Assembly: GCA_001825665.1 (NCBI GenBank)
Contig: MHXZ01000084.1
Coordinates: 1 to 63,955 of the forward strand
Direction of reading: 5' to 3'
DNA: 63,955 nucleotides
DNA from: Planctomycetes bacterium GWF2_41_51
GTDB taxonomy: Bacteria > Planctomycetota > Phycisphaerae > Sedimentisphaerales > UBA12454
Under the pieces are notes generated by a model that did not search any database, was not told where the DNA came from, and worked only from the letters and a program-made list of their open reading frames with translations. A program made the position numbers and the translations under genes. Numbering within the stretch: position 1 is the first letter of the stretch; every line of letters begins with the position of its first letter. Below, piece by piece: positions 1 through 63,955 of this stretch.

Positions 1-159
1 CGTGATTTTTTAAAATTTTGTTCAAAAAAGTACAAATAAAAAGTTAATAAAAAAAATTATTGTCAAAAAGGCAATTTTTAGAGGTTGCCTTAATATTTAA
101 TATAAGAAAATTGTAATCAGCAATAATACAATTCTATATTTATATTTTCCAATTTTCAA
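1..159. other. AT-rich intergenic left edge
   Basis: Very AT-rich sequence downstream of gltD, with homopolymeric A and T runs. I see no gene, no convincing hairpin and no copy of the TACA-N4-TGTA operator found elsewhere in the window. Confidence 0.6.
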
Positions 160-1578
160 TTAATTTCTTTTTAACCATTGATTAATGTTTTCAGCGGCTT
201 TTCGGCCTGTGTCGATTGCTTTTACGACAAGTGAAGCGCCGAGCAGCGAATCGCCGGCGACAAAAACGGCCGGGTCACTGGACTGGAAGTCATTGCAGGC
301 GATATTTCCATTTTCGTTTAATTTAAGGCCAAGGCTGTTTACAAGCCCGTCATGTGTAACGTGCAAAAATCCCATTGCGATAATTACGAGGTCTGTTTTG
401 ATATTAAATTCCGTTCCTTCGATTTCTTTAATGTTCCAGCCTCGCGGGGTTTTAACCCATTCAACCGAGCAGCCGCAGAGATCGCTGACGCTTGTTTCTA
501 CGCCTGAGAGCTTTGTGGTTTTTACACTCCACATTCTTTCGCAGCCTTCGAGATGCGATGAAGATGTACGCATAATTCTGGGCCAGTTTGGCCATGGCGT
601 ATCTGGCGGACGGGTTTCGGGCGGTTTTGGCAAAATTTCAAGCTGGTAAATATTTTTCGCGCCCTGACGACGTGCGGTTCCGACGCAATCGCTGCCGGTG
701 TCTCCGCCGCCGATTACGACTACGGATTTGTCTTTGGCGGAAATAATTCTGCCTTCGATTTTTTCTCCGCCACAAATTTTGTTCTGGCCTGCGAGATAGT
801 CAAGTGCGAAAACGACATTTTCAAAACCACGCCCTATTACGGCAAGGTCTCGCGGCTGTCCTGCGCCCATCGTTATACAAGTACAATCGAACATCTGCTT
901 GAGATAATGGGCAGAAATGTCTTTTCCTACTTCGACGCCTGTCTGGAACTGGATGCCTTCGGCTGCGAGTTGAGCGAGCCTTCGGTCGAGAACGCTTTTT
1001 TCGAGTTTGAAATCAGGAATTCCGTAGCGTAAAAGGCCTCCGATTTTATCGTCTTTTTCGAAAACGACGACGTTATGGCCTGCACGTGCGAGCTGCTGTG
1101 CCGCGGCAAGACCAGCGGGACCTGAACCTATGACGGCGACGCGTTTGCCGGTTTTTTGTTTTGCGATTATCGGTTTAATCCAGCCTTCTTCGAAACCGCG
1201 CTCGACAATTTGCAATTCGATTTGTCTGATGAAAACAGGCTCATCGTTGATAGCGAGCGTGCAGGCGGTTTCGCAGGGAGCGGGGCAAACACGTCCGGTG
1301 AATTCCGGAAAATTATTTGTCGAATGCAAAAGGTCACAAGCCTGCTGCCATTGGCCTTTATAAACCAAATCGTTAAATTCGGGGATGTTGTTTCCGAGCA
1401 GACACCCCAAGCCGTGGCAGAAAGGTATGCCGCAGTCGATACAACGCGCGGATTGCTCAATGATGTCGTCAGGGGTGAGCGACAATTCTACTTGGCGATA
1501 ATCGAGGATTCGCTGCTCGATCGGGCGATAACCTGATTTTTTACGTTTATATTTTAAAAAGCCTCTAATTTCTGCCAT
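160..1578 (-). CDS. gltD: glutamate synthase (NADPH) small subunit
   Basis: Small subunit of glutamate synthase. It takes electrons from NAD(P)H through FAD and Fe-S centres to the large subunit, which converts 2-oxoglutarate plus glutamine into two glutamates in the cytoplasm. The 472-residue length is usual for GltD. The N-terminal cysteine-rich Fe-S region is visible (ARCIDCGIPFCHG near residue 50 and GRVCPAPCETACT near residue 100). The FAD-binding motif VIGSGPAGLAAAQ follows at about 148, and a second Rossmann motif VVVIGGGDTGSDC at about 287. The C-terminal AVFVAGD segment is typical of this flavoprotein family. It starts 41 bases after the gltB stop and is surely co-transcribed with it. 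Confidence 0.97.
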   Translation of the reverse strand: MAEIRGFLKYKRKKSGYRPIEQRILDYRQVELSLTPDDIIEQSARCIDCGIPFCHGLGCLLGNNIPEFNDLVYKGQWQQACDLLHSTNNFPEFTGRVCPAPCETACTLAINDEPVFIRQIELQIVERGFEEGWIKPIIAKQKTGKRVAVIGSGPAGLAAAQQLARAGHNVVVFEKDDKIGGLLRYGIPDFKLEKSVLDRRLAQLAAEGIQFQTGVEVGKDISAHYLKQMFDCTCITMGAGQPRDLAVIGRGFENVVFALDYLAGQNKICGGEKIEGRIISAKDKSVVVIGGGDTGSDCVGTARRQGAKNIYQLEILPKPPETRPPDTPWPNWPRIMRTSSSHLEGCERMWSVKTTKLSGVETSVSDLCGCSVEWVKTPRGWNIKEIEGTEFNIKTDLVIIAMGFLHVTHDGLVNSLGLKLNENGNIACNDFQSSDPAVFVAGDSLLGASLVVKAIDTGRKAAENINQWLKRN

Positions 1579-1619
1579 CTAACTATTTCCAATAATCAAT
1601 TTCCAAATTTCAATTTGAA

Positions 1620-6179
<4,560 letters not shown>

Positions 6180-6210
6180 TTCAATTTCTTAAAATAAGTT
6201 TGCAAAAAAC

Positions 6211-6233
6211 GGCCGATTTGCTGGAAATCGGCC
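6211..6233 (-). terminator. rho-independent terminator or attenuator between glnA and gltB
   Basis: On the minus strand GGCCGATTT pairs perfectly with AAATCGGCC around a 5-base loop and is followed by CGTTTTTTGC. It comes just after the glnA stop codon and 31 bases before the gltB start. It probably sets the ratio of glutamine synthetase to glutamate synthase transcript. Confidence 0.8.
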
Positions 6234-6265
6234 GGATAAATATACGTTTTATATAAATTATCAAT

Positions 6266-8374
6266 TTATTTTATGAACAACATTTCCGCATAAGTCGGCA
6301 GCGGCCACATCTTTGCATCGACAATCATCTCAAGCTCGTCGGCGGCCTTTCTGACTTTGTTCATCGCGGTAACTATTGCATCTCTGCAATTTTCCGCTTT
6401 TTTGACTGAGTTGTCAATATCACATACACCAGAAATCGCATTTTTAAGTTCTTCAATGCCATTGTTGAGGTCTGTAATCAGCCCGCAGGTCTTATTGAGA
6501 ATTTTCTTTTCTGTATCCGGATTACTTCCGGCGTCACTAATACGTTCAATAGCTTTTCCAAGTTTCGATGCATATTCGATTGCAACGGGCAGAATTTGTC
6601 TTTGTGCCATATTCAAAGCTGTCTTGCCTTCAATGCAAATTGTCGTACTGTATGCCTCGAGCAGAATTTCAGTTCTTGCTTTCAATTCAGCTTTGCTGAG
6701 AACTTTATGCGTTGTAAACAATTTAACGTTTTCGTCATCCATAATAGTTTTAAGAGAATCAACCATCGATTTGATATTAGGCAGACCTCTCTTTTCGGCT
6801 TCTTTTGCCCATTGCTCGGTGTAGTTGTCACCGTTGAAAATAATTCTGCTGTGTTCTTTGGCAATTTTCGTAAGTATTTTTTGAACCGAAGTTTTTACGT
6901 TTGAACTTTTTTCCAGCTCATCAGCAATTTCCATCAGCGATTGAGCGACGATGGTATTCAAAACAAACATCGGCCCCGCTGTTGATTGGCTGGAACCTAC
7001 CATACGGAACTCAAATTTATTACCTGTGAACGCGAACGGAGAAGTTCTATTTCTATCGGTACTGTCTTTGGGAAGATGCGGCAGAGAAGAAACGCCGAGC
7101 TTCAACTGGCCTCCGACTTTGGATGTCTTTGCGCCGCCGACTGCAAGTTGTTCAACTATATCTGTTAATTGATCGCCCAAAAAGATTGATACGATTGCAG
7201 GGGGAGCTTCGTGAGCGCCCAGTCTGTGGTCGTTGCCGGGAGATGCAACACCTGCGCGAAGCAGTTTTGCGTATTTATCGACTGCCTTGATAACAGCACA
7301 GAGCATAACAAGGAATACCATATTATCGTGAGGGGTGCTTCCGGGTTCGAGCAAATTAACTCCGTCATCTGTTACCAAGCTCCAGTTGTTGTGCTTTCCT
7401 GAGCCGTTAACGCCTCTGAAGGGTTTTTCGTACAACAGACACACGAGGTTATTTCTTAGAGCAATTTTTTGCAGTGTTTCCATCACAAGCTGATTGTGGT
7501 CAGTGGCGACATTTACGGTGCCGAAAACGGGAGCAAGTTCGTATTGCGCGGGCGAAACTTCATTATGCTGAGTCTTTGCAGAAACGCCAAGTTTCCAAAG
7601 CTCGAAGTTTACATCGTGCATAAATGAAGCGACTCTTTCATGCAGAGCACCGAAATAATGGTCACTCATTTCCTGTCCGCGAGGAGTAGAAGCGCCAAAG
7701 AGAGTTCGGCCTGTGAGCATAATATCAAGTCTCTTATCATAGAATTTTTTGTCAATCAGGAAGTATTCCTGTTCAGGTCCTAAAGTTGCGCCGACAGTTT
7801 TTGTATTAGTATTTCCCAATGCTTTCAAAACCCTGACAGCTTGTTTGTTAAGAGCGTCCATCGAACGCAGCAGGGGAGTCTTTTTGTCGAGGGCTTCGGC
7901 GTTGTACGAACAGAACGCACATGGTATGAAAAGAGTTATGTTTTTTCCGGTTTCTTTAATGAATACCGGGCTTGTGCAATCCCATGCGGTGTAGCCGCGA
8001 GCTTCAAATGTAGCTCTTAATCCGCCTGACGGAAAACTCGAAGCGTCTGGTTCGCCCTGGATAAGTTCTTTGCCGCTGAACTCCATAATAGTTGTGCCTT
8101 CGGCAGTCGGAGAAATGAATGAATCGTGCTTTTCAGCGGTAAGACCAGTCATCGGCTGGAACCAGTGACAAAAATGTGTTGCGCCTTTTTCAATTGCCCA
8201 GTCCTTCATGGCATTGGCAACAACATTGGCCAGAGTCATTTCAAGAAACCTGCTCTCGGCAATAGTCTTTTTGAATTCCTTGTAAACGTTCTTCGGCAGA
8301 CGTTCTCTCATGACAACATCGTTGAAAACATTTTTGCCGAATAAAGCCGTTACCGACTCAAAATCAGTACTCAT
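6266..8374 (-). CDS. glnN: glutamine synthetase type III
   Basis: Glutamine synthetase of the GSIII class (GlnN). It makes glutamine from glutamate, ammonium and ATP in the cytoplasm. Its 702 residues match GSIII (about 700-730) and not GSI (about 450-470). The N-terminal GSIII-specific region is present ([14 protein letters not shown] near residue 25, [21 protein letters not shown] near 70). The catalytic core includes [10 protein letters not shown] (about 203-212), the [13 protein letters not shown]-binding motif (about 318) and the arginine-rich [16 protein letters not shown] segment. It lies upstream of gltBD in the same direction, downstream of the amt1-glnK1 operon. A sigma-54 promoter ends 46 bases before the start codon, and four operator-like dyads lie farther upstream. 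GSIII is typical of Bacteroidota, cyanobacteria and planctomycetes. Confidence 0.96.
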
Positions 8375-8419
8375 TTTTTTTATACTCCTAATAGTAAAAT
8401 TAAAATCCTATTTATATTA

Positions 8420-8435
8420 TGCAATTCGCATACCA
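8420..8435 (-). promoter_or_regulatory. sigma-54 promoter of glutamine synthetase gene
   Basis: Minus-strand TGGTATGCGAATTGCA keeps the invariant GG and GC doublets at -24/-12 with exactly 10 bases between them. This predicts a start near 8409 and a 35-base leader before the ATG at 8374. It is weaker than the two other sigma-54 promoters in the island (T instead of C after GG). Confidence 0.7.
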
Positions 8436-8522
8436 AACTATTTGTAAGCTAATTATTCTTGTATCATCTTGGTAATAAAGATATTACAAAGCAAACATAA
8501 AACAACTATAATTTTTCTAATC

Positions 8523-8601
8523 TACAAAAATGTATATTTTAGCTGATAATTCTACTTTTTTGTAACTTTTACACATTTGTCATAAAACTTACAAATATGT
8601 A
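8523..8601. promoter_or_regulatory. four TACA-N4-TGTA dyads, putative upstream activating sites of glnN
   Basis: Sites at 8523-8534 (TACAAAAATGTA, perfect half-sites), 8553-8564 (TACTTTTTTGTA), 8570-8581 (TACACATTTGTC) and 8590-8601 (TACAAATATGTA, perfect). They sit about 115-190 bp upstream of the predicted sigma-54 start, the usual range for enhancer-binding proteins. Start-to-start spacings are 30, 17 and 20 bases. The same dyad precedes the other nitrogen operons here. The NifA-like activator at 13272-14801 is the likeliest binder, by inference. Confidence 0.65.
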
Positions 8602-8611
8602 CCTTTATTTT

Positions 8612-8953
8612 TTAGCCTATAGCTTCGCTGCCTCTTTCACCAGTACGTATTCTAACGCATTCCGGCAGGTCAACTACAAAGATTTTCCCATCGCCGGTTT
8701 TTCCGGTCTTGGCGCCTTTTGTAATGGCATTGATTGTACGCTCCACAAAATTTTCATTTACCGCGATTTCAAGACGTATTTTTCGCAGCAGATTTCCATT
8801 TTCCCGTACCCCGCGGTAAACTTCCGTAACTCCTTTTTGCCTGCCATGGCCGAGCACTTCACTTACAGTAATAAGATTTACTTCCTGTTTGTATAACTCT
8901 TCTTTAACCTGTTCGAGCCTGTGGGGCTGTATTACAGCAATAACAAATTTCAT
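8612..8953 (-). CDS. glnK: nitrogen regulatory protein P-II (GlnK type), Tyr51 absent
   Basis: P-II signal protein of 113 residues that binds ATP/ADP and 2-oxoglutarate and gates the ammonium channel. The signature [26 protein letters not shown] lies in the second half, and the T-loop start TEVYRG is at 43-48. The residue aligning with the uridylylated Tyr51 is Glu51, and Ser49 is replaced by Val. Classical uridylylation or phosphorylation of the T-loop is therefore unlikely. It starts 15 bases after the upstream amt gene, with an AAGGA Shine-Dalgarno, giving the standard amt-glnK pair. A paralogue lies at 10591-10932. Confidence 0.95.
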   Translation of the reverse strand: MKFVIAVIQPHRLEQVKEELYKQEVNLITVSEVLGHGRQKGVTEVYRGVRENGNLLRKIRLEIAVNENFVERTINAITKGAKTGKTGDGKIFVVDLPECVRIRTGERGSEAIG

Positions 8954-8968
8954 ATTTATTTCCTTTCG

Positions 8969-10291
8969 TTATTCGAGCATTGTGTAGGCTCGTTCGTTGT
9001 GCTCGGATAGATCCAATCCGATTGTTTCGTTTTCATGCGTGGCACGAACGCCGATAAAGACATCAACTATTTTAAATATTATGTATGTACCTATCAAAGC
9101 GTAACCAAATGTTGCTGCGACAGCGATAAGCTGAATGTATAATTGTTTCGGGTTGCCTGCAAACAAGCCGTCAGCGCCCAAAGGATTTATTGCTTTTGAT
9201 GCGAATAAGCCGGCAGCGATGGTTCCCCAGAAACCGCTGATGCCGTGCACTCCGAAGGCATCGAGCGAATCGTCATAGTTAAATGCACGTTTAATATAAC
9301 TTACCGCGATAAAGCAGAAGATACTGGCGGTGATGCCGATAATCAAAGCCGACCATATACCGACATATCCTGCCGCTGGAGTAATTGCGGCAAGACCTGC
9401 AATCGCACCGGATATTGTTCCGAGCATTGTGGGATTGCCATTAAGCTTCCAATCGATAACCGCCCATGTAAGAGCTGCCGCGGCACCAGCGGTGTTTGTA
9501 ACTACAAAGGCGTTAACCGCGATTCCGTTTGCACCTAAGGCGCTGCCGGCGTTAAAGCCGAACCAGCCAAACCACAGCAGGGCGGCACCTAAAACACTAA
9601 AGGGCAAATTGTGCGGAGCGATTGCATATTTGTCATAGCATGATCTTCTTCCGATTACCAAAGCGGCCACTAAAGCTGCGATTCCGGCGTTAATATGAAC
9701 GACTGTTCCGCCTGCGAAATCAAGCACACCCATATTTCTTAGCCAGCCTCCGGTACCCCAGACCCAATGCGCCATCGGGTCGTAAATAAAAGTCGCCCAA
9801 AGCAAAATAAAAACCAGGTAAGCGGAAAATTTCATACGCTCTGCAAACGCGCCGATAATGAGAGCAGGAGTGATGATGGCGAACATAGCCTGAAAAATCA
9901 TAAATGCCTGGTGTGGAATTGTTGCGCCGTAATCTGAATAAGGTTCGAGGCTGACGCCTTTGAGTCCGAACCATTGCAGTCCGCCAATAAAACCATTTCC
10001 CGGCGCAAAAGAAATACTGTATCCGATTATTACCCAGTGAATACTGAGAACGGCTAGCGCGATGAAACACTGCATTAGAACGCTAAGATAATTTTTTCGC
10101 CGAACAAGACCGCCATAGAAAAAGGCAAGCCCCGGCGTCATCAGCATTACCAGTGCAGCGGACATAAGTATCCACGCGGTGTCGCCCGTATCAGCTTTTG
10201 GAACTGCCGCCGAATCCTGCGCAAAACACAGGCAGGCCGGAATTGTTAGAAAAAAGGCGCAGCAAATCAATTTGCGTACACTAACCTTCAT
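8969..10291 (-). CDS. amt: ammonium transporter (Amt family), copy 1 with signal peptide
   Basis: Ammonium channel of the inner membrane with an N-terminal cleavable signal peptide (KLICCAFFLTIPACLCFA, then the mature end QDSAAV). The first transmembrane segment carries the family motif PGLAFFYGGLVRRKN. The pore twin-histidine positions are visible in VVHINAGIAAL and GVHGISGFWGT. I place the start at the ATG at 10291 because the GTG at 10300 overlaps the likely Shine-Dalgarno (AAGGAAG). It is co-transcribed with glnK 15 bases downstream. A near-perfect sigma-54 promoter and two perfect operator dyads precede it, so it should be induced under nitrogen limitation. Confidence 0.95.
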   Translation of the reverse strand: MKVSVRKLICCAFFLTIPACLCFAQDSAAVPKADTGDTAWILMSAALVMLMTPGLAFFYGGLVRRKNYLSVLMQCFIALAVLSIHWVIIGYSISFAPGNGFIGGLQWFGLKGVSLEPYSDYGATIPHQAFMIFQAMFAIITPALIIGAFAERMKFSAYLVFILLWATFIYDPMAHWVWGTGGWLRNMGVLDFAGGTVVHINAGIAALVAALVIGRRSCYDKYAIAPHNLPFSVLGAALLWFGWFGFNAGSALGANGIAVNAFVVTNTAGAAAALTWAVIDWKLNGNPTMLGTISGAIAGLAAITPAAGYVGIWSALIIGITASIFCFIAVSYIKRAFNYDDSLDAFGVHGISGFWGTIAAGLFASKAINPLGADGLFAGNPKQLYIQLIAVAATFGYALIGTYIIFKIVDVFIGVRATHENETIGLDLSEHNERAYTMLE

Positions 10292-10356
10292 TGGTACCAC
10301 TTCCTTTCTGATTATCCAAATGTGTTAGTAAGGTAAATGTAATTTATTGCTAATTA

Positions 10357-10372
10357 AGCAAGAAATGTGCCA
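10357..10372 (-). promoter_or_regulatory. sigma-54 promoter of amt1-glnK1
   Basis: Minus-strand TGGCACATTTCTTGCT matches the -24/-12 consensus (TGGCAC-N5-TTGCW) throughout. It predicts a start near 10346 and a leader of about 55 bases. Confidence 0.88.
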
Positions 10373-10449
10373 ATGTTTTTATTTGGCCTAAATCTAATGT
10401 ATGCAGCAGGTTATGGAAATTATGAAGGGATTGCAAAAAAAACTATTTT

Positions 10450-10491
10450 TACATTTTTGTAAATTAAACCTGTTAAAGCTACATTTATGTA
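10450..10491. promoter_or_regulatory. paired TACA-N4-TGTA dyads upstream of amt1
   Basis: Two perfect copies, TACATTTTTGTA at 10450-10461 and TACATTTATGTA at 10480-10491, with 30-base spacing (about three helical turns). They lie about 105-145 bp upstream of the predicted sigma-54 start, as expected for an activator's enhancer sites. Confidence 0.72.
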
Positions 10492-10507
10492 TAAATATTA
10501 GGGAGTC

Positions 10508-10563
10508 AGGGACCTCGGGAAACGAAGTCCCTAATCTCAAGGTACTATTGGAAGTGGTACCTT
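10508..10563 (-). terminator. tandem hairpins downstream of amt2-glnK2
   Basis: Two hairpins lie between the glnK2 stop and the amt1 enhancer sites. AGGGACCTCG pairs with CGAAGTCCCT (10508-10532; one mismatch, loop GGAAA), and AAGGTAC pairs with GTACCTT (10539-10563). No clean U-tract follows on the minus strand, so factor-dependent termination or transcript stabilisation is equally possible. Confidence 0.5.
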
Positions 10564-10590
10564 ATAATAATAACGATTATCAAAATCGTG

Positions 10591-10932
10591 TCAGCCTATC
10601 GCTTCGCCTCCTCGTTCACCCGTTCGTATTCGTATACACTCTGGAAGATCTACAACAAAGATTTTGCCGTCACCGATTTGACCTGTGCGTGCGCCTTCGA
10701 TGATTGCGTTTATTGTTTTCTCGACGAAGCCTTCGTTAACAGCGATTTCAAGACGCACTTTCTTTAGAAGATTAACTTCGATGGGAACGCCGCGATACGA
10801 TTCGTGGTAACCTTTTTGCTGTCCGCAGCCGAGAGAGTTCGTAACCGAAACTTTGAAAACTTCTGCTTTGTACAACGATAGTTTTACATCTTTCAGTTTG
10901 TGCGGTTGTATATATGCGATTATGAGTTTCAT
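10591..10932 (-). CDS. glnK: nitrogen regulatory protein P-II, second copy, Tyr51 absent
   Basis: Second P-II protein, 113 residues, close paralogue of the product of 8612-8953. The C-terminal signature [26 protein letters not shown] is intact. The T-loop reads [16 protein letters not shown], so position 51 is Ile and position 49 is Val. Like its sister it lacks the uridylylation tyrosine, but Tyr46 is kept. It follows amt2 by 33 bases and is its presumed gatekeeper. The two P-II proteins differ mostly in the T-loop and around residues 25-45, which suggests partner specificity for each Amt. Confidence 0.95.
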
Positions 10933-10965
10933 TTTTATTTCTCCAAAAAAATTTAGCTAAAATAA

Positions 10966-12261
10966 TTATTCGGTAGTAAAGACCTGGAAACCGGCATAAG
11001 CTTCGTTGCCGTGTTCGCCGATATCGAGACCTCTGAGTTCTTCTTCACGGGAAACACGAATTCCTATAATGGCTTTCAAAACGCCCCATGCAAGTATCGC
11101 GACAATGAAAACGAACAATCCTACGGAAACAACAGCAGCGAGTTGAACGCCTAAGAGTTTGAACCCTCCGCCGTAGAATAAACCGTTTCCTGTTGCGGTG
11201 CCGGTGATTTTGTCTTGTGCGAATAAGCCGACGCAGATGGTTCCAAAAACACCGTTTACAAGATGGACAGATAATGCACCGACCGGGTCATCAAGGTGAA
11301 GTCTGTCAAACATCATAACAGCTAAAACAACTAATACGCCTGCAATCAGACCGATAAGTAATGCACATCCAACGCTGACATAAGCACATGGGGCAGTGAT
11401 GGCGACTAAACCCGCCAGGCAGCCGTTTAGAGTCATTCCCAAATCAGGTTTTCCCATCAGCAGCCAGCATACAATTGTCGCGCTCATAATCGCAGCGGCA
11501 GCGGCAGTGTTTGTAGTTACGGCGACGTGTGCGATAGCGCCCGGGTCTGCGGCCATAGTAGAGCCTGGATTAAAACCGAACCAGCCGAACCAGAGTACGA
11601 AAGTTCCTAAAGTAGCCAATGAAAGATTATGGCCAGGAATCGCTTTGATATGGCCGTTGTCGTATTTTCCAATTCGCGGTCCAAGCATAATTACGCCTGC
11701 GAGTGCTGCCCAGCCTCCGACACTATGGACTACAGTCGAACCTGCGAAGTCGAACATTCCCATTTTCGCAAGCCAGCCGCCGCCCCATATCCAATGACCA
11801 ACGACCGGATAAATGAGCATCGCCATTACAAAGGAGAAGATGATAAAAGAAATATATTTGATGCGTTCAGCTACCGCACCTGAAACGATAGTGGCGGCAG
11901 TTCCGCAGAAAACTAACTGGAAGAAAAATTTCGCCCAGAGAGGCACGCCTGTCCATGCGATGGCGGAATATACTCCCTGATATGCATCGCCTATCGCGGG
12001 AGAGTTGTCAGCGCCGCCGACAAAAAATAATCCTTTTAATCCGATGAAATCGCTGCCATCACCAAACATAAGCCCCCAACCGATAAATAAAAATCCCAGC
12101 GAAGATATCGCAAACACTACGAAATTTTTTGACATAATATTCGCACAGTTTTTCGCTCTTGCAAAGCCGGACTCAACCGCAGCGAAGCCAAGCCCCATAA
12201 AGAACACGAGCATTGCAGTGACAAGAACCCACATCGTGTCAACCATCACTTTTGTTTCCAT
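10966..12261 (-). CDS. amt: ammonium transporter (Amt family), copy 2
   Basis: Second ammonium channel, 431 residues with about 11 hydrophobic segments. The first segment carries GLGFAAVESGFARAKNCANIM, a variant of the Amt motif different from copy 1, and there is no cleavable signal peptide. The pore histidines are in TVVHSVGGWAAL and SVHLVNGVFGT. It sits 28 bases downstream of the TorF-like outer membrane gene and 33 bases upstream of glnK2, so the three form one operon under the sigma-54 promoter at 13119-13134. Shine-Dalgarno AAGGAA precedes the ATG. Confidence 0.95.
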   Translation of the reverse strand: METKVMVDTMWVLVTAMLVFFMGLGFAAVESGFARAKNCANIMSKNFVVFAISSLGFLFIGWGLMFGDGSDFIGLKGLFFVGGADNSPAIGDAYQGVYSAIAWTGVPLWAKFFFQLVFCGTAATIVSGAVAERIKYISFIIFSFVMAMLIYPVVGHWIWGGGWLAKMGMFDFAGSTVVHSVGGWAALAGVIMLGPRIGKYDNGHIKAIPGHNLSLATLGTFVLWFGWFGFNPGSTMAADPGAIAHVAVTTNTAAAAAIMSATIVCWLLMGKPDLGMTLNGCLAGLVAITAPCAYVSVGCALLIGLIAGVLVVLAVMMFDRLHLDDPVGALSVHLVNGVFGTICVGLFAQDKITGTATGNGLFYGGGFKLLGVQLAAVVSVGLFVFIVAILAWGVLKAIIGIRVSREEELRGLDIGEHGNEAYAGFQVFTTE

Positions 12262-12289
12262 AAAGAATTTCCTTAAATTATAAATTTAT

Positions 12290-13060
12290 TTAAAAAGATT
12301 TTGAAATGCTTACGCCTGTAAAGAAGTAATCGCTCGATGAGCTGTATACATCACTATCGCGAAGAGCACCATCGACAAGCGTTACATAGTTAACACTCGG
12401 TTTTACAATCCAGTCGCCGGGAAAACATATCGGCAACGCCAAAGTAAAAGTCAGATCATTTAGACGTGAATCGTCAACGCCCCAATAGTCAACGTTATAG
12501 GTGCTGTTTGCCCAACCTATACTGGCTCCCCATTGGAAGTTGCAATAGCAGGTTTCTGTGAAAGATGCAAATTTTTCGTAGGTGTGCCCGATGCTGAAAT
12601 TAGCATAGGTTCCATTTTCATTGCCGAGACCGTGATATACTTTAAATGTAGGGTTTAAAGGCAAATCAAAATTGAACCCCCAGTATAATTCTGTTGTATC
12701 AGTAGCAGCAAGGCTTGGAAAGTGATAATGTATCACACCGATTGAATAACCGATTATGCTTTCCTCACTCAATTTGCTGCTATAATCGAGCACCAAATCA
12801 TATTCTGTGAATTCACCGCTATTATCGGCTGTGCCGTAATCTGTCATATTAACGTTTCCCCATGCGGTAGCTGTCCAACCTTTATAGTTTGCACTAATGC
12901 TTGGCTGAAATACAAAATCATCATTCAGTAATTGCCCTCGCCAGACATACTTGCTGTAGAAATCGCTTGTAAGAGTAAAACCAATTTTGTCATCGCTTTC
13001 GGCCAACACGGCAGAAGATGCGATAAACAAATACAAAACCATTGTTGGCAACTTTTTCAT
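12290..13060 (-). CDS. TorF-type putative outer membrane beta-barrel protein
   Basis: Predicted outer membrane protein of 256 residues with a signal peptide (KKLPTMVLYLFIASSAVLA). The mature N-terminus GFTLTSDFYSKYVWRGQLL resembles the TIGR02001/TorF putative porin family, whose members often lie beside ammonium transport genes. It has alternating beta-strand character and ends in a terminal phenylalanine (VSISKSF), as expected of a beta-signal. The start is the internal ATG at 13060, preceded by GGAG, and not the longer open frame from 13231, which would run across the promoter. As first gene of the operon with amt2 and glnK2, under sigma-54 control, it may let ammonium or small nitrogen compounds cross the outer membrane. 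That role is inferred from context. Confidence 0.82.
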   Translation of the reverse strand: MKKLPTMVLYLFIASSAVLAESDDKIGFTLTSDFYSKYVWRGQLLNDDFVFQPSISANYKGWTATAWGNVNMTDYGTADNSGEFTEYDLVLDYSSKLSEESIIGYSIGVIHYHFPSLAATDTTELYWGFNFDLPLNPTFKVYHGLGNENGTYANFSIGHTYEKFASFTETCYCNFQWGASIGWANSTYNVDYWGVDDSRLNDLTFTLALPICFPGDWIVKPSVNYVTLVDGALRDSDVYSSSSDYFFTGVSISKSF

Positions 13061-13118
13061 TTCTTTGTCTCCGTAGAAAAATCCATTTATTTTTTTTAAT
13101 AACAATGCAGTTATACAA

Positions 13119-13134
13119 AGCAACATCCGTGCCA
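13119..13134 (-). promoter_or_regulatory. sigma-54 promoter of torF-like-amt2-glnK2 operon
   Basis: Minus-strand TGGCACGGATGTTGCT is a full match to the -24/-12 consensus. Predicted start near 13108, about 48 bases before the ATG at 13060. Confidence 0.9.
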
Positions 13135-13226
13135 CAAGATAGAAAAGTTTTGATGTAAAGCTTAAATGCTTGTTAAAAATAGAGATATGGTAATAGTAAA
13201 TTAAAGATGAAATGCTTAGAGGTATA

Positions 13227-13267
13227 TACAAAAATGTATAATGGACTTATTTGTAAACATTTTTGTA
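13227..13267. promoter_or_regulatory. paired TACA-N4-TGTA dyads upstream of torF-like-amt2 operon
   Basis: TACAAAAATGTA at 13227-13238, extended by TA on both sides into TATACAAAAATGTATA, and AACATTTTTGTA at 13256-13267. Spacing is 29 bases. They lie 120-160 bp upstream of the predicted start and immediately after the stop codon of the activator gene. Confidence 0.7.
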
Positions 13268-13271
13268 TGTT

Positions 13272-14801
13272 TTATGATAGCAATTTTGGGAAGATTCCGT
13301 ATTTTTTAATTTTATAACCGAGGATTCTCTCTGTTAAACCCAGTTCTTTAGCAGATTTTCTTTGTTGACCGTTAAATTTTTTGAGTGAATCGATAATCAA
13401 TTCTTTTTCTTTGTTTTCAATGATTTCAGAAAGTGACCGGCTTGAAGTCGCTTCGCTTCTTTTAATAATCTGTAATGAAGGAGGCATGTGTTCGGAACGA
13501 ATGACATCATCGTTGCAAAGTAGAACGGCTCTTTCGATACAGTTTTCCAGTTCGCGCACATTGCCGGGCCAATGATAACTTGTGAGCATTTCGATAGCGG
13601 GAGTGGAAAGACGTGTAATTCTTTTATTGTTTTCTTTTGCGAATTGCTCAAGAAAATAATCAGCGAGGAGCATAATGTCATCTTTCCTTTCACGCAGCGG
13701 AGGAAGAAAAATCGGGAAGACATTAATTCTGTAATAAAGATCTTCTCTGAAAAGTTTTTCTTTAATTTGTTCTTCAAGATTTTTGTTCGTAGCGACAATG
13801 ATTCTTACATTGGCTTTTATTGTGTCGATGCCGCCGACGCGTTCAAATTCCTTGAATTGAATGATTCTAAGCAGTTTAACCTGGAGATTCATAGAGAAAT
13901 CGCCGATTTCATCAAGAAAAATTGTTCCGCCATTAGCTTTTTCGAACCTGCCGATTTTTCGTTCTATAGCACCAGTAAACGCACCTTTTTCATGGCCGAA
14001 TAATTCGCTTTCGAGCAGTGTTTCCGGCAGTGCAGTACAGTTTACTTTTACAAAAGGCTTATTGGCTCTGCTGCTGTTATAATGAACAGCATGAGCAACA
14101 AGGTCTTTGCCTGTTCCGCTTTCGCCGCGAATCAAAACTGTTGCGTTGCTGTCGGCGACCTGTTCTATGAGTCTGTAAATCTGCTTCATAGCATTGCTTG
14201 TGCCGACCATATTATCAACGTTGAAATGTGTTTTTAATTCCTGGCGAAGCCGAAGATTTTCTTCTGAAAGCTGTCTGCGGTCGGATTCGACAAGTTTATT
14301 TAGTTTTACAGCCTGAGCAATCATTGTCGCAATGACATTTAGAAGATTAAGCGTCGATTCAGGGTCGTCTCCTTTTTGGGTCTGTCTGTCGACACTTAGA
14401 GTCCCGATGGTTTTGCCTTCAAGTTTGATGGGTACACAGTAGAATGAAATATGTTTGCCTTCAGTTTCTTTCCGCGAATGGGTACGATGAAGAAATCTGT
14501 TGTCTTTAGCGATATCCGGGACGACGATTTCTTTACCAGTTTGAACGACTGTGCCTGTTATGCCTTCACCAATTTTGTAACTGCCGAGCTGTTTTGATTT
14601 TTCGCTTAGACCATGAGCGACTTTGATGTTTATAATCTCAGTTCCGGGATCGAGCAGGGTAATAGTTCCTTTTTGCAGTTTTACGTGGGTATCAAGCGAT
14701 TTCAAAATAGCTTTAAGGGTCAGCTCAAGGTCAAGGGTATCAGCGAAAGCCCTTGCCATATCGCCCAATAAGAGCACTTCATTTGAAAGTTTACCGGCCA
14801 T
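13272..14801 (-). CDS. NifA-like sigma-54-dependent transcriptional activator
   Basis: Bacterial enhancer-binding protein of 509 residues with the NifA domain order. An N-terminal GAF sensor domain (about 20-170) is followed by an AAA+ domain, then a C-terminal Fis-type helix-turn-helix ([19 protein letters not shown], about 480-500). The AAA+ domain carries Walker A GESGTGKD (226-233), the sigma-54 contact loop GAFTGA (273-278), Walker B FLDEIGD (295-301) and a [11 protein letters not shown]-finger region. It activates RpoN promoters from upstream sites. No nif genes are present, and its neighbours are all ammonium-assimilation genes, so a general nitrogen-control role is more likely than nitrogen fixation. 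The GAF domain may sense 2-oxoglutarate or P-II. Two operator dyads lie 24-64 bases before its start codon, suggesting autoregulation. Confidence 0.93.
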
Positions 14802-14824
14802 AGTAAAAACCTTTATTTAAAGTA

Positions 14825-14865
14825 TACAAAATTGTAGGGTAAATTGCAAAAATTACATTTTTGTC
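14825..14865. promoter_or_regulatory. paired TACA-N4-TGTA dyads in front of the NifA-like gene
   Basis: TACAAAATTGTA at 14825-14836 (perfect half-sites) and TACATTTTTGTC at 14854-14865, 29 bases apart, ending 24 bases before the start codon. No sigma-54 promoter is visible here. The position overlaps the expected core promoter or leader and so suggests negative autoregulation. Confidence 0.62.
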
Positions 14866-14921
14866 ATTATATCATATTTAAAAACATCCGCAATTCTAAA
14901 ATTGTGAGAGAATAAAAAATA

Positions 14922-14954
14922 AGCCAGATTCTATGAAGAAGTAAGAATCTGGCT
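14922..14954 (-). terminator. rho-independent terminator downstream of antiporter gene
   Basis: Perfect 11-bp stem AGCCAGATTCT/AGAATCTGGCT with an 11-base loop. On the minus strand it is followed by TATTTTTTATTC. It ends the transcript of the antiporter locus before the NifA-like gene. Confidence 0.85.
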
Positions 14955-15050
14955 AGGAGGAGGGTGATGAAAAGCTTATTTATAACCGAACAGGGGATGT
15001 CCGGTATTCAATCTTTAGAAGAAATAATTATATACCCCAATTCCAGCTAA

Positions 15051-16522
15051 TCAAGTATTTTCTGTAATTATTTTAGGTTTGTCAAAGGGCGCAAGCAGAG
15101 CATTGCGGATAGATTCTTCATCTTTCGCATGCGCCAGCACTGTTACCTGATCCCACCCCTTTAAACGGGTCGAGCCTTTGGGCGGGATTACCGCTTTACC
15201 GCGCGTTATCAGTGTGATGACGGCCGCCGGAGGAAGTCTTAGTTCGCTAATCATCGGGCCGGAGACGCCTTTGGGGTCGGGCAAATCAACGATAATAAGG
15301 TCGCTTTCGGCCATTGTGATAAGTTCCAGATTATACAATGGTTTAGGGCGGGACGGAGTGGATAAACCCAGCCATCGGGCGATGACTCCCATTGTGGAAC
15401 CCTGTATTGAGATAGACAAGAGCACGGCAAAAAACACAAGATTAAAAATATCCTGGCCTATAGCCATGCCTGCCGCTGCCGGATAAGTTGAAAGCACGAT
15501 AGGAACCGCACCACGGAGGCCTGCCCACATCACAAAAATTTTATCTTTACGTTTGATCCCCATACCAAGCGTTCCGAGCCATACGGCCGCAGGTCTGGCA
15601 ATGAAAGTTAATACCAAAAACAATACAACGCCGTCTATCCAGAGTGTTGACCATTGATGCGGGGATACTAAAAGTCCCATCAGTGTAGACATGCCGATAT
15701 TCGCGATAATTGATAGAGTAGATGAAAAATTGTACACTCCCTGCTTATGTACAAATGAATTGTTGCCAATTACGTAACCGGCGACGAATACGGCCATCAT
15801 TCCGCTTGTATGAATCATTTCAGCTACGCCGTAAATCAAAAGCGTAATTCCCAAAAACAAGACGTAGTAATATCCTCTGTCCTGCAGTCGAAGCCTGTTG
15901 AAAAGCCATATAGTTAAGCGAGCGGCCAACCAACCGAAAAGGGGAGCGATGGTGAATTTCCAAAAAAACGAAATTATGACCATATACCATTTAGTGCCGT
16001 ATCCGGACGTAAATGCGGTAACAGCCGCAACGGTGAGCAATATAGCCATGGGGTCGTTTGCGGCACTTTCAACTTCGACGGTAGCGGTAAGTTTGTGTGA
16101 TAAAGACGACGACGCAAAATTGAAAAAGTCGCGGCGGCATCAGTCGATGAAATAACAACCGCCAAAAGGATTGCCTTTTGTAAAGTCCAGCCCAGAACTG
16201 CCCATAGAATCATGAAAGTCGCAGCGGCAGTAAGAACAACTCCCCATGTCGCCAGCCCGACTGCGGCCAGAGCAACGGACTTGAATGTTTCTCTTTTAGT
16301 ATTGAAGCCTCCTTGAAAGAGAATGAAAACAAGTGCTATATTAGCAACCTGATTAGCAAGGTCGATGTCGCTGAAGTACCATAAGTTCAATACGTCGCTG
16401 CCGAAGATGATCCCTGCGCCGAGGGAAATAAGAATGACAGGAACGCTCCACCTGTCCAGCCATACAGCGGCAAGCACCACGGCAACTAAAATTATCGGCC
16501 CAACTATGTAAATTATGTCCAT
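15051..16522 (-). pseudogene. K+/H+ or Na+/H+ antiporter (CPA1, NhaP2-like) with one frameshift
   Basis: A cation/proton antiporter of about 490 residues split over two frames. The first frame (16522 down to about 16105) carries the N-terminal membrane segments and the family motif SSTDAAATFSILR. The second frame (usable to 15051) continues with SHKLTATVEVESAANDPMAILLT, the expected next motif, then the remaining membrane segments and a C-terminal TrkA-C/RCK_C domain (ESDLIIVDLPDPKGVSG onward). The shift lies at about 16100-16110 in a CGTCGTCGTC triplet run and can be repaired by restoring one base. Everything else is intact, so this is a recent mutation, a slippage-prone or phase-variable site, or a sequencing error. 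In normal form it would exchange K+ or Na+ for H+ across the inner membrane. Confidence 0.85.
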
Positions 16523-16635
16523 AACGATTTTTCAACAAGGCGAGAGCCTGCGCAAATGGTCACATTAACAACTAACACCATAAACTAACCAATATTTACG
16601 TGATTAGCAACAATCTATTATGCAGAAACATAATG

Positions 16636-17088
16636 TCATAGCTCTCCCAAGGGCGGCTCAATGGCAACAGGTTTATCGTATGGCAAAATACTAAGCATAA
16701 TCATAAAACGAGACCATAAGGGAAGTGTCTTTTTCCATTTCTTTATTGATGCTGAAAGTTTATTACAATATTGGCTATTATCTTTGCAATATTGAATTAT
16801 ATCCAGCGCACCAGCGATATTGCCGCTAAGCAGCATTGCTGTCGCGAGATTGAGTTTGATTTTGTCGGGTACTTCGGAGTTCACTGCTACCGAACTGCCG
16901 GGGAATACAATCGGCGTCAAAGTTTTAACTGCACTTTGCGGCGAATTCATTCTCATCAGGCAAACTGCACGAGTGTTTTGTGCCCATATAGATTTATCTG
17001 AATCGCGGTTTAGAATTTCCATTGCCTTTTCAATTTTATTTTCATTCATCAATTTGTGAATATACTCGAGGGAATTTTCATTTTTCAT
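16636..17088 (-). CDS. hypothetical TPR-like protein
   Basis: A 150-residue soluble protein that I do not recognise by name. Helical segments resemble tetratricopeptide repeats (IHKLMNENKIEKAMEILNR, then NLATAMLLSGNIAGALDII). A Trp/Lys-rich segment (KKWKKTLPLWSRFMIMLSIL) near the C-terminus could contact a membrane. A good Shine-Dalgarno (GGAG, 8 bases before ATG) supports translation. It follows no obvious operon partner and is probably an adaptor protein. Confidence 0.62.
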   Translation of the reverse strand: MKNENSLEYIHKLMNENKIEKAMEILNRDSDKSIWAQNTRAVCLMRMNSPQSAVKTLTPIVFPGSSVAVNSEVPDKIKLNLATAMLLSGNIAGALDIIQYCKDNSQYCNKLSASIKKWKKTLPLWSRFMIMLSILPYDKPVAIEPPLGEL

Positions 17089-17165
17089 TATTATTGCTCC
17101 ATAAATTTGCGCAGCGGGGCTGCATAAAGTAATTTACTTAATAAAAACTTTGAGAATTGGAGCTA

Positions 17166-17495
17166 TTAAATCAGAAGCAAGCAGTTTTGAATAAAAATGC
17201 TTTCGTGAAACGAGCTTCGGCCGGCAGTAACTTTATCAAAATTAAAAGAAAATTTCAACTTTGCCGCATTGAAAGCATTAATCGCGGAAATGCCATAATC
17301 GCAATATCTCACACATTGGTTGTTTCCCTGGCGATTATGAATAACCAATGAAGCAGGAGGCAAAGCATCCGATAATTGGTTGTGTTCAAAGTATGAAGCC
17401 GAATTTTTATGACTTTCCGGCAAAGGGGTATTGCCGGCAAAAAACAAGCCCAAAATTAACATGCTAAAAACAATAATTTTTGTAAGTCGCTGCAT
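17166..17495 (-). CDS. hypothetical small exported protein
   Basis: Open frame of about 109 residues from the ATG at 17495. It has a convincing N-terminal hydrophobic signal (KIIVFSMLILGLFFAG) and then a polar region with no recognised domain. It includes a cysteine pair (CVRYC). No Shine-Dalgarno is visible, and the frame could begin farther upstream at 17543. It is divergent from panB. It may be a real small secreted protein, but support is limited to the signal sequence. Confidence 0.35.
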   Translation of the reverse strand: MQRLTKIIVFSMLILGLFFAGNTPLPESHKNSASYFEHNQLSDALPPASLVIHNRQGNNQCVRYCDYGISAINAFNAAKLKFSFNFDKVTAGRSSFHESIFIQNCLLLI

Positions 17496-17567
17496 AACAG
17501 TATTATACGTTAAAATCATGATAGAGTCAATATATCCGAACATTCGGACATTTCATCCAGAAATCGC

Positions 17568-17596
17568 TTGCCAATTAACGGTTTCTTACATATTCT
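17568..17596 (+). promoter_or_regulatory. sigma-70-like promoter of panB
   Basis: TTGCCA (17568-17573), 17-base spacer, TATTCT (17591-17596). The predicted start at about 17603 is only 2-4 bases before the panB ATG, which would make the mRNA leaderless. Confidence 0.45.
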
Positions 17597-17605
17597 TTTA
17601 CATAA

Positions 17606-18433
17606 ATGAAAGTTACTATATCTACATTACGGCAGAGCAAACAACAGGGAAAGAAGTTTTCTGTGGTTAGCTGCTATGACTATACGAGCGCAAAGCTCGC
17701 AGCGGAAGCCAAAATCGATGTAATTTTAGCGGGCGATTCGGCCGCGCAATTTGTGCTTGGGTTTGACAATACGCTGCCTATTACGATGGACTTTATGCTT
17801 GCGATAACATCCGGCATAAGACGTGCGGTTCCTGATTTGCTTCTTGCTGCCGATATGCCCTACGAAGGATGCAATAAAGGCAAAGCTGAAACATTAAAGA
17901 ACGCGAAAAGATTCGTGCAGGAGTGCGGAGCTGATATAGTCAAGATTGAAATGGTCGAAGCTGACTTAGATACGATTAAAGCAATGGTTGATGCGAACAT
18001 TCCTGTTATGCCTCATCTCGGCATTAGGCCGCAGACGGGAAAATATAAAGCTGAAGGAACAACCGCTGAAGTCGGTGCAGAGATTATTAGACTGTCAGAG
18101 GAACTATATAAAACCGGAGCCGAGATGCTTTTACTTGAAGGTACGGCCAGAGAGGTAGCGAAAATAGTTACAGAGAAACTGCCGATTCCAATTATAAGTT
18201 GCGGGTCAGGGCCTGACTGCGACGGGCAGGTGCTTGTGCTGCCGGATATTTTGAATCTTAAGGATGGGCTTATGCCAAAATTTTCCAAAAGCTTCGGAGA
18301 TGTCGGGAAAGCCTGTATTGATGCTATTTCGGTATATAACGACCAAATAAAACAGGGGCTTTTTCCTGACGATGACCACAGTTATCATATGAAATCAGGT
18401 GAATTTGAAAAACTCCTGAAAATGATTGAGTGA
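17606..18433 (+). CDS. panB: 3-methyl-2-oxobutanoate hydroxymethyltransferase
   Basis: Ketopantoate hydroxymethyltransferase, first step of pantothenate and CoA synthesis. It transfers a hydroxymethyl group from methylene-tetrahydrofolate to 2-oxoisovalerate in the cytoplasm. 275 residues, normal length. Family motifs visible are VVSCYDYTSAKLAAEA (about 20), ILAGDSAAQFVLGFDNTLPI (about 40), VKIEMVE (about 112) and PVMPHLGIRPQ (about 133). The usual LTPQ is slightly altered in the last of these. The start ATG has no Shine-Dalgarno and lies about 10 bases after a plausible -10 box. The glycosyltransferase gene downstream overlaps its stop. Confidence 0.94.
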   Translation: MKVTISTLRQSKQQGKKFSVVSCYDYTSAKLAAEAKIDVILAGDSAAQFVLGFDNTLPITMDFMLAITSGIRRAVPDLLLAADMPYEGCNKGKAETLKNAKRFVQECGADIVKIEMVEADLDTIKAMVDANIPVMPHLGIRPQTGKYKAEGTTAEVGAEIIRLSEELYKTGAEMLLLEGTAREVAKIVTEKLPIPIISCGSGPDCDGQVLVLPDILNLKDGLMPKFSKSFGDVGKACIDAISVYNDQIKQGLFPDDDHSYHMKSGEFEKLLKMIE

Positions 18434-19545
18434 CTATGCTTGAAAACGAAACGTTAGCAGAAGAGAAAAGCGTTATCCGCCCATTGATGGTATCGGATAA
18501 GGAAACTGTCAGCCAGTATTGTCCATCGTTTCGGCATATGCTTTTCGGTTTCGAAGCACAGGATGTTTCGTGTTCGATGGTTGTACCGCCTGCAAGCGAG
18601 ATTGAGTTTCTCCTTTTTCCGGGTGTAAAAATTATTGAGCATCCATTATTGAGGTTTCCACTTTTTTATCTTCAGAACCGCAAAAATCTTTTCGACCGTA
18701 TAGAGGATGTCAGGCCGAGCATAGTTCATTGTTTGGGCACAGCCAGGGCAATGCTTGCTAAATCAATCGCGGATTATTTTGACATACCTGCGGTAATTAC
18801 AGTTAATTCGACAGATGTATGGTATCCTCTTCGCGGAGTAATTAGAAAGAAGTTCGAGAAAATAATTGTTCCTTCGATGAGAATTGCGGAAGGTCTGGTC
18901 AAGCATTTTCCTAAAGAAAAAATTACGCAAATAAATGTCGGCACGTTTGCAGATGAGTCAAGCAGCTGCTTCTCATCGACGGAAAGACTGCCGAGCATGA
19001 TTGTTCCGGGCAAATTCGATAATTTTAATGATTACGAACCGCTGCTCAATGCAATCAGGCATCTTACGGTTGACGGTCATGAATTCGTGGTAATTTTGAT
19101 GGGAAGCGGACGTGCGGAAAAAGAGATTCGCGAATTTATAAACCAGACAGGACTTATTCAGACAATCGCTATGACACCTTTGATAAGGCCTTTGCGTTCG
19201 GTTTTCCGGGGATGTGATGTTTTCATACATACAAACTGTCTGGGCAAATTTGACCCTGTAGTTATCGAAGCGGCGGGTGCAGGACTTGCTGTTGCGGCGG
19301 AGCGAAAAAATTTAGAGGAATTCCTGATTGATAATTCCACCGCAGTTTTATTTGATTCAACCGATGAATTGAGCATTTACGCGGCGCTGCAAAAATTACT
19401 CGAAGATAAAATTATGGCTAAAACAATTGCAGGAAATCTCCAAAATTATCTTCGGACAAATAATTCGATCAGCACTATGATCAGGAATCTTATGAATATT
19501 TACACTGAAACATTAAAACCATCTTTTAGCGCTAAGCTGCTTTAA
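18430..19545 (+). CDS. glycosyltransferase family 4-like protein
   Basis: Predicted GT-B glycosyltransferase, 371 residues. The C-terminal half carries the nucleotide-sugar binding pattern of GT4 enzymes: SVFRGCDVFIHTNCLGKFDPVVIEAAGAGLAV, with the two acidic positions of the E-x7-E region partly kept (DPVVIEAAGAG). The N-terminal half has a Rossmann-like segment (VRPSIVHCLGTARAMLAKSI) and VPSMRIAEGLVKHF. The start is GTG at 18430, overlapping the panB stop, or the ATG at 18436. It converges on the aldo/keto reductase gene with a 1-base gap. The sugar donor and acceptor cannot be inferred, as no other cell-envelope glycan genes are adjacent. Confidence 0.8.
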   Translation: MTMLENETLAEEKSVIRPLMVSDKETVSQYCPSFRHMLFGFEAQDVSCSMVVPPASEIEFLLFPGVKIIEHPLLRFPLFYLQNRKNLFDRIEDVRPSIVHCLGTARAMLAKSIADYFDIPAVITVNSTDVWYPLRGVIRKKFEKIIVPSMRIAEGLVKHFPKEKITQINVGTFADESSSCFSSTERLPSMIVPGKFDNFNDYEPLLNAIRHLTVDGHEFVVILMGSGRAEKEIREFINQTGLIQTIAMTPLIRPLRSVFRGCDVFIHTNCLGKFDPVVIEAAGAGLAVAAERKNLEEFLIDNSTAVLFDSTDELSIYAALQKLLEDKIMAKTIAGNLQNYLRTNNSISTMIRNLMNIYTETLKPSFSAKLL

Positions 19546-19546
19546 T

Positions 19547-20488
19547 TTATTGCGGCAGATTCCACCAGCAGTTTCCTTTTTCTTTTACAGCTTCGGCTGC
19601 CAGTTCCTTAATGATACTCATTTGTTGCGAATCAAGTGGTGTGAAATTCTGTGCGACTTCAAAAGCGGCATCCTGTTCGTTTGCAAAACACAAACCGAGC
19701 AAAGCAACATCGGGATCAATTGTAAGGGTGTAATTTAAACATCCTGCGACTGAAAGCCGTGGAAGAATTGGTGCGGAATTTTGTTCGGTGCCGCCGGAAC
19801 TGAACTTGCCTCTGGGACGCTGCTGCAAGGGCTGATTATAGCCGGGGGTGTCACCTAATAATTTGCCCGCGCCGAAAGTTTTGAAACAAACTGTGCCGAC
19901 ATTTTGTTTTTTTGCAAGCGGAAGTACAACTTCTATAAATCTTGAATCACAATATGGGCCGATCGGGAACAGCACGACATCGCACAAACCGGATTTGATA
20001 GCGGCGGTCAGCACATCGGGATTATGGCTTGAAATGCCTTTAAATCGCAGCATACCTGAATTTCTGCATAATTCGAGCTGGTCAAAAGCGCCGTTCGGTT
20101 CAATTGCTTTTTGCCAGCCATCGATGGTGTCAAGTGCGTGAAAAACGAATAAATCGACCATTTCGATTTCAAGTTTTGAAAGGCTCGATTCGATTTGAGG
20201 GCGAATAGGGTCATTATGATTATCGACCTTGTCAATTACGAAAATTTTGTCGCGAAAACCTTTGATTGCTTTGCCGACAACCTGTTCGCTGTAACCATCT
20301 TCATAGGATGGAGCGGTGTCAATAATATTCAGACCCGCTTCGAGCGCCCTGCGAATCGTGGCAGCGCAAGTTTCGACTGGAATTTTTCTGTCAGCCAAAT
20401 CTCCGATGCCGAGCTGCGTTGCATTGAAACCAGTTTTGCCAAGTTCTCTGCGAGGCTGAAAACGAAATTCACTGCTTTCGTCAGGCAT
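19547..20488 (-). CDS. aldo/keto reductase
   Basis: NAD(P)H-dependent aldo/keto reductase of 313 residues, cytoplasmic TIM barrel. Catalytic elements are visible: the Asp and Tyr of NIIDTAPSYEDGYSEQVVGKAI (about 55-76), the Lys in VIDKVDNH (about 88) and the His in VDLFVFHALDT (about 121). The N-terminal RRELGKTGFNATQLGIG is typical of the family. It overlaps the dapA stop by 8 bases and follows it in an apparent dapA-AKR unit. The substrate is unknown, and linkage to dapA does not by itself imply a lysine-pathway role. Confidence 0.88.
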   Translation of the reverse strand: MPDESSEFRFQPRRELGKTGFNATQLGIGDLADRKIPVETCAATIRRALEAGLNIIDTAPSYEDGYSEQVVGKAIKGFRDKIFVIDKVDNHNDPIRPQIESSLSKLEIEMVDLFVFHALDTIDGWQKAIEPNGAFDQLELCRNSGMLRFKGISSHNPDVLTAAIKSGLCDVVLFPIGPYCDSRFIEVVLPLAKKQNVGTVCFKTFGAGKLLGDTPGYNQPLQQRPRGKFSSGGTEQNSAPILPRLSVAGCLNYTLTIDPDVALLGLCFANEQDAAFEVAQNFTPLDSQQMSIIKELAAEAVKEKGNCWWNLPQ

Positions 20489-21353
20489 TCAAACCGTAAT
20501 CTTTCAGGAGTTTGCGAAGTATTTCTTTTTGTGAATCTTCGAGCGGCGTCATCGGGAGACGCATTTCATCGGAAGACATACCGAGCATTGCCATTGCAGT
20601 TTTAATCGGAATAGGATTAGTCGAAAGTCCGAGCATTGTCCTTGAAAGTTTGAATAATTTGTTGTGCCATTTCCGCGCGGAGACGAAATCGCCTTCGAGA
20701 ATCAAATCTGTCATTGCTTTTACGTCGCCGGGGACGATGTTCGCCATAACGCTGATAACGCCTTTGCCGCCAACCGAGCAGATCGGCAGCGTCAACGAAT
20801 CATCACCGGAAAGGATTGTTATATCGCAAAGATTCGCTATCTCACTTGACATATCTAACTGTCCAGTAGCTTCTTTTACCGCAACTATGTTTTCGATTTT
20901 CGCTAATCGTGCGATTGTCGCAGCGGTCATTCCTGCTCCGCATCTGCCGGGAATATTATAAAGAACCATCGGCAAATCGACTTCCTCTGCAATCGCAGAG
21001 AAATGCTGGAAAAACCCTTCCTGTGTTGGTTTGTTATAGTAGGGCGTTACCTGAAGCGATGCATCGGCGCCGGCTTTTTTAGCGAAGGCTGTCAATTCAA
21101 TGGCTTCGGCTGTGCTATTTGAACCTGTGCCTGCAATAACGGGCACTTTACCATTGACGATCTTAATGACACGTTCGATTACCTGCCGATGTTCGGGATA
21201 TGAAAGCGTAGGCGATTCGCCCGTTGTGCCGCAGGGAACTATGCCGTCAGTACCGCTTTTGAGATGAAATTGTGCAAGCTCGTCGAGAGTATCGAAATCA
21301 ACTTCACCATTATTGAACGGCGTTATTAAAGCTACCATTGAACCATTAAACAT
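20481..21353 (-). CDS. dapA: 4-hydroxy-tetrahydrodipicolinate synthase
   Basis: DapA, 290 residues. It condenses pyruvate with aspartate semialdehyde at the first committed step of lysine and diaminopimelate synthesis in the cytoplasm. Visible signature parts are GSMVALITPFNNGEVD at the start, GTTGESPTLSYPEH (about 43), the Tyr of VLYNIPGRCG (about 133) and the Schiff-base Lys of VAVKEATGQLD (about 161). The start is supported by alignment of MFNGSMVALITPF with the family. It lies 14 bases after pdxJ in the same direction. Confidence 0.95.
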   Translation of the reverse strand: MFNGSMVALITPFNNGEVDFDTLDELAQFHLKSGTDGIVPCGTTGESPTLSYPEHRQVIERVIKIVNGKVPVIAGTGSNSTAEAIELTAFAKKAGADASLQVTPYYNKPTQEGFFQHFSAIAEEVDLPMVLYNIPGRCGAGMTAATIARLAKIENIVAVKEATGQLDMSSEIANLCDITILSGDDSLTLPICSVGGKGVISVMANIVPGDVKAMTDLILEGDFVSARKWHNKLFKLSRTMLGLSTNPIPIKTAMAMLGMSSDEMRLPMTPLEDSQKEILRKLLKDYGLNA

Positions 21354-21367
21354 TTTTAAAATCCTTA

Positions 21368-22105
21368 TTATGAGTTTTCATTTAGTATTTTAATATAGGC
21401 TTTTACCGCCTCGGCAAGCCCCATATCGATAGCATCTGAAATCAGCGCGTGCCCGATTGAAACTTCCATTACCGGTTTTACATTTTTACAGAAAAATCCG
21501 AGATTATCAAGATTCAAATCGTGGCCTGCATTTACGCCAAGACCGATTTGGTTTGCCTTTGCGGCGGCTTCTGCAAATTTTGCTGTAATCATCTCGAAAT
21601 TTTTGTTCTCCGCAAAAGCGCTCGCGTAAGGCTCAGTATAAAGCTCGATTCTGTCGGCGCCGATTTGTTTTGCCTTTTCGATAGTCGCATTTACAGGGTC
21701 AACGAAAAGGCTTGTCCGGATACCGAGAGATCTTAATTGCTCAATGACTGGGATAAGGCGTTTGCAATTTTCTTCCGTGAGGTCCCAACCGTGGTCGGAA
21801 GTTACCGCGCCGGGCATATCGGGTACCAGTGTCGCCTGTGTCGGTCTTATATCTGGCATTAATTCCATAAATTTTCCGGTAAACGGATTGCCCTCGATAT
21901 TATATTCGACACTGCTTACGATAGGTTTAAGCTCGTAAACATCGGAATATCTGATGTGCCTTTCGTCCGGCCGGGGGTGGACTGTAATGCCGTACGCTCC
22001 GGCTGCAATGCAGGTTTTCGCCGCTTTTATTACGTTTGGGATGTCCAGCGAGCGGGCATTTCGAAGCAGCGCAATTTTATTTAGATTTACACTTAAATTA
22101 GTCAT
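21368..22105 (-). CDS. pdxJ: pyridoxine 5'-phosphate synthase
   Basis: PdxJ, 245 residues. It condenses 1-deoxyxylulose 5-phosphate with 3-amino-2-oxopropyl phosphate to give pyridoxine 5'-phosphate (DXP-dependent vitamin B6 route). TIM-barrel motifs are visible: LSVNLNKIALLRNAR at the N-terminus (catalytic His replaced by the usual Asn/Lys context), GAYGITVHPRPDERHI (about 37), GADRIELYTEPYA (about 155) and GLGVNAGHDLNLDNL (about 193). It is the first gene of a pdxJ-dapA-AKR unit and is divergent from the SDR-pgsA-ribBA operon. Confidence 0.95.
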   Translation of the reverse strand: MTNLSVNLNKIALLRNARSLDIPNVIKAAKTCIAAGAYGITVHPRPDERHIRYSDVYELKPIVSSVEYNIEGNPFTGKFMELMPDIRPTQATLVPDMPGAVTSDHGWDLTEENCKRLIPVIEQLRSLGIRTSLFVDPVNATIEKAKQIGADRIELYTEPYASAFAENKNFEMITAKFAEAAAKANQIGLGVNAGHDLNLDNLGFFCKNVKPVMEVSIGHALISDAIDMGLAEAVKAYIKILNENS

Positions 22106-22191
22106 AATTGAACTCCGGCAGAATTATACAATATAGACTCTTGTGGGCAAGTAAAAACCCCTTTTAATTATCGCGAATTGCGGTTAAGATA

Positions 22192-22941
22192 ATGGTAATG
22201 GTCATAAAAGATAAAACAATAATAATCACCGGGGCGACCGGCAAATTAACGCGGGAAATTGTAATATCGCTCGCTAAAGAGGGGGCGAATTGTATTTGTT
22301 TGTATCATTCAAATACCTCGCAGGCGAAGACATTGCAAGAATTCCTGGAAAAAATGAATGTGCAAAGTCTGTTTATCCAGGCTGATTTGACTAAGCAGCG
22401 CGGAATCGATCAGGCATTTGAGAGAATAAAGAAATTCTCAACTCCGCAGGTTCTAATCAATGCTGCGTCTGTTTTTGAAAAAAAAGCCCTCAATAAAATA
22501 ACACCTGAATATGTTCGGCAAACCTTCGATATTAATTTTACCTCGACGATGATGATGACGCAGAAATTTGTTGAGTTTGTAAATAAAAAAATTAAACAAC
22601 AAACAAACCCATTCGCCAAGATTATCAATGTTACAGATGCGGCAATCGAAAGACCGCCGGCAGGATACAGCATTTATTCAGCATCAAAAGCGGCCCTGAC
22701 ATCTGCGACTGTTACGTTGGCAAAAGAATTATCGCCGCAGATTACGGTCAATGCCGTTGCGCCGGGAATTATAAGCTGGCAGAAAGGGTTTGCGGAAGAG
22801 TTAAAGAAGAAAATTCTTTCGCGTATTCCCGCTAATCGAGCAGGACTGGCTGATGAAGTTGCTGCGGCTGTAAAGTTTCTAATCGAGAATGATTATATTA
22901 CCGGCAGGACGCTTACAATTGATGGGGGCTGGACTTTATGA
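22192..22941 (+). CDS. short-chain dehydrogenase/reductase
   Basis: Classical SDR of 249 residues. The NAD(P)-binding TGATGKLTREI (about 14-24), the NAAS segment (VLINAASVF, about 90) and the catalytic YSIYSASK (Tyr about 161, Lys about 165) are all present. The C-terminal DYITGRTLTIDGGWTL is typical of FabG-like and pteridine-reductase-like members. It begins an operon whose genes overlap by 4 bases (SDR-pgsA-ribBA-lipoprotein-ubiE). Given ribBA in the operon, a pteridine/folate-type substrate is possible but not shown. The ATG at 22198 is an alternative start. Confidence 0.87.
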   Translation: MVMVIKDKTIIITGATGKLTREIVISLAKEGANCICLYHSNTSQAKTLQEFLEKMNVQSLFIQADLTKQRGIDQAFERIKKFSTPQVLINAASVFEKKALNKITPEYVRQTFDINFTSTMMMTQKFVEFVNKKIKQQTNPFAKIINVTDAAIERPPAGYSIYSASKAALTSATVTLAKELSPQITVNAVAPGIISWQKGFAEELKKKILSRIPANRAGLADEVAAAVKFLIENDYITGRTLTIDGGWTL

Positions 22942-23540
22942 CCTTGAACTCCGCAAATAAAATTACGATCCTCCGAATTTTAACGATTGTGCCGTTCGTT
23001 ATCTGTATGCTCAAAGTCAACGACCCGTCAATGGGAACGGCTATGAGATATGTTTCGCTGGCTCTGCTGGTGTTGATGGGATTAAGCGACGCTTATGATG
23101 GTTATGTCGCACGCAAGAAAAAAGAAGTAACGCGTCTCGGTTCTTTTCTCGACCCGATGGCGGATAAACTTCTTGTCGCAAGCGCGTGTCTTCTTTTAAC
23201 AATAAAGGCTACTGCGGTAACGGGTTTCAGACTCCCTCCGACAGTCGCGGTTTTGATTATCGGCAAAGATTTCTTTCTTCTGCTCGGATTTATGATATTA
23301 TATTTTATGACCTTTCAGGTTAAAATCATACCTGCATACATCGGTAAAATCGCGACAGTATTGCAAATTATAATGGTCGGCGGCATTTTGATCGCACCTG
23401 ACGTATCATTAGTATGGAGCGGGTGGATATGGTTTTTGCGGGTGGTATGGTGGTCAGCGGCAGCAACGGCGGTTATCGCGACACTTATTTATATTCACGC
23501 CGGAACAAGATATATTGAACAGTTTGATAATAATAAATGA
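22938..23540 (+). CDS. pgsA: CDP-diacylglycerol-glycerol-3-phosphate phosphatidyltransferase
   Basis: Membrane enzyme of 200 residues making phosphatidylglycerol phosphate from CDP-diacylglycerol and glycerol 3-phosphate. The CDP-alcohol phosphotransferase motif is complete in SDAYDGYVARKKKEVTRLG continuing to FLDPMADK (D-x2-DG-x2-AR-x8-G-x3-D-x3-D, about residues 50-78). Several transmembrane segments follow. It overlaps the SDR stop and the ribBA start by 4 bases each, indicating translational coupling. Confidence 0.92.
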   Translation: MTLNSANKITILRILTIVPFVICMLKVNDPSMGTAMRYVSLALLVLMGLSDAYDGYVARKKKEVTRLGSFLDPMADKLLVASACLLLTIKATAVTGFRLPPTVAVLIIGKDFFLLLGFMILYFMTFQVKIIPAYIGKIATVLQIIMVGGILIAPDVSLVWSGWIWFLRVVWWSAAATAVIATLIYIHAGTRYIEQFDNNK

Positions 23541-24787
23541 AGAAAGCTATGACAGAATTCAGCAATATCCCGGAAGTACTCGAAGACCTTAAAAAAGGCA
23601 AAATGATCGTCCTTGTCGATGACGAAGACAGGGAAAACGAAGGCGACCTTGTCTGCGCAGCGGAATTGGTGACGCCGGAGATAGTAAATTTTATGGTAAA
23701 ATATGCGCGCGGTCTTATTTGTCTGCCTTTGACCGGCGAAAAATGCGACTTGCTCGGTCTCTATCCGCAGGCAGTGGAAAATACCGCAAGGCTCGGAACT
23801 GCGTTTACGGTTAGTATTGATGCTGCGGATGGAATTACCACCGGCATCAGCGCAGCCGATAGGGCGAGAACAATCTTGGCAGCAATTGCGGATAACGCAA
23901 AAGCATCTGATTTGGCAAGACCGGGGCATATATTTCCTCTTCGCGCAAAAGACGGGGGGGTGCTTGTGCGAGCAGGGCAGACCGAAGGCTCTGTCGATTT
24001 AATGAGACTTGCCGGTTTGAAGCCGGCGGGCGTTATTTGCGAGATTATGAACGAAGACGGTACAATGTCGCGCGTTCCCGAGCTTCTCGAATTTTGTCAT
24101 AAGTACGATTTGAAAATAACGTCAATTGCTAAACTTGTCGAATACAGGCTTCAGCGCGAAAGTCAGATTAAACGGGTTCAATCTGTTCGTCTGCCGACCG
24201 ATTACGGCGAATTTCAACTTGTCGCTTATCAGTGTATAACCGATATTGAGCCGCACCTTGCACTTTGCAAGGGCGATGTCGGCAATGTTGATGATGATGG
24301 GAATCCGATTCCAATTAATGAGCCGGTACTTATTCGTGTTCATTCGGAATGCCTCACGGGCGATTTGTTCCATTCGCAAAGATGCGAGTGCGGCTATCAG
24401 CTTATCGCGGCGATGGAGATGATTGAGAAAGAAGGGCGCGGAGCGGTGATTTATCTGCGGCAGGAAGGCAGGGGCATCGGTCTGGCAAATAAACTGCACG
24501 CGTATAAATTGCAGGAGCAGGGACTTGATACTGTCGATGCGAATATCAAATTGGGTTTCCGTGCCGACAGACGCGATTACGGAATTGGTGCGCAGATTAT
24601 CAGGGATTTAGGTCTCAAGCAGGTACGAATCTTGACGAATAATCCCAAAAAGATTTCACGTCTTGAAGTTTATGGAATCAAGGTTGTCGAACAGGTGCCG
24701 CTGCTTGCGACTCCGAGTCCGCACAACGTGAATTATCTCAGAACTAAAAAACTACGTTTCGGCCATATTTTAAGTGAGGATTTATAA
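23537..24787 (+). CDS. ribBA: bifunctional 3,4-dihydroxy-2-butanone-4-phosphate synthase / GTP cyclohydrolase II
   Basis: Riboflavin precursor enzyme of 416 residues. The N-terminal RibB domain (about 1-205) shows VDDEDRENEGDL (Mg2+ and substrate acidic loop), ITTGISAADRARTI and GHIFPLRAKDGGVL. The C-terminal RibA domain (about 210-405) shows HSECLTGDLFHSQRCECG, with the three zinc cysteines (C-x10-C-x-C), then YLRQEGRGIGLANK and TNNPKK. Both ring precursors of riboflavin would be made by this one protein. Either the ATG at 23537 or the one at 23549 may be used. Confidence 0.96.
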   Translation: MKKAMTEFSNIPEVLEDLKKGKMIVLVDDEDRENEGDLVCAAELVTPEIVNFMVKYARGLICLPLTGEKCDLLGLYPQAVENTARLGTAFTVSIDAADGITTGISAADRARTILAAIADNAKASDLARPGHIFPLRAKDGGVLVRAGQTEGSVDLMRLAGLKPAGVICEIMNEDGTMSRVPELLEFCHKYDLKITSIAKLVEYRLQRESQIKRVQSVRLPTDYGEFQLVAYQCITDIEPHLALCKGDVGNVDDDGNPIPINEPVLIRVHSECLTGDLFHSQRCECGYQLIAAMEMIEKEGRGAVIYLRQEGRGIGLANKLHAYKLQEQGLDTVDANIKLGFRADRRDYGIGAQIIRDLGLKQVRILTNNPKKISRLEVYGIKVVEQVPLLATPSPHNVNYLRTKKLRFGHILSEDL

Positions 24788-25263
24788 TGCGACATACGAT
24801 GATTATTGCTGTTTCAATTTTGATGATGCTTCTGTCCGGATGTGAATCTTTAAATAAAACAGACGTGCCGGCAGGAACATTTCAAAAAGGCTGCATTTTT
24901 ACTCCTCAAAAAATAAGTTTTAATCAGCTTACAGAAATTTCGCAGCAATGGCAGATAACCGCGTATATCGATGTGTACGACCAATATAATTCGAGAATAA
25001 AAGCCCCGGGGATTTGGCGGTTTGAGTTGTATTCCAAAGTACCGCGTTCTGCGGACCCGGCCGGCGGACGGATTCATCTTTGGCCTGATTTGGATTTGAC
25101 ACAGGCTCTTGCTAATAATGGTTTATGGCAGGATTATCTGCGATGCTATAAGTTTGAATTGAATCTGGACGCTGACCTTGGAAATGACGGTTATATTCTC
25201 GAGGCGATTTGTTATACCGCCGATGGAAAAAGTATTTCGGATACCATCGAATTAAAACGATAA
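24787..25263 (+). CDS. hypothetical lipoprotein
   Basis: 158-residue predicted lipoprotein with signal peptide and lipobox (ILMMLLSGC, Cys at about 19). The mature part has beta-rich character (WQITAYIDVYDQYNSRIKAPGIWRFELY) and no domain I can name. It is embedded between ribBA (1-base overlap) and ubiE (no gap), so it is expressed with the operon. Its function is unknown. Confidence 0.78.
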   Translation: MRHTMIIAVSILMMLLSGCESLNKTDVPAGTFQKGCIFTPQKISFNQLTEISQQWQITAYIDVYDQYNSRIKAPGIWRFELYSKVPRSADPAGGRIHLWPDLDLTQALANNGLWQDYLRCYKFELNLDADLGNDGYILEAICYTADGKSISDTIELKR

Positions 25264-25965
25264 ATGAATTCACCAAACCCATCGCGAGCCGGTGTCGATA
25301 AAATGTTTGACCGCATCTGCCGGCATTATGATTTATTTAATCGCATATCTTCATTTGGGCTTGATAAATCCTGGCGGCAAAAATTAGCGTTGGCACTCAA
25401 AGATGAAAAGGAATTGCGAGTTCTCGATATCGCCTGCGGAACAGGTGATGTATTATTGTCTCTTTTCAAAAACGGCTGTGATATTTCAAAAGCAGCGGGA
25501 ATTGACATATCTGCGAAAATGCTTGAGATTGCCAAAGGCAAATTATCGGGATATAAAACAGATTTGAAAGTTTGCGATGTTGCTGATATTTCCTTTCCAG
25601 ACAACGAATTCGATGTGGTAACGTGCGCATTTGGCATCAGGAATTTTTCCGATTTGCAGGCAGGCTTGAATGAAATGTTTAGAGTTTTAAAACCTGCGGG
25701 CAAGTTGCTGATTCTTGAATTCTCAATTCCCCAAAATTGCTTGTTGAGAGCACTATTTTTATTTTATATAAAGTATATTATTCCTGTACTCGGAAAAATT
25801 CTTACCGGAGATTTTCAGCCTTATCATTATTTGAGCAGTACTATACGAACATTTCCATCAGGTGAGAAGTTCTGCCAAATATTGCAAAGTACCAGCTTTG
25901 CAGAAATAAAAATGCAAAGGTTTACTTTTGGCGCAGTAACTCTTTATTCAGCAATCAAACCTTAA
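25264..25965 (+). CDS. ubiE: ubiquinone/menaquinone biosynthesis C-methyltransferase
   Basis: SAM-dependent methyltransferase of 233 residues, UbiE/MenG family, methylating the quinone ring. Motifs visible are MFDRICRHYDLFNRISSFGLDKSWR at the N-terminus (family signature 1), VLDIACGTGDVLLSL (SAM motif I, about 55), CAFGIRNFSDLQAGLNEMFRVLKPAGKL (signature 2) and the terminal FTFGAVTLYSAIKP. In planctomycetes the substrate is probably demethylmenaquinone. It is the last gene of the operon and is followed by a hairpin terminator. Confidence 0.93.
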   Translation: MNSPNPSRAGVDKMFDRICRHYDLFNRISSFGLDKSWRQKLALALKDEKELRVLDIACGTGDVLLSLFKNGCDISKAAGIDISAKMLEIAKGKLSGYKTDLKVCDVADISFPDNEFDVVTCAFGIRNFSDLQAGLNEMFRVLKPAGKLLILEFSIPQNCLLRALFLFYIKYIIPVLGKILTGDFQPYHYLSSTIRTFPSGEKFCQILQSTSFAEIKMQRFTFGAVTLYSAIKP

Positions 25966-25982
25966 ATCAAGCGATAAAAAAA

Positions 25983-26016
25983 GCTCGCACCAGGAATGTT
26001 TTTCTCTGATGCGAGC
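25983..26016. terminator. bidirectional terminator between ubiE and PEP-CTERM cluster
   Basis: GCTCGCA pairs with TGCGAGC, and an inner CAG/CTG extends the stem. Flanking AAAAAA on the left provides a U-tract for minus-strand transcripts of the PEP-CTERM gene. It also ends the plus-strand operon. Confidence 0.6.
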
Positions 26017-26069
26017 ATATCTATATTTATCAGCATCGTCTTCATCTGTCGATACTGCATATAATGATT

Positions 26070-26990
26070 TTACGAGCGTTTTCTTAAAAGCAATCCGCCA
26101 ATCGCAAGAAGACAAAGCGTTGCGGGTTCCGGAACAGCAGTCAAACCACTAAATGAAATAATGTGAGAAGGCAATTGAGAGCCTATATCATAAAGTGCTG
26201 TTGGTGCTCCGGTTGTTAAATCGATTTCATACACATTCATTCCATAACTGGAAAACCAACTAACACCAATCAAATCGCCATCAGCTTCAAAATCCCATCC
26301 GTCAAAATATCCAATCGGTTCGGTATGCAGAGTACCAGTGAAGTTATTGTTCATTATATCAGTGCTAGTTTTTATCCAGCTGGAAGCATTTGGAGCGTCA
26401 TCTCTCCAATCTGAAACATACCATACTCCATCTTTGAGAGCTATTGCGCCATCAGGTGCCGGATATCCGCCTATATAGGCTCCGAGAACTGCCGAAACCG
26501 GATCGCCTTCAGAGTCCAGGCCAACTTCATAAATGTAGCCTCTCTTGTCCCATGCACTATTATTATCACCCTCTCTCCAGCAATTTTCAACTGCATAAAG
26601 CTTTCCATTATGATATTTTAATGCATTCCATGCGGGTAAATCAGTTCCACTTAAAGTGTTTATCTGCGTATCGGACAAAACCGCACCTGTAGAGGCATTC
26701 ACTTTCGCGAGCATAAAGGTTTTATTATTCTGCGTATCCGAAACACTACTATGTGTAACATAAAGAATATTGCCGGGTGCGTAGGCAACATCTAAGATAG
26801 TGCGCCATTGTGAATATGCGTAAGTTGTTCCAACTGTTCCTGTTGCAGTATCAAGTTTGAATAGTATAGGGTCATAAGCGGTACTTGAATTTGCGCTTTC
26901 ACTCGAATTTGCAGCACCCCAGAATATATCAGCCTGAATTATAGAGGCTGTCGTTAATACGAATAAACAAATTATAAGTATTTTTTTCAT
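26070..26990 (-). CDS. PEP-CTERM sorting domain protein
   Basis: Exported protein of about 306 residues. Signal peptide KKILIICLFVLTTASIIQA, a long extracytoplasmic part with repeated Trp/Tyr-Gly segments reminiscent of beta-propeller or PQQ-like blades (ILDVAYAPGNILYVTH, LKYHNGKLYAVENCW), and a C-terminal PEP-CTERM tail (VPEPATLCLLAIGGLLLRKR). Such tails direct processing by an exosortase. The ATG at 26990 is preceded by AAGGAG, so the longer frame starting at 27209 is rejected. It is the last of a run of six PEP-CTERM genes. Confidence 0.85.
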   Translation of the reverse strand: MKKILIICLFVLTTASIIQADIFWGAANSSESANSSTAYDPILFKLDTATGTVGTTYAYSQWRTILDVAYAPGNILYVTHSSVSDTQNNKTFMLAKVNASTGAVLSDTQINTLSGTDLPAWNALKYHNGKLYAVENCWREGDNNSAWDKRGYIYEVGLDSEGDPVSAVLGAYIGGYPAPDGAIALKDGVWYVSDWRDDAPNASSWIKTSTDIMNNNFTGTLHTEPIGYFDGWDFEADGDLIGVSWFSSYGMNVYEIDLTTGAPTALYDIGSQLPSHIISFSGLTAVPEPATLCLLAIGGLLLRKRS

Positions 26991-27060
26991 TTGTTTTCTC
27001 CTTTCTCCTGCCGCCAAGGCATGAAGAACTAAGTAATTAATTTTATTTTTTCCACTAACC

Positions 27061-27106
27061 AAGGAAGAGAGCCGAGTATTTTTATTATCGCCCGGCTCAC
27101 TTCCTT
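27061..27106 (-). terminator. hairpin terminator between PEP-CTERM genes
   Basis: Imperfect long stem AAGGAAGAGAGCCG against CGGCTCACTTCCTT. On the minus strand it lies just after the stop of 27118-27825 and is followed by a U/A-rich stretch. Confidence 0.55.
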
Positions 27107-27117
27107 TACTGTGTTTT

Positions 27118-27825
27118 TTATTTTTTTCTGCGAAGCAGCAAACCGCCAAGAGATAAGATTGCGATTGTTGTCGGTTCCGGCACGAAATTGACTCTGCCGA
27201 TATCGCCATTAGTCAAAGTAATTACGAGACCATCCATATAACCATTGAAATCAGCATAATTAGTCATAGTCTGGACGCTGATCATTTCCACCAGTTCATT
27301 ACCATATGTGCTTTTTAAATTTTCGAAACTCATATAGCCTGTTGTTGTTCCGCTGTTTTTACGGAATGTCATACCGGCATCAGTAGAATATTCTACCCAA
27401 TCTCCGATATTTGTATGTTCGCCATAGTTATTGATAAAACGGTATCCATACCATGAAGCGTCTCCGCCTTCTTTAACCCTTGTATAAATATAAGCTGCCC
27501 AATCCTGATTTGCAGCAGTTCCTGTAGCCCTGTTCGTTTGATAGCTGATAGAAGCAATATCGTTAATCGTCATAGTTGAAGCTTTTTCAGGGAACAGCAC
27601 TGAAAGGAAATCGCCGTCACCAAGATAGCGGGCATGCCAATTTACTTTGCTGCCGGAAACGTTGGTATTCTGCCATGAATCCGGGCCAAAACCTGCTGGT
27701 GCAATACCTTCACCAATCTCTGGCGGACTTGCATCCGGAACAAGGCTTGGATTGATGTTGATTGTGATGGTTGTTGCATTAGCTAAAGATGCAAAAACCG
27801 CGAGTACTAACAAAATCTTCTTCAT
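27118..27825 (-). CDS. PEP-CTERM sorting domain protein
   Basis: 235-residue exported protein. Signal peptide KKILLVLAVFASLANA, and a Thr/Asn-rich beta-type mature region that may be a carbohydrate- or surface-binding fold (not recognised). The C-terminal tail is VPEPTTIAILSLGGLLLRRKK. The ATG at 27825 has Shine-Dalgarno GGGAGAAG. Its upstream spacer shares a near-identical segment with the spacer 750 bases farther upstream, indicating local duplication. Confidence 0.84.
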   Translation of the reverse strand: MKKILLVLAVFASLANATTITININPSLVPDASPPEIGEGIAPAGFGPDSWQNTNVSGSKVNWHARYLGDGDFLSVLFPEKASTMTINDIASISYQTNRATGTAANQDWAAYIYTRVKEGGDASWYGYRFINNYGEHTNIGDWVEYSTDAGMTFRKNSGTTTGYMSFENLKSTYGNELVEMISVQTMTNYADFNGYMDGLVITLTNGDIGRVNFVPEPTTIAILSLGGLLLRRKK

Positions 27826-27828
27826 AAT

Positions 27829-27949
27829 ATCTTCTCCCATTCTCAAAATAAAAATCTAACAAAAATTATACGTTACTTAATTATTTTCTTCTGCGAATTA
27901 AATTTAATGCTCCGATTGCCAGCAATGTCATTGTTGCCGGTTCGGGTAT
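27829..27949. repeat. direct repeat copy A (PEP-CTERM tail plus spacer)
   Basis: About 115 bases nearly identical to 28578-28700. It includes the end codons of the PEP-CTERM tail (IPEPATMTLLAIGAL), the stop codon, the spacer with AAAATCTAACAAAAATTATA and the Shine-Dalgarno of the following gene. Differences are a few single bases and a short insertion in the spacer of the other copy. Confidence 0.85.
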
Positions 27950-28573
27950 GTAAGTATCACCATAGCTGAAATTCGTGTATGTTCCGAAAGCGGTTCCGGT
28001 TCCTTCTGCCTGAATGCCAAGGTAGGCCCGGCCGAAGAATGGAGGATTGATATCAGTAACATTCGCTTTTAAAACTCCATCGTAGTATAAATCAATCGAG
28101 CCATCGGGGCGCCGACCTACTTTAAAAGTATGTTCGCTGTTTTCTGTTCGAGTTCCCAGATTGATCCATTCATTTATTAACCAACCGTTTTTATACCAAT
28201 GGTAATTGATATAAGCTGTACTGTATCCGCTGTAACCTCCGCCTTGTATCAGAGTTGACCCGCCATCATGGGAAGTATCAACATACGCACGCGGAACAGT
28301 AAGTCCGCCCGCTCCCGTTGTGTCTATAAAGCTGAATTCAACCCACTGTGTAGTGATGGGTAATGGTGTGGTTAATACCCAATTGTCCGGGGAAGGATCA
28401 TTGCTGCTGCCCGGTATAACGGATATTTCGAGAGAATCTCCTTCTCGTATCGTTGCAGAAGCGGATCCTCGCATTGTCCATTCTAAACCTTTCCATTCGA
28501 TCGTTATTGCTTTAGCCTGCGAGCTTATTACTAAACCTGCTGCCATCAAACATAAAATAATTAACTTCTTCAT
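27881..28573 (-). CDS. PEP-CTERM sorting domain protein, lectin-like
   Basis: About 230 residues with signal peptide KKLIILCLMAAGLVISSQAKA and PEP-CTERM tail IPEPATMTLLAIGALNLIRRRK. The mature region (VEFSFIDTTGAGGLTVPRAY, TFKVGRRPDGSIDLYYDG) resembles a concanavalin/LamG-type jelly roll; this is a judgement from pattern only. The ATG at 28573 is supported by GGGAGAAG. It is probably a surface or matrix protein. Confidence 0.82.
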   Translation of the reverse strand: MKKLIILCLMAAGLVISSQAKAITIEWKGLEWTMRGSASATIREGDSLEISVIPGSSNDPSPDNWVLTTPLPITTQWVEFSFIDTTGAGGLTVPRAYVDTSHDGGSTLIQGGGYSGYSTAYINYHWYKNGWLINEWINLGTRTENSEHTFKVGRRPDGSIDLYYDGVLKANVTDINPPFFGRAYLGIQAEGTGTAFGTYTNFSYGDTYIPEPATMTLLAIGALNLIRRRK

Positions 28574-28577
28574 TTCT

Positions 28578-28700
28578 TCTCCCATTCTCAATCAAATAAA
28601 AATCTAACAAAAATTATACGTTACTTAATTATTTTCTTTTGCGAATCAAACTTAATGCTCCGATTGCCAGCAATGTCATTGTTGCCGGTTCGGGTATCAT
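28578..28700. repeat. direct repeat copy B (PEP-CTERM tail plus spacer)
   Basis: Partner of 27829-27949. The two copies differ at a few positions (for example CTTCTGCGAATTAAATTT against CTTTTGCGAATCAAACTT), so the tail and promoter-proximal spacer were duplicated or homogenised by gene conversion. Confidence 0.85.
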
Positions 28701-29294
28701 ACTTTCGTCAGCATAAAGAGTAAGAATCATATTATTAGATGAATAGCTTTGTGCATAGCTGTCAAAACCTGTTCCAGGAACAGTTATATTGGAAATTATA
28801 CCGGCCTTATCGCCGCCATTCCATACAACCGCACCATTGAGAATGCCTTGCCAATATGTGTTATCAAAGCTTATTTCATCAATTGTAACAACACCGCGTC
28901 CTTCGAGCTGATTATTTCCAAATTCGAGTTCATTGTAATTGCCAAATAAATGACCCCTAAAATAAGCGACCGAGGATTCATTGCGGCTTAAATTAATGGT
29001 CCATGTGGCAGAACTGAAAACAGCGCTTGCGGTACCGTTTTGGCTTGTATCAGCCATACCGTTGATCGTAGCGCTAATACTTATATCAATATCATTTTCC
29101 AAAAATTTAAATTCGCCCCCGTCTGTTAAAATCCAGCCCCCTGCACCACCAGACCACACACTTTGACCTGCGCCATTGTAGTTTGCGCTAGCGCCAAGAC
29201 CTTGGAATATATCAATTCCTATTTTCACAATATCAGCGTGAACTGCCGACACAAATAACATAACCATCATTGCTGTAATAATAAATTTCTTCAT
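28629..29294 (-). CDS. PEP-CTERM sorting domain protein
   Basis: 221-residue exported protein with signal peptide KKFIITAMMVMLFVSAVHA and tail IPEPATMTLLAIGALSLIRKRK, almost identical to the tail of its downstream neighbour. The mature domain is Gly/Asn/Ser-rich and beta-like, with no recognised family. The start at 29294 follows a GGAGGAAAG Shine-Dalgarno. Confidence 0.83.
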   Translation of the reverse strand: MKKFIITAMMVMLFVSAVHADIVKIGIDIFQGLGASANYNGAGQSVWSGGAGGWILTDGGEFKFLENDIDISISATINGMADTSQNGTASAVFSSATWTINLSRNESSVAYFRGHLFGNYNELEFGNNQLEGRGVVTIDEISFDNTYWQGILNGAVVWNGGDKAGIISNITVPGTGFDSYAQSYSSNNMILTLYADESMIPEPATMTLLAIGALSLIRKRK

Positions 29295-29322
29295 TTTTCT
29301 TTCCTCCAACCTGATTGCTGTT

Positions 29323-30030
29323 TTATATTTTATTATTATTTTTTTTAAATCTTAAAGCCAACGCGGCTGTAGCAAATATAATAAATGACACCGGTTCTGG
29401 TATCGCTGTAATTTGAACTGTGCTTGATACCCCCATAAGCGTCTGATTGGTGTTAAATCTTGTTGGATTGGACATTAGCCCCTTAAATGCGAAATCGCTT
29501 CTGAAAGATCCGATTTTAATAATATCAGAACCAAAATTGATACCGCTGCCAAGACCGAAAGTTGTGTCGGGGGTAAAATCAACATTGCCGTTGATTGCAA
29601 GCGATGGACTTTCCGTCAGTGTCCATGTTTCGGTAGAATCTATGTCCATTGTCGCAGCAAGGATTGTACCTGTGTATACTGTTGTGTTGGTAGGGGTATG
29701 TTTAATGGTTCCGGTGATGGTCATTGTACGGCCGCCGCTAAACAGACCACTGGCGTAACCTGATGAACTTGTATCCTGAACAAGCGCTGAACTCATAATT
29801 ATTTTTGCGCTGCTGATGGAATAATCGTATGATTCGTTTTCAATTTTCAATAAACCTGTAAAAGAAAGGTTAAGGTTTAGATTGCCGCTGCTGCCGGAAT
29901 AAGAATAGAAAACACCAGGACATGCAATTTGAATGTCTGAAACGTTTAAAATTGCGGCATCCGCCATCAAAGAAATGAACAGTACTAGCGCTATGGTTAG
30001 CGCAATTACGCAGTTTCTCTTCCTATCCAT
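29323..30030 (-). CDS. PEP-CTERM-like exported protein
   Basis: 235 residues: signal peptide NCVIALTIALVLFISLMADA, beta-rich mature region with repeated Thr/Ser strands, and a tail with a variant motif IPEPVSFIIFATAALALRFKK. The tail has the expected Pro-Glu-Pro, hydrophobic segment and basic end. It lies 28 bases upstream of the next PEP-CTERM start and may share a transcript with it. Function unknown. Confidence 0.8.
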   Translation of the reverse strand: MDRKRNCVIALTIALVLFISLMADAAILNVSDIQIACPGVFYSYSGSSGNLNLNLSFTGLLKIENESYDYSISSAKIIMSSALVQDTSSSGYASGLFSGGRTMTITGTIKHTPTNTTVYTGTILAATMDIDSTETWTLTESPSLAINGNVDFTPDTTFGLGSGINFGSDIIKIGSFRSDFAFKGLMSNPTRFNTNQTLMGVSSTVQITAIPEPVSFIIFATAALALRFKKNNNKI

Positions 30031-30151
30031 TTTCTCAAACCTCCCTAAGTGCTAAATGACTTCCCAAAAATCATCTGCAACATAATAAAACAGATATAGT
30101 TTACCTATTCGTTTATGTACTTGTCAAGCCAAATATGACTTTAAGTTCTGG

Positions 30152-31963
30152 TTACATAAAAAGCTTAAGGATTCTGGAGTCTTTTATGTTTATTTTGGTA
30201 TCCTGATTAAAATCGGCCATATCATTATAAAGATCGAAATAATATGGGTCAGGACTGTATAAATCTCCATTTTCGGCCTCTTTAAGTGCTCTGGCATCTT
30301 TTATATTTATAATGCCATCCATATTAATATCTCCGAGCATTGGCGAAAAAGCTTCTTGTCCAGGTCCATAACAAATTCTCATCAGGGGGTCGCCGATTAC
30401 TACTTCAGACCAGCTCAGATACGGGATAGCGGAATAAGCAGCCTCTATGAAGGTAATATCTGCGATTCCATCATTGTCGTTATCTGCCAGCATGTTGTAA
30501 AATAAGAACTGATTGTCGATAGCGGCGTCAGATAAGGGTTCAAAAATATGGCCGATAGCACCGCTGCCGCCGATTGTAATAAAGTCAATAATCTTTGCCT
30601 GTGAAGTTGTCGGGTCGCTGAACATGGTAACTGCGTTAAAACTCTCAAGAGATGTAAAAACTGCGCCGTTTGAGAGTTTAAAGATTTTCGTTCCTGCATC
30701 ACTGCCCGCAAGCAGATACGTTTTCAATTTGCTGTCATCACCGTTTACGCCGTAAGTCGCATAAAGCAAAGCGTATTCATCATCCGCGAAATCTTCCTGC
30801 GTTGTCCCTATGTTGGCCCTCGTATCGAGTACAACACTAATATTCCACGCCATCGGCATTGTAGCGATATTAAGAATCCCGGACACAGGATTAAGGCCGG
30901 TCATCGCTTTATAGCTTTCAGTGTAATCGTCTTTGGTACATATTGTGGTTGCGTCGGGCGGCTGTGAAACATTGGAATCGTACATCCAATAATTTACGTT
31001 GTTGCGAAGATTGTAAACGCGGTTTCGATCCAGTGTACTGGAAAAAGTATCGTCAAGAATCACTTTTACTTTCTGAGGATTGATTCCTTTTGAGAGAGTT
31101 GATGCTCTTTTTGCTCTTTCGAGCATATCCCTTACCGAGAAAATCGCCGACTGTCCCTGCATTTTCGGCCCGTCAAGCCGGCATACAAAATACATATCGC
31201 CTGCGTTAAATTTACGGTTAAACGTACCGTACATCAGCGGCCAGGCGTAATAATCTATTTCACCTTCCATTATGGGCGGCAGACCGACAGTGCACATCGC
31301 ATCATTCCAGACCATCGGTTTTGTACCGGGAAATTCACGCGCAAACAAACTTATACTGCTGTTTCGATAACCCTGATATGGATTGACAATCCGGTTCGCC
31401 GTTCCGGCAGGATTTGAACCATAATCGATATACCAAAGACACGTAAGCTCAGACTCAACTGAGGCGGCCGTTATACTTTGAACATTATTTTGAACTGTAC
31501 TGCCGTTTGACGAATGCGGATTAACTACGGAGCCGAAAGTTGTGTCTTTGATTCTATATGGCATTCCTGCAGTTGTGATGATTATTTTAATCTGCGTTAT
31601 TCTGTTTGGATAATTGACATCCAGCAGAAATGCTCTAAGCGGTTCTGCGATGCATTGATTGTATTTTGTTCTGGTGATAATTTCATCGCCGCTCGTAGCT
31701 GTTTTACCGCTGCTGTCATTCATGTCTGCAAGATAAAGAGCATTTTCCTGCGGTACATCAGGGTGATATTGTCTGTATAGTTTTGCGATATATCTGCTGG
31801 TAGGGCTGTTTGAGTTGACAAGAATAATAACGTCCTGACCGCTTATCGCCGCTGAGCAAACCACCGGCAGGATTAGTATTATCGAAATGAATCCCCACAA
31901 CTTCAAAATCGCTGTATAACGCTTCCATTCGCATTTAAGGCTGCATTTGTTTCCAACCGCCAT
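30152..31963 (-). CDS. TIGR03790-like secreted protein with C-terminal dockerin repeats
   Basis: Secreted protein of about 603 residues. After a signal segment (KLWGFISIILILPVVCSA), the start of the mature part (ISGQDVIILVNSNSPTSRYIAKLYRQYHPDVP) matches my memory of the TIGR03790 family, which occurs in genomes with PEP-CTERM systems. The C-terminus carries two EF-hand-like calcium loops of dockerin type I (LGDINMDGIINIKDARAL and ADFNQDTKINIKDSRIL). Dockerins bind cohesin domains. The gene 15 bases upstream encodes a possible cohesin-like PEP-CTERM protein. An upstream ATG at 32014 is an alternative start, but its extra N-terminus adds nothing recognisable. Confidence 0.82.
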   Translation of the reverse strand: MAVGNKCSLKCEWKRYTAILKLWGFISIILILPVVCSAAISGQDVIILVNSNSPTSRYIAKLYRQYHPDVPQENALYLADMNDSSGKTATSGDEIITRTKYNQCIAEPLRAFLLDVNYPNRITQIKIIITTAGMPYRIKDTTFGSVVNPHSSNGSTVQNNVQSITAASVESELTCLWYIDYGSNPAGTANRIVNPYQGYRNSSISLFAREFPGTKPMVWNDAMCTVGLPPIMEGEIDYYAWPLMYGTFNRKFNAGDMYFVCRLDGPKMQGQSAIFSVRDMLERAKRASTLSKGINPQKVKVILDDTFSSTLDRNRVYNLRNNVNYWMYDSNVSQPPDATTICTKDDYTESYKAMTGLNPVSGILNIATMPMAWNISVVLDTRANIGTTQEDFADDEYALLYATYGVNGDDSKLKTYLLAGSDAGTKIFKLSNGAVFTSLESFNAVTMFSDPTTSQAKIIDFITIGGSGAIGHIFEPLSDAAIDNQFLFYNMLADNDNDGIADITFIEAAYSAIPYLSWSEVVIGDPLMRICYGPGQEAFSPMLGDINMDGIINIKDARALKEAENGDLYSPDPYYFDLYNDMADFNQDTKINIKDSRILKLFM

Positions 31964-32029
31964 CAAACAGATACCCTTTGTCCTATAGTTTAGATTAACC
32001 GGACTTACATCCATTGCCGCTCTATGATT

Positions 32030-32713
32030 CTATTTTTTTCTTAAGAAGGAAAGCAAGCCCGCAAAAGCAAAAATCGCCAGACTCGCAGGTTCTGGCACAG
32101 GTATCACTGTAAAGGTCGCATCCGAATTTTGAGAATCAAAGACTACATCGCCGGCATCTATAACATCATTATCGAATTCCTCACCTTCCGCAAGAATTCC
32201 AAAGAATCCGCCGCCGCCGTTATCGCAAATATTATAAGTTAGGGTTCCGAGTGATAATGCTCTGATTGTGAAGGTGAAAATATCAGTATATCCTCCCACC
32301 CCGACTGTTGAGGGAGCGCCGACATCAGATTGCAGGACTGCGACACTCCGTACTTCGCCGGTTGACGGATTATTAACGCTTGAACTATTCCAACCACTCC
32401 ACATCGTATCCGGATTCGGAGCCAATAACAGAATATTTGCGACATTACCTGTTTTCGTTATTTCCACTATTCCTGTTTGGCTTACGCTTAAATCAACCTG
32501 CCATGTATCAAGCCCGTTATCGGGTGAAGCAAGAGTATCATTAACCCACGCTGAAACGGAAACGGTTACTTCCTCACCTAATTGAAGTGTTGTTTTTGGC
32601 GCGGTCATTTTAAAATTAAGAACGCCGGCATTTGAAATGTTTATAAATACACAGAAGGATGCCAAAAGAAATGCTGTAAATGCACTTTTCTTCACCTGAA
32701 GATTTTTCTTCAT
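32030..32713 (-). CDS. PEP-CTERM protein with cohesin-like domain
   Basis: 227-residue exported protein: signal peptide (SAFTAFLLASFCVFINISNAG), then a domain of about 150 residues whose pattern (TTLQLGEEVTVSVSAW, TWQVDLSVSQTGIVEI, YTDIFTFTIRALSLGT) resembles cohesin-type beta sandwiches. It ends in the PEP-CTERM tail VPEPASLAIFAFAGLLSFLRKK. The ATG at 32713 is preceded by GGAGTGGAG. It is the first gene of the cluster and is likely co-transcribed with the dockerin-bearing protein. The cohesin assignment is tentative. Confidence 0.78.
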   Translation of the reverse strand: MKKNLQVKKSAFTAFLLASFCVFINISNAGVLNFKMTAPKTTLQLGEEVTVSVSAWVNDTLASPDNGLDTWQVDLSVSQTGIVEITKTGNVANILLLAPNPDTMWSGWNSSSVNNPSTGEVRSVAVLQSDVGAPSTVGVGGYTDIFTFTIRALSLGTLTYNICDNGGGGFFGILAEGEEFDNDVIDAGDVVFDSQNSDATFTVIPVPEPASLAIFAFAGLLSFLRKK

Positions 32714-32815
32714 CTTCTCCACTCCTATTCTGCCTTACAAAAAGTCTATAATATCTCTATATTTATATTATATCACAATGTTTATTTGTGTCAAGATTTA
32801 ATAATCACTTAAGAC

Positions 32816-34204
32816 TTAAAAGATGCTGATTTTAACCACTTTGAGATTTTTGCTGTCCAGTATTGCTTCGCAGCTTCTTCTGACAGGTGCAACCCAAAGC
32901 ACTTTTTTGTCCGCATCTTCAATCAAAAAAACGTCTTTTCTTGCAATTACATCAATTTTTTCGGATGTCAAAAATTTGCCAACCCTTTTGAAACCATTTT
33001 GTCCGAAAGGCCTGAATCTATCGCCTGTTTCACGAGGTCTTGCCGATAATGGCAGTTTGATTTGCGCATAATTGAAGTATTCGGTATTTTTATCCTTATT
33101 TTTTATGTCTTCATCTTTTATATTTTCTAAAATTTCTGCATTAATTTCCTTTTCCGCAAAGATGGTCTTGCCGGGTACATTCAAAACTTTTGCCTCAGCT
33201 TTATCCTTTGTATCGGTTTGAGAAATAATAAAAAATTTATCATAACCTTTTGTAATCTTTACTTTAGCAGGAATGTTCAAAAATTTTCCTGCCTGTGCAT
33301 TCTTTGCGAATTCAATTATTTTTTTGAAATGCTCAAATGCGTACTCCCGTAAACCGCAGCCAAGACGCATCAACGCGGTTCGAATTAATTCAACCTGAAC
33401 AGGAGCAGACTGCTGTAAAAACATTTTCACATCAACAGAAATTTGTTTTTCATCTTCCGAAAGAAAACATTTTTGTCTGACAGACCCCGAAATTTCCTCT
33501 ATGCTCTTCGTTAAAACCGCGCAATGACTTGATAAACTGCTTATGTCATCAATAAGATTGGGATTATCTTTCAGCAGATAAGGAATTAGTTTATGTCTTA
33601 TTCGATTTCGTGTGAATTTAACATCGAGATTCGTATGGTCGCTCTGCCAGCAAATTTCTTTGCTCTTCAAATATTCTTCAATCTCTTGCCGTGATAGGCA
33701 AAGCAGGGGCCTTATGAAAGTTTTGCCTTTAATCACTGTTTTTATCCTGATACCCGCAAGGCCTCTAAAACCTGTCCCCCGAATCATACGATGTATAACT
33801 GTTTCAGTATTGTCATTTTTATGATGAGCAGTTGCGATAACCTCGCATTTATTTCCCTCAGCTATTTGACTCAATGCCTCAAGTCTTGATTCGCGAGCCG
33901 CCGTTTCAATTGATAGTTTTTTCTCTTTTGCGTACCGCTTTACATCGACAGATTTTACTTCTATCGGCAGATTAAATTTTTCAGCCAGTGATTTTACGAA
34001 TTCTTCGTCTGCAAGGCTTTCATCGCCGCGTAATTGATGATTAACATGAGCAATAAAAATATCGTTATGAAAAAGTTTATCAAGTATATAAAGCAGGGCG
34101 ACAGAATCGGCGCCGCCGGAAACTGCCAAAAGAATCTTTTTGCCCGAAGGCAAAAGTTCGTTCTGTCTCAAAAAATTTTCAGTTATATTCTCAGCTTTAT
34201 GCAT
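32816..34204 (-). CDS. tilS: tRNA(Ile)-lysidine synthetase
   Basis: TilS, 462 residues. It modifies C34 of the tRNA-Ile CAU anticodon to lysidine so that AUA is read as Ile; it is essential in most bacteria. The PP-loop motif ILLAVSGGADSVALLYIL is at about 24-41, followed by HVNHQLRGDESLADEEFV and the FIRPLLCLSRQEIEEYL segment. The C-terminal TilS domains (ARPRETGDRFRPFG) are present. The start codon falls within the U-tract side of the terminator at 34213-34244 with no Shine-Dalgarno, so translation may be leaderless. Confidence 0.92.
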   Translation of the reverse strand: MHKAENITENFLRQNELLPSGKKILLAVSGGADSVALLYILDKLFHNDIFIAHVNHQLRGDESLADEEFVKSLAEKFNLPIEVKSVDVKRYAKEKKLSIETAARESRLEALSQIAEGNKCEVIATAHHKNDNTETVIHRMIRGTGFRGLAGIRIKTVIKGKTFIRPLLCLSRQEIEEYLKSKEICWQSDHTNLDVKFTRNRIRHKLIPYLLKDNPNLIDDISSLSSHCAVLTKSIEEISGSVRQKCFLSEDEKQISVDVKMFLQQSAPVQVELIRTALMRLGCGLREYAFEHFKKIIEFAKNAQAGKFLNIPAKVKITKGYDKFFIISQTDTKDKAEAKVLNVPGKTIFAEKEINAEILENIKDEDIKNKDKNTEYFNYAQIKLPLSARPRETGDRFRPFGQNGFKRVGKFLTSEKIDVIARKDVFLIEDADKKVLWVAPVRRSCEAILDSKNLKVVKISIF

Positions 34205-34212
34205 ATAAAAAA

Positions 34213-34244
34213 AATCAGGCCTGTATTATTCTACAGGCCTGATT
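34213..34244 (-). terminator. perfect terminator hairpin after lipoprotein gene
   Basis: AATCAGGCCTGTA and TACAGGCCTGATT form a 13-bp perfect stem with a 6-base loop. On the minus strand it is followed by TTTTTT. It ends the lipoprotein transcript, and the tilS ATG lies 9 bases farther on. Confidence 0.9.
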
Positions 34245-34268
34245 AAAAATCATCAAGAATAACAATTA

Positions 34269-35102
34269 TCACTCAAGAGGCATATCATTCGGGTCGCCGC
34301 CGGTAAGCTGCCTGATTCGCTGCTCGATTGCCGCGTTACTATTATGATATACGTCTTCCCTGTCGAGCGATTCCCTATACAGCTCAAGCGCTTCGTCCCT
34401 TTGCACCAGTTGATTATCAAGAAGTTTTGCGGCACTATATCTTGCCGGGTAAGGCGTCGCTGAATCCCACTGAAATGCTCTTTTATAGTAAAGAACGGCT
34501 ATCGAATAATCTCCGAAATATTCGTGTATTCTGCCAGCGTAATAAGCAGCATCATCGATTTTGTCGCTGGTGGGATAATTCTCTATCACTTCGTTAAATC
34601 CATTCAGAGCACGCTGTAATCTCTTTTTGCTGACATATATCGGAACATGATGAGGAAATGCGACGTCTCGATGTTCGACAAGCATAGGAATAGGGAAAAT
34701 AAGATTTGAGCGTTTATAATTGCCTAAAGCTTCTTTATAAACGCCGTCGGCCTTTGGAATAATATCTCTTGCTCGCAGGTCGCTCCCGGCTACTTCAGCC
34801 TGAAGAATGTAGCGGTATCTCGGTGTATCGTCCAGGAATTTCAATTCTCGGTCGACCCATTCGATTTTGAGCTGATTGCCGCTCTGTTCGTAGAATGATT
34901 TAATCTTTTCGAGTTCAGCCCGGTACGCAAGGCGTTTAGCCGCAACTGATTCTGCAAGTGCAACTTCCGATGCCGCTGATGGTGTCATTTGGTCAAACAC
35001 ATCTGATGTAGGCGGCTCATCCATAAAACGTCTGTGCTGTTCGCAGCCGACAGAGATTAATGCTAAAGACGTGAAAAATATTAATAACGCTATCTTTTTC
35101 AT
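34269..35102 (-). CDS. lipoprotein with TPR-like repeats
   Basis: 277-residue predicted lipoprotein: signal peptide and lipobox LALISVGC (Cys about 20). A helical region includes tetratricopeptide-like pieces (YYAGRIHEYFGDYSIAVLYYKRAFQW and ARYSAAKLLDNQLVQRDEALELYRESL). The fold resembles outer-membrane-lipoprotein TPR scaffolds, but I do not assign it to BamD because it is not clearly of that type. The start at 35102 has Shine-Dalgarno AAGGA; the longer frame from 35171 is rejected. It is divergent from 35269. Confidence 0.72.
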   Translation of the reverse strand: MKKIALLIFFTSLALISVGCEQHRRFMDEPPTSDVFDQMTPSAASEVALAESVAAKRLAYRAELEKIKSFYEQSGNQLKIEWVDRELKFLDDTPRYRYILQAEVAGSDLRARDIIPKADGVYKEALGNYKRSNLIFPIPMLVEHRDVAFPHHVPIYVSKKRLQRALNGFNEVIENYPTSDKIDDAAYYAGRIHEYFGDYSIAVLYYKRAFQWDSATPYPARYSAAKLLDNQLVQRDEALELYRESLDREDVYHNSNAAIEQRIRQLTGGDPNDMPLE

Positions 35103-35189
35103 TGGAAATCCTTTCAAATTTAAAATCCATAGTAATAAGATTATCAACTTATAAACGCTTGTCAAGGACATTTGATGACTCTTTAAAAT

Positions 35190-35218
35190 TTGACAAACTT
35201 ACAGTTACAACGTATTAT
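35190..35218 (+). promoter_or_regulatory. consensus-like sigma-70 promoter
   Basis: TTGACA (35190-35195), 17-base spacer, TATTAT (35213-35218). This is one of the best sigma-70 promoters in the window. It drives the two-gene unit beginning at 35269. Confidence 0.75.
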
Positions 35219-35268
35219 ATCCTTGTGAAATACGGAAAAAACAGAAAATTCAGGTGAATACTTAGACT

Positions 35269-35967
35269 ATGTCATTTTTAAAGAGAATATTTAAGATTTT
35301 GGCAAGTCTTCCGACCCTGATTTTCGGAATTATTATAATTGGTGCCGTTTATCTGGTCAGCGTCGGCATTTACCGGGGAGGCACAGCCCTAAACGACCTT
35401 CTTTCCGAAAACAAGACCCTGAAAAAGTCTTTATCCAACCTTACCGATGAAAACAAAATAGGCTACGCCAAAGTTATCGCCCAAACCAGGGATTCAAAAG
35501 GATACGTATTGACGACGACCTTAAAATTCGTCGAAACCGCACGCGATAATGAGCTGAAAAAAGTACTCGAGCGGGAATATACGATAGAAGGAGATATAGT
35601 TCATTTTGATGCTCTAATTGTAAAATTCTCCGACCAGATGGTTATGGACGGTCGAAAAAGAAGTATGTACCTTTGGCGGAGAATCTACGGCGAAAAAATG
35701 TCGCCCCATGCCGGTTTTCCAATCGAACAATTCGGCGAAGAACCCGGCAGATACAGCGATTTACTTAGAGAACTGCCCATAAAAGAAAGGCAGGTTTTCT
35801 GGTCAGGCATCTGGGATTTGGCAAACGACCCCGAAAAACTCTCCGAATACGGCATCTCAGCTATCTACGGCTCGGTAACTTACACCCAGTTAAGACCGAA
35901 GCTGATTTATGTCTTTAGAATTACATCCACAGGCCTGCTTTACCCCGAAGTGATTCCCGAAATTTGA
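35269..35967 (+). CDS. hypothetical membrane-anchored protein
   Basis: 232 residues. One N-terminal transmembrane segment (LPTLIFGIIIIGAVYLVSVGIY, about 14-35) is followed by a short coiled-coil-prone stretch and an extracytoplasmic domain of about 170 residues that I cannot assign. It ends 20 bases before the likely start of the next gene and is transcribed with it from the promoter at 35190. Function unknown. Confidence 0.72.
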   Translation: MSFLKRIFKILASLPTLIFGIIIIGAVYLVSVGIYRGGTALNDLLSENKTLKKSLSNLTDENKIGYAKVIAQTRDSKGYVLTTTLKFVETARDNELKKVLEREYTIEGDIVHFDALIVKFSDQMVMDGRKRSMYLWRRIYGEKMSPHAGFPIEQFGEEPGRYSDLLRELPIKERQVFWSGIWDLANDPEKLSEYGISAIYGSVTYTQLRPKLIYVFRITSTGLLYPEVIPEI

Positions 35968-35984
35968 TTTCTGCGGAACGCGTA

Positions 35985-36503
35985 ATGACAAAGTCAAAGA
36001 GAAGAATTGTTGTCGTCAATGACAAGATGCAGAAAAATTATCAGTACGAACTAACTTCGCCGATGGGCAGAAAATTCGCACCGGATTTCAAACCGCAGCT
36101 TACTCCTCGCCAGATGCTAAGATTAGGCGTCTTTGGCGGAAAGTATATGACAGACTGCCGTGATGAATTTCCTGCTGAATGGTTTAAAGGTGCCAAACTC
36201 AGCCCCGAAAAGCACGATAAAAATCTGAATTTCTTCGGCGTTGACGCAAGCCAGCCATTATCAGTCTGGCGAAAGAAGGGCTGGATTTATCCTGACGACC
36301 CTCGCGGCTGGTTCCAGTGGTATTGCAGATATTATTTAGGACGAAGGATAGAAGACGAAGATCGCAGACAGATTAAGAGGTGGAAAGCAATTCGCCGTCA
36401 TATAGCGCAGATAAAGTTGAATTGTAAAAAGGGCGATTTAACTTGCCGAAAGAAACAGCGTCAGGCTCTTCTCCACTGGGCCTACGATAGCCGAAAGTTT
36501 TAA
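35985..36503 (+). CDS. conserved hypothetical protein (pan-domain family of unknown function)
   Basis: 172-residue soluble basic protein. It has a highly conserved-looking core (QMLRLGVFGGKYMTDCRDEF, FGVDASQPLSVWRKKGWIYP, DPRGWFQWYCRYYLGRRIED) and a C-terminal QRQALLHWAYDSRK. I recall similar proteins in bacteria, plants and fungi without known function. The Trp/Arg/Cys content is high. The start is taken at the ATG at 35985; an in-frame TTG lies at 35964. A domain search and phylogeny would show how widely it is conserved. Confidence 0.75.
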   Translation: MTKSKRRIVVVNDKMQKNYQYELTSPMGRKFAPDFKPQLTPRQMLRLGVFGGKYMTDCRDEFPAEWFKGAKLSPEKHDKNLNFFGVDASQPLSVWRKKGWIYPDDPRGWFQWYCRYYLGRRIEDEDRRQIKRWKAIRRHIAQIKLNCKKGDLTCRKKQRQALLHWAYDSRKF

Positions 36504-36514
36504 TCTTATCTTTA

Positions 36515-36534
36515 TAATCTGTTTAATCAGCGAT
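36515..36534 (+). repeat. dispersed repeat fragment TAATCTG...ATCAG, left of ispD
   Basis: TAATCTGTTTAATCAGCGAT, which matches 37395-37414 in 18 of 20 positions in the same orientation. The two copies flank ispD. Confidence 0.5.
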
Positions 36535-36579
36535 AAAAAAAAAATAAATTCGTGTTCATTCGTGGTTAATTTAAGACGT

Positions 36580-37338
36580 TCACCACTGTGCATCGGCGTA
36601 TGGGCCGACATAGCCTTTTGGTTTTTCTTTTGAACGCGATTTGATAATTGCCTCGGCAATTGCGATATCGGATTTATTCGTAATTTTGATATTCGATGAG
36701 TCGGTTTCGACTATCGCGACTTTATGTCCCAATGCCTCAACAAGCTGCGAATCATCACTTATTTTTGACTTGTCGAGTTTATTTAAATTATCGTATGCTT
36801 TTTTCAGCAAATCTTTTTTGAACACCTGCGGCGTTTGAGCCTCGTACAGTCCGCTGCGGTCAACGGTTTTAACGATTTGTCCGTTCTCGACTTTTTTCAA
36901 AGTCGCAACGACAGGGCAGGCAAGCATCGCGGCTCCATTTTTTTCTGCTGACTTAAAAACATCATCCACCCATTTTTCGGTCAGGCAGCACCGCACCGCA
37001 TCGTGTACTGCGACAATATCGATATCGTCATTTACCATCGCAAGAGCCTTTGCGACGGTCTCAAATCTTTCCGAGCCTCCGATGCAAAGTTTTACTCCGT
37101 GAAAGCTGACGTTTGCGCCGTGCGTGATTTTGAAAATTTCTTCATCTTCAACAGGGATAGACATAATGATTTGTTTAACATCATCTCTGCTGGCAAAAAA
37201 TTCGATACTTCGCATAAACGCAGGCCTGCCGCTCACATCTGCGAATTGTTTTTTCTTTGCCGCTTCGAGATTATGCTTTTGTTCTTTAACGAATCTCGTA
37301 CTGCTTCCCGCCGCACAAATTATTACTGCAATTTTCAT
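36580..37338 (-). CDS. ispD: 2-C-methyl-D-erythritol 4-phosphate cytidylyltransferase
   Basis: IspD, 252 residues. It couples CTP and methylerythritol phosphate in the non-mevalonate isoprenoid pathway. The CTP loop AVIICAAGSSTRF (about 4-16) precedes an unusually long spacer (VKEQKHNLEAAKKKQF) before the usual KQF. The catalytic VHDAVRCCLTEKWVDDV (about 106), CPVVATLKKVE and a C-terminal DSSNIKITNKSDIAIAEAII segment match the family. The spacer is longer than in Escherichia coli. Confidence 0.9.
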   Translation of the reverse strand: MKIAVIICAAGSSTRFVKEQKHNLEAAKKKQFADVSGRPAFMRSIEFFASRDDVKQIIMSIPVEDEEIFKITHGANVSFHGVKLCIGGSERFETVAKALAMVNDDIDIVAVHDAVRCCLTEKWVDDVFKSAEKNGAAMLACPVVATLKKVENGQIVKTVDRSGLYEAQTPQVFKKDLLKKAYDNLNKLDKSKISDDSQLVEALGHKVAIVETDSSNIKITNKSDIAIAEAIIKSRSKEKPKGYVGPYADAQW

Positions 37339-37394
37339 AGTTATTCTTTCTTTAATCGCAGATTACGTTGATTTCACAAATAAATATAATCATT

Positions 37395-37414
37395 TAATCT
37401 GTGTAATCAGTGAT
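37395..37414 (+). repeat. dispersed repeat fragment, right of ispD
   Basis: TAATCTGTGTAATCAGTGAT, partner of 36515-36534. It sits in an intergenic stretch with several AATC/GATT inverted words. Confidence 0.5.
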
Positions 37415-37418
37415 TAAG

Positions 37419-37961
37419 TTAATACTCTATACCTTGCCTGGCGTTTATATTTTTCTCGAACGGATGCTTAATTAATTTCATTTCTGTTACCAAATCTGCC
37501 ATTTTTATAAGTTCTTTACTAGCGCCTCTGCCGGTGAGAATTAACTCGACCGATTTATTTTTCGATTCAATCAAATTTTTAATCAATTCCAAATCGACAA
37601 GTTTCGTTGAAAGGCAGAATACGATTTCATCGAGAATAATAACATCGTATTTTTTCTCTTTCGCTTCGTTTGTGATTTTATCGAAAAGCTGTTTGATTTT
37701 TTTTAAGGTGTTTTCGATTGCCTTTTTATCTGCAAAAGACTTTTTCATATTCCATTTTATATCGAGCGGAACAATCTTTATAGGCAGTTTGGATTTTGCG
37801 ACAGCTTTTCGTTCGCCGAGTTTCAAAGCAGGGGGCTTGAGGAATTGATAAATAATGACAGAATTTCCCCACCCGGCCGCCCGTACCGCAAGGCCGAACG
37901 CCGCCGTTGTTTTCCCTTTCCCGCTTCCCGTATAAACTTGTACTAATCCTTTTTTAAGCAT
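37419..37961 (-). CDS. cobO: cob(I)alamin adenosyltransferase
   Basis: CobO/BtuR type ATP:corrinoid adenosyltransferase, 180 residues. It makes adenosylcobalamin. The P-loop VYTGSGKGKTTAAFGLAVRA is at about 9-28 and the acidic ILDEIVFCLSTKL at about 109. TGRGASKELIKMADLVTEM then matches the family's C-terminal conserved region. No other cobalamin genes are nearby. Confidence 0.93.
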   Translation of the reverse strand: MLKKGLVQVYTGSGKGKTTAAFGLAVRAAGWGNSVIIYQFLKPPALKLGERKAVAKSKLPIKIVPLDIKWNMKKSFADKKAIENTLKKIKQLFDKITNEAKEKKYDVIILDEIVFCLSTKLVDLELIKNLIESKNKSVELILTGRGASKELIKMADLVTEMKLIKHPFEKNINARQGIEY

Positions 37962-38025
37962 AGGAACATGATAAGAAGGTGAATGTAAAAGGTCAATGGC
38001 AAATCGTAAGGGTATACATTAATTT

Positions 38026-38139
38026 AAATAGATTTCTCGACTCCGACAGTTTCACTGTCTGCGCTCGAAATGACATTAGTCGCAGATTGTCATTTCGACC
38101 GAAGTCCCGTGAAACGGGACGAAGTGGAGAAATCTATTT
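38026..38139. repeat. nested-palindrome repeat element (MITE- or REPIN-like)
   Basis: Ends are 13-bp inverted repeats (AAATAGATTTCTC 38026-38038 and GAGAAATCTATTT 38127-38139). Inside lie TCGAAATGACA/TGTCATTTCGA (38065-38075, 38088-38098), the hairpin GACAG-TTTCA-CTGTC (38045-38059) and the perfect hairpin GTCCCGT-GAA-ACGGGAC (38104-38120). It borders the GIY-YIG gene's stop codon. Confidence 0.75.
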
Positions 38140-38436
38140 AGAAGAATCTTCTTCATACCAATCTTCGCTTAAATCTTTCCACGCAGGATTTTCTGAATCA
38201 ATAAGTTCGATCTTTTTTTCGCGTCTCCATTTTTTTATTTGTTTTTCTCTGCCGATAGCCGAAAGAGGGTCTGAAAATATCTCAACATATAACAGACGGT
38301 TAATACTATATTTTTGCGTAAATCCTTTTATCAAATGGTTCTTATGTTGATAAGCTCTCCTTTTCACATTGTTTGTCATGCCAACATATAATGTGCCGGA
38401 TTTACTTGACATTATATAAACATAATAATTTTTCAT
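38134..38436 (-). CDS. GIY-YIG nuclease superfamily protein
   Basis: 100-residue single-domain GIY-YIG protein of the small UPF0213-like family. The motif reads NYYVYIMSS then GTLYVGMTNN (about 3-24), followed by KRRAYQHK with the catalytic Arg region, and EKQIKKWRREKK. Its stop codon lies inside the end of the repeat element 38026-38139, so the last residues (EEDSSK) are encoded by repeat DNA. A half copy of the repeat lies 30 bases upstream of its start. Confidence 0.85.
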   Translation of the reverse strand: MKNYYVYIMSSKSGTLYVGMTNNVKRRAYQHKNHLIKGFTQKYSINRLLYVEIFSDPLSAIGREKQIKKWRREKKIELIDSENPAWKDLSEDWYEEDSSK

Positions 38437-38465
38437 AATTGCGATGCCAGTCTAAATCCACATCT

Positions 38466-38515
38466 TGTCATTTCGAGCGAAGGTGATGAAGTCGCCGAAG
38501 TCGAGAAATCTATTT
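38466..38515. repeat. half copy of the nested-palindrome repeat
   Basis: 50 bases in the same orientation as the right half of 38026-38139: TGTCATTTCGA (38466-38476), a diverged middle hairpin region and GAGAAATCTATTT (38503-38515). Together the two copies bracket the GIY-YIG gene. Confidence 0.72.
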
Positions 38516-38553
38516 AGAAAAGATTCGGTTGAAACAACAGTTTGCACAGGCCG

Positions 38554-38892
38554 TTATAAATCCCGCTCGCCAATCTTAAATTCGCCGTTTGAATCGCAAG
38601 TTAATTGAATGATTTTGATTACAGCATCGAGGTTGACTGGGCCGTAGATATGCGGAAATTTTTCATCAGTTCCCTGTGAGCTTTCGTAAATTGTGCGTGC
38701 TTTTAATTTTGTCGGGTCGATTTTCAAGAGCACTAAATCTTTTTGACCTTTAAACAGCCAATTCGCAACTCTTTTAATTTGACGATCATCGGAACAATGG
38801 ATATAACCATCTTTATCGTAATCAGCGGGTGTGTATTGACCTTTGTTTATACAAGCCGACCATTCATCATTTTTAGCAATGTGATATATCAC
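38554..38892 (-). CDS. DUF952 domain protein
   Basis: 112-residue protein matching my recollection of DUF952 (MIYHIAKNDEWSACINKGQY, DGYIHCSDDRQIKRVANWLF, FPHIYGPVNLDAVI). Biochemical role unknown; the fold is related to ADP-ribosyl-binding-like small enzymes only by speculation. It touches the last base of the glucosidase gene and is the final gene of an mscL-glucosidase-DUF952 operon. Confidence 0.82.
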   Translation of the reverse strand: MIYHIAKNDEWSACINKGQYTPADYDKDGYIHCSDDRQIKRVANWLFKGQKDLVLLKIDPTKLKARTIYESSQGTDEKFPHIYGPVNLDAVIKIIQLTCDSNGEFKIGERDL

Positions 38893-40244
38893 TATAAATT
38901 TGTTCCATTCGATTTGATAACATCTTTATACCACAGTGCCGAATCTTTCAGCGTTCTTTTCTGCGTCTGGTAATCGACATAAACTAAACCGAAGCGTTTG
39001 CTGTAGCCGTGTGCCCATTCAAAATTATCCATAATCGACCAGTAAAAATATCCTTTGCACGGAACCCCCTCATCGCTTGCCCGTTTATATTCTTTCAGAT
39101 GCCTGCCGACATAATCGATTCTTTGCGGGTCATGAATCTTCCCATCCGAATGCACCCAGTCGCAATTGGCCATTCCGTTTTCAGTAATCACAATCGGCAG
39201 TTTATATCGCTCATAGAAAAATCTCGGCCCCCAGTAAAGCGCCTCCGGCGTAACCTCCCAATCCATCGCGGTCAGCGGATACCCCGGTGTCTGCGGCACA
39301 ACCTCAACTCCCGTTTTCAGCGAAGGCCGAACTTTCCAGCCTCGATAAATATTCAAGCCCACAAAATCCAGCGGTTGAGCGATAGTCTTCATATCCGCGT
39401 CATCGAATTTCGGCATTTCATTTTCAAACCTCTTCAAGCCATCTTTCGGATATTTGCCCAGCAGCATCGGGTCTGCAAACCATGGATTATTCATTGTGCT
39501 GTTATCATAAACCGAAAACGTTCCTTTGCGTGCCAGTTCAATATTGATAAAATTATTTTTTTCAGGGATAGCGATAAGAGCGACTAAAGCCGTACCGATT
39601 GACGGTTTGCTTTTCGCGTTTGCTCGTATGACCTGCACCGCTTTTCCATGAGCAAGCAGGCAGTTATGCGCCGTCGTCAGCACATCAGGCAATTCAAGTT
39701 TCAGCCCCGGCGCATGTTCTCCTCTCCGATGTCCCAAATCAATAAAACACTGCGGCTCGTTGAGCGGCATCCATTTTGTGACTCTGTTTGAAAGTCTGTC
39801 GACGATGATTTTTGTATATTCCGCGAACCAGTCGCTGCTCTGGCGATTGAGCCAGCCGCCTTTATCAAAAAGCGTCTGCGGATAATCCCAGTGAAAAAGC
39901 GTAACCCAAGGCTCAATTTTATGCTCGAGCAGACAATCAATCAGCCTGTCATAAAACTCAAGCCCTTTTTCATTTACTTTGCCGATTCCCTCCGGCAGAA
40001 CTCTCGGCCACGATATCGAAAGCCGATACGCTTTAAGTCCCAGCTCCGCCATTATTTTGACATCTTCTTCAAACCTGTGATAATGGTCGCAGGCGACATC
40101 GCCGGTATTTCCGCTGTAAACTTTTCCCGGTTGTTTGCAGAACGTATCCCAAACGGACAAGCCTTTTCCGTCTTCCGCAAATGCGCCTTCAACCTGATAA
40201 CTTGCCGCCGCCGCTCCCCATACGAAATCATTTTCAAATGTCAT
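38892..40244 (-). CDS. bglA: beta-glucosidase, glycoside hydrolase family 1
   Basis: Family GH1 beta-glycosidase of 450 residues, full length. N-terminal FVWGAAAASYQVEGAFAEDG is characteristic, the acid/base Glu is in PLNEPQCF (about 166) and the nucleophile Glu in IVITENGMANCD (about 352). WSIMDNFEWAHGYSKRFGLVYVDY closes the barrel. There is no signal peptide, so it is probably cytoplasmic, acting on imported cellobiose-type sugars. It overlaps the mscL stop by 4 bases. Confidence 0.95.
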   Translation of the reverse strand: MTFENDFVWGAAAASYQVEGAFAEDGKGLSVWDTFCKQPGKVYSGNTGDVACDHYHRFEEDVKIMAELGLKAYRLSISWPRVLPEGIGKVNEKGLEFYDRLIDCLLEHKIEPWVTLFHWDYPQTLFDKGGWLNRQSSDWFAEYTKIIVDRLSNRVTKWMPLNEPQCFIDLGHRRGEHAPGLKLELPDVLTTAHNCLLAHGKAVQVIRANAKSKPSIGTALVALIAIPEKNNFINIELARKGTFSVYDNSTMNNPWFADPMLLGKYPKDGLKRFENEMPKFDDADMKTIAQPLDFVGLNIYRGWKVRPSLKTGVEVVPQTPGYPLTAMDWEVTPEALYWGPRFFYERYKLPIVITENGMANCDWVHSDGKIHDPQRIDYVGRHLKEYKRASDEGVPCKGYFYWSIMDNFEWAHGYSKRFGLVYVDYQTQKRTLKDSALWYKDVIKSNGTNL

Positions 40245-40603
40245 TTTTTTGCTTCTTGTACAACTACAACTCGTGCCCTAATAATTTTATTCATCAGTTT
40301 CACAACAATGAACATCGTAAACGCTACGATGAAAAAATCTATGAGTGTATTAACAAACAGTCCGTAACGCAGTGCAACCGCAGGCACAGCTTCGCCCGTT
40401 GCTTTGGTAGAGGCTTCTTTTAATACGATCTGCAAATTCTTAAAATCGACTCCGCCAAGAACATACCCAATCGGCGGCATTATCACATCGTTCACCAGCG
40501 AATTGACAACCTTGTTAAACGACGTACCGATAACGATGGCAACAGCCATGTCGATTGCATTGCCTTTGATTGCGAACTGTTTAAATTCATTCCAGATTTT
40601 CAT
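40241..40603 (-). CDS. mscL: large-conductance mechanosensitive channel
   Basis: MscL, 120 residues, inner membrane. It opens under extreme membrane tension to release solutes. The N-terminal helix and TM1 pattern EFKQFAIKGNAIDMAVAIVIG are canonical. The periplasmic loop is short, and TM2 is LRYGLFVNTLIDFFIVAFTMFIVVK. It heads an operon with the GH1 glucosidase and DUF952 gene and is divergent from carB. Confidence 0.95.
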   Translation of the reverse strand: MKIWNEFKQFAIKGNAIDMAVAIVIGTSFNKVVNSLVNDVIMPPIGYVLGGVDFKNLQIVLKEASTKATGEAVPAVALRYGLFVNTLIDFFIVAFTMFIVVKLMNKIIRARVVVVQEAKK

Positions 40604-40696
40604 ATTAAGAATCTTATTTCATACATTAAAGAATGCAATATAAAATTTTAGCGTTACTTATAACATCTTATTTTTTCATTTTTTGCTTTTACAAGT

Positions 40697-40749
40697 AACA
40701 AAAATGTATATAATTTCCACAAATTTGTTCACGTACGCACAAAAATGTA
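40697..40749 (+). promoter_or_regulatory. three helically phased TACA-N4-TGTA-like dyads at the carB promoter
   Basis: AACAAAAATGTA (40697-40708), CACAAATTTGTT (40718-40729) and CACAAAAATGTA (40738-40749), start spacings 21 and 20 bases (two helical turns). A TATAAT box at 40709-40714 falls between the first two. The carB ATG is 18 bases after the last site. No sigma-54 promoter is visible. The arrangement suggests repression or promoter-proximal control, in contrast to the distant sites of the nitrogen island. Confidence 0.58.
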
Positions 40750-40767
40750 TTTTTCATGGAGGATCGA

Positions 40768-43700
40768 ATGCCTGGAAGAAAAGACATAAATAAAGTAATG
40801 ATAATAGGTTCGGGTCCGATTGTAATCGGACAGGCCTGTGAATTTGACTATTCAGGCACACAAGCCTGCAAAGCCCTGCGGAAGCTCGGCTACAAAATCG
40901 TTCTTGCAAATTCCAATCCCGCCACGATTATGACCGACCCCGGCATGGCGGATATTACATACATTGAACCTCTGACTCTTGAGGCAATGACCGAAATCAT
41001 TAAAAAAGAGCGTCCCGATGCTCTGCTTCCAAATCTCGGCGGCCAAAGTGCCCTCAATCTTGTTTCAGAATTGAGCAAAGCAGGCGTTCTCGAAAAATAC
41101 AGCGTCAAAGTCATAGGCGTTAACGTCGATGCCATCGAAAGAGGCGAAGACAGAATTGAATTTAAGAATACAATGAGCAAACTCGGCATCGATATGCCCA
41201 AAAGCGCTCCAGCTTACACCGTCGAAGAAGCCGAAAAAATCGCCGACCATCTTGGCTATCCGGTTGTCGTTCGACCCGCATATACTATGGGCGGAACCGG
41301 TGGAGGCCTTGTTTATAATATTGAAGAGCTTAGGCTCGTCGCCGCTCGCGGTATTGCCGCAAGTCTCGTCGGCCAGATCCTGATCGAAGAATCGGTTCTC
41401 GGCTGGGAAGAGCTGGAACTCGAAGTCGTCCGCGATTCCAAAAACCAGATGATTACTGTTTGCTTCATCGAAAACGTCGATGCGATGGGCGTCCACACCG
41501 GCGATTCATACTGCACCGCGCCGATGCTGACAATCGATAAAAAACTTCAGGAAAAACTACAAAAATATTCTTACGATATCGTCGAAGCCATTCAGGTCAT
41601 CGGCGGAACGAACGTCCAGTTCGCCCACGACCCCAAAACAGGCAGGGTGGTCATTATCGAAATCAATCCCCGTACAAGCCGTTCAAGCGCTCTTGCCTCA
41701 AAGGCGACCGGTTTCCCAATTGCACTTGTTTCTGCGATGCTTGCCGGCGGTCTAACTCTCGATGAAATTCCATATTGGCGAGGCGGAACTCTCGACAAAT
41801 ACACTCCATGGGGAGATTACGTGGTCGTAAAATTCGCTCGCTGGGGCTTTGAAAAATTCAAAGGTGTCCAGGATAAACTCGGCACGCAGATGCGCGCTGT
41901 CGGCGAAGTTATGAGCATCGGCAAAAATTATAAAGAAGCCCTTCAAAAAGCCATTCGTTCTCTCGAAAACGGCAGACATGGGCTGGGTTTCGCGAAAGAT
42001 TTCAACAAAAAATCTCTGCCGGAACTTATGGATATGCTCAGAGAGCCTACCAGCGAACGCCAGTTCATTTTATACGAAGCGCTGCGTAAAGGTGCCGACA
42101 TACAGGAGCTTTACCAAAAAACATATATCAAGCCGTATTTCCTTACCCAGATGAAAGAGCTTGTCGAACTCGAAGAAGAAATTCTTAAATATAAAGGTAA
42201 ACAAATTCCCGACAACCTGCTCGAAAAGGCAAAGAAAGACGGCTTTGCCGATAAATATCTCGCGAAGATTCTCGGCATCAACGAAGACAAAATCAGAAAG
42301 CAGCGTACATCTATCGGCGTCGTCGAAGGCTGGCACGCAGTTCCAGTCAGCGGTGTCGAAAACGCGGCTTATTATTATTCCAGCTACAACGCGAAAGATA
42401 CTGTTTCCGTCAGCACCAACAATAAAAAAATTATGGTGCTCGGCGGCGGCCCAAACAGAATCGGCCAAGGCATTGAGTTCGATTACTGCTGTGTCCACGC
42501 GGCCTTTGCTCTTCGTGAAGAAGGCTATGAAACCATAATGGTCAACTGCAATCCCGAAACTGTATCAACTGATTACGATACCTCGGACAAATTGTACTTC
42601 GAGCCGTTGACCGTCGAAGATGTTTTGAGCATCTACGAAAAGGAAAAGCCGCTCGGCATCATCTGCCAGTTCGGCGGACAAACTCCTTTGAATATCGCCG
42701 CAGAATTGGAAAAAGCGGGTGTTAAAATCCTCGGCACAAGCGTCGAAGCAATCGACCTTGCCGAAGACCGCGACAGGTTCCGCGAAAAAATGGAAAGCCT
42801 GAATATCCCAATGCCTAAATCCGCAATGGTTAGTACATTTGAAGAAGCGTTGAAAGCAGCGAAAGATATTGGTTATCCGTTAATGATTCGCCCTTCGTAT
42901 GTTTTGGGCGGTCGCGGCATGGAAGTCATACACGATGACGAAATGCTCAAAAAATATGTCGATGCCGCCGTTGGCGTTACACCTGAAAGACCGTTGCTCA
43001 TTGACAAATTCCTCAGCAACGCTATCGAGTGCGAAGCCGATGCTCTTGCCGATGGCACAAACGCGTTTGTTCCTGCTGTTATGGAACACATCGAACTTGC
43101 AGGTATTCACAGCGGCGATTCAGCCTGCGTCATTCCGCCGATCAGTATTCCGCAAAAACATCTCGATACCATTTACGATTACACTCGAAAGATTGCGATA
43201 AAATTGAACGTTGTCGGCCTGATGAATATGCAGTATGCCATTGCCGATGATATGGTTTATGTCCTCGAAGCAAATCCACGCGCATCGAGAACTGTTCCGC
43301 TTGTCTCAAAAGTCTGCGGGATCCAGATGGCAAGACTCGCCACACAGTTAATGCTCGGCAGTAAAATCAGCGATATGGATCTCAAACCCAAAAAATTCCC
43401 GCACTTCGGCGTAAAGGAATCGGTCTTCCCGTTCAATATGTTCCCGGAAGTTGACCCCATCCTCGGCCCTGAAATGCGTTCCACAGGCGAAGTTCTCGGA
43501 ATGGCTGATTCTTTCGGACTGGCTTTCTACAAATCGCAGGATGCCGCAAAGCAGACTCTTCCTATCAAAGGAACTGTTTTGATTACCGTCAATGATGCTG
43601 ATAAAAAAGCCGTCGTTGACGTCGCGAAAAGATTTTCAAAATTAGGTTTCAAAATTATTTCCACTTCAGGAACATACAAATATCTTTTGGAAAATGGAAT

Positions 43701-43971
43701 TAAAGCCGAATCGGTTTTCAAAATGCAGGAAGGCAGACCGAATATTATAGATGCGATAAAGAATCGTGATATTCAGCTTTTGATAAATACTCCTGCCGGC
43801 AAAACCAGTCAGTACGATGATTCTTATATCCGCAAGTCAGCGATAAAATATAAGATTCCATATATTACAACGATTGCCGCCGCAGTCGCCGCCGCTAAAG
43901 GCGTCGAAGCGATCCAAAAAGGCAAAGGCGCTGTAAAATCCTTGCAGGAATACCACGCCGACATCAAATAA
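40768..43971 (+). CDS. carB: carbamoyl-phosphate synthase large subunit
   Basis: CarB, 1067 residues, makes carbamoyl phosphate from glutamine-derived ammonia, bicarbonate and two ATP for pyrimidine and arginine synthesis. Two homologous ATP-grasp halves are visible: IIGSGPIVIGQACEFDYSG near the start and VLGGGPNRIGQGIEFDYC at about 556. They are followed by an MGS-like allosteric domain at the C-terminus (FKIISTSGTYKYLLENGI). The start is set at 40768 because GGAGG at 40758-40762 is its Shine-Dalgarno and MPGRKDINKV aligns with other CarB N-termini. The in-frame ATG at 40756 would include that site in the coding region. carA is not in the window. Confidence 0.97.
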   Translation: MPGRKDINKVMIIGSGPIVIGQACEFDYSGTQACKALRKLGYKIVLANSNPATIMTDPGMADITYIEPLTLEAMTEIIKKERPDALLPNLGGQSALNLVSELSKAGVLEKYSVKVIGVNVDAIERGEDRIEFKNTMSKLGIDMPKSAPAYTVEEAEKIADHLGYPVVVRPAYTMGGTGGGLVYNIEELRLVAARGIAASLVGQILIEESVLGWEELELEVVRDSKNQMITVCFIENVDAMGVHTGDSYCTAPMLTIDKKLQEKLQKYSYDIVEAIQVIGGTNVQFAHDPKTGRVVIIEINPRTSRSSALASKATGFPIALVSAMLAGGLTLDEIPYWRGGTLDKYTPWGDYVVVKFARWGFEKFKGVQDKLGTQMRAVGEVMSIGKNYKEALQKAIRSLENGRHGLGFAKDFNKKSLPELMDMLREPTSERQFILYEALRKGADIQELYQKTYIKPYFLTQMKELVELEEEILKYKGKQIPDNLLEKAKKDGFADKYLAKILGINEDKIRKQRTSIGVVEGWHAVPVSGVENAAYYYSSYNAKDTVSVSTNNKKIMVLGGGPNRIGQGIEFDYCCVHAAFALREEGYETIMVNCNPETVSTDYDTSDKLYFEPLTVEDVLSIYEKEKPLGIICQFGGQTPLNIAAELEKAGVKILGTSVEAIDLAEDRDRFREKMESLNIPMPKSAMVSTFEEALKAAKDIGYPLMIRPSYVLGGRGMEVIHDDEMLKKYVDAAVGVTPERPLLIDKFLSNAIECEADALADGTNAFVPAVMEHIELAGIHSGDSACVIPPISIPQKHLDTIYDYTRKIAIKLNVVGLMNMQYAIADDMVYVLEANPRASRTVPLVSKVCGIQMARLATQLMLGSKISDMDLKPKKFPHFGVKESVFPFNMFPEVDPILGPEMRSTGEVLGMADSFGLAFYKSQDAAKQTLPIKGTVLITVNDADKKAVVDVAKRFSKLGFKIISTSGTYKYLLENGIKAESVFKMQEGRPNIIDAIKNRDIQLLINTPAGKTSQYDDSYIRKSAIKYKIPYITTIAAAVAAAKGVEAIQKGKGAVKSLQEYHADIK

Positions 43972-44000
43972 TCTCTAACGGCAAAAATACCGAAAAAAAT

Positions 44001-44028
44001 AACCCCGTCATTATCTCATGGCGGGGTT
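44001..44028. terminator. bidirectional terminator carB / membrane protein
   Basis: AACCCCG and CGGGGTT with inner CAT/ATG pairing, flanked by A-rich sequence left and TTTTTCTTT right. It serves the two convergent genes. Confidence 0.88.
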
Positions 44029-44036
44029 TTTCTTTG

Positions 44037-44444
44037 CTAGAAACTTCCAATTGGTCTTCGAAGATAGAAAAATCCCAGCCAGCAGAATAACACGCCGATG
44101 ATTATCGCAACCGCCGCCCAGATATTCAGGAATTTTACGTTTCTGATAAAATAGCGGCTCACCTGCGTTGCAGCCTTTGGCGCAGCCAGAAGAAATATGC
44201 CTTTTATTAATGCTATCCATCCGAGAATAGTAATCAGCACCGGCCAGTCTTTCACCCAGTCATTATGAAATGTAACAAGCAGATAACCAATCGTCAGCGC
44301 AGTTAGCCCCCCAAGATAATACGCCGCCGCATCATCCATAAAACTCGCAACCATTTTCGAATAAAAATCGCGGCCTGTAATTATGCCTATTCCCACAGTA
44401 AGATAAATTATTCCTGCCAGTTGAAAAATCTGTGCATCTGTCAT
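44037..44444 (-). CDS. hypothetical membrane protein
   Basis: 135 residues, four hydrophobic segments (IFQLAGIIYLTVGIGIITG, YYLGGLTALTIGYLLVTF, WPVLITILGWIALIKGIFLLAA and IWAAVAIIIGVLFCWLGFFYL). I recognise no family. It is monocistronic and faces the carB terminator. It is conserved-looking in composition, but no function can be given. Confidence 0.72.
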   Translation of the reverse strand: MTDAQIFQLAGIIYLTVGIGIITGRDFYSKMVASFMDDAAAYYLGGLTALTIGYLLVTFHNDWVKDWPVLITILGWIALIKGIFLLAAPKAATQVSRYFIRNVKFLNIWAAVAIIIGVLFCWLGFFYLRRPIGSF

Positions 44445-44633
44445 TTTCTAATCTCCTAATATCGAACATTAAAACGTATATTCTATATCATTCAATTCTA
44501 TTTTTACACAAGTAATTTCCCCTTAGTTATGCAGTATTTTACCTATAGTGTTCCGCCGCAAAACTCCGTATTTATGCAAGAACCGAAACGTGTGTGATTT
44601 GAATGTTGAAGAGTATTTGGAAAGGAAAATGTA

Positions 44634-45845
44634 ATGAAAAAAATAACTATGTTTTTTTCGATTATGACGTTATTGGCAGGCTTTGCCATTGCTATGTCAA
44701 ACGGCGGACCAAATGACCGCGACCAAACGGATAATGCCTCTCGAGGCATCGAAGGTGAAAACCCGAGTATGGAGCCGAACATTCCCGGCATGAATAATGG
44801 GGAACGGCCGCGTCAGCCTGATTTTAGAGATAGAAATCAGCCGGGTATGGATGACGAACAGATTTTCGGATATGAGCCGGACACAGATGCCAACCAGCCG
44901 CAAACATTGGAAGATAGAAACCAGCCGGATATGAACGACAACCAGATTTTCGGCTATGAGCCGGATACAGATGCTAACCAGCCTCGAACGCTTGACGATA
45001 TGAATCAGCCTGATTTTGGCGACCCCAATCGCGGCTTCGGTCAGGATACGAACCAGCCGGGCTTGACACAGGCTGGTACCGATGATACTACTAATCCCAC
45101 AATTCCCGGCAGGGCAGACCCGCGCGACCGGGTTATGCCCGGAAGAGAATCTCCAGATTATCCCGGCGGAGCACCAAGAACACCTTCAGATGCGCCCTCC
45201 TCACCTGATGGCACTAACAGAGGTATTGAAAATAATGGAACCGGAACCGGCGAGCCGGGAAGAGAATCTCCGGAAAGCCCGGGAGGCGCTCCCAGAGTTC
45301 CTGCTGATGCACCCGGCACAAATGGCGCCGAAAGGGGCATTGACCGCAGCAGAACAGGCACCGGCACCGGCGCAACTGGCGACACAGGTACTGGTACGGA
45401 TACAGAAACCGGAACAGAACGAGGTCTTGACCGTGGAACCGGAACCGGCACTCAAAGGGATTTGGATCGTGGAACCGGTGATAGAGGCACTGGAATAGAC
45501 CGTGGAACTGATAACGGCACCGGAACAGACAGAGGTACCGAAATAGATAGAGGCACAGGAATAGATAGAGGTACAGACAACGGCACCGGAATAGACCAAG
45601 GCACTGGTACTGGAACCGATACCGGAACCGGAGATACAGGTACCGGCAGTTCTGGAACAGGCGATACCGGAACAGGTACTGGAACTGGTGGTTCTGGCAC
45701 AGGAACCGGAACTGGCAGTGGTACTGGCGGAACTGGAACAGGTGGTACTGGCACGGGAACCGGAACCGGTGGTGGGACTGGTGGTGGTTCAGGCGGCGGT
45801 TCCGGAGGCGGAGCAGGTGGTGGCGGAGGGGGCGGAGGTATTTAA
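44634..45845 (+). CDS. exported repetitive Gly/Thr-rich protein
   Basis: 403-residue secreted protein with signal peptide (ITMFFSIMTLLAGFAIAM). A region of imperfect tandem repeats follows: two copies of a unit with QIFGYEPDTDANQP at about 80-120, and two copies with GRESP...PGGAP at about 165-225. The C-terminal half is dominated by Gly-Thr-Gly and Asp-Arg-Gly-Thr runs, ending in a polyglycine tail. Acidic Asp-rich segments could bind calcium. A good Shine-Dalgarno (GGAAAGGAA) and a strong downstream terminator support it. The repeats would be prone to length change by slippage. It is likely extracellular or periplasmic. Confidence 0.78.
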   Translation: MKKITMFFSIMTLLAGFAIAMSNGGPNDRDQTDNASRGIEGENPSMEPNIPGMNNGERPRQPDFRDRNQPGMDDEQIFGYEPDTDANQPQTLEDRNQPDMNDNQIFGYEPDTDANQPRTLDDMNQPDFGDPNRGFGQDTNQPGLTQAGTDDTTNPTIPGRADPRDRVMPGRESPDYPGGAPRTPSDAPSSPDGTNRGIENNGTGTGEPGRESPESPGGAPRVPADAPGTNGAERGIDRSRTGTGTGATGDTGTGTDTETGTERGLDRGTGTGTQRDLDRGTGDRGTGIDRGTDNGTGTDRGTEIDRGTGIDRGTDNGTGIDQGTGTGTDTGTGDTGTGSSGTGDTGTGTGTGGSGTGTGTGSGTGGTGTGGTGTGTGTGGGTGGGSGGGSGGGAGGGGGGGGI

Positions 45846-45863
45846 TTTTAATTCTTTAAAAAC

Positions 45864-45882
45864 CCCCGAAATTGCTTCGGGG
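45864..45882 (+). terminator. rho-independent terminator after Gly/Thr-rich gene
   Basis: CCCCGAA-ATTGC-TTCGGGG stem followed by ATTTTTTATTT. Confidence 0.88.
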
Positions 45883-46036
45883 ATTTTTTATTTAGAAAAT
45901 TGCAATATGGCTTCTGATTAAAACGTCTAATGTAGTAGAAAATTTCTTATAGAAAATGGCCATTATTTGACGAAGTAATCTTATCGTTTAAAAATCGTAA
46001 AAATGTTAAAATAAACAATTTGACAAGGAAAAAACT

Positions 46037-46465
46037 ATGAAAAACATGACTATTTTATTTATCATAGCCGCTTTGGTTGGGTTTACGTTCGTGGACGCCG
46101 CCAAAGCCGCTGACCCTAATATGCCGCAAAGGCCGCAGTTCGACCCGAACGCCATTCGCGGCAGGGTGCTGGTTGAAAAAGACGCTGAGGGAATTGTAAC
46201 ATCGGTCAAAATTGAGAACAGAAGACGCGGAAATTGGGAAGTTGTCCTCGATGAAAAAGGCAAAGAACTCGCCCAAATGGAAAACAAAATCGTCCATGTT
46301 ATCGGCAAAGTAGAAGAGAAAGACGGACAAAAATGGGTAACTGTTGAATCTTTTACAGAAATGAAAAGACCGCAGCGGCCCGGTTTTGACCCAAATCGTC
46401 CCGGCAGACCGCAAAGACCCGGTGGCCGCGGCCCGGGCGGACCTAATGGCGGTCAAGGCGAATAA
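46037..46465 (+). CDS. hypothetical exported Pro/Arg/Gly-rich protein
   Basis: 142 residues: signal peptide (MTILFIIAALVGFTFVDAAKA), a compact beta domain (GRVLVEKDAEGIVTSVKIENRR, GKELAQMENKIVHVIGKVEE) of about 70 residues, and a low-complexity tail with Pro-Arg-Pro-Gly repeats (FDPNRPGRPQRPGGRGPGG). The same FDPN motif opens the domain. Shine-Dalgarno AAGGAA. The small beta domain is reminiscent of OB-like or DUF5666-type periplasmic domains, but I do not assign it. Confidence 0.7.
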   Translation: MKNMTILFIIAALVGFTFVDAAKAADPNMPQRPQFDPNAIRGRVLVEKDAEGIVTSVKIENRRRGNWEVVLDEKGKELAQMENKIVHVIGKVEEKDGQKWVTVESFTEMKRPQRPGFDPNRPGRPQRPGGRGPGGPNGGQGE

Positions 46466-46491
46466 TATTGTATGCCCAAATTAAAGTTTCA

Positions 46492-46517
46492 AAGCCGGTG
46501 GAATTTCCCGCCGGCTT
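46492..46517. terminator. bidirectional terminator
   Basis: AAGCCGG pairs with CCGGCTT around a loop, with TTTTTTATTTTT to the right. It lies between the convergent genes 46037-46465 and 46520-47278. Confidence 0.82.
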
Positions 46518-46519
46518 TT

Positions 46520-47278
46520 TTATTTTTCAACCTTCTGTAATTCTTCGCTTTTATCTTCCGACAAATCAATATCTTTTAAAATATCGTCTTCAGGCAGAAT
46601 CAAAAGCAATTCATTGCAAACATCAATTTCGCATTTGCCCGCATCTAGCTGAAAATCCAGAACGTGCCCGCCGCGCGTAAAATCATTACTTAAAAAATGA
46701 AAATGAAACCCGCTCACATTCACACCCTTAACAAATGGCGGAGACCTGAACCCTACAATCGTCCCGCGAACCTCGTTCATTTCAAACACCGGCTGATTCT
46801 TTGCAACTTCAACCAGCGGCGGATAAGGTTTATTCTGAGCAGGAACACTCCGTGTTTTCATATATTTGAAAGTCCCTGTAATTTTTACAGCAGCGAAAAT
46901 ATTTTGATTAAGAATTTTCTCATTGATGATTGACTCCGCAGTTTTGAAATCAGCCCATTTAATTTCGAATCTCGTATCCGGTTTGAATTTGCACACTGTC
47001 GCAAATGGCGTCTTGACATTCCCGGCAGGGCGATAGACTTTCCCATCTGCTTTAATTTGATAGACTTTTCCATCCAGCACCGCCATTTCGCCGTCGAGCC
47101 TGTCGAACGTCCCGATTCCGAAATCACCAGAACTCAACAATTTGCCGCACTCAATTTGCCCGTCATAAGCCCCCGCAAGCAGCGCATCGATTGTCGAAGT
47201 CTGAGTAATCCTGTCGCTTTGGCTGCATCCGCAGAAAAAAAACAATACCGTAATCAATAATAATTTTTTCACTTTCAC
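46520..47278 (-). CDS. budA: alpha-acetolactate decarboxylase, predicted lipoprotein
   Basis: Acetolactate decarboxylase (BudA/AlsD) of 252 residues, converting acetolactate to acetoin. Family motifs are clear: STIDALLAGAYDGQI (28-42), SGDFGIGTFDRLDGEM (50-65), KTPFATVCKF and VRGTIVGFRSP (170-180). The zinc-binding HFHFLSNDFTRGGH has His192, His194 and His205, the same H-x-H-x10-H spacing as the known enzyme. Unusually, the N-terminus is a lipoprotein signal (LITVLFFFCGC, Cys18), which would place the enzyme outside the cytoplasm, tethered to a membrane. A short acidic tail follows the family core. It is a single-gene unit; acetolactate synthase is not adjacent. Confidence 0.88.
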   Translation of the reverse strand: MKVKKLLLITVLFFFCGCSQSDRITQTSTIDALLAGAYDGQIECGKLLSSGDFGIGTFDRLDGEMAVLDGKVYQIKADGKVYRPAGNVKTPFATVCKFKPDTRFEIKWADFKTAESIINEKILNQNIFAAVKITGTFKYMKTRSVPAQNKPYPPLVEVAKNQPVFEMNEVRGTIVGFRSPPFVKGVNVSGFHFHFLSNDFTRGGHVLDFQLDAGKCEIDVCNELLLILPEDDILKDIDLSEDKSEELQKVEK

Positions 47279-47437
47279 TCCTGAAAAACACGAATTACAG
47301 ATTTTTCAAATTTTAGCAAAGTTGTATGTCCTATTGTTTATAGGACTCTTTTGCTTTAGCTAAATGCATCTGATATTAAGCTAACTGATAATACAACCGA
47401 TAGAATTAGAGAAGAAATCTATTTTAGCAAAGATCGA

Positions 47438-49309
47438 ATGGTACTCAAATATATTAATGAAAAAATCCGCATACCTGTAATTGCTCCAGCGGTGATTGCA
47501 ATTTTATTATTGCTGACCGGCGCTGTCGGCAGTCTTTATATAATGCAGCAGAGGTATTTGAATTCACACACACTTGACCTGATTAATGCTGTTGAAAAAT
47601 CTTTTTACGGGCACCTGAACCAGGATGCCGCAGCTATTAGTGGGATAATCGAATTTCTGAAGAAAGACAAACAGCTTCAAAATATATGGCTTATGGAAGA
47701 CCGCCAACTTTTACAGAATTATTCTGAACCGATTTTTAAAAATATTGAGTCAAAATATAATATTACCCACTTTTATTTCCATGGAGTTGATAAGATTAAT
47801 TTTTTGCGCGTTCACCAGCCTTCACGATATAGCGACAGCATTCGTCGCTTTACATTGACCCAGGCTGCTGAGGACAAAAAGACTTCATGGGGGATTGAGG
47901 TGGGGCCGCTGGGTACATTTACTTTGCGGGTAGTCGAGCCTTGGTTTATTAATGGTTCACTTGCTGGTTTTCTGGAGTTGGGTAAAGAAATCGCGCACAT
48001 AATGCCGGAAATTAATCAAACGTTTAAAGTCAAATCGTTCCACATTATTGATAAATCATATCTTAACAAAGCTTCTTGGCAGGAAGGTATGAAAATGCTC
48101 GGATTCACGGGCGAATGGGATGCTGTTGCCGATTATGTTATTATTGATTACAATACAGCCGATTTACCTGCCGAAATCGTCAACAAAATGACATACCCGC
48201 AACCCCATCATGGAAATACTTTAATTGAATCCCCAATAAAAAAAGACGGGGATTATTATTTAGGTTTTATTTCGCTTGTCGATGCCGGAAACAGGCCAGT
48301 GGGTGATATTGTTGTTTTAAAGAACATTAAATCTGAAAAAATAGCAATATGGATTGTAACACTTTCTATGACAGTTTTAGGTGGTATTGTAGGCGGATTT
48401 CTGCTGATAATATTTCGTTTATATGTTCGCCGAATCGAGCATAAACTCAGCAGTATTTATGGCCAGATGGAAAACAATGTCAGGGAGCGAACATCGGAAT
48501 TGAGCGAAGAGATTGTCATACGGAAAAAAGCTGAAGACGAATTAATAAATCTTAACAGAAAGCTTGGAAACACCATCAAAAAATTAACTGCCGCTAATTA
48601 TGAGCTTAGCGAATTTACCAATATAGCAGCTCACGATTTAAAATCACCTTTGCGGGCGGTTGGAAGTCTGGCGGGAATAATGCACGAGGATTATGGAAAT
48701 AAGCTCGATATAAAAGGCAAAGAAATATTGGATATGTTAATTGATAGATGTGAAAGGATGAATGCGCAGCTTTCTGCGGTTCTAAGATACGCTGAAATAA
48801 GCCTTAGAGATGATACAAAAAAATGCGTAGATTTGAATGTTGTGCTTAAAGAAATTATCAATCATTTTAATTTATCTGAGAATGTCGAAATCATAATACA
48901 AAATCAATTGCCGGTGATTATGTGTGATCCTGAGCATATAAAGCAGCTTTTCGAATGCCTGCTGGATAATGCTGTAAAGTTTATGGACAAACCTGTAGGC
49001 CGCATAAGAATTGATTGCTCCCAGGAGGAAGATTTTTGGCAGTTCAGCGTAATCGATAATGGCCCCGGAATTGAAAACAAGTACTTTGGAAAAATTTTTA
49101 AGATATTTCAGAGACTCACAAAAAATAACAAATTCAAATCAACAGGCATTGGCCTTTCCATAGCAAAAAAGATTGTTGAAATATATGGCGGCAAAATCTG
49201 GGTCGAATCCGAAATTGGCAAAGGCAGCACATTTCTCTTTACATTATCAAAACAGCAGGTAGTTATTGAAAACCATCATCTTCAATCTGTTATTGCTGTC
49301 TCAGAATAG
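47438..49309 (+). CDS. sensor histidine kinase with periplasmic double-Cache domain
   Basis: 623-residue membrane sensor kinase. TM1 (VIAPAVIAILLLLTGAVGSLYI, about 11-33), a periplasmic dCache-like sensor (about 34-300, including NFLRVHQPSRYSDSIRRFTL and GIEVGPLGTFTLRVVEPWF), TM2 (about 305-328) and a coiled linker. HisKA follows with the phosphorylated His in NIAAHDLKSPLRAVGSL (about 399). The HATPase region has DNAVKF, DNGPGIENKYFGKIFK and STGIGLSIAKKI. It lies just upstream of the DUF485/ActP-like transporter genes, which may be its target or signal source (inference). No response regulator is adjacent. Confidence 0.9.
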   Translation: MVLKYINEKIRIPVIAPAVIAILLLLTGAVGSLYIMQQRYLNSHTLDLINAVEKSFYGHLNQDAAAISGIIEFLKKDKQLQNIWLMEDRQLLQNYSEPIFKNIESKYNITHFYFHGVDKINFLRVHQPSRYSDSIRRFTLTQAAEDKKTSWGIEVGPLGTFTLRVVEPWFINGSLAGFLELGKEIAHIMPEINQTFKVKSFHIIDKSYLNKASWQEGMKMLGFTGEWDAVADYVIIDYNTADLPAEIVNKMTYPQPHHGNTLIESPIKKDGDYYLGFISLVDAGNRPVGDIVVLKNIKSEKIAIWIVTLSMTVLGGIVGGFLLIIFRLYVRRIEHKLSSIYGQMENNVRERTSELSEEIVIRKKAEDELINLNRKLGNTIKKLTAANYELSEFTNIAAHDLKSPLRAVGSLAGIMHEDYGNKLDIKGKEILDMLIDRCERMNAQLSAVLRYAEISLRDDTKKCVDLNVVLKEIINHFNLSENVEIIIQNQLPVIMCDPEHIKQLFECLLDNAVKFMDKPVGRIRIDCSQEEDFWQFSVIDNGPGIENKYFGKIFKIFQRLTKNNKFKSTGIGLSIAKKIVEIYGGKIWVESEIGKGSTFLFTLSKQQVVIENHHLQSVIAVSE

Positions 49310-49428
49310 AGAAATATTAATACTCAAAATGGTCTCAAATTTTCATGACAACAAGTATTTAACTTGACCTTGTTATTGTGAGTCTGTACGATTTCCCCGT
49401 TTATAATAATTTTTTAAGGATGATATTT

Positions 49429-49722
49429 ATGTTTCACCAGCCCGCCGCAAAGGGAAAACCTGATAACGCCATTGGCTACAAAAGCAAACTTGGAATCTTT
49501 ATGTTCATCATTTATGCTGTTATTTACGCCGGATTTGTGGTCGTAAATGTAGCCAGACCTACCCTGATGGAAAAGCATTTTATATTTGGGCTTAACATTG
49601 CGGTTGTTTACGGATTCGGTTTGATAGTTTTTGCCCTTATTCTCGCTCTTATTTACAACCATCTCTGCACCATGCGGGAAAAACATCCTGCTCAAAATGG
49701 TGCTAAAGGAGGGCATAAGTAA
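49429..49722 (+). CDS. DUF485 family membrane protein
   Basis: 97-residue protein with two hydrophobic helices (LGIFMFIIYAVIYAGFVVVNVA and NIAVVYGFGLIVFALILALIYNHLC), matching the small YjcH/DUF485 partners of solute:sodium symporters. The start at 49429 has AAGGATG at a suitable distance; the open frame from 49378 uses GTG without support. Its stop overlaps the start of the transporter gene by one base. Confidence 0.88.
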   Translation: MFHQPAAKGKPDNAIGYKSKLGIFMFIIYAVIYAGFVVVNVARPTLMEKHFIFGLNIAVVYGFGLIVFALILALIYNHLCTMREKHPAQNGAKGGHK

Positions 49723-51635
49723 TGGCCTTCGCTATTTTCGCAGCTTTCGTCGCTTTCGTATTATTTCTATCATTTTATTTTTCCAGGCAGACACAATCCG
49801 CCAGCGGTTTCTTCGCGGCCGGCGGCCAGATTCACTGGGCCGTAAACGGAGTTTCCTTCGCAGGCGATTACCTTTCCGCGGCGTCTTTCCTCGGAATTTG
49901 CGGCATGATTGCCGTCGCTGGATACGATGGCTTTTTATATTCGATTGGTTATCTTGCAGGCTGGATTGTCGCGCTGTTCGTTGTCGCCGAACCTATGAAG
50001 CGGCTCGGCAAATTCACTTTCACCGACGCACTTGATTCTACTTTTAATTCACCGGGTATTCAGCTTGCCGCAGGCATAAGTACTCTTATCGTCTCTATTT
50101 TTTATCTTATTCCGCAGATGGTTGGAGCCGGTGTTCTCGTTACGCCTCTTTTGGGTCTGCCTCACGCCGTTGGCGTTATTATGGTCGGCACCATTGTTAT
50201 AATAATTGTCGCCACCGCCGGTATGAAGTCAACGACTTATGTTCAGTTTCTCAAAGGCGCACTTTTACTCATATTTTCAACCATTCTGGTGATCGCAGTT
50301 TGTCAGCGGGGTTTAACTACAAATCCTGACCATGGCGGGAAAAAACCTTATTATGATTATAGGAAAATTCCAGCCGCGCAGCAGAACGGAACAATCAAAC
50401 CTGCCGCACCTGGATTCACATTTGCCGCTCAGCAGGCACATACTACACCGCAGGGAGAGCTTGTTGTCGATTTCGTTAAGCTTGAGGAAGCCGACAGGTT
50501 TACCTGGTGGAAAGTCGAAAGAAAAGATGAAACAATCGAGCTGGTTGAAACTGCATCTGTCACAGTTCGAGGAGATGGTTCAAGATTTGTTAATGGCATT
50601 GAGAACAGCGATGAACTGCAGGTTGGAAGTCTTTCACAAATCGCAGGCAAATCAGGCGATGTTAAAACCGGCCCGGTAGGGGCATTCAAATTCTTGTCAC
50701 TTTTATCAGATAAAGATACAATTGTTACACGCTGGAAAAAAGCCGCTGTCTTCAGCGATGGCGACCACATGGTAACGCTTTTCGCGTCTACGGAAACCCC
50801 AGGCAACAAAATAATGCGGCCCGGTCTGCAATTCAAAGTTGAAGGAACGATACTGCAAAGGCTTGATTTTGTTTCCCTCATGCTCGCACTTTTCTGCGGA
50901 ACTGCTGCGCTGCCGCATATCCTCATCAGATATTATACCGTTCCAAGTCCCGCATGTGCTCGCAAATCAACTATCGTAGCTATCGCAACAATCGGCTTCT
51001 TTTATATCCTCACGCTCTATATGGGTCTTGGTGCAATGGCCAACGGCGTAGTCAATCCTTTCAGCGATAATATGTCTGCGCCGCTTCTTGCCCGCTCGTT
51101 CAATACGTATCTATTCGCGATTATTTCCGCAATTGCTTTCGCCACCGTTCTCGGCACAGTCAGCGGCTTGATTATTGCCGCATCCGGCGCCGTCGCGCAC
51201 GATTTGCTCGACAGATTTTATGACCTGAAACTTAATGAAAGGCAGAAAGTCATAATCGGCAAAGCCGCCGCATTCACCGTCGGTCTTATCGCGATAATTC
51301 TCGGAATCGTTTTTCAGGGTATGAACGTTTCATATCTTGTCGGCTGGGCTTTTGCTGTCGCAGCCTCTGCGAACCTTCCCGCGATTATTATGCTGCTCTT
51401 CTGGAAGAGAACCACCGCCTCAGGCATTATCGCCTCGATAACTGTCGGCATTATCGTCGCAGTCGGCCTGATTCTGCTTTCGCCCGATATGTTTGAAAGA
51501 TACGGCCTTACGCGTTCGCAGGCGCCTTTCCAGTTGAATCAGCCCGGCATAATTTCAATTCCGCTCAGTTTCATTACGCTCATCATCGTTTCGCTTTTTA
51601 CAAAGAAAAAGAACGTAAAGGTTGCGGCAATATAA
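49722..51635 (+). CDS. solute:sodium symporter (ActP/acetate permease-like) with large soluble insertion
   Basis: 637-residue sodium/solute symporter of the SSS family, related to acetate permease ActP. The N-terminal region (TQSASGFFAAGGQIHWAVNGVSFAGDYLSAASFLGI) and the helices to about residue 194 are typical. Between about 195 and 378 there is an extra soluble stretch (Lys/Thr/Gly-rich, beta-like), far longer than in enteric ActP (about 550 residues in total). Transmembrane helices then resume (FVSLMLALFCGTAALPHILIRYYTVPS). DUF485 upstream and DUF456 downstream are co-directional and coupled. Likely substrates are acetate or another short carboxylate. Confidence 0.9.
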   Translation: MAFAIFAAFVAFVLFLSFYFSRQTQSASGFFAAGGQIHWAVNGVSFAGDYLSAASFLGICGMIAVAGYDGFLYSIGYLAGWIVALFVVAEPMKRLGKFTFTDALDSTFNSPGIQLAAGISTLIVSIFYLIPQMVGAGVLVTPLLGLPHAVGVIMVGTIVIIIVATAGMKSTTYVQFLKGALLLIFSTILVIAVCQRGLTTNPDHGGKKPYYDYRKIPAAQQNGTIKPAAPGFTFAAQQAHTTPQGELVVDFVKLEEADRFTWWKVERKDETIELVETASVTVRGDGSRFVNGIENSDELQVGSLSQIAGKSGDVKTGPVGAFKFLSLLSDKDTIVTRWKKAAVFSDGDHMVTLFASTETPGNKIMRPGLQFKVEGTILQRLDFVSLMLALFCGTAALPHILIRYYTVPSPACARKSTIVAIATIGFFYILTLYMGLGAMANGVVNPFSDNMSAPLLARSFNTYLFAIISAIAFATVLGTVSGLIIAASGAVAHDLLDRFYDLKLNERQKVIIGKAAAFTVGLIAIILGIVFQGMNVSYLVGWAFAVAASANLPAIIMLLFWKRTTASGIIASITVGIIVAVGLILLSPDMFERYGLTRSQAPFQLNQPGIISIPLSFITLIIVSLFTKKKNVKVAAI

Positions 51636-52142
51636 ATGTTATACTTTTGGCTGGTTTTGTTGATGATTGTCAACGCATTTTGCCTTGCGACAGTATTGTT
51701 CGCATTGCCCGGCAATTGGCTGATGATAACCGCGACGATTCTCTTCACCTTATGGCACAAGGGAACTTTCAGTATTTACATAATTATCGCCGCGGTAGTG
51801 CTTGCATTTTTAGGTGAGCTTATTGAATTTTTCGCAAGCGCCGGCGGCGCACGTGCGGCAGGAGGGAGCAAAAAATCTATGGCCGCCGCGATAATAGGGG
51901 CAATCCTCGGCGCAATAACAGGTACGATTGTTATTCCAATCCCCGTTTTCGGCACGCTCATTGGCTCTGCCCTTGGCGCCGCATCTGCCGTTTTGATTGT
52001 CGAAAAATCCTCCGGCAGGCAATTCCGCCGTTCACTCAGGACCGCCGCAGGCGCAGGATTAGGCCAGATTTTCGGCATTGGAGCAAAGTTTTTTGCTGGC
52101 GTGGTTATTTGGATAATTTTCGCTTTTGCCGCTTTTTTATAA
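51636..52142 (+). CDS. DUF456 family membrane protein
   Basis: 168-residue membrane protein of DUF456 with about four hydrophobic segments and the glycine-rich repeats AAIIGAILGAITGTIVIPIPVFGTLIGSALGA. It begins directly at the end of the symporter gene, so it is translationally coupled. Function unknown; context suggests a membrane role beside the transporter. Confidence 0.87.
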   Translation: MLYFWLVLLMIVNAFCLATVLFALPGNWLMITATILFTLWHKGTFSIYIIIAAVVLAFLGELIEFFASAGGARAAGGSKKSMAAAIIGAILGAITGTIVIPIPVFGTLIGSALGAASAVLIVEKSSGRQFRRSLRTAAGAGLGQIFGIGAKFFAGVVIWIIFAFAAFL

Positions 52143-52148
52143 AATCCC

Positions 52149-52176
52149 TTGATTATGTTATTTTTTTTTGTATTAT
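52149..52176 (+). promoter_or_regulatory. promoter of tRNA-Leu gene
   Basis: TTGATT (52149-52154), 16-base spacer with a T-run, TATTAT (52171-52176). A start near 52183 would be just before the tRNA 5' end at 52188. Confidence 0.6.
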
Positions 52177-52187
52177 ACCACCTCATT

Positions 52188-52271
52188 GCCCAGGTGGCGG
52201 AATTGGCAGACGCACTAGCTTGAGGGGCTAGCGAGCTTCGGCTCATAGAGGTTCAAGTCCTCTCCTGGGCA
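52188..52271 (+). tRNA. tRNA-Leu, anticodon GAG
   Basis: 84-base class II tRNA. The acceptor stem GCCCAGG pairs with CCTGGGC, discriminator A. The anticodon stem CTAGC/GCTAG encloses loop TTGAGGG with anticodon GAG (reads CUC/CUU). The extended variable arm GAGCTTCGGCTC and the T-arm GTTCAAGTC are present. No CCA is encoded. coaE starts 22 bases downstream, so it may be co-transcribed. Confidence 0.95.
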
Positions 52272-52293
52272 TTCACTTTGAAGAACCCCTTTT

Positions 52294-52902
52294 ATGGACA
52301 AAAAGCCTGTTATCGGATTACTCGGCGGTATTGCTTCCGGCAAAAGCACTGTAGCCGCACAGTTTGAAGCCATGGGCGCGGCAGTTATCGATGCCGACCG
52401 CATCGCAAAAGAACTTCTCCATAATCCCCAGGTAAAGCAGCAAATCCGCAATACTTTCGGTGGTTCAGTTTTCGATTCCGCAGGCGATATCGATAAGCAA
52501 AAGCTCTCCGCCGCCGTTTTCGACAATCCCTCTTCCGTCAAGGCAATAAATAGTATTATACATCCGCGCGTAATGGAAAAGACTGAATTGCTGATTGAAC
52601 AATATCAGGCAGACGCCGGTATAATAGCTGTGGTACTTGATATCCCCTTACTCATGGAAGTAGGGTGGGAAAAGCGGTGCGATAAACTCGTGTTCGTTGA
52701 CTGCGACGAGAACATCAGACTCAAAAGAGCCTCAAAAAGGCAGTTTTTTAATGAAAATTTATTAAAAAAACGAGAAAAATTCCAGATTTCGCTGGACAAC
52801 AAGAAGAAAATATCTCATTATATCATTAATAATAACGATGACCTTTCAGAGCTGACTAAGCAGATCAGCGAGATTTTTCCCGCTTTAATTTCTAAGAAAT
52901 AA
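52294..52902 (+). CDS. coaE: dephospho-CoA kinase
   Basis: CoaE, 202 residues. It phosphorylates dephospho-CoA in the last step of CoA synthesis. P-loop IGLLGGIASGKSTVA is at about 6-20, with the conserved VIDADRIAKELL at about 34, DIPLLMEVGWEKRCDKLVFVD at about 110 and the lid Arg region. It pairs logically with panB elsewhere in the window (CoA pathway). Confidence 0.95.
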   Translation: MDKKPVIGLLGGIASGKSTVAAQFEAMGAAVIDADRIAKELLHNPQVKQQIRNTFGGSVFDSAGDIDKQKLSAAVFDNPSSVKAINSIIHPRVMEKTELLIEQYQADAGIIAVVLDIPLLMEVGWEKRCDKLVFVDCDENIRLKRASKRQFFNENLLKKREKFQISLDNKKKISHYIINNNDDLSELTKQISEIFPALISKK

Positions 52903-53178
52903 GCGTTTTTTGATTCTGTTCATTGGCGGGATTCACATTTTATTACAAGTTATGCGGATCCTAAAAAATTTCATGCCGTCATTCGCGGGTAAAGCGAAGC
53001 CGGCAAAACAGGTAACAAAACGCGCAACGCGCGAGTAATACCAAGTGGTATATGGCAAATCAATCGAACCGTCTTAGGCGGACAGGTTTCCCGGTATTGT
53101 GATTGCCAGTGAAAATTTATTTATACAAATTATTCTTATTTTTTTCTTCAACAGAAGGGCAATAATTTAGGAGCTAAA
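52903..53178. other. intergenic region upstream of rho with several short hairpins
   Basis: No gene seen. Short inverted repeats are present: CGCG-CAA-CGCG near 53021, ATACCA-AG-TGGTAT near 53039, and TGGCAA near 53047 with TTGCCA near 53105. It resembles a structured rho leader or a non-coding RNA, but I recognise no riboswitch class. The Shine-Dalgarno of rho (AGGAG) is at its right end. Confidence 0.35.
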
Positions 53179-54786
53179 ATGGCCAAAACAGCAGATAAAA
53201 CAGAAGACAAAACCCCGCGAAAACGCAAATATACGAAAAGAAGCGATGCGGATAATCAGACTCAACCTGTAGAACAGGCCGCCAGGCCGGAGTCTATGCA
53301 GTCTCAGCAGCAAACTCAGCCTGCTGTCGCTCCGCCGCCGGAAACAAAGACAACTTCCGCGCCGCAGCCTCAGGCTCCGCCCGCTATGCACACTCAGCCG
53401 GCACCAGCAGCAGCTCCAGCCGCGCCCGCAGCAAATGTTCAAAACCATACTGCACCATCAGCAGCCGCAACAGCAGCAGATGACCACGAATCAACTCACG
53501 CTAAGTACGAACGCATCAAACGCGGCAATCTGCACATTACAGACCTCCAGCGTATGAGCGTAGGCGAACTCCATGATGTCTGCAAACGTGAAGGCGTCAA
53601 CGAATATACAGGCATGAAAAAGCAGGAGCTGATTTTCAAAATCCTTAAAGAGCGAATACAGTCGAATGGTCTTATGTACGGCGAAGGCGTTCTCGAAGTC
53701 CTGCCCGATGGCTACGGCTTCCTCCGCAATCCCGAATACAATTACCTTTCGAGTCCCGACGATATTTACGTATCGCCGTCGCAGATTAAACGTTTCGGTC
53801 TTCGCACCGGTGCGGTAGTCAGCGGCCAGATTCGTCCCCCGAAAGAATCGGAAAAATATTTCGCGCTGCTCCGTGTAGAAGCGATCAACTTCGAAGAGCC
53901 CGACAAACTCGTTGAGAAGGTAAACTTCAGCGACCTTACTCCGCTCCATCCCGAAGAAAGAATCATTCTCGAGACAGCGACAAACGAACTTAATATGCGT
54001 ATCATCGACCTCGTTACTCCCGTCGGCAAAGGCCAGCGCGGCCTTATCGTCGCTCCGCCGAGAACAGGTAAAACGGTTCTTCTCCAGAAAATCGCAAACT
54101 CTATCAGCACAAACTATCCCGAAGTTAAACTGATTGTTCTGCTGATTGACGAGCGTCCTGAAGAAGTTACAGAAATGGAACGCAAAGTCGCCCGTGACGT
54201 TGAAGTCATTAGCTCGACATTCGACGAACCGGCATCAAGACATTGCCAGGTTGCCGAAATGGTTATCGAAAAAGCAAAACGTATGGTCGAGTACGGCAAC
54301 GACGTTGTTATTCTTCTCGACTCGATTACGAGACTTGCTCGTGCATATAATACTGAAGTTCCGCACTCAGGCAAAATCCTCACCGGCGGTGTTGACGCTA
54401 ACGCGATGCAGATGCCGAAGAAATTTTTCGGTGCCGCACGTAACATCGAAGAGGGTGGTTCGCTTTCAATTTTCGCAACAGCGTTGATTGACACTGGGTC
54501 GAAAATGGACGAAGTTATTTTCGAAGAGTTCAAAGCAACAGGCAACATGGAATTGCATCTTGACCGCAGACTTGTCGAACGCAGAATATATCCTGCTATT
54601 GACATCAGCAAATCCGGCACAAGGCGTGAAGAGTTGCTTCTGGTAGGCAAAGAGCTTGAGCTTGTTTACAGATTAAGAAGGGTTTTGAGCGAATTGAATC
54701 CGGTTGAAGCAGTGGAACTGCTCAAGAGCAGACTCGCAAAATGCAGAACTAATGCAGAGTTCCTTATGACGATGAAGCTCGATTGA
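53179..54786 (+). CDS. rho: transcription termination factor Rho
   Basis: Rho, 535 residues against about 420 in Escherichia coli. An N-terminal Lys/Arg patch ([13 protein letters not shown]) leads into a Gln/Pro/Ala-rich low-complexity stretch to about residue 105. The Rho N-domain follows ([19 protein letters not shown]) and the cold-shock RNA-binding fold has [22 protein letters not shown]. The ATPase core has Walker [28 protein letters not shown], the R-loop region [11 protein letters not shown] and the C-terminal [13 protein letters not shown]. Extended N-terminal regions of this kind occur in several phyla, including planctomycetes and actinobacteria. Confidence 0.96.
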
Positions 54787-54800
54787 TAAATCGAGCTATT

Positions 54801-54844
54801 AACCATTGGACCTGTGCCAATGGTTATGCCCGCATAGCGGGCAT
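54801..54844 (+). repeat. two adjacent hairpins between rho and the RAYT gene
   Basis: AACCATTGG/CCAATGGTT (54801-54825, 7-base loop) runs directly into ATGCCCGC-ATA-GCGGGCAT (54826-54844). No U-tract follows. It may be the rho 3' processing/termination structure, or a REP-type palindrome pair associated with the RAYT transposase. Confidence 0.55.
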
Positions 54845-54889
54845 GTTCCGCATTGTGCTTTATCGGATACAGGTTTGTCGATTGTTGCG

Positions 54890-55345
54890 TCAATTATCCT
54901 TATGCTTTTGCACGTAGTCTATTTTTGCATTTATCTCGTTTACTGTAAAGCAATATCGTTTATGGTATCCATGTGCCCAGATTCTTCCTTTTCTGCCATA
55001 TTTCCACAATGCGCGTGTTGTCATGCTCTTATATCTGCCTATTATTTTATCGATTGATTGTTGATGCGGTTTTGCTAATAGATGGACGTGATTTGAGGTT
55101 ATCGACATCTTTATGATTGTATGACCGATTTTTTCTGCCTCGGCCGATATTATTTCTTCTGCGATTATTTTTTCTTGTAGATTTAATTTCACAGTTGGAT
55201 ATTTTTGTTGTTCTTTGCTTATTTGAAGCAGCTCATTATTTCCTTTTAATGTTTGTCCTTGACTATTAACATATCCTCTTTCATCCCCCGGCAGCCATGT
55301 GCCGTAAGTATTCCACGTTGCCATATATGCCAAAATTTCAGACAT
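54890..55345 (-). CDS. REP-associated tyrosine transposase (RAYT, Y1_Tnp/IS200-like)
   Basis: 151-residue HUH-family single-strand transposase-like protein. The HUH motif is in ITSNHVHLLAKPH (about 83-95), and the candidate catalytic Tyr is in IIGRYKSMTTRALW (about 104-117). The N-terminal YMATWNTYGTWLPGDERGYV is typical of this small group. No flanking IS200 ends are evident and the copy is single, as in domesticated RAYTs that act on REP palindromes. Tandem hairpins lie 45-90 bases downstream. Confidence 0.86.
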   Translation of the reverse strand: MSEILAYMATWNTYGTWLPGDERGYVNSQGQTLKGNNELLQISKEQQKYPTVKLNLQEKIIAEEIISAEAEKIGHTIIKMSITSNHVHLLAKPHQQSIDKIIGRYKSMTTRALWKYGRKGRIWAHGYHKRYCFTVNEINAKIDYVQKHKDN

Positions 55346-56018
55346 ATCTAAAATGAAATTATAACAAACAAGAGTTTTATATTTCTTCTCAGACCTGCTT
55401 ATTGCAAAATGATTTACTTTTAACTTCCTTTAGCTTAATCAAATATTCTATTTTACTGATGATCCACTTTGCTGAAAAGAAACTTAACATAATAGCTGCA
55501 ATTACTGAAATTATATAAAGATGAAGAACAATAATATGTTCTTTAATGTGATTTTAATTTCTAAACGGATATTGGATTTATTCTCATCATCCATAAATTT
55601 CCTCATGACTTAACAAGACTATTATATCCTTTTTCCTTCTTGTTTCAATATTTTTCTGCCTCCGTAGTCTGGGCGAAGAAATCCGCCTTTAAAGTAATTG
55701 GTGTATTTTCGTATGTATCAGCGGTTCACTTTATCTCGCTTTTTTATTACTTTTCTCCGCTTTTTTTACACTTTTTAGAGGCATTTTCGCTCGATTTATC
55801 GAAGTATTTTGGGTAAAAAAAATTGCACAATTGCGCATAAATCGCAAATTCCGCGCAAGTAGATAATTGCGCCGTTTTTGCAAAAATCGTAGTTAAAAAC
55901 TTGCAGGAATTTGATGAAGTTCCCCTTGGTGACGCATATCAGCGACGCAGCAAAACATAGTCAGGCCTAACCGAAAAACAATATACGAAACGAGCATCTC
56001 CGCCGTAACCGTCTAAAG
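55346..56018. other. 673-base intergenic stretch
   Basis: AT-rich sequence between the RAYT gene and a histidine kinase gene. The only coding signal I see is a broken small membrane ORF at 55389-55594. The stretch 55820-55880 has repeated TTGCGC and AATTGC words; no clear hairpin or promoter is evident. Confidence 0.45.
55389..55594 (-). pseudogene. frameshifted remnant of a small membrane protein
   Basis: An ATG at 55594 with Shine-Dalgarno GAGG starts MDDENKSNIRLEIKIT. The frame then closes early, while an adjacent frame continues with a strong hydrophobic segment and basic tail (VLHLYIISVIAAIMLSFFSA, KWIISKIEYLIKLKEVKSK). Restoring one base near 55540 would give one protein of about 65-70 residues. 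It may be a decayed single-pass membrane protein. Confidence 0.28.
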
Positions 56019-56789
56019 TCAAGCCGGCAGCATGATGATGAATTTGGTTCCTTGTTTTGGCTTGGATTCTACTTCGATTGTGCCCGCATGCGACTCGACT
56101 ATCTCTTTACAGAACAACAGTCCCAGCCCTGACCCTGCTCTCGCGGCGGGGGACTGAGGTGTTTTCGTCGAGAAGAACGGCTCGAAAATCTTTTCCATAT
56201 TTTCCGCTGTGATTCCTGAGCCGGTATCGGCAATTTCTATCGTTACTGAATCCTGCTCTTTATGGGCGTTAATAATAAGCGAACCTCCGCCGGGAATCAT
56301 TGCTTCTCGTGCGTTAATAATGAAGTTCATTAATACCTGCTGCATCTGCACGGGAACGACGGAGATATCAAGTTCTTCAGGAACATTCATCTTTAACTTG
56401 ATGCAGTCTTTTTCAAAGTCTCTGCCTATACACGAAAACACTGTATCGATTAGTTGTTTAAGCCTGCACGCGCGTTTCTCAGCCGACTCGCCGTTAACGA
56501 TAGAAAGTATGCTTTCGAGTATTTCCGATGCCCGACCGCTGTTGAAAACAGTTTTCTTTAATGCCTTTTCAGTGAGTTCTTTATCATTCGGATTTTGAAG
56601 CGCAACGTTTGCGTAATTGCCAAGCGGCATAAGAATATTATTTATTTCGTGCGCAACCATTGCTGTGAGTGTGCCGATATTTGCAAGTGCCTGCAGCCGC
56701 GACAAACGCGCTTCAAGTTCTTTCTTTTCCTTGAGCTGAACATCTATTTCCTTATTGAGTGACCGGCGTTTTTCAATTAATTGCGGCAT
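56019..56789 (-). CDS. soluble sensor histidine kinase (NtrB-like)
   Basis: 256-residue cytoplasmic histidine kinase without membrane segments. A coiled coil (EIDVQLKEKKELEARLSRLQ) is followed by HisKA with His47 in MVAHEINNILMPLGNY. HATPase boxes are NFIINAREAM (N box), IADTGSGITAENMEKIFEPFFSTK (G1 and F) and GSGLGLLFCKEIV (G2). A sensor domain is missing, so input must come from a partner. The response regulator gene 57219-57698, divergent and 400 bases away, is a natural candidate. Confidence 0.88.
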   Translation of the reverse strand: MPQLIEKRRSLNKEIDVQLKEKKELEARLSRLQALANIGTLTAMVAHEINNILMPLGNYANVALQNPNDKELTEKALKKTVFNSGRASEILESILSIVNGESAEKRACRLKQLIDTVFSCIGRDFEKDCIKLKMNVPEELDISVVPVQMQQVLMNFIINAREAMIPGGGSLIINAHKEQDSVTIEIADTGSGITAENMEKIFEPFFSTKTPQSPAARAGSGLGLLFCKEIVESHAGTIEVESKPKQGTKFIIMLPA

Positions 56790-56916
56790 TATGTTTCCTG
56801 TTTGAACTACTTCTTTACGCTGTTTAAACGTAAAAAAAGACTTTTAAAATTCCTGAAATACGTTAAAATTATACCAATAGCTTTTATCGACAAACAGGAA
56901 GTGTTTTCTTAAAATT

Positions 56917-57168
56917 ATGGACACAAAAGTCGTACTTGACGAATTGATGGAACTGCTTGAGAAAAATGGTGTTAAGATACGTAAAGATTCCTTGGGCGGC
57001 GGGGGGTCTGGACTGTGTAAACTTAAGGAAGGCTACTTCTTTTTTTGGGATATAGATTCCAATTCTTACGAAAATGCGTTAAACTGCGCAAGAGCGGTTA
57101 AAGAAATAGTTGATATTGAAACAATTTACCTCCGGCCGGAGGTAAGAGAATTTATCGAAAATCATTAA
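56917..57168 (+). CDS. small conserved hypothetical protein
   Basis: 83-residue soluble protein. It has a charged helical start (VVLDELMELLEKNGVKIRKD), then GGGGSGLCKLKEGYFFFWD and a final helical part. Clear coding character and location in front of the response regulator gene (50-base gap, same strand) suggest co-expression. I do not recognise a family. Confidence 0.62.
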   Translation: MDTKVVLDELMELLEKNGVKIRKDSLGGGGSGLCKLKEGYFFFWDIDSNSYENALNCARAVKEIVDIETIYLRPEVREFIENH

Positions 57169-57218
57169 CTGCCGTGAAGGCAAAATATAGTCTTTGGCGA
57201 TAATGGAGTAAACGAAAG

Positions 57219-57698
57219 ATGAACAAAACTATGGCTAAGAAAATCATGAATGACGAAGACCTTAAGACAGCGAACATTCTCGTTGTTGACGATAACGAAC
57301 AGAATCTCGAACTTATTCAGGCTTATCTTGAAGACCTGAAATGCAACTCCATACCAGCCAGAGACGGCATAAGTGCGATTGAGCTTATTAAGGAATCGAA
57401 ACCTGATTTGGTACTGCTGGATGTTATGATGCCGCGTATGAGCGGCTTTGAGGTTTGCAGGAGATTAAAAAGCAATCCAGAGACCGCCGATTTGCCGGTC
57501 ATAATGGTTACAGCATTGAATGAAATGGGCGACATCGAAAGGGCGATTGAGTCGGGAACAGACGATTTTCTAAGCAAGCCTGTAAACAAACTCGAGCTTT
57601 TGACCCGCGTCAAAACTATGCTGAAACTGAAACATTTGTCCGATAAACTCGAACGGACTTTGGCATATCTCAGCGAATTGGAAAAACACGCCAGCTAA
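57219..57698 (+). CDS. single-domain response regulator
   Basis: 159-residue protein with a complete receiver domain and no output domain. Asp24/Asp25 (LVVDDNEQN), phospho-acceptor Asp68 (LVLLDVMMPRMSGFEV), Thr98 and Lys120 (DFLSKPVN) are all present. A C-terminal helix (LKHLSDKLERTLAYLSELEK) could form a coiled coil. Shine-Dalgarno GGAG. It probably transfers signals by protein contact, with the kinase at 56019-56789 as a likely partner. Confidence 0.88.
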   Translation: MNKTMAKKIMNDEDLKTANILVVDDNEQNLELIQAYLEDLKCNSIPARDGISAIELIKESKPDLVLLDVMMPRMSGFEVCRRLKSNPETADLPVIMVTALNEMGDIERAIESGTDDFLSKPVNKLELLTRVKTMLKLKHLSDKLERTLAYLSELEKHAS

Positions 57699-57843
57699 AC
57701 AAATTCACATTAAAAACTATTCACATCTTTAATTATCACAATTAGATATAAAAGACGGTACATTCGGTATAATGCCAACCTGAAAAACTGCGATTTTACC
57801 CTGAAAACCGAATTTTAGAGATTAAGCGATTAAGGCAAGCTGC

Positions 57844-59472
57844 ATGGGCGTCGATATCCTTATTATTACTTTTCAACAGGAAGGGTACGAACATAGTATG
57901 TCTAAATTGCTTGAAATTCTCGGCAGGGCGATCGCTGTCAATACAGCAGGTCTGCTTTGGCAATGGATAGATACCGTAAATAAAACGGATGCAAACAGCG
58001 AAGGGATCGACGAGATTCTCGATTTGACTTCGGTTGGAAGTTTCGATATCGCTGAAGATAGAACAGAGAAATATCTGCTCGAAAGACCAGATTGCGTCAT
58101 AGGGAGAATGTGCGCAGCGGCCCTGTGTCTTGAAAAATCAGACCTGAAAGGGGCCTTGGGAAATCTGCAAACTATTTACCGCAAACAGCCTACTAATACG
58201 ATTGCGCTTTATGCTATGGGACATTGCTATGAAAGGCTCGACAAGGAAGCTGAAGCGATTGAATTTTATCAGGATTGTTTGAAATTCAAAAATTATCTCG
58301 AGTTTCCAAGACAGAGACTTGCGGCAATTTATTATAAAAACGGCCAGATCGAAAGGGTGATTCAGGAATACAGAAAACAGCTTCACGAATATCCTGATGA
58401 TATTGAAACCTTTGTTCTGCTCGGTTATTTGTATCTCGAAACCGGAGATTATGAAGCGGCCTCTGAGGCGTTCAGCAATGCTATTCTTGTGCATCCGGAC
58501 AATTTCAATACGCCATCGGCTGAAGAAGATAAGATAAAAGAAATAATTGATGAGCAGGGACCCTGCCAGGCAATTGATTATCTCAATGAATTGATTGAGA
58601 AACAGCCATCGGCTGCCGATTTATATGTGCAGCTTGCGGAGATTTATATTCAGGCCGATGAATTTGCGCAAGCAGTTGTCTGCTATGAAAAGGCTATAAA
58701 AATCGAGCCGAATTTCCTTGCTGCGTACATCAAACTCGGCACCCTGCACATGACAAATTCGAATATGTCGCTTGCCGCTGGACTATTTAATAGAGCCGGT
58801 GCGATTAATGATGAAATCGTGGATGCTTATATCGGGCTTGCAAAATCACAGAAAAAACGGGGTGAAGACAAGGAATCATGGTCAACGCTTCAGCTTGCGG
58901 CAACAATCACTCAAAACAGCAGCATTTTGCTCAATGAGACCGCCCGTCTGAGATTTTTAGCAATTTACGGAAGCGACCTCGAAAAAAGCGAATCAGACAG
59001 GAAAGTTCTTGAAACGCTGGCAAACGAACACGCCCAAAACCCCGGAAATCTGTCTGTCGGATATGCCTTGGGCACCATTTTGATGAAGTATGGCAAATAT
59101 GAACAGGCTGCCGAAAAGTTTTCAGAAATCGTGCGAAAAAATGAAACAAACTACAGGGCCCTTTCAAAACTTATTCTTTGTCACACCGAACTTGGCGAAC
59201 AAAAAAGGGCACTGATGTATCTTAACGCCGCAAACAATGCCGGCAGCGAACTTGTTCGTCTGCATTATAAAACTGCGCTGCTGTATTGCAACAGGTCGGC
59301 ATTTATAAACGCAATCAATATCACCAAGCAGGAACACGAAGAATTAGAGACCGATGCGACTATGACAACGTTGAACGAAACACTCCAGAATATGGGGCTT
59401 GTTGACCGTGCATATTCGTGCTGGAATCTGATAAGCGAAATGGTGAATATAGCCTCACACAAGCAATTATAA
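57844..59472 (+). CDS. large tetratricopeptide repeat protein
   Basis: 542-residue protein, mostly TPR repeats of about 34 residues from about 90 to 510. Examples are TIALYAMGHCYERLDKEAEAIEFYQDCL, EYPDDIETFVLLGYLYLETGDYEAASEAFSNAI and PSAADLYVQLAEIYIQADEFAQAVVCYEKAI. No signal peptide, so a cytoplasmic scaffold is likely. An internal ATG at 57898 is an alternative start. It is convergent with the CvpA-like gene. The partners cannot be read from sequence. Confidence 0.85.
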   Translation: MGVDILIITFQQEGYEHSMSKLLEILGRAIAVNTAGLLWQWIDTVNKTDANSEGIDEILDLTSVGSFDIAEDRTEKYLLERPDCVIGRMCAAALCLEKSDLKGALGNLQTIYRKQPTNTIALYAMGHCYERLDKEAEAIEFYQDCLKFKNYLEFPRQRLAAIYYKNGQIERVIQEYRKQLHEYPDDIETFVLLGYLYLETGDYEAASEAFSNAILVHPDNFNTPSAEEDKIKEIIDEQGPCQAIDYLNELIEKQPSAADLYVQLAEIYIQADEFAQAVVCYEKAIKIEPNFLAAYIKLGTLHMTNSNMSLAAGLFNRAGAINDEIVDAYIGLAKSQKKRGEDKESWSTLQLAATITQNSSILLNETARLRFLAIYGSDLEKSESDRKVLETLANEHAQNPGNLSVGYALGTILMKYGKYEQAAEKFSEIVRKNETNYRALSKLILCHTELGEQKRALMYLNAANNAGSELVRLHYKTALLYCNRSAFINAINITKQEHEELETDATMTTLNETLQNMGLVDRAYSCWNLISEMVNIASHKQL

Positions 59473-59604
59473 CGCATTTACAGGCATTTTAAGCCAAGTA
59501 GCTGAATGAAACATAACATACATTATGGGACGTTAAAAATTTCCTGTAAAATCACTTAGGCCGACGATTTTATAGATTATTTGTGCATTCGAGTTGGCAG
59601 AATT

Positions 59605-60498
59605 TTATTCGTGGGTGCTTATCTTGCGAGGAGATTTCAACGGGTTACGTTTAGTATGGCTGTTTATATCTAATATTTTTCTTTCAACCGGAACAATCTC
59701 CATGGTTTCCTGTTGAACAGTTTCCGGCTGATTAGTTGCTGGTTGATTAATATCTGATTGGTTGGTCGCCGGCTGGTTGACTTCCTGCTGAACTATCATT
59801 AGTCGATTGACGTTTGTATCAGCAATTATTTCATTGCGAAATTTTAACTCTTCAGTCTGTTCATTTATATCCAACACTTTATCGCTTTCAGGCTGAATAG
59901 TTTTGGCCGGTATTGGTTGGTTCGAATCCTGTTTTATAGGTGTCTTTTTCTCAACCGGTTTGGCAACCATGGGTAAATATTTTATTTTCTGAGCGGCTTT
60001 TGTGATATTCAGTTCTGTGCATTGAAGCGAAAATGAGGAAATGTAGCTGCAAGTACTGACTAAAGTTTGACCTTCGTTGGCGGGAATAAATTTGGATGCA
60101 ATTGAATTAGATTTTAATGGAGTATTCGCAAGGGCGAAGAGCATAATATTTGCTAATATATAGCCGCCTAAAAATCCTAAAACAACGCCGCCGAAATTAT
60201 CTACCCAGCGGGGAAATGACACGCAATACGTATTAGTCAGATAAAATTTGCTGAGTAATTGTGATATGGTCAGGTACAGGGCGGTTATGATAATCATAGT
60301 TAAAGAATTGGCCCAGGGGCCGAGCTGAACCATTATCCCCCCCGCCGATTTCAGGGCTAAAATTGTCGGTGTCAGCATCAGTCCAAGGTAAGCGGCAATC
60401 ATTACATTAAACAGAAAGGCCCATGCAGGATATAACCTTTTGTGATATCCCCAAAGTCCAAATATAACAGCTATAATTATTGAAATTAGTGCTGACAT
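59605..60498 (-). CDS. CvpA-like membrane protein with repetitive C-terminus
   Basis: 297 residues. Four hydrophobic segments in the first 160 residues match the CvpA/colicin V production family (IIIAVIFGLWGYHKRLYPAW, WVDNFGGVVLGFLGGYILANIMLFALA). The C-terminal half is hydrophilic, with an Asn-Gln-Pro repeat (NQPATNQSDINQPATNQPE). It is 2 bases downstream of the GspE-like ATPase gene and translated with it. Membrane-integral; precise role unknown. Confidence 0.78.
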   Translation of the reverse strand: MSALISIIIAVIFGLWGYHKRLYPAWAFLFNVMIAAYLGLMLTPTILALKSAGGIMVQLGPWANSLTMIIITALYLTISQLLSKFYLTNTYCVSFPRWVDNFGGVVLGFLGGYILANIMLFALANTPLKSNSIASKFIPANEGQTLVSTCSYISSFSLQCTELNITKAAQKIKYLPMVAKPVEKKTPIKQDSNQPIPAKTIQPESDKVLDINEQTEELKFRNEIIADTNVNRLMIVQQEVNQPATNQSDINQPATNQPETVQQETMEIVPVERKILDINSHTKRNPLKSPRKISTHE

Positions 60499-60500
60499 AA

Positions 60501-62045
60501 TTATCCGCTCGTAACTCTCTTTGCTTCGTCAATCGACGTAATACCCGTTATAACGTGCTTCATCGCCTGCCTGTGAAGATTAGTTTTCATCTGCTCGTCA
60601 TCGCTTTCATTGCTTATGACAGCAATATTTCCAGTCGAAATCCTGTTTTTCGCAACGTTATCGATGGGCATAATATCATACACCCCGATTCTTCCTTTAT
60701 AACCAGTGTCATTGCATTTGCCGCACCCTGCCGGTTCGTAAATTTTCGTTACATCGATACGTTTCTTTTCAAAGGCTTTTATTTGTGCTTCACTGAGCCT
60801 TGCTTGTCTTTTGCAATTATTGCAGAGTCTTCTAATAAGTCTTTGTGAGATTAACAAGTCAAGACCCGAAGCCATAAGCAGAGGACTAATACCAAGGTCT
60901 AAAAGGCGAACAAGCGAAGCGTTATTGCTGCTGCTGTGAAGAGTCGCTAAAACAAGATGGCCGGTTTGAGCCGCCTTTAGAGCTATCGAAGCGGTTTCGT
61001 CATCGCGAATTTCACCAACACATATTACATCAGGATCCTGCCGTAAAATGCTTCGTAGTGCTTTTGCGAAAGTAATATCCGCCTTCGGATTGACTTCTAT
61101 CTGCCCTGCTCCGGCAAGTACGTATTCGACAGGGTCCTCGATGGTAATAACATTTCTTTGATAAAAATCTATCTCACGCAGCATTGCGTAAAGTGTCGTG
61201 CTTTTGCCGCTGCCTGTGGGGCCGCAAATGACAATCATACCAGATTCTTTTGCCATGACATTTCTAACAGCCTGGCAGGCACGCTCATCCATACCGATTT
61301 CCGGCAATGTCTGAGGCGCTAGTTTTTGATTTAACACTCTTATTGAGAGTTTTTCGCCATGCAGCACACCTGCGCTTGCGACACGAAAAGATACAGTACC
61401 ATCTGGAACTTTCGCGACAAACGCCCCATCCTGAGGCCGTCGTTTTTCAGCTATATCCATTCCGGAAATCGCCTTTATACTGTTAACGACTGCTCCATAA
61501 ATATCGGGGTTTAATTTTTTATAAGGCCTTAAATTTCCATCAACCCTGAATCTTACATCATAGTTAAAGCCGTCTGTTGGATTGATGAGTATATCGCTTG
61601 CAAGCAAATCGACTGCGTCGCCGATAAGACGCTCTGCAGAGGCGACTGTTTGTTTTGTGTCATCATTGTTGGATTGACCGCCGTAAATTTCGTTAATATT
61701 TCTGCCGGAAGGATCGAGAAGAATGATTGATGAGCCCCCTCTTGAGCCCGTGATTTTTGTGTATTTTATCGATTTAACAGCATTTCCCAACGAAGAAACA
61801 ACTGCCTCAATAAGCGGACTGCCTGTATTCTGAATTTTTTTAAAAACTTCAAATGCAAGTGCTAAAAAAAGTACAAAAGGCGCAGCCACAAGCATTAATA
61901 AATTTATCCATGCTTTGTAACGATTGTCTATAAGCGGGCTGAACTCAAAACGCTGGACGAGATACATACAAATATAAAACCAGACTATCAGAGACCCCAC
62001 TTTGAATGGGCTAAATAACAATTCATTAGCCGCTGATAAATTCAT
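60501..62045 (-). CDS. GspE/PilB-type secretion ATPase with N-terminal membrane anchor
   Basis: About 514 residues. The N-terminus carries two hydrophobic segments (KVGSLIVWFYICMYLVQ and WINLLMLVAAPFVLFLALAF), unusual for these normally cytosolic ATPases. The ATPase part has the N-terminal His/Arg-rich region, Walker A ICGPTGSGKSTTLYAML, the Asp box DPVEYVL and Walker B LRQDPDVICVGEIRDDETA, then the His box GHLVLATLHSSSN. A tetracysteine zinc site follows (CNNC and CGKCNDTG). The start at 62045 is supported by GGGGAG. It powers a type II secretion or type IV pilus-like machine; pilins are not in the window. Confidence 0.9.
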   Translation of the reverse strand: MNLSAANELLFSPFKVGSLIVWFYICMYLVQRFEFSPLIDNRYKAWINLLMLVAAPFVLFLALAFEVFKKIQNTGSPLIEAVVSSLGNAVKSIKYTKITGSRGGSSIILLDPSGRNINEIYGGQSNNDDTKQTVASAERLIGDAVDLLASDILINPTDGFNYDVRFRVDGNLRPYKKLNPDIYGAVVNSIKAISGMDIAEKRRPQDGAFVAKVPDGTVSFRVASAGVLHGEKLSIRVLNQKLAPQTLPEIGMDERACQAVRNVMAKESGMIVICGPTGSGKSTTLYAMLREIDFYQRNVITIEDPVEYVLAGAGQIEVNPKADITFAKALRSILRQDPDVICVGEIRDDETASIALKAAQTGHLVLATLHSSSNNASLVRLLDLGISPLLMASGLDLLISQRLIRRLCNNCKRQARLSEAQIKAFEKKRIDVTKIYEPAGCGKCNDTGYKGRIGVYDIMPIDNVAKNRISTGNIAVISNESDDEQMKTNLHRQAMKHVITGITSIDEAKRVTSG

Positions 62046-62253
62046 TTTGCTTACTCCCCTGCAAAGCAATGGGCATATCTTAATAAAAAAGATATAGTAG
62101 TGCAATAAAAAAGTCATATAACTGGCTTTTTAATTGACAGTTAAGTCATTTAATTTATAATAAATTATAGTCGTTTATGAAATTTAATGGTCTTATTTAT
62201 CTATTTTATTACACACTTCAATAAGGTGAGTAATATTCTTCGGAGAAGCGCAG

Positions 62254-63955
62254 ATGAGAAGAAACTTTTTGCTGTCTTTCAGCTTTTGTTTATTGTTAAC
62301 TTCGGTAACTTCTTTTACACTTCAAGCACAGACAGATACGTCCGATTCCAACAATTTGAGCGATAATTGGAATGATTTTTTACATTATACCGTTTTAGGA
62401 AGGTACGACCTTGCCGCCGGTTACGCTCAAAAGGTAATCGACAGTAATCCCGACCCGCTGAAATTATTCAAATTAAGCGAAGATAATCCTCGTGGCTACG
62501 CAATTCTGGTTAAAGTCCACGCAAGCAATCCTGAACTTGCGCCTCTTGCCGCAAAAATTCTTGATATTATCGAACAGGGCAGATACCAGCGTCGAACCGC
62601 GGCCGATATCATAACTGACGAAATCAAGAGACTAAGCAGCACAGTTCGCGGCAAATACACAGCAATTGAACGGCTCCGCAACTCAGGCGAATACGCTATA
62701 CCATATATGCTTGATGCAATGGCAGATGAAAACAGGAAAGAAGAATTTCCAAACATAGCTACCGCCCTGCCGGAAATCGGCCGTTCTGCCGTAAGGCCTT
62801 TGACCGCATCACTTGAAATGGAGAATCTTGCAGTAAAGGCTGAGGTCATCAGAGCGCTTGGCAAAATCGGCTATTCTGAATCGCTCGGTTATCTTAAATA
62901 CATCGTCGAAAATGACAAATCTGAACAGCTTCGTGAGCTTGCAATAGAATCGATAAGACAAATCGACGCATCGAACGCCGACAAAAAAGCAGCCGAGATG
63001 TTCTTCCGTACCGCTGAAAATTATTATTACAAAACTGATTCGCTAATGCCCGTTACAGAAGGCAATACAGCAAATATATGGTTCTGGAACGAAGAAAGCA
63101 GCAGCCTAACACGTGAAGCTGTAGATAAAGTTTATTTTCCGGAATTGATGTCAATGCGGACCAGTGAATGGGCGCTGCGTGCCGATAAAGATTTCGGCCA
63201 GGCAATTTCGTTATGGATTGCCTCATTTTTCAGAATTGATGCGACACATATTGCCTATCCTGAATACTTCGGACACGGGCATGCCGATGCGATGACGTAT
63301 GCTGTAACTTCAGGCCCTGAATATCTGCACGAAGCACTTGAGCGGGCGATCAAAGACAACGACAAAGCGGTAGCATTGGGAACAGTCGAAGCACTGGCAC
63401 GCAATGCCGGCGAAAAGTCGCTGATGTTCAGATATAAAACTTCACAGCCGCTTATCGATGCTTTATCATTTAATGATAGAGAAGTGAAATATACCGCTGC
63501 TATAGCGATTGCCTTGGCAGAACCATCTGAAACATTTCCTCAAAGTGAATATGTTATAAATAACCTTGCTTCTGCGATTACTGCAAAACCGGAAGAAAAC
63601 TGGCCTGCCGAAAAAGCTGACAATTATGCGATTCGTGCTGCACAGGCGATGCTGAAACTCGGAGAAACACGGAACAAATCAGTCGATATTTCCAACGCAC
63701 TTGATGCTCTGGTGAAAACAACTGCTGACAGCCGTGATGAAATGAAAATTATTGCCTGTCAGATTCTTGCGTATATTTCAAGCCCGGATGCACAAAGAGC
63801 GATTGCCGAATTAGCTTTAAATGAAAGCTATTCAGTCGAAATAAGAATCGCTGGTTTCGAATCGCTTGCAACTTCTGCGAAAGTAAATGCCAATCAGCTT
63901 CTGGATAATCAGATTGACCGGATTTACAAAATTGTTGAGTCTCGCCAGGTAGATG
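62254..63955 (+). CDS. exported HEAT-repeat protein, truncated by window edge
   Basis: The open frame runs without a stop from the ATG at 62254 to the end (567 codons seen), so the C-terminus is missing. Good Shine-Dalgarno (CGGAGAAG). Signal peptide (FLLSFSFCLLLTSVTSFTLQA), then helical repeats of HEAT/PBS-lyase type: RGKYTAIERLRNSGEYAIPY, AVKAEVIRALGKIGYSES, SEQLRELAIESIRQID, and ALNESYSVEIRIAGFESLA near the edge. Probably a periplasmic scaffold. It is divergent from the GspE-like gene with 208 bases between. Confidence 0.82.
   Translation, partial: MRRNFLLSFSFCLLLTSVTSFTLQAQTDTSDSNNLSDNWNDFLHYTVLGRYDLAAGYAQKVIDSNPDPLKLFKLSEDNPRGYAILVKVHASNPELAPLAAKILDIIEQGRYQRRTAADIITDEIKRLSSTVRGKYTAIERLRNSGEYAIPYMLDAMADENRKEEFPNIATALPEIGRSAVRPLTASLEMENLAVKAEVIRALGKIGYSESLGYLKYIVENDKSEQLRELAIESIRQIDASNADKKAAEMFFRTAENYYYKTDSLMPVTEGNTANIWFWNEESSSLTREAVDKVYFPELMSMRTSEWALRADKDFGQAISLWIASFFRIDATHIAYPEYFGHGHADAMTYAVTSGPEYLHEALERAIKDNDKAVALGTVEALARNAGEKSLMFRYKTSQPLIDALSFNDREVKYTAAIAIALAEPSETFPQSEYVINNLASAITAKPEENWPAEKADNYAIRAAQAMLKLGETRNKSVDISNALDALVKTTADSRDEMKIIACQILAYISSPDAQRAIAELALNESYSVEIRIAGFESLATSAKVNANQLLDNQIDRIYKIVESRQVD

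Follow-up and report, generated by a model that had tools for sequence, protein, structure and literature searches.

A conserved operator array over the carB promoter of a planctomycete and its putative link to a NifA-like regulator of nitrogen assimilation

The window, that is, the whole analysed stretch of 63,955 nucleotides, is one contig of a 4.83-Mb draft genome and contains a nitrogen island with genes for glutamate synthase (GOGAT), glutamine synthetase III (GS III), two ammonium transporters with P-II genes (the latter assigned by reading the sequence) and a NifA-like activator, as well as a carB gene (Table 1). The activator shows the features of a sigma-54 enhancer-binding protein, namely an AAA+ domain (Pfam Sigma54_activat, 5.6e-73) with the GAFTGA motif visible in the translation, a C-terminal HTH domain (HTH_8), and sites located 5' of -24/-12 promoters; no match to a receiver domain was detected in this protein, and a GAF domain occupies the N-terminal place. 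Its score lies just above the curated NCBIfam cut-off for NifA (536 vs 528.85 bits). However, nifH was not found over the cut-off in this genome or in 12 related genomes, and the canonical NifA upstream activating sequence (UAS), TGT-N10-ACA, occurs 10 times in the window, compared to the expected 10.5, and is missing from the UAS at 10450 and 13227. Canonical NifA sites were rejected as the operators of this system. Given that the family lacks nifH and that the canonical sites are at the chance level, the protein is, despite the NifA score, a NifA-like regulator of nitrogen assimilation.

Pairs of sites related to the palindrome TACA-N4-TGTA are located about 100 bp upstream of each of the sigma-54 promoters of the island (8421, 10358 and 13120, all on the minus strand), and in the related genomes, UAS pairs with a 29-30 bp spacing similarly precede the sigma-54 promoters of GS III, amt and P-II genes. 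Beyond the pair that precedes GS III, there are two more sites 20 bp apart (8570-8601), the spacing that is also seen at carB. The gene at 12290-13110 (minus strand) likewise has a sigma-54 promoter and a UAS pair of its own; its product, which is predicted to be exported, matches no Pfam or NCBIfam family, and the true start of the gene probably lies 3' of the promoter at 13120. The promoter of the regulator gene itself (TTGCAA-N17-TATACT) carries one site inside the spacer. Matching sites are present in this promoter across the family, and in all 21 other orthologs examined in the order, usually as a pair 29 bp apart. The combination of UAS pairs with sites in the regulator's own promoter fits a single protein that would activate from a distance and repress its own gene on the spot, and we propose that all these sites are bound by the NifA-like protein.

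Table 1. Genes, promoters and candidate operators in the window
Feature	Position	Strand	Remark
Glutamate synthase	160-6179	-	small subunit 160-1578, large subunit 1620-6179
Glutamine synthetase type III	6266-8374	-	
Sigma-54 promoter of GS III, TGGTATGCGAATTGC	8421-8435	-	2 mismatches
Four UAS sites 5' of GS III	8523-8601	-	8523, 8553, 8570, 8590
amt	8969-10300	-	
Sigma-54 promoter of amt, TGGCACATTTCTTGC	10358-10372	-	exact -24/-12 match
UAS site 5' of amt	10450-10461	-	
UAS site 5' of amt	10480-10491	-	30 bp spacing
Sigma-54 promoter, TGGCACGGATGTTGC	13120-13134	-	exact -24/-12 match
UAS site serving the promoter 13120-13134	13227-13238	-	
UAS site paired with 13227-13238	13256-13267	-	29 bp spacing
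NifA-like sigma-54 activator	13272-14801	-	GAF, AAA+ with GAFTGA, Fis-type HTH
Candidate operator in the regulator's own promoter, TACAATTTTGTA	14825-14836	-	between TTGCAA and TATACT
Second candidate operator in the regulator's own promoter	14854-14865	-	29 bp away
mscL	40241-40603	-	divergent neighbour of carB
Conserved block, TTTTTGCTTTT	40680-40690	+	5' of the carB -10; candidate -35 or upstream element
Operator 1, AACAAAAATGTA	40697-40708	+	directly 5' of the -10; 1 mismatch to TACA-N4-TGTA
TATAAT, carB -10 box	40709-40714	+	immediately 3' of operator 1; invariant in 10 aligned family members
Operator 2, CACAAATTTGTT	40718-40729	+	over the expected transcription start; 2 mismatches to TACA-N4-TGTA
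Operator 3, CACAAAAATGTA	40738-40749	+	within the expected 5' leader; 1 mismatch to TACA-N4-TGTA
carB, carbamoyl-phosphate synthase large subunit	40768-43971	+	lone (carA-less) type

The intergenic region upstream of carB (152 bp, 78% AT) contains three further sites of this type, none of which matches TACA-N4-TGTA perfectly whereas all three are perfect ACA-WWWW-TGT palindromes (40698-40707, 40719-40728 and 40739-40748, with centre spacings of 21 and 20 bp). The likely start of carB is the ATG at 40768 rather than 40756, given the preceding GGAGG (40758-40762) and the alignment to E. coli CarB, in which it corresponds to residue 1. With this start, operator 3 ends 18 bp before the gene, so that the description of the array in the earlier note, i.e., three near-matches with a spacing of 20-21, a TATAAT box and a distance of 18 bases to carB, is accurate. 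A simple sigma-70 scan did not call the carB promoter, the -35 element of which is non-consensus (TTGCTT lies at a distance of 20 from TATAAT), so the promoter assignment rests on the conserved -10 box; a -24/-12 search detected no sigma-54 promoter upstream of carB.

A search for the strict tandem-palindrome pattern across the 4.83-Mb genome identifies only three places, 13228-13266 beside the NifA-like gene, 14826-14864 in the promoter of that gene, and 40698-40748 at carB, compared to no matches to the control pattern in this genome and two forward control matches across 13 genomes. Single palindromes are not enriched genome-wide (178 vs 192 for the reversed control), so a lone palindrome means little, and the single perfect sites at other places in the genome, which do not exceed the control, were set aside as targets. 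With a weight matrix trained on the regulator-promoter and UAS sites of the relatives, from which the carB sites were excluded, the latter rank 9 (operator 1), 11 and 14 among the approximately 64,000 positions of the window; the ranks above them are mostly taken by the island operators. These results support the identification of the carB sites as the same predicted operator that is found in the nitrogen island, and so bear out what the earlier note had claimed. The second carB gene and the adjacent carA were considered as another target and rejected: the genome-wide search places no tandem sites there, and the examined carB2 upstream regions contain no comparable array.

The carB operator set is real and conserved. 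All three sites are retained, with at most 2 mismatches, in 6 of the 11 family members that possess this carB, namely the present genome (G000) and five other species of the family Anaerohalosphaeraceae (Sedimentisphaerales, Planctomycetota; G007, G011, G010, G012 and G006). The earlier note had named absence of the sites from close relatives as an observation that would refute its reading; given their presence in these five genomes, this check did not refute it. The array is not universal, however, with one carB site or degenerate remnants in G008, G003, G004 and G009 and no carB operators found in G005. Despite the loss of carB sites, G009 and G005 keep the regulator, which counts against the proposed link. 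The upstream neighbour is a gene other than mscL in G010, G012 and G006, and the sites are still present there, which ties them to carB and makes mscL an unlikely target. Operator 2 is the best conserved of the three, although this may partly have another cause because the segment is conserved also in genomes that lack sites 1 and 3. Outside the family, a near-match to the site is present in 8 of 52 carB promoters, compared to 1.8 expected (at least 8 in 1 of 500 shuffles); most of these sites lie over the -35, the spacer or the start, and the array as such is mostly absent. Some of the order-level sites are weaker evidence because an overlapping TTGACA supplies the GACA half, and the carB site of G017 has no clear promoter context. 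Across the order, the presence of carB operators does not correlate with that of carA (Fisher p = 1).

That the carB sites belong to another DNA-binding protein, e.g., an arginine or pyrimidine regulator, their likeness to the nitrogen operator being incidental or shared, appears unlikely. The spacing of 20-21 bp does recall paired ARG boxes, the spacing of which is similar. However, a regulator of this kind should mark several biosynthetic promoters, whereas the tandem sites are found nowhere else in the genome but in the NifA-like island, and the nitrogen-site matrix fits the carB sites. Moreover, with 2 mismatches allowed, the window shows no enrichment of TGAAT-N4-ATTCA (48 matches vs 65 expected), and no match falls over 40690-40760, so ARG boxes at the carB promoter were rejected. 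In E. coli, carAB is regulated by ArgR, PurR, RutR, PepA and IHF (PMC6245113), which lends this alternative some appeal; the two cases share operators on or near the core promoter of carbamoyl-phosphate synthase but would differ in the regulator and the signal, and the gene involved here is carB alone rather than carAB.

It seems similarly unlikely, if not slightly more so, that binding of the NifA-like protein at carB serves to activate transcription or only to tune it, for instance, by compensating for the poor -35. The weak -35, the distance between TTGCTT and the -10 box, and the position of one site just 5' of the latter would be compatible with such a role, but there is no detectable sigma-54 promoter, only one of the three sites is located 5' of the expected start, the other two being at it or beyond it, and the order-level sites are mostly not located upstream. 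Repression, which the earlier note had suggested from the placement over a sigma-70-like promoter, is accordingly the natural reading of sites that cover the -10 box and the presumed start. Finally, it is highly improbable that the carB sites are chance palindromes of an AT-rich region or belong to a conserved leader element unrelated to the regulator, because, notwithstanding the base composition and the conservation of operator 2 where the others are lost, 0 of 20,000 dinucleotide shuffles of the intergenic region yielded three ACAWWWWTGT motifs (9 yielded two), and the leader shows no structure (z 0.32), no Rfam family above the gathering score and no terminator, which also led us to reject a leader RNA or attenuator of the pyrimidine type.

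The carB gene of the window encodes a readily recognizable large subunit (1506.9 bits vs the NCBIfam cut-off of 599; full-length alignment to E. coli CarB). It is one of two carB genes in the genome, and the sole carA adjoins the other paralog in the cluster nadE-carB2-carA (nadE was assigned from reading its C-terminal sequence). Among the surveyed loci (L106-L181 and L207-L228), window-type carB has no carA in its fetched flanks, be it in the named loci (about 74, from several phyla) or in the 22 loci of the order, and carA is present in the fetched flanks of the six carB2-like matches. The exceptions to this isolation are G059 and G090, where both carB genes and carA are found together, with carB1, carB2 and carA in one row after an apparent nadE end (G059 C26 22527-29358; G090 C287 26522-33348). 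Window-type CarB is spread over Planctomycetota, Lentisphaerota, deltaproteobacterial lineages, Lachnospiraceae and others. In genomes that are at least 90% complete, carB2 is accompanied by carA in 44 of 44 cases, whereas 7 of the 13 genomes that have only window-type carB contain no detectable carA; carA is present somewhere in 13 of the 16 named genomes with window-type carB. Thus, window-type carB can probably work without CarA in Sedimentisphaerales, and because near-complete genomes carry it without carA, ammonia is likelier than glutamine to be its nitrogen donor. E. coli CarB alone uses ammonia, at high concentrations (PMC6245113). The assumption of the earlier note that the carB enzyme draws its nitrogen from glutamine fits poorly with a lone carB in a genome whose sole carA lies beside the other paralog, and with the seven near-complete genomes that lack carA.

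The interpretation that we consider fairly probable is that the carB palindromes are operators of the NifA-like protein, which would activate the sigma-54-dependent assimilation genes and repress its own gene and carB at sigma-70-type promoters. Binding to the paired sites about 100 bp upstream of the sigma-54 promoters would activate GS III with GOGAT and amt with P-II. In the regulator's own promoter, the sites are placed similarly to those at carB, and at both sigma-70-type promoters, RNA polymerase would be blocked by dimers on the core promoter, which may be linked to each other through protein contacts across two or three turns of the helix. When nitrogen is limiting, the assimilation genes would then go up, and synthesis of the regulator itself and of carB would go down. 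What the sequence itself establishes is the identity of the sites, their restriction to the island and carB within the genome, their conservation and their position; the binding protein, the repression, the signal and the nitrogen donor are parts of this scheme that we infer. Given that the window carB lacks carA, the enzyme switched off would probably be an ammonia-using carbamoyl-phosphate synthase, and the glutamine-using CarA-CarB2 pair, which has no such sites, would be left to supply carbamoyl phosphate. The complete donor switch, in which nitrogen limitation induces GS, GOGAT and Amt, directly shuts off a CarA-independent, ammonia-using CarB and leaves CarA-CarB2 in charge, is a possibility that falls short of being probable. 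If carB does use ammonia, a low-affinity ammonia consumer would be stopped when ammonia is scarce; if the window carB pairs with CarA, the argument of glutamine saving would stand, and the regulatory wiring would be unchanged either way.

The regulator resembles NifA in its domain plan and score but differs in that 13 family genomes lack detectable nifH, TGT-N10-ACA is at the chance level, and the predicted regulon is one of assimilation, not fixation. In enteric bacteria, Nac represses ammonia-using enzymes, e.g., glutamate dehydrogenase; the proposed scheme would likewise shut down a low-affinity route of ammonia use when nitrogen is limiting, but here an enhancer-binding protein would repress directly, without a LysR-type intermediary. 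The precedent is NtrC of E. coli, a sigma-54 nitrogen activator which, at glnALG, activates the sigma-54 promoter glnAp2 and represses the sigma-70 promoter glnAp1 and apparently glnLp (PMC3870243). Repression of sigma-70-type promoters, including its own, is in the present case proposed from the site positions; unlike NtrC, the regulator resembles NifA and has a GAF domain but no receiver match, the operator is TACA-N4-TGTA, and the additional repressed target would be carB, which is absent from the cited account of NtrC.

Few descriptions of nitrogen control exist for Planctomycetota, and one survey called the conservation of NtrB/NtrC in this phylum limited (PMC12316311). A literature search, which covered few subscription journals, found no account of nitrogen assimilation in Sedimentisphaerales and no report of an enhancer-binding protein that controls carbamoyl-phosphate synthase. 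Dual regulators of this kind are known, and what is new here is the target and the operator. With the operator, its activator and the likely repressed targets defined, the regulon becomes testable, and if the interpretation is correct, it would add to the classic NtrC examples a clear instance of another sigma-54 activator that represses housekeeping-type promoters. The analysis also points to a widespread carA-less type of CarB, the nitrogen donor of which is an easily tested question.

Several sites were detected outside these promoters. In G012, tandem perfect sites 18 bp apart precede the gene for glutaminyl-tRNA synthetase (C34 8819-8846, L087); this pair is not conserved in the other family genomes, and glnS was rejected as a target. 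In G011, a reading frame for a HAD-like hydrolase is preceded by paired sites and a match to the sigma-54 promoter (C6 124902-124940, L086). In the window itself, a strong single site, TACAAAATTGTT (63925-63936, matrix rank 6), is located at the end of the contig, so a possible target gene might lie beyond it.
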